NCBI GenBank assembly: GCA_003251955.1
Contig: QKDV01000272.1
Span: 1-10,454, forward strand
From: Methanospirillum hungatei
GTDB lineage: Archaea > Halobacteriota > Methanomicrobia > Methanomicrobiales > Methanospirillaceae
Length of the DNA: 10,454 bases
Direction of reading: 5' to 3'
Shown here: piece by piece, positions 1 to 10,454 of the stretch
How the letters are laid out: every line of letters begins with the position of its first letter
How positions within the stretch are numbered: the first letter of the stretch is position 1
Notes under the pieces: model-generated
What the model was told of the DNA's origin: nothing
The model's database searches: none
The model's input: only the letters and a program-made list of their open reading frames with translations
Made by a program: the position numbers and the translations under genes

Positions 1-1271
1 TGCTCTATGATCAGGCTCTGAACGCGTATGCATACACTATTGCCTGGCAGATCACTCTGGATCCACTGATGCGAAATGTAGCAGAGGAATGCCTACAATA
101 TATCTGTCAGACCCTCAAACAGCCAGGTGGCGGGTTTGCATCGGCAGAGGATGCTGACAGCCCTGACGGGGAGGGTGCGTATTACCTCTGGAATCACCAT
201 GAGCTCAAAGAGATATTGACCACTGAAGAGTTGAATATCGTTGAGAATATCTGGGGAATTACAGAAGATGGCAATGTAACACGAGAAGTAGGTATTCCTC
301 CAGGGAACAATATCATCACATGGGTAAGGGAGAGGAATGACGCACTTTCGGTACCAATGGATTCCCCACTGATAGAGGAAATAAGAAAAAAACTCCTTAC
401 CCACAGGGAAATGCGGCCTCGACCCCTGCTTGATGATAAAGTTCTGACTGACTGGAATAGCCTTGCTATCGGAGCCCTCACGTATGCAGGAAAAGTTCTG
501 GAAGATGAATGGATGATCCGTGCTGCTGAAGAGGCTGCAGCATTTCTTCTAAAGGTTATCTACACTGAAAAGGGAGAACTCTGGCACCAGTGGAAGACTG
601 GTATGGCAACTATTCCCGGGACGGCACAGGATTACATCTTCCTTGTATCTGGATTAATTAGTCTTTTTCAGGCGACCGGAAAATCTGCTTATTTAAAGAA
701 TGCAGTGATGATCACAAGTACTGCCATTTCTCTGTTCTGGGATAAAAATATAGGGGGATTCTATGCGACTCGTTCTGATGATCCTCTGGTTCCAATCAGG
801 ATTCGTGATGATTTTGACGGCGCTGTTCCATCTGTGAACGGACTTGCCTGCCAGGTTCTCAGGGATCTTGGACTGATAACTGGCATTAGTGAATTCACAG
901 ATCGGTCTGAGAAACTTCTGAATGGAATGCATGAAACGATCACCCGTGTACCACTTGGAACTCTCAGTTTTTTTAACACTGTGTGCGGTGGTAGAAAAGA
1001 AATACGTGCGGTAATTACTGGGGATGTCGGAGATGAACGCAGAATTGCACTATGGAGAATATTACATCAGCGATATATTCCAGGGCTTATTGTGGTTCCT
1101 CTAATTCCCGACTGTATTTCAGAAATGAAGAATATGGTACCTGAATCAGATACCTACTATGTTCAGGGAGATACTCCTGCTGTGTGGATCTGTGCTGGAG
1201 AGACCTGCAGGCCACCGGTCACAGACCCGAAGGTCCTCTCAGAACTTCTGGATCAGATCACACATTCTTAA
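1..1271 (+). CDS. DUF255/YyaL-family (SPATA20-like) protein, C-terminal part
   Basis: Partial gene entering from the left edge. The frame is open from base 3, with 22 codons before the first ATG at 69; these encode a MLYDQAL-like stretch (LYDQALNAYAY) diagnostic of this family, so 69 is not the true start. About 422 residues are visible. Family landmarks follow in order: GGGFASAEDADS (about residues 42-53), LTDWNSLAIGAL (about 148-159), a DFDGAVPSVNGLA segment, and the C-terminal CAGETCRPPVTDP segment, whose two cysteines lie four residues apart. In this family an N-terminal thioredoxin-like DUF255 domain precedes an (alpha/alpha)6 barrel related to glycoside-processing enzymes. The thioredoxin part should lie off the window. 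The biochemical role of the family is not established, so no substrate is proposed. The stop codon lies inside the end of the convergent downstream gene. Confidence 0.9.
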   Translation, partial: LYDQALNAYAYTIAWQITLDPLMRNVAEECLQYICQTLKQPGGGFASAEDADSPDGEGAYYLWNHHELKEILTTEELNIVENIWGITEDGNVTREVGIPPGNNIITWVRERNDALSVPMDSPLIEEIRKKLLTHREMRPRPLLDDKVLTDWNSLAIGALTYAGKVLEDEWMIRAAEEAAAFLLKVIYTEKGELWHQWKTGMATIPGTAQDYIFLVSGLISLFQATGKSAYLKNAVMITSTAISLFWDKNIGGFYATRSDDPLVPIRIRDDFDGAVPSVNGLACQVLRDLGLITGISEFTDRSEKLLNGMHETITRVPLGTLSFFNTVCGGRKEIRAVITGDVGDERRIALWRILHQRYIPGLIVVPLIPDCISEMKNMVPESDTYYVQGDTPAVWICAGETCRPPVTDPKVLSELLDQITHS

Positions 1272-1734
1272 GTGCAACAAGACTCCGGACGCCGTTAAGT
1301 CTCCACACCACAGATCTCTCTTCACGGCAGATGGATTCTGGAGCGTCTTCTGGTGAATGTCCGAGTGCAGCAAGAATATTGAGTGAGAGGTGCTGCTCTC
1401 TTATAAGATCTACAAACTTGCCTCTGATGATCTTCTTCTCTATCGAGTCACTCACTTCTTCAAGGTACCCCTGCAGAGTAACGAACATGAACCCTGATAG
1501 ATCAGGCTCGTACTGTTCGATCTCAACCGAAACATATGGAGATTTGCGGAAGTATTCGAATTTTCTCCCGTACTTGGTGGAGAGGAAGTACAGGTGTTTT
1601 CCATCATAAACATACATGAACGGCGCAATGTAAGGGTACTTTTCACCCTGGAATGCTATCCGGGCCATGAAGCGGTTGTGGATCAGGGCATCATACTCGT
1701 CCTTCTCCATCTTGGGTATCTTCACGATCTCCAT
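1258..1734 (-). CDS. PNPOx-fold (pyridoxamine 5'-phosphate oxidase family) flavin/F420-type protein
   Basis: A small protein of the split-barrel flavin-binding family. From the ATG at 1734 it has 158 residues, beginning MEIVKIPKMEKDEYDALI. The core RIAFQGEKYPYIAPFMYVYDG, then LYFLSTKYGRKFEYF and a PYVSVEIEQY strand, is typical of archaeal and bacterial pyridoxamine 5'-phosphate oxidase-like proteins that bind FMN, F420 or sometimes heme. The actual cofactor and substrate cannot be read from the sequence. An in-frame ATG at 1773 adds 13 residues (MVYIPQGVSLFYT) that do not resemble the family. It has a weak AGAGG about 10 nt upstream, whereas the ATG at 1734 has no clear ribosome site, so the start is uncertain. 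I prefer 1734 because relatives begin with a similar IPKM segment. The gene is convergent with the DUF255 gene (14 bp overlap) and divergent from the TPR gene. Confidence 0.85.
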   Translation of the reverse strand: MEIVKIPKMEKDEYDALIHNRFMARIAFQGEKYPYIAPFMYVYDGKHLYFLSTKYGRKFEYFRKSPYVSVEIEQYEPDLSGFMFVTLQGYLEEVSDSIEKKIIRGKFVDLIREQHLSLNILAALGHSPEDAPESICREERSVVWRLNGVRSLVALKNV

Positions 1735-1789
1735 GGTATAGAACAATGATACACCCTGAGGAATATAAACCATCCCAACTGTGCCTCTT

Positions 1790-1842
1790 GGGATATATTC
1801 AGATTATCTTTGGCAAATCTTAAAATTAAATAAAATATGAAT
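1790..1842. promoter_or_regulatory. AT-rich divergent promoter region between the PNPOx and TPR genes
   Basis: The gap between the two divergent genes holds two AT-rich blocks. The run at about 1818-1842 (TTAAAATTAAATAAAATATG on the plus strand) could be the TATA region of the TPR gene, giving a leader of roughly 75-80 nt. The GATATATTC block at 1792-1800, read on the minus strand, could be the TATA box of the PNPOx gene. It would place a start site near 1769, which fits translation from 1734 rather than 1773. Read from composition and spacing only. Confidence 0.35.
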
Positions 1843-1854
1843 CTGTTTGCCTGA

Positions 1855-1875
1855 CGGTAAAGTACTTCAGTACCG
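1855..1875. repeat. Inverted repeat in the TPR gene leader/promoter region
   Basis: CGGTA (1855-1859) and TACCG (1871-1875) are perfect inverted copies around 11 bp. Nested inside is a second pair, GTACT (1862-1866) and AGTAC (1869-1873). GTAC recurs a few bases later (about 1881-1884). It could be an operator or an RNA hairpin in the TPR gene leader. No regulator is identified. Confidence 0.35.
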
Positions 1876-1919
1876 GAGTCGTACTATTTCTACACCTCTG
1901 ATCCCTCATTACCCGCCAG

Positions 1920-1932
1920 AATTACGGTAATT
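1920..1932. repeat. 13-bp palindrome just before the TPR gene start codon
   Basis: AATTAC-G-GTAATT is a perfect 6+1+6 palindrome ending three bases before the ATG at 1936. It occupies the place where a Shine-Dalgarno site would be expected, and no good GGAGG-like site is present. A DNA-binding site or translation-controlling element is possible, but a chance palindrome cannot be excluded. Confidence 0.4.
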
Positions 1933-1935
1933 TCC

Positions 1936-2883
1936 ATGAGCCGGCGCATAACACTGATTATACTGGTAATTCTTCTGCAGATTTTTATCACTCTTGTACT
2001 TGTACCTGCAACTGCTGATAGCATACAGGATGCGACAATCTGGGCTAACAAAGGGAAAGCACTTGCTGAAACAAAAGATTATCTCGGAGCAATGGCGGCG
2101 TATGATCAGGCACTTCAGCTTGATGCTTATTATGCCGAAGGATGGAAACTCCGGGGCGATGCTCTTATGGCACTTGAGAGATATGCAGAAGCAGCAGACT
2201 CATATGATCGTGCGATCAGCATTGACAAAACTAATGCAGAGATAGTCGGGAAAAAGGGACGCGCACTATACATGCTTGGGAAATATCGCGATGCCCTTGA
2301 GACTTATGATCGTGCCGTATCGCTCAACCCGAATGTATTTCTGAACCTTGATGGTAAGGCTGATGTTCTGGCTGCCCTGAATAGGTACTCTGAGGCTGAT
2401 TCGATGTACGATGCAGCCCTGAAGATAGATCCGCGAAGCAATGCCACTTGGAATAAAAAGGGACTTACTCTTGCCAAGATGTTTAAAAATGAAGAAGCAG
2501 CAGAAGCGTTCAATCAATCTATAACGATATATCCGGAATCTGCAGAGGTCTGGAATAATATGGGAAGTGCCTATTTCAACCAGGGAAAGATGAAAGAGGC
2601 GCTTAAAGCATTTGAACAGGCAATTTCCCTTGATGAAAGTTATATCCCCCAGAAGTACGGGGACACACTTACAAGACTTCAGCAGGATAAACTGGCGTCT
2701 ATCCAGGAGACTCAAGAGAATAGTTCTGACCAGACGACCAATGCTGCCCCTGTTGAAATTAAACTGCCTCCACCGATATTTCTAATAAACTATCTTATGA
2801 TCGGTATTGGTATCCTTTCAATTATGGTGCTCGGCGCAGTAAGGGTGTTCAAGACAAGGAAAAGGAAGCGGGAGATCAAGTAG
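1936..2883 (+). CDS. Membrane-anchored TPR protein with N-terminal signal sequence
   Basis: 315 residues. Residues 1-28 form a signal peptide or signal anchor (RR near the start, a long Ile/Leu/Val run, then VPATADS). Residues 33-236 are six consecutive tetratricopeptide repeats of exactly 34 residues with no gaps, each with the W/G/Y...A..Y..A......P pattern. A polar Ser/Thr/Gln-rich spacer follows (about 245-275). Then come a Pro-rich turn, one transmembrane helix (about 281-303) and a basic KTRKRKREIK tail. The predicted topology is TPRs outside the cytoplasmic membrane, held by the C-terminal helix with the basic tail inside. TPR arrays mediate protein-protein contacts; the partner is unknown. 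The gene stands alone on the plus strand, divergent from the PNPOx gene and convergent with korB (8 bp overlap). Confidence 0.88.
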   Translation: MSRRITLIILVILLQIFITLVLVPATADSIQDATIWANKGKALAETKDYLGAMAAYDQALQLDAYYAEGWKLRGDALMALERYAEAADSYDRAISIDKTNAEIVGKKGRALYMLGKYRDALETYDRAVSLNPNVFLNLDGKADVLAALNRYSEADSMYDAALKIDPRSNATWNKKGLTLAKMFKNEEAAEAFNQSITIYPESAEVWNNMGSAYFNQGKMKEALKAFEQAISLDESYIPQKYGDTLTRLQQDKLASIQETQENSSDQTTNAAPVEIKLPPPIFLINYLMIGIGILSIMVLGAVRVFKTRKRKREIK

Positions 2884-3721
2884 CCTTTTCCAGAATCTTT
2901 TTCACGATAACACCACGATCAACCTCTTTTTGAATCTTCTTCTCAGGAAGTACCGGTTTTCTGGTCTGGAAAAAGATGCCGATTGGTATTTTGGTATCAT
3001 CGTTGTAATTCCACTGCTTTGCAGTCCTACAGGCAAACTCGAACAGTCCTGCGTTTGACTCGTTTGTCTCGTAAACCCGTTCATCGTACCACGTGGTAGC
3101 ATTAAAGAAGGATGCACAGATCTGAAGAACATCGACATGTGCAAATCCCTGGTGCATAATCGCTTCTTTAAAGATACGTTTCAGGTGAGGCAGCCTTCTC
3201 GTGTACGCCCGTGAGACAAATGTGGCACCTGCACCAAGGAGCAGTTCAATGATGTTGAGCGGGTACTCATGAAGACCATTGGGAGTTGATTTCCCCTGGT
3301 ACCCGTATGGCGAAGTAGGAGTATACTGGCCGGTGGTGAGGCCATAGACCCTATTGTTGTGACAAATGACCGTGATGTCGAGATTTCGCTTTGCAGCATG
3401 AATAAGATGATCAAGACCTTCTGCATAGAGATCCCCGTCCCCAGCAAAACAGATAACCTTCAAATTTGGGTTTGCCATCTTGATGCCGGTGGCAACCGGG
3501 ATAGTCCTCCCATGCAGCGAGTAAAAACTATTCAACTGGAAGTAATCAGCGATCTTAGCGTGGCATCCGATTCCTGATACCAGGACGAAATGATCACGTG
3601 CCATCCCTTCAGCCTCAAGTTCTTGGATCACGAACTTCATCGCATGCTGGATAGCGAAATTTCCACAGCCTGGACACCATGTGTTTTGTGTCTGGGTAAC
3701 AATTGTCTCGTCGCTCGTCAT
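2876..3721 (-). CDS. korB: 2-oxoacid:ferredoxin oxidoreductase, beta subunit
   Basis: 281 residues, the usual length for the stand-alone beta subunit of two-subunit 2-oxoacid:ferredoxin oxidoreductases. This cytoplasmic enzyme binds thiamine diphosphate and converts a 2-oxoacid plus CoA to acyl-CoA, CO2 and reduced ferredoxin, or the reverse. WCPGCGNFAIQ (15-25), GIGCHAKIADYF (50-61) and the ThDP/Mg motif GDGDLYAEG...NN (94-123) are clear. C16, C19, C53 and C202 match the four ligands of the [4Fe-4S] cluster in this subunit. The start ATG overlaps the korA stop as ATGA (3718-3721), so the two are probably translationally coupled. The substrate (2-oxoglutarate, pyruvate or a branched-chain oxoacid) cannot be assigned, so korB is used in the loose annotation sense. 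Confidence 0.93.
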   Translation of the reverse strand: MTSDETIVTQTQNTWCPGCGNFAIQHAMKFVIQELEAEGMARDHFVLVSGIGCHAKIADYFQLNSFYSLHGRTIPVATGIKMANPNLKVICFAGDGDLYAEGLDHLIHAAKRNLDITVICHNNRVYGLTTGQYTPTSPYGYQGKSTPNGLHEYPLNIIELLLGAGATFVSRAYTRRLPHLKRIFKEAIMHQGFAHVDVLQICASFFNATTWYDERVYETNESNAGLFEFACRTAKQWNYNDDTKIPIGIFFQTRKPVLPEKKIQKEVDRGVIVKKILEKAT

Positions 3722-5364
3722 GAGGCAACCCTCCGTACCCGCTCAACCAGTTCTTCGACAGCAAATGGTCTCCCATCATATCGCAGGATCAGTTCATCAG
3801 TTCTGTATCCTTCACGTGCCAGAACCTTATCGAGCTGGCCTGTCGAACTATCCTCGACAAGGATTACTTTCTCAACTCCCTGCATTGATCTTCTGAATTC
3901 ACCTGCTGGGAACGGGGAGAGCACGACCGGAGATACCAATCTTAAACCTAGTTCATCTGCAACCTCACTGCAGACACCACGGGGAGAGCCCCAGCATAGT
4001 ATCGCAGTTTTTGCCTTAACTGATCCACCACAGACGACCGCTCCTGGCTGGTCAGTCATGGTTGCTAGTTTCTCAGCCTTTCTGAGTCGTTTCTGCACCA
4101 TAGCAACGGTCATCTCCGGATCCTCAGAGGTGATCCCTGAATAGTCATGCATATAACTGTTTACCTTAACCACCTCTCCACTGTACGGAGGAACGAGGAT
4201 CGGTGATACTCCGTCAGGAGTGTCTGCATACCGTTTGTACGGATATGAGGGGGCAGGAAGAGGAGTTGTCGCCCTGATCTCGGGTTCGGCTTCAGGAGTA
4301 TAGATCCCCTCTGAGAACGTCTTATCTGAAAGGATGAATGTTGGAATCTGCAGTTTCCATGCGAGTTGAACTGCCTCGGCTGCCCACCAGAATGCTTCCA
4401 GAGGTGTTGCAGGGGCAGCGATAAACCTTGGAAATTCACCTTGACCTGCGTGACAAGTAAACAGGAGATCTGACTGAGCTGTATATGTGGGAAGGCCGGT
4501 TGAAGGGCCTCCCCTCTGAGAGAGCACAATAACGATCGGAAGTTCTGCCATTCCTGCAAGTGAGACCCCTTCAGTCATAAGACAGAATCCTCCACCTGAT
4601 GTTCCAACTGCAGTCTTCTTTCCTGCATACGCAAACCCGAGTGCCATCAGAATGACTGCAATCTCACTTTCAGGATGGACAACATCGATCCCGGCTTCGT
4701 CAGCAACTGAAGCGAGAAAATGAAGGACTCCTGATGAGGGTGTCATCGGGTATGCAACATACGCATCGATGCCCCCGGCAAGAAGGCCGAGGCCTATCCA
4801 TTCATTTCCTGAAAGAAGAGGTCGGGGAGAGGCTCCTTCAACCGGCTGAACACTGATACAGCGGGTGATGCGGGAGTATGCTTCGCGAGCGATCAGAAGA
4901 TTGAGATCAGTCTCTTTAGGCAGTTTCTTCCTGATAACTGCCTCAACAAGACTCCAGGGAATACCGACACATCCACAGAATCCTCCCACCATCGCTGTGT
5001 TGCCCATGATTGGTCTGCCTTTGTACTGGGCAAGGATTTCATTAATGGCAAGAGCCTGCCCTTCGGACTTAACCTTGGGGCTGTCATATATCACAGTCCC
5101 CTGGGTTGTAAGGTTATGAATGTGCAGATCAGCGGTCTTCTGATCAAGGGCAAGGATCAGATCAACACCGGTCCTATGGGTAAACACCGGTTTTTCTGCT
5201 GCCCTGATAATACAAAAGTTATGGCCGCCCCTGATCAGTGACGGGTAGTCAACATACTGGTAGACATAATAACCAAGGTCAGAGAAGATCGATGCTATCA
5301 ACTGACCAGCCTGTGCTATTCCATCTCCTGCTTTTCCCCCAATGAGGACAGAGTATTCAGTCAA
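3718..5364 (-). CDS. korA: 2-oxoacid:ferredoxin oxidoreductase, fused gamma-alpha subunit
   Basis: 548 residues from the preferred start. The N-terminal ~180 residues are the gamma domain (SVLIGGKAGDGIAQAGQ at the start, YPSLIRGGHN). The rest is the alpha/pyrimidine-binding part, with the CoA/substrate motif YPMTPSS (about 205-211; the usual form is YPITPSS), TSGGGFCLMTEG, and RGGPSTGLPT (284-293). A C-terminal domain (about 440-548) carries VILVEDSSTGQL. It pairs with KorB; no ferredoxin-like delta subunit is adjacent. For the start, TTG at 5364 has GGAGG (5373-5377) eight bases upstream and gives MTEYSVLIGG. The upstream GTG at 5379 would add five residues and lacks a well-placed site. A possible TATA box at 5404-5409 suggests transcription independent of arsC. 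Confidence 0.93.
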   Translation of the reverse strand: MTEYSVLIGGKAGDGIAQAGQLIASIFSDLGYYVYQYVDYPSLIRGGHNFCIIRAAEKPVFTHRTGVDLILALDQKTADLHIHNLTTQGTVIYDSPKVKSEGQALAINEILAQYKGRPIMGNTAMVGGFCGCVGIPWSLVEAVIRKKLPKETDLNLLIAREAYSRITRCISVQPVEGASPRPLLSGNEWIGLGLLAGGIDAYVAYPMTPSSGVLHFLASVADEAGIDVVHPESEIAVILMALGFAYAGKKTAVGTSGGGFCLMTEGVSLAGMAELPIVIVLSQRGGPSTGLPTYTAQSDLLFTCHAGQGEFPRFIAAPATPLEAFWWAAEAVQLAWKLQIPTFILSDKTFSEGIYTPEAEPEIRATTPLPAPSYPYKRYADTPDGVSPILVPPYSGEVVKVNSYMHDYSGITSEDPEMTVAMVQKRLRKAEKLATMTDQPGAVVCGGSVKAKTAILCWGSPRGVCSEVADELGLRLVSPVVLSPFPAGEFRRSMQGVEKVILVEDSSTGQLDKVLAREGYRTDELILRYDGRPFAVEELVERVRRVAS

Positions 5365-5372
5365 TCGTTCCG

Positions 5373-5377
5373 CCTCC
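5373..5377 (-). promoter_or_regulatory. Shine-Dalgarno site deciding the korA start
   Basis: GGAGG on the minus strand, 8 nt before TTG at 5364. It lies inside the longer reading frame that would begin at GTG 5379, and so favours the TTG start. Confidence 0.5.
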
Positions 5378-5403
5378 ACGGGGAGATCTCTGCTCCTGAT
5401 CTC

Positions 5404-5409
5404 TTTATA
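5404..5409 (-). promoter_or_regulatory. Putative TATA box of korAB
   Basis: TATAAA on the minus strand (within CAAGTATAAAGAG), in the gap after arsC. About 26 bases downstream is position 5380, giving a leader of about 15 nt that just includes the GGAGG site before TTG 5364. Spacing argument only. Confidence 0.4.
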
Positions 5410-5427
5410 CTTGTGACGGGAAGTGCG

Positions 5428-5443
5428 TCAGACAAATGTCTGA
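5428..5443. terminator. Palindrome over the arsC stop codon, possible hairpin
   Basis: TCAGACA-AA-TGTCTGA is a perfect 7+2+7 inverted repeat that includes the arsC stop (TGA at 5428-5430). In the arsC transcript it can fold as a 6-bp stem with a 4-nt loop. It lies about 20 bases before the putative korA TATA box, so it may end arsC transcription or be a protein-binding site for korAB. No U-tract follows directly, so terminator is a tentative label. Confidence 0.35.
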
Positions 5444-5844
5444 TCTATCCATCTTGTGATACTGTCCCTTACATCCCTGAGGTGACTCATACATTCAGGA
5501 TTTTCTGGATCACAGTTACCTTGGTCAGGGAAAGACTGGTGAAAGACAACTCCGGCACCTGGCACCATCGGGCAGGCACCAGATGCAGTATCACAAACGG
5601 TGACTGCGATATCAATGTCTTTGTCAAAAAAGTCAAGAAGTGGCTTTGTACTTTGTCCCGAAATATCAATGTTGATCTCTGCCATCACCAGAACTGCTCT
5701 CGGATCAAGAATGGTTGGCTCTGTTCCTGCACTATATGCTTCATACCGATCCCCGAACTTTGCTCGAAGATATCCTTCTGCTATCTGGGAACGGAATGAA
5801 TTATGGGTACAGACAAACAGGACCGTCTTTTTTAATTCAGCCAT
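5428..5844 (-). CDS. arsC: Arsenate reductase, thioredoxin-coupled LMW-phosphatase type
   Basis: 138 residues from ATG 5844. The P-loop VCTHNSFRSQIAEG gives the CX5R active site (C12, R18). VCDTASGACP provides C84 and C91, spaced as the redox pair C82/C89 of Staphylococcus aureus ArsC, so the full three-cysteine relay for thioredoxin-linked reduction of arsenate to arsenite is present. HQSFPDQG carries the expected general-acid Asp (about 106). The frame stays open to a GTG at 5919. That extension runs through the TATA-like element at 5904-5911 and does not look like the family, so ATG 5844 is chosen; GAGGG lies about 11 nt before it. An ATG at 5877 is a less likely alternative. No arsR, arsB or acr3 is in view, so a detoxification role rests on the protein itself. 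Confidence 0.88.
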   Translation of the reverse strand: MAELKKTVLFVCTHNSFRSQIAEGYLRAKFGDRYEAYSAGTEPTILDPRAVLVMAEINIDISGQSTKPLLDFFDKDIDIAVTVCDTASGACPMVPGAGVVFHQSFPDQGNCDPENPECMSHLRDVRDSITRWIDQTFV

Positions 5845-5903
5845 GCTGAGATCTGCCCTCTGATACCTGATGAGCATTTCCCGTAGAATGAAACAGATCT
5901 TAC

Positions 5904-5911
5904 TTTTATAT
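5904..5911. promoter_or_regulatory. TATA-like element, possibly shared by arsC and the flavoprotein gene
   Basis: TTTTATAT on the plus strand (ATATAAAA on the minus strand) is the only strong TATA-like block in the 90-bp divergent gap. Its centre is about 27 bp before the ATG at 5935, the archaeal TATA-to-start distance, which predicts a leaderless or nearly leaderless plus-strand mRNA. No Shine-Dalgarno site precedes that ATG. On the minus strand it predicts an arsC leader of about 35-40 nt. Confidence 0.5.
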
Positions 5912-5934
5912 GGGATCACATTGGACTAATTGAC

Positions 5935-6501
5935 ATGAGAGTCCTTGCAATATCGGGCAGTCCTCAAAAGAATGGAAACACTAGCAGACTGATAAACGTA
6001 ATCGTGAGAGATCTCGAAAAGAGTGGTATTGCAGATCTGAAGATAAGGGAGATATCCCTTGCTGGTTGTTCAATTCGCCCGTGTAAATCCTGCCGTAAGT
6101 GTATGAAGGAAGGGTACTGTGTCCTGCGGTCTGATGATTTTTCCAAGATTGCCCGCAGGATGAAGAAGAGTGATCTGATCATCATTGGCTCTCCTGTTTA
6201 TTTCCACGATGTGAACGGGCAGATAAAGAACCTGATTGATCGTTCGTATTCCCTCTGGCATGAGCGGCAGTTGAAGGGTAAGAAAGTGATCCCTGTTGCC
6301 GTCTGTGCAGAAAGTGGCGACGATCGTGCACTTGAAACCCTTAAACTCTGGGCACAGGCACAGGATATGAAGATCATCAGATCAGTGAGTGGTCACGGAT
6401 TCAAGGCTGGTGAGGTACTTAAGGATGAGTCAGCAATGAAACTTGCTGATGAGGCAGTAAGGGCCGTTTCTGGTGAGGTTAAACCCGGAAACATCAGTTA
6501 A
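5935..6501 (+). CDS. Iron-sulfur flavoprotein (Isf-like, NADPH-dependent FMN reductase family)
   Basis: 188 residues with a flavodoxin-like fold. SGSPQKNGNTSRL (7-19) is the FMN-phosphate loop, and IIIGSPVYFHDVNGQIKNLIDR (82-103) is the second flavin-contact segment. Between them, C50-x2-C53-x2-C56-x5-C62 is the compact cysteine motif that binds a [4Fe-4S] cluster in Isf, first studied in Methanosarcina thermophila. Isf is a cytoplasmic electron carrier that takes electrons from ferredoxin and has been linked to O2/H2O2 detoxification in methanogens; the physiological partner here is unknown. An additional C45 lies just before the motif. The gene is divergent from arsC and may share a promoter element with it. 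It is convergent with ppx, overlapping by 8 bp. Confidence 0.9.
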   Translation: MRVLAISGSPQKNGNTSRLINVIVRDLEKSGIADLKIREISLAGCSIRPCKSCRKCMKEGYCVLRSDDFSKIARRMKKSDLIIIGSPVYFHDVNGQIKNLIDRSYSLWHERQLKGKKVIPVAVCAESGDDRALETLKLWAQAQDMKIIRSVSGHGFKAGEVLKDESAMKLADEAVRAVSGEVKPGNIS

Positions 6502-8092
6502 ATCTATGAACAGATTCTTGGCCGGCATCTGAAGATGGTAAGACCTCGATCTTCAATCCTTTCTTCATCGTTCGTTCGAAGGATCTGATATCCCCGAGGA
6601 TTGCCCATTGTTCAAGGGAACAGTCAGAATTACATTCTAGTGCGAGGGTGATCTTGCGGCGTTCAGTTGCCAGAAGTTGAGCATGGGTCACCCTCCCATC
6701 ATGACTCCTGTCCAGGTTTTCTGCCATTCTAAGAAAAACTGAAAGGATCTGTACCATCATCTTGTCGTCATCATTTAAATGCCCATACAACTGATCTTTC
6801 CCGCGCGGCATTTTTTTCCGATGATACCTGGTGACAAGTGCAATGATCAGTATCTCATGCTCATTAAACCCAAGAAGGGTAGCGTGAGTTATCACATAGA
6901 GTGAGTGCTGTTGATGGGCGGGAAATGAGATAAACTGCCCGATGTCGTGAAGAATTGCTGCGTATGAAAGGAGTTCCCGGTCTGTGTTAGGAAGGTTGTG
7001 AAGTCCTGCCTCACGTGCTGAATCAAACAGGGAGAGCGCCAGATCACGGACATGGTTGGCATGTGGTTCATTGATATGACATACCCTTCCGAGGTGTTTG
7101 ATACTGGCCATCCTGATCGGCTCCTGTTCGGCGAAGGGGAATCCGGGGATACGCGAGAGGTAATCAACAAGCAGCCCATCTCTTAAACTTCTTGAAGATA
7201 CCTGGATCTCAGAAATGCCTGTCTGTTCAAGCAGTGAATTAAGAATTAGTGCCCCGGCAATGATGATATCAGCACGATCCGGATTGAGACCCTGGACATT
7301 TCTTCGTTCTTTAAGGGGGAGAGAACATAGGTGGGTGATAACTTCTGACAACTCGGTTCTTGTTATTACACCTTCCCTGTGAGGGGCCGCCGAGTTGTTC
7401 ATTCCGGCTGCAATCGCTTCAAGTGTTGAAATAGTCCCTGAACTACCAAATGCCTGCTGGACCTTTTTACTTTTTACATTTCTGATTGTATGTAGTGCCC
7501 TGCTGCGGATGTGTTTCTGAATCACCAAGACCGTCTGGAGTGGGATGGGATCGGTCATGTCTGGTGGAATATAAGTATTGGTGGTCCTGATTGCTCCGAG
7601 TTTCAGACTTCTGAGCAGAAAAGCTTCAAACTGATCTCCAACGATAATCTCGGTACTTCCCCCCCCTATATCAATAAACAGGGACTTTGTCTTCCCGATC
7701 TTAACCCCACTTGAGACACCGAGCCATATAAGCCTGGCTTCTTCAGGTCCTGATATTACATTGAGTTCAAAACCCGCCTCTTCCCGGATTCTGGTGATCA
7801 GAGCGTCACGGTTTCGTGCATCACGTGTTGCAGAGGTGGCAACTGCTACGATCTCTGTCGCCCCGAAACTTCGGGCAACCTCGGCAAACCGGGAGAGAAC
7901 AATAACTGTCCTGTTTATAGCATCAGGTGTGAGTATATTTTCAGCAAACCCCCCCTCTCCTAACCTCACGACCTCCTTCTGTTGAGTCAGTACAGAGTAG
8001 GAGCAGTTCGGGTTCAGCCTGATGATTAAAAGCCTTGCAGAGTTTGTTCCAAGATCGATAAATGCAATTACGTTGTGCTTGTTCGGCTCCAT
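6494..8092 (-). CDS. ppx: Ppx/GppA-family exopolyphosphatase with C-terminal HD domain
   Basis: 532 residues from ATG 8092. The N-terminal actin-like phosphatase part has the first phosphate loop IDLGTNSARLL (about 12-22), the SGPEEARLIW segment with the catalytic Glu region (about 114-123), the second loop DIGGGSTEI (141-149) and FGSSGTISTL (about 215-224). From about 320 onward there is an HD-type helical domain: ILHDIGQF (H382-D383), RYHR (about 423-426), LDRSH (460-464). This matches long Ppx/GppA enzymes that remove terminal phosphate from polyphosphate or hydrolyse pppGpp. Polyphosphate is favoured here because of the CHAD neighbour. A GTG at 8110 would add six residues; ATG 8092 matches the family, which starts just before the first loop. 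The start overlaps the upstream HD gene by 25 bp. Two long G runs (on the coding strand) lie at 7659-7666 and 7949-7955, the former in the DIGGGS codons. Confidence 0.92.
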   Translation of the reverse strand: MEPNKHNVIAFIDLGTNSARLLIIRLNPNCSYSVLTQQKEVVRLGEGGFAENILTPDAINRTVIVLSRFAEVARSFGATEIVAVATSATRDARNRDALITRIREEAGFELNVISGPEEARLIWLGVSSGVKIGKTKSLFIDIGGGSTEIIVGDQFEAFLLRSLKLGAIRTTNTYIPPDMTDPIPLQTVLVIQKHIRSRALHTIRNVKSKKVQQAFGSSGTISTLEAIAAGMNNSAAPHREGVITRTELSEVITHLCSLPLKERRNVQGLNPDRADIIIAGALILNSLLEQTGISEIQVSSRSLRDGLLVDYLSRIPGFPFAEQEPIRMASIKHLGRVCHINEPHANHVRDLALSLFDSAREAGLHNLPNTDRELLSYAAILHDIGQFISFPAHQQHSLYVITHATLLGFNEHEILIIALVTRYHRKKMPRGKDQLYGHLNDDDKMMVQILSVFLRMAENLDRSHDGRVTHAQLLATERRKITLALECNSDCSLEQWAILGDIRSFERTMKKGLKIEVLPSSDAGQESVHRFN

Positions 8093-8697
8093 AGAACATC
8101 TATCCGGCACCCGGTTACATGGCTCAGGAGGGCTGATTTCTTCATGAGTACCTGGGTCTCCGGCTCAGGGATATGATCATCTGTAGTCATGCAATTGATT
8201 TGAATGACTCCCTCTCCAGTACGAACAGATAATTCCTGTACAACAGAACGATGGGATCGGTCGAGAGCATCGGCGAGGCGCAGAATGCCTGCAGACCAAC
8301 AGACCTGCCTCTTCTGATCATCAGATAGTCTGTTAAATGCTGAATGGGATGGATTGGGTTCTGCCCTCCTGTGATACCTGGCTATCTGGGCCACAATCAG
8401 ACGTTCTAAAGGAGTCAGGGGGAGCGTAGTATCAGCGAGTATAATGTCCATGGATGCCTTGTGATGTGGGCGTGACGGTTCACTCCATCCGATATCATGC
8501 AGAAGAGATGCCACCATGAGAAGTCGTCGCTCTGGCTCTCCCATGCCGTGAAGTCTGGCAAGGAGATCAAACAACAATCCTGCCAGACGCTCCACCTGGA
8601 GAGCGTGGGGATTGTCGGGATCGTAACGTTTCATGAGTGCTAGAGCCGATCCGGCATCAGGCTCGTTTGAAAAATCTATAGAACCTTCCTGATTCAT
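8068..8697 (-). CDS. Stand-alone HD-domain protein related to the Ppx C-terminal domain
   Basis: 209 residues. Putative metal ligands follow the HD pattern: H31 (NPHALQVERLAGLLFD), H67-D68 in SLLHDIG, H78/H79, H108 in ARYHRR, and D143/D146 in LRLADALDRSH. The order and wording of these segments follow the HD part of the neighbouring Ppx closely (HDIG, RYHR, LR.A..LDRSH, then a beta-strand tail), so it looks like a free-standing duplicate of that domain. A hydrolytic or a regulatory/polyphosphate-binding role are both possible; HD domains usually act on phosphate esters. The start ATG overlaps the stop of the CHAD-phosphoesterase gene as ATGA (8694-8697), and the 3' end runs 25 bp into ppx, so the three genes are almost certainly one transcription unit. 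Confidence 0.88.
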   Translation of the reverse strand: MNQEGSIDFSNEPDAGSALALMKRYDPDNPHALQVERLAGLLFDLLARLHGMGEPERRLLMVASLLHDIGWSEPSRPHHKASMDIILADTTLPLTPLERLIVAQIARYHRRAEPNPSHSAFNRLSDDQKRQVCWSAGILRLADALDRSHRSVVQELSVRTGEGVIQINCMTTDDHIPEPETQVLMKKSALLSHVTGCRIDVLWSRTSTT

Positions 8698-10454
8698 GGC
8701 CTATCACGTGATTCCTGGACCGCATCCAGGGATCTCCCTTCCCTGACGATCCGTGCGAATGCATCAGGAAGGTGGCGGTGCCGTATTGCCTTAACTGTAC
8801 GTTCGATCTCGTAAGGAACCCTGATATGAATAATAGAGAAGGGATCAACTGTAAGGATAGCATAACAGGCACGGGGATCTCCATCTTCAGGCCTGCCAAC
8901 ACTTCCTGCATTGATGAACCAGACCCCGTCCACTTCACGTGCTGCAGCTCTGTGGGAATGCCCGGTGATGATCACCTTCCCATCCTGCGCCGCTGCGATC
9001 TCATACAGCCTGGTATCAGGAGTTCCATAATCAAGGTACTCTGTCACTGAATCCGGGCTTCCATGTGTGAGGATAAGTGGGATGCCACGTACACACATGC
9101 GAATCTTCCTGGGGAGACCGGCAAGCCAGATCCGGTTCTCGCTTGAGATCTGGTGATATGCCCATCTCATCGCCAGTTGTTTCTCGCGTGATCTTGGCTT
9201 TCCTTTCTTCCACTTTCTGGAAAGGACTGAAATGTCGTAATTTCCAATGACACTTATGATATGTCTCTCTCTGAAAAGGTTGATGACTTCATCAGGGAAT
9301 GGTCCGTAACCGGTTAGGTCTCCTGCATGAAGAACCACAGATGCTCCTCTTATCTGCGCATCAGCAAGAACTGCTTCAAGTGCAGGAAGGTTGGCATGCA
9401 CATCACTGATCAGTGCTATTGTAAGAGGCCCTGTCTGGTCTGAATCTTTGTCTCCTTTAAATGAATGCTGAAGTGGTAGTGAGATCTTCTCTGAGAACCT
9501 GTCCCAAAATTCCCCCTCCTTCACCTCTTCCCAGTATTTGGCAAGGTCTCTGAATTGAGCTGCCCGGTTATTTGCCCGATCTTCTCTGAGGGTGTTGATG
9601 CCCGGTTTCAGAAGCTCGAAAAACCCATGATTTCCGAAGTAGGCAGCCGAGCGTTCCTCCTCTTCTTCAAGAAACCGTGGCAGCATTCCGGTCCAGACAT
9701 CACAGTCATGGATATCACCGAGAAGTTCCTGAAGGTGTTTGATCACCTTGATGTCTGGTTTTAGGCTGTCCTCATAGAGGCCTGCATAAGCCTCAAGTGT
9801 GTATCTGAGCCGTTTTGCAGCGATACGCATCTCATGATGCTGCTCAATCCGGGATGAGTCTTGAAGATATGGTTCGAACCAGAAGAGATCAGATACCCTG
9901 GCCATGATCTGCATAAAAGCATGCTCGTAGGTCTGAACCCGGTGGACACCTGTTCCTTCAAGCATCGCCCTGACTTTTAGATCATGGAGACTGCCTGCCA
10001 TGTCATGAATAATCCTGCTCCTGATAAAGTCAGATACACCCGCTGCAACATCTGCTTGCATCACTTTCCTTTTCTGGATCAGCCTAAGCAGGAGACATTC
10101 GAGCCCTGGAACAATAGGATCAGATGGCTGGTACATGTCGATCTCACCGGCTGAAGGTCGGGGAGTGTCAATTGCCTCTTCCCTTTCTAAATCGGCCTTC
10201 TTCTGTTGGAGGATCTGGTGTTTTTCGAGCCAGGAACAAACCCGGTCTCTGACTGAGTGAGGTGTTTTGCGATTATCCTGTCGTGAAACCAGTGCAGTTG
10301 TTGTGTTCACCGGTAATGTCTGAAGAGGCTCTGCTGGTGAGAAGAGGTGAACTCTGGTTTTAGTTTCAGGACTACATTCTGCAAGAAATGAACGGACAAA
10401 CTCGATCTGTACATCAAGATCGCGTGCTTCACCAAGCGATCGTGTCAGTCTGCG
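8694..10454 (-). CDS. CHAD domain fused to calcineurin-like metallophosphoesterase (N-terminus off window)
   Basis: The frame is open to the right edge: 48 in-frame codons precede the GTG at 10310. They encode RRLTRSLGEARDLDVQIEF, the end of the first helical repeat of a CHAD domain, so GTG 10310 is not the start. 586 residues are visible. The second CHAD repeat has HHEMRIAAKRLRYTLEAY (about 206-223) and LQELLGDIHDCDVW (about 241-254). CHAD domains bind polyphosphate through their basic residues. After a charged linker, a metallophosphoesterase domain starts near 345: SDVHAN (D351, H353), GDLTGYG (D379), GNYD (N405), THGS (H464), GHSH (H499, H501). All expected metal ligands are present. The usual GNHD histidine, normally the acid helper, is tyrosine (Y406). 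No signal or transmembrane segment is seen in the visible part. The role is inferred as polyphosphate-directed phosphodiester or phosphoanhydride cleavage. It is the first visible gene of the operon with the HD protein and ppx. Confidence 0.88.
   Translation of the reverse strand, partial: RRLTRSLGEARDLDVQIEFVRSFLAECSPETKTRVHLFSPAEPLQTLPVNTTTALVSRQDNRKTPHSVRDRVCSWLEKHQILQQKKADLEREEAIDTPRPSAGEIDMYQPSDPIVPGLECLLLRLIQKRKVMQADVAAGVSDFIRSRIIHDMAGSLHDLKVRAMLEGTGVHRVQTYEHAFMQIMARVSDLFWFEPYLQDSSRIEQHHEMRIAAKRLRYTLEAYAGLYEDSLKPDIKVIKHLQELLGDIHDCDVWTGMLPRFLEEEEERSAAYFGNHGFFELLKPGINTLREDRANNRAAQFRDLAKYWEEVKEGEFWDRFSEKISLPLQHSFKGDKDSDQTGPLTIALISDVHANLPALEAVLADAQIRGASVVLHAGDLTGYGPFPDEVINLFRERHIISVIGNYDISVLSRKWKKGKPRSREKQLAMRWAYHQISSENRIWLAGLPRKIRMCVRGIPLILTHGSPDSVTEYLDYGTPDTRLYEIAAAQDGKVIITGHSHRAAAREVDGVWFINAGSVGRPEDGDPRACYAILTVDPFSIIHIRVPYEIERTVKAIRHRHLPDAFARIVREGRSLDAVQESRDRP

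Follow-up and report, generated by a model that had tools for sequence, protein, structure and literature searches.

The window, a stretch of 10,454 nucleotides from Methanospirillum hungatei, makes up the entire contig C149, which comes from a MAG with a completeness rating of 67%. It contains three overlapping genes on the minus strand. The first (8694..10454) is an open frame with 586 amino acid residues present that fuses a CHAD domain to a metallophosphoesterase (MPE). Its 5' end lies beyond the contig end, and hence part of the CHAD domain is missing in the window. The second gene (8068..8697, minus strand, 209 aa) begins with an ATG that shares bases with the fusion gene's stop codon (ATGA). 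It encodes an HD-domain hydrolase (Pfam Ppx-GppA_III, 55.3 bits; HD, 36.5 bits) that resembles domain III of Ppx/GppA proteins and has the HD, HHK, H and D motifs. This gene in turn overlaps a Ppx/GppA exopolyphosphatase-type gene (6494..8110, minus strand, 538 aa; Pfam Ppx-GppA, 224.3 bits; domain III, 112.6 bits), whose product scored 272.6 bits against the NCBIfam model exo_poly_only, under the cut-off of 307. The overlaps suggest that the fusion, HD and ppx genes share one transcript. The original prediction had the fusion encoded with an exopolyphosphatase; the ppx gene is present in the cluster, but the HD gene between the two had been omitted. The PPK1 found in this genome sits on another contig (C94). 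Elsewhere, the window carries a 2-oxoacid:ferredoxin oxidoreductase pair (2876-5379, minus strand), composed of a fused POR/POR_N subunit and a TPP-binding subunit according to Pfam, and a 422-aa open frame (3-1271, plus strand) that is truncated by the contig start and is without a Pfam match at E 0.001.

The CHAD domain (9681..10454, minus strand) spans residues 1-258 and covers positions 60-227 of the 228 in the Pfam profile (E 7e-27), its 95.3 bits lying well above the curated cut-off of 25.6 bits for PF05235. The MPE domain (8844..9422, minus strand) occupies residues 345-537 and was recognized as Metallophos_2 (E 4.5e-24; profile positions 2-152 of 154); with 85.6 bits against a cut-off of 27 and a full two-metal ligand set, it affiliates with the calcineurin-like MPE family PF12850. 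The domain has each of the seven metal ligands expected (D351, H353, D379, N405, H464, H499 and H501), and motif III reads GNYD instead of GNHD or GNHE. The 28 residues after motif III (9150..9233, minus strand) form a K/R-rich segment with nine K/R and one D/E. By a manual count along the printed alignment, the polyphosphate (polyP) contacts R296, R418 and Y419 of CtCHAD correspond to R11 (10422-10424), R217 (9804-9806) and Y218 (9801-9803) on the minus strand of the window, while the equivalents of H253, R256 and R260 lie beyond the contig end. Among the matches listed, the closest relative with a complete chain is P0001 (669 aa), which starts 83 residues earlier and has 84% identity along the full length of the query. 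Long conserved matches across both domains in database proteins rule out a frame-shift or a chance open reading frame. The predicted union of a CHAD domain and a metallophosphoesterase with a complete ligand set in one frame is real and, with the corrections given here, is confirmed.

When the fusion was compared with 5.8 billion proteins, 929 matches at E <= 0.001 were obtained among 8000 scored candidates. Each of the 120 matches listed of these 929 combines CHAD with a metallophosphoesterase domain, and among those listed the names given by the sources are mostly from Methanomicrobiales. Hence, the architecture is not new to the databases, which label it 'CHAD domain-containing protein', 'putative phosphoesterase' or 'YfcE family phosphodiesterase'. 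Among 150 genomes of the order Methanomicrobiales, 61 had a match and 78 had PPK1, with neither in 72. PPK1 was present in all 61 genomes with a match versus 17 of the 89 without one (Fisher p 9e-27, a value that ignores kinship and is descriptive only). In 28 of the 33 fusion rows from these genomes, PPK1 was located within 6 kb of the fusion, always upstream and on the same strand; it is usually the next gene, with about 1.5-1.8 kb between the two in L073 and L081. The five fusion rows without PPK1 nearby were the window and G090, both at contig ends, together with G047, G077 and G149, the last being the only other genome searched from the genus of the window. PPK1 was also within 6 kb in 24 of 29 CHAD-only rows, a tally that includes the split match of G130, though its locus (L102) is a fusion. 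In some Methanomicrobiales two ppk1 genes stand in tandem directly upstream of the fusion gene (L082, 11903-14068 and 9838-11913; L085, 12170-14422 and 10020-12173).

Gene order was read in 75 named and fetched loci and in 40 more with profiles built from the proteins of the window and one PPK1. Four arrangements of the modules were seen (CHAD-MPE, CHAD-HD, MPE-HD and CHAD-MPE-HD), and in most cases ppk1 or ppx lay next to them. The order in Methanomicrobiales is ppk1-[CHAD-MPE]-HD-ppx. Of 23 fusion loci, 17 had Ppx and 19 had PPK1 in the fetched stretch; 11 had HD as a frame of its own, the script having counted a twelfth in L102 that resembles the tail of a broken ppx and was set aside. In Methanoregula, all seven named loci (L025, L026, L028, L029, L032, L033 and L035) have a CHAD-HD fusion in the slot between ppk1 and ppx, and MPE is absent from the locus. 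In Planctomycetota and Deltaproteobacteria, CHAD directly precedes an MPE-HD fusion in all ten named loci of that type, and seven of them have PPK1, which is located upstream in L006 and downstream in the other six. A CHAD-MPE query was used to obtain these loci, and the pairing of CHAD and MPE is therefore partly a matter of choice, whereas the fusion to HD and the presence of PPK1 are not. CHAD and MPE are neighbours in L009 and L016, both from a phylum which we take to be Chloroflexota, and L210 has the order ppk1-HD-MPE with no CHAD in view. All three modules form one chain in P0109 and P0113. Among loci of other archaeal families obtained with an MPE-only query, L217 and L218 encode such a CHAD-MPE-HD chain directly after PPK1, L219 and L220 have the order ppk1-CHAD-x-[MPE-HD]-ppx, and L221 and L222 show [MPE-HD]-ppx on short contigs. 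As a control, 20 stretches were picked among the matches listed of the MPE-only query, 19 with a GNHD motif and one with GNYD (L240); CHAD, HD, Ppx or PPK1 occurred in none of the fetched stretches of the 19 archaeal GNHD-type standalone MPEs. The recurrence of the same modules in differing orders and fusions across phyla is hard to explain without a common substrate or complex.

Residue conservation was assessed in an alignment of 107 of the 120 listed proteins, from which ten sequences under 580 aa and P0059, P0070 and P0089 were left out. The six CtCHAD contacts (H253, R256, R260, R296, R418 and Y419), which mutation has shown to be important for polyP binding (PMC6537752), are all kept in 101 of the 107 relatives, and the seven metal ligands are complete in 105. 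After the GN of motif III, a tyrosine is found in 80 of the 107 and a histidine in none; GNYD is likewise read in all 119 standalone close relatives. In a quick tree of 71 rows (365 MPE stretches thinned at 72% identity to 93 and then randomly sampled), the 58 non-His rows formed one side of a branch with an SH-aLRT of 95, the MPEs fetched later without polyP genes nearby being outside this tree. Loss of the histidine as a signature of polyP linkage was rejected in view of those MPEs: 13 of the 14 loci from the phyla of G150 and G152 were without a polyP gene nearby, and 12 of these 13 read GNYD. The loss therefore marks a wider group. A separate subfamily of standalone GNYD MPEs without polyP genes in the fetched stretch was observed in the phylum of L009 (L203-L208 and L211-L213); its members have in common a segment like GVGFDxxDCGCAY.

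The basic segment after motif III appears more telling for polyP linkage than the lost histidine. On average, these 28 residues carried a net charge of +6.4 in the linked MPEs (n = 50) and +8.8 in the standalone close relatives of unread genomic context (n = 14; the contexts of P0121-P0239 were left out of the reading), versus -0.2 in the GNHD/E-type paralogs (n = 32) and -1.0 in the non-His MPEs with no polyP gene nearby (n = 14). A charge of at least +4 was reached by 43 of the 50 linked MPEs, one of the 32 paralogs, two of the 14 unlinked non-His MPEs and all 14 standalone relatives. The two unlinked exceptions are L214 (+9, on a 6-kb contig) and L215 (+4), and the seven linked MPEs below the threshold include P0074 and P0102 at -6 and -7. 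The segment was spotted before it was measured and related rows inflate any p-value; L209 was skipped in this comparison, its motif III being unreadable.

We consider it rather likely that the fusion gene encodes a CHAD-tethered polyphosphatase, a judgement that covers endo-cleavage and cleavage at chain ends alike. The action on polyP put forward in the original prediction is supported by ppk1 near 28 of the 33 fusion rows, the shuffling of modules, the conserved polyP-contact residues and the basic segment, and is, from these sequence data, probable; endo-cleavage is plausible. Going by the literature on CHAD domains from other proteins, long polyP would be bound by the CHAD half, and genomic context and residues suggest that CHAD and the basic segment hold a chain whose phosphoanhydride bonds are hydrolysed at the two-metal MPE site. 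Under endo-cleavage, the likely role of the MPE would be to release shorter chains that are finished by Ppx. In many members of the MPE superfamily the motif-III histidine donates a proton to the leaving group. A phosphate leaving group needs little protonation, which makes the loss of this histidine compatible with a polyP substrate. Inclusion bodies of M. hungatei JF-1 have been identified as polyP granules (PMC11346949), and in a published survey no archaeon gave a significant hit for an endopolyphosphatase (PMC6864096). For Haloferax volcanii, a Mn- or Co-dependent polyP-degrading activity that releases phosphate and has characteristics unlike those of known enzymes was described in 2026 (PMC13318637); the words CHAD and phosphoesterase are both absent from the text of that paper. 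In the open-licence literature on CHAD, YfcE and archaeal or prokaryotic endopolyphosphatases, no title among those listed proposes a polyP role for the CHAD-MPE fusion.

One alternative overlaps with the favoured reading as a sub-case, namely that the MPE is an exopolyphosphatase or short-chain polyphosphatase which, like the TTM domain of ygiF, takes phosphate or pyrophosphate from chain ends. Nothing in the sequence separates endo- from exo-cleavage, and ygiF, the known CHAD-fused polyphosphatase, is a short-chain enzyme (PMC6537752). We nevertheless regard this alternative as doubtful, given that an exopolyphosphatase-type gene is already present in 17 of the 23 fusion loci and that the polyP-binding site of CHAD domains runs across a central pore (PMC6537752), an arrangement that suits long chains.

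The simple endo/exo pair originally predicted has its Ppx-type gene in the cluster but leaves no room for the HD hydrolase, which is fused to MPE or CHAD in several lineages. Among 18 standalone HD rows, HDxG was read in 14, HHK in 12 and the last D in 11; the corresponding counts among ten MPE-HD rows were 10, 9 and 8. The HD frames of L073, L078 and L089 had no readable HD motif (L073 and L078 were read via the same genes in L040 and L004). In the C-terminal domain of Ppx, by comparison, the last motif has E in all 19 readable rows of 43. Since the HD ligand motifs are mostly kept while the Ppx domain has E, the cluster may have in the HD protein another hydrolase, or even its main one. It is conceivable on these grounds that the HD protein is the polyP hydrolase and that the MPE acts on another substrate, e.g. 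a nucleotide such as Ap4A or (p)ppGpp that is made or consumed alongside polyP, with CHAD only placing the protein on the granule; the CHAD-HD fusion without MPE that fills the same operon slot in Methanoregula points in this direction. Such a division of labour is nonetheless unlikely, as the basic segment is located in the MPE, HHK is absent from all 15 CHAD-HD rows, and the f6 group (L082, L086 and L104) lacks a separate HD gene and keeps CHAD-MPE, flanked by PPK1 and Ppx.

There are observations against a polyphosphatase as well. The MPE is dispensable: it is absent from the Methanoregula loci, and ligands are lost in L054, L089 and L088. The fused MPEs of L054 (G071) and L089 (G053) are without several metal ligands and that of L088 (G117) is without the motif-III asparagine; all three are candidate pseudoenzymes, with PPK1 upstream of the fusion in each genome. 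A granule scaffold or regulator (phosin), with CHAD as a coat on polyP and an MPE that is either vestigial or a phosphatase for a partner protein, e.g. PPK1, would agree with the ligand losses in L054 and L089, with the lack of the domain in other lineages and with the localization of Ralstonia CHAD proteins to polyP granules (Tumlirsch and Jendrossek 2017, as cited in PMC6537752), but is quite improbable because the seven ligands are kept in 105 of the 107 aligned relatives, unlike in a vestigial domain, even if these 107 are among the closest relatives and may flatter the family.

Extending the polyphosphatase reading beyond the window, we tentatively propose, as a possibility we hold with less confidence than that reading itself, a prokaryotic class of endopolyphosphatases, motif-distinct from Ppn2, whose genes in archaea, Planctomycetota, Deltaproteobacteria and presumably Chloroflexota stand between those for polyP synthesis and those for exo-degradation. 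In this class CHAD would thread the chain, the His-less, basic-loop MPE would cut it and the HD hydrolase would act alongside, the three forming one polyP-processing machine with interchangeable parts. Should the fusion cut polyP, it would be a candidate enzyme for methanogens that store polyP granules, a calcineurin-like enzyme would join the prokaryotic polyP toolkit, and a function would be at hand for a protein already detected in a Methanospirillum proteome.

That protein, Mhun_2988 of Methanospirillum hungatei, is described as a metallophosphoesterase with CHAD detected by proteomics (PMC9275234) and is the probable ortholog of the fusion in the window. The same paper ties CHAD to metal chelating, and the word polyphosphate is absent from its text. 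Filing the fusion under YfcE (TIGR00040) was rejected, its 52.1 bits against the NCBIfam yfcE model being below the cut-off of 56.25. The best Pfam match of the MPE is Metallophos_2; among solved structures, the family profile matches 3rqz best by sequence (E 2.3e-39). Both 3rqz-type MPEs and the fusion have the motif G[SA]VGxPxDGDPRA in common; 3rqz, however, has GNHD as motif III, and no basic segment is seen at the aligned position.

Ppn2 and the ApaH-like phosphatases belong to the calcineurin-like two-metal superfamily. The fusion resembles this eukaryotic endopolyphosphatase in that superfamily and in the polyP substrate proposed for it, and the likeness to Ppn1 and Ppn2 originally suggested holds at the superfamily level only. 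The Ppn2/ApaH-like PPP motifs 1-4 are given as GDxHG, GDxxDRG with K for R (GDxx-neutral-K-G), GNHE and HGG (PMC8220851), whereas the MPE of the window reads SDVHA, GDLTGYG, GNYD and HGS, so that by eye none of the four is matched and an assignment to Ppn2 was rejected. CHAD itself has been described as a module that binds polyP and raises the activity of the polyphosphatase ygiF (PMC6537752). Like the fusion, ygiF and the TTM-CHAD polyphosphatases join a catalytic phosphohydrolase and CHAD in one chain; in ygiF a triphosphate tunnel metalloenzyme stands N-terminal to CHAD, whereas in the fusion a calcineurin-like MPE stands C-terminal to it.
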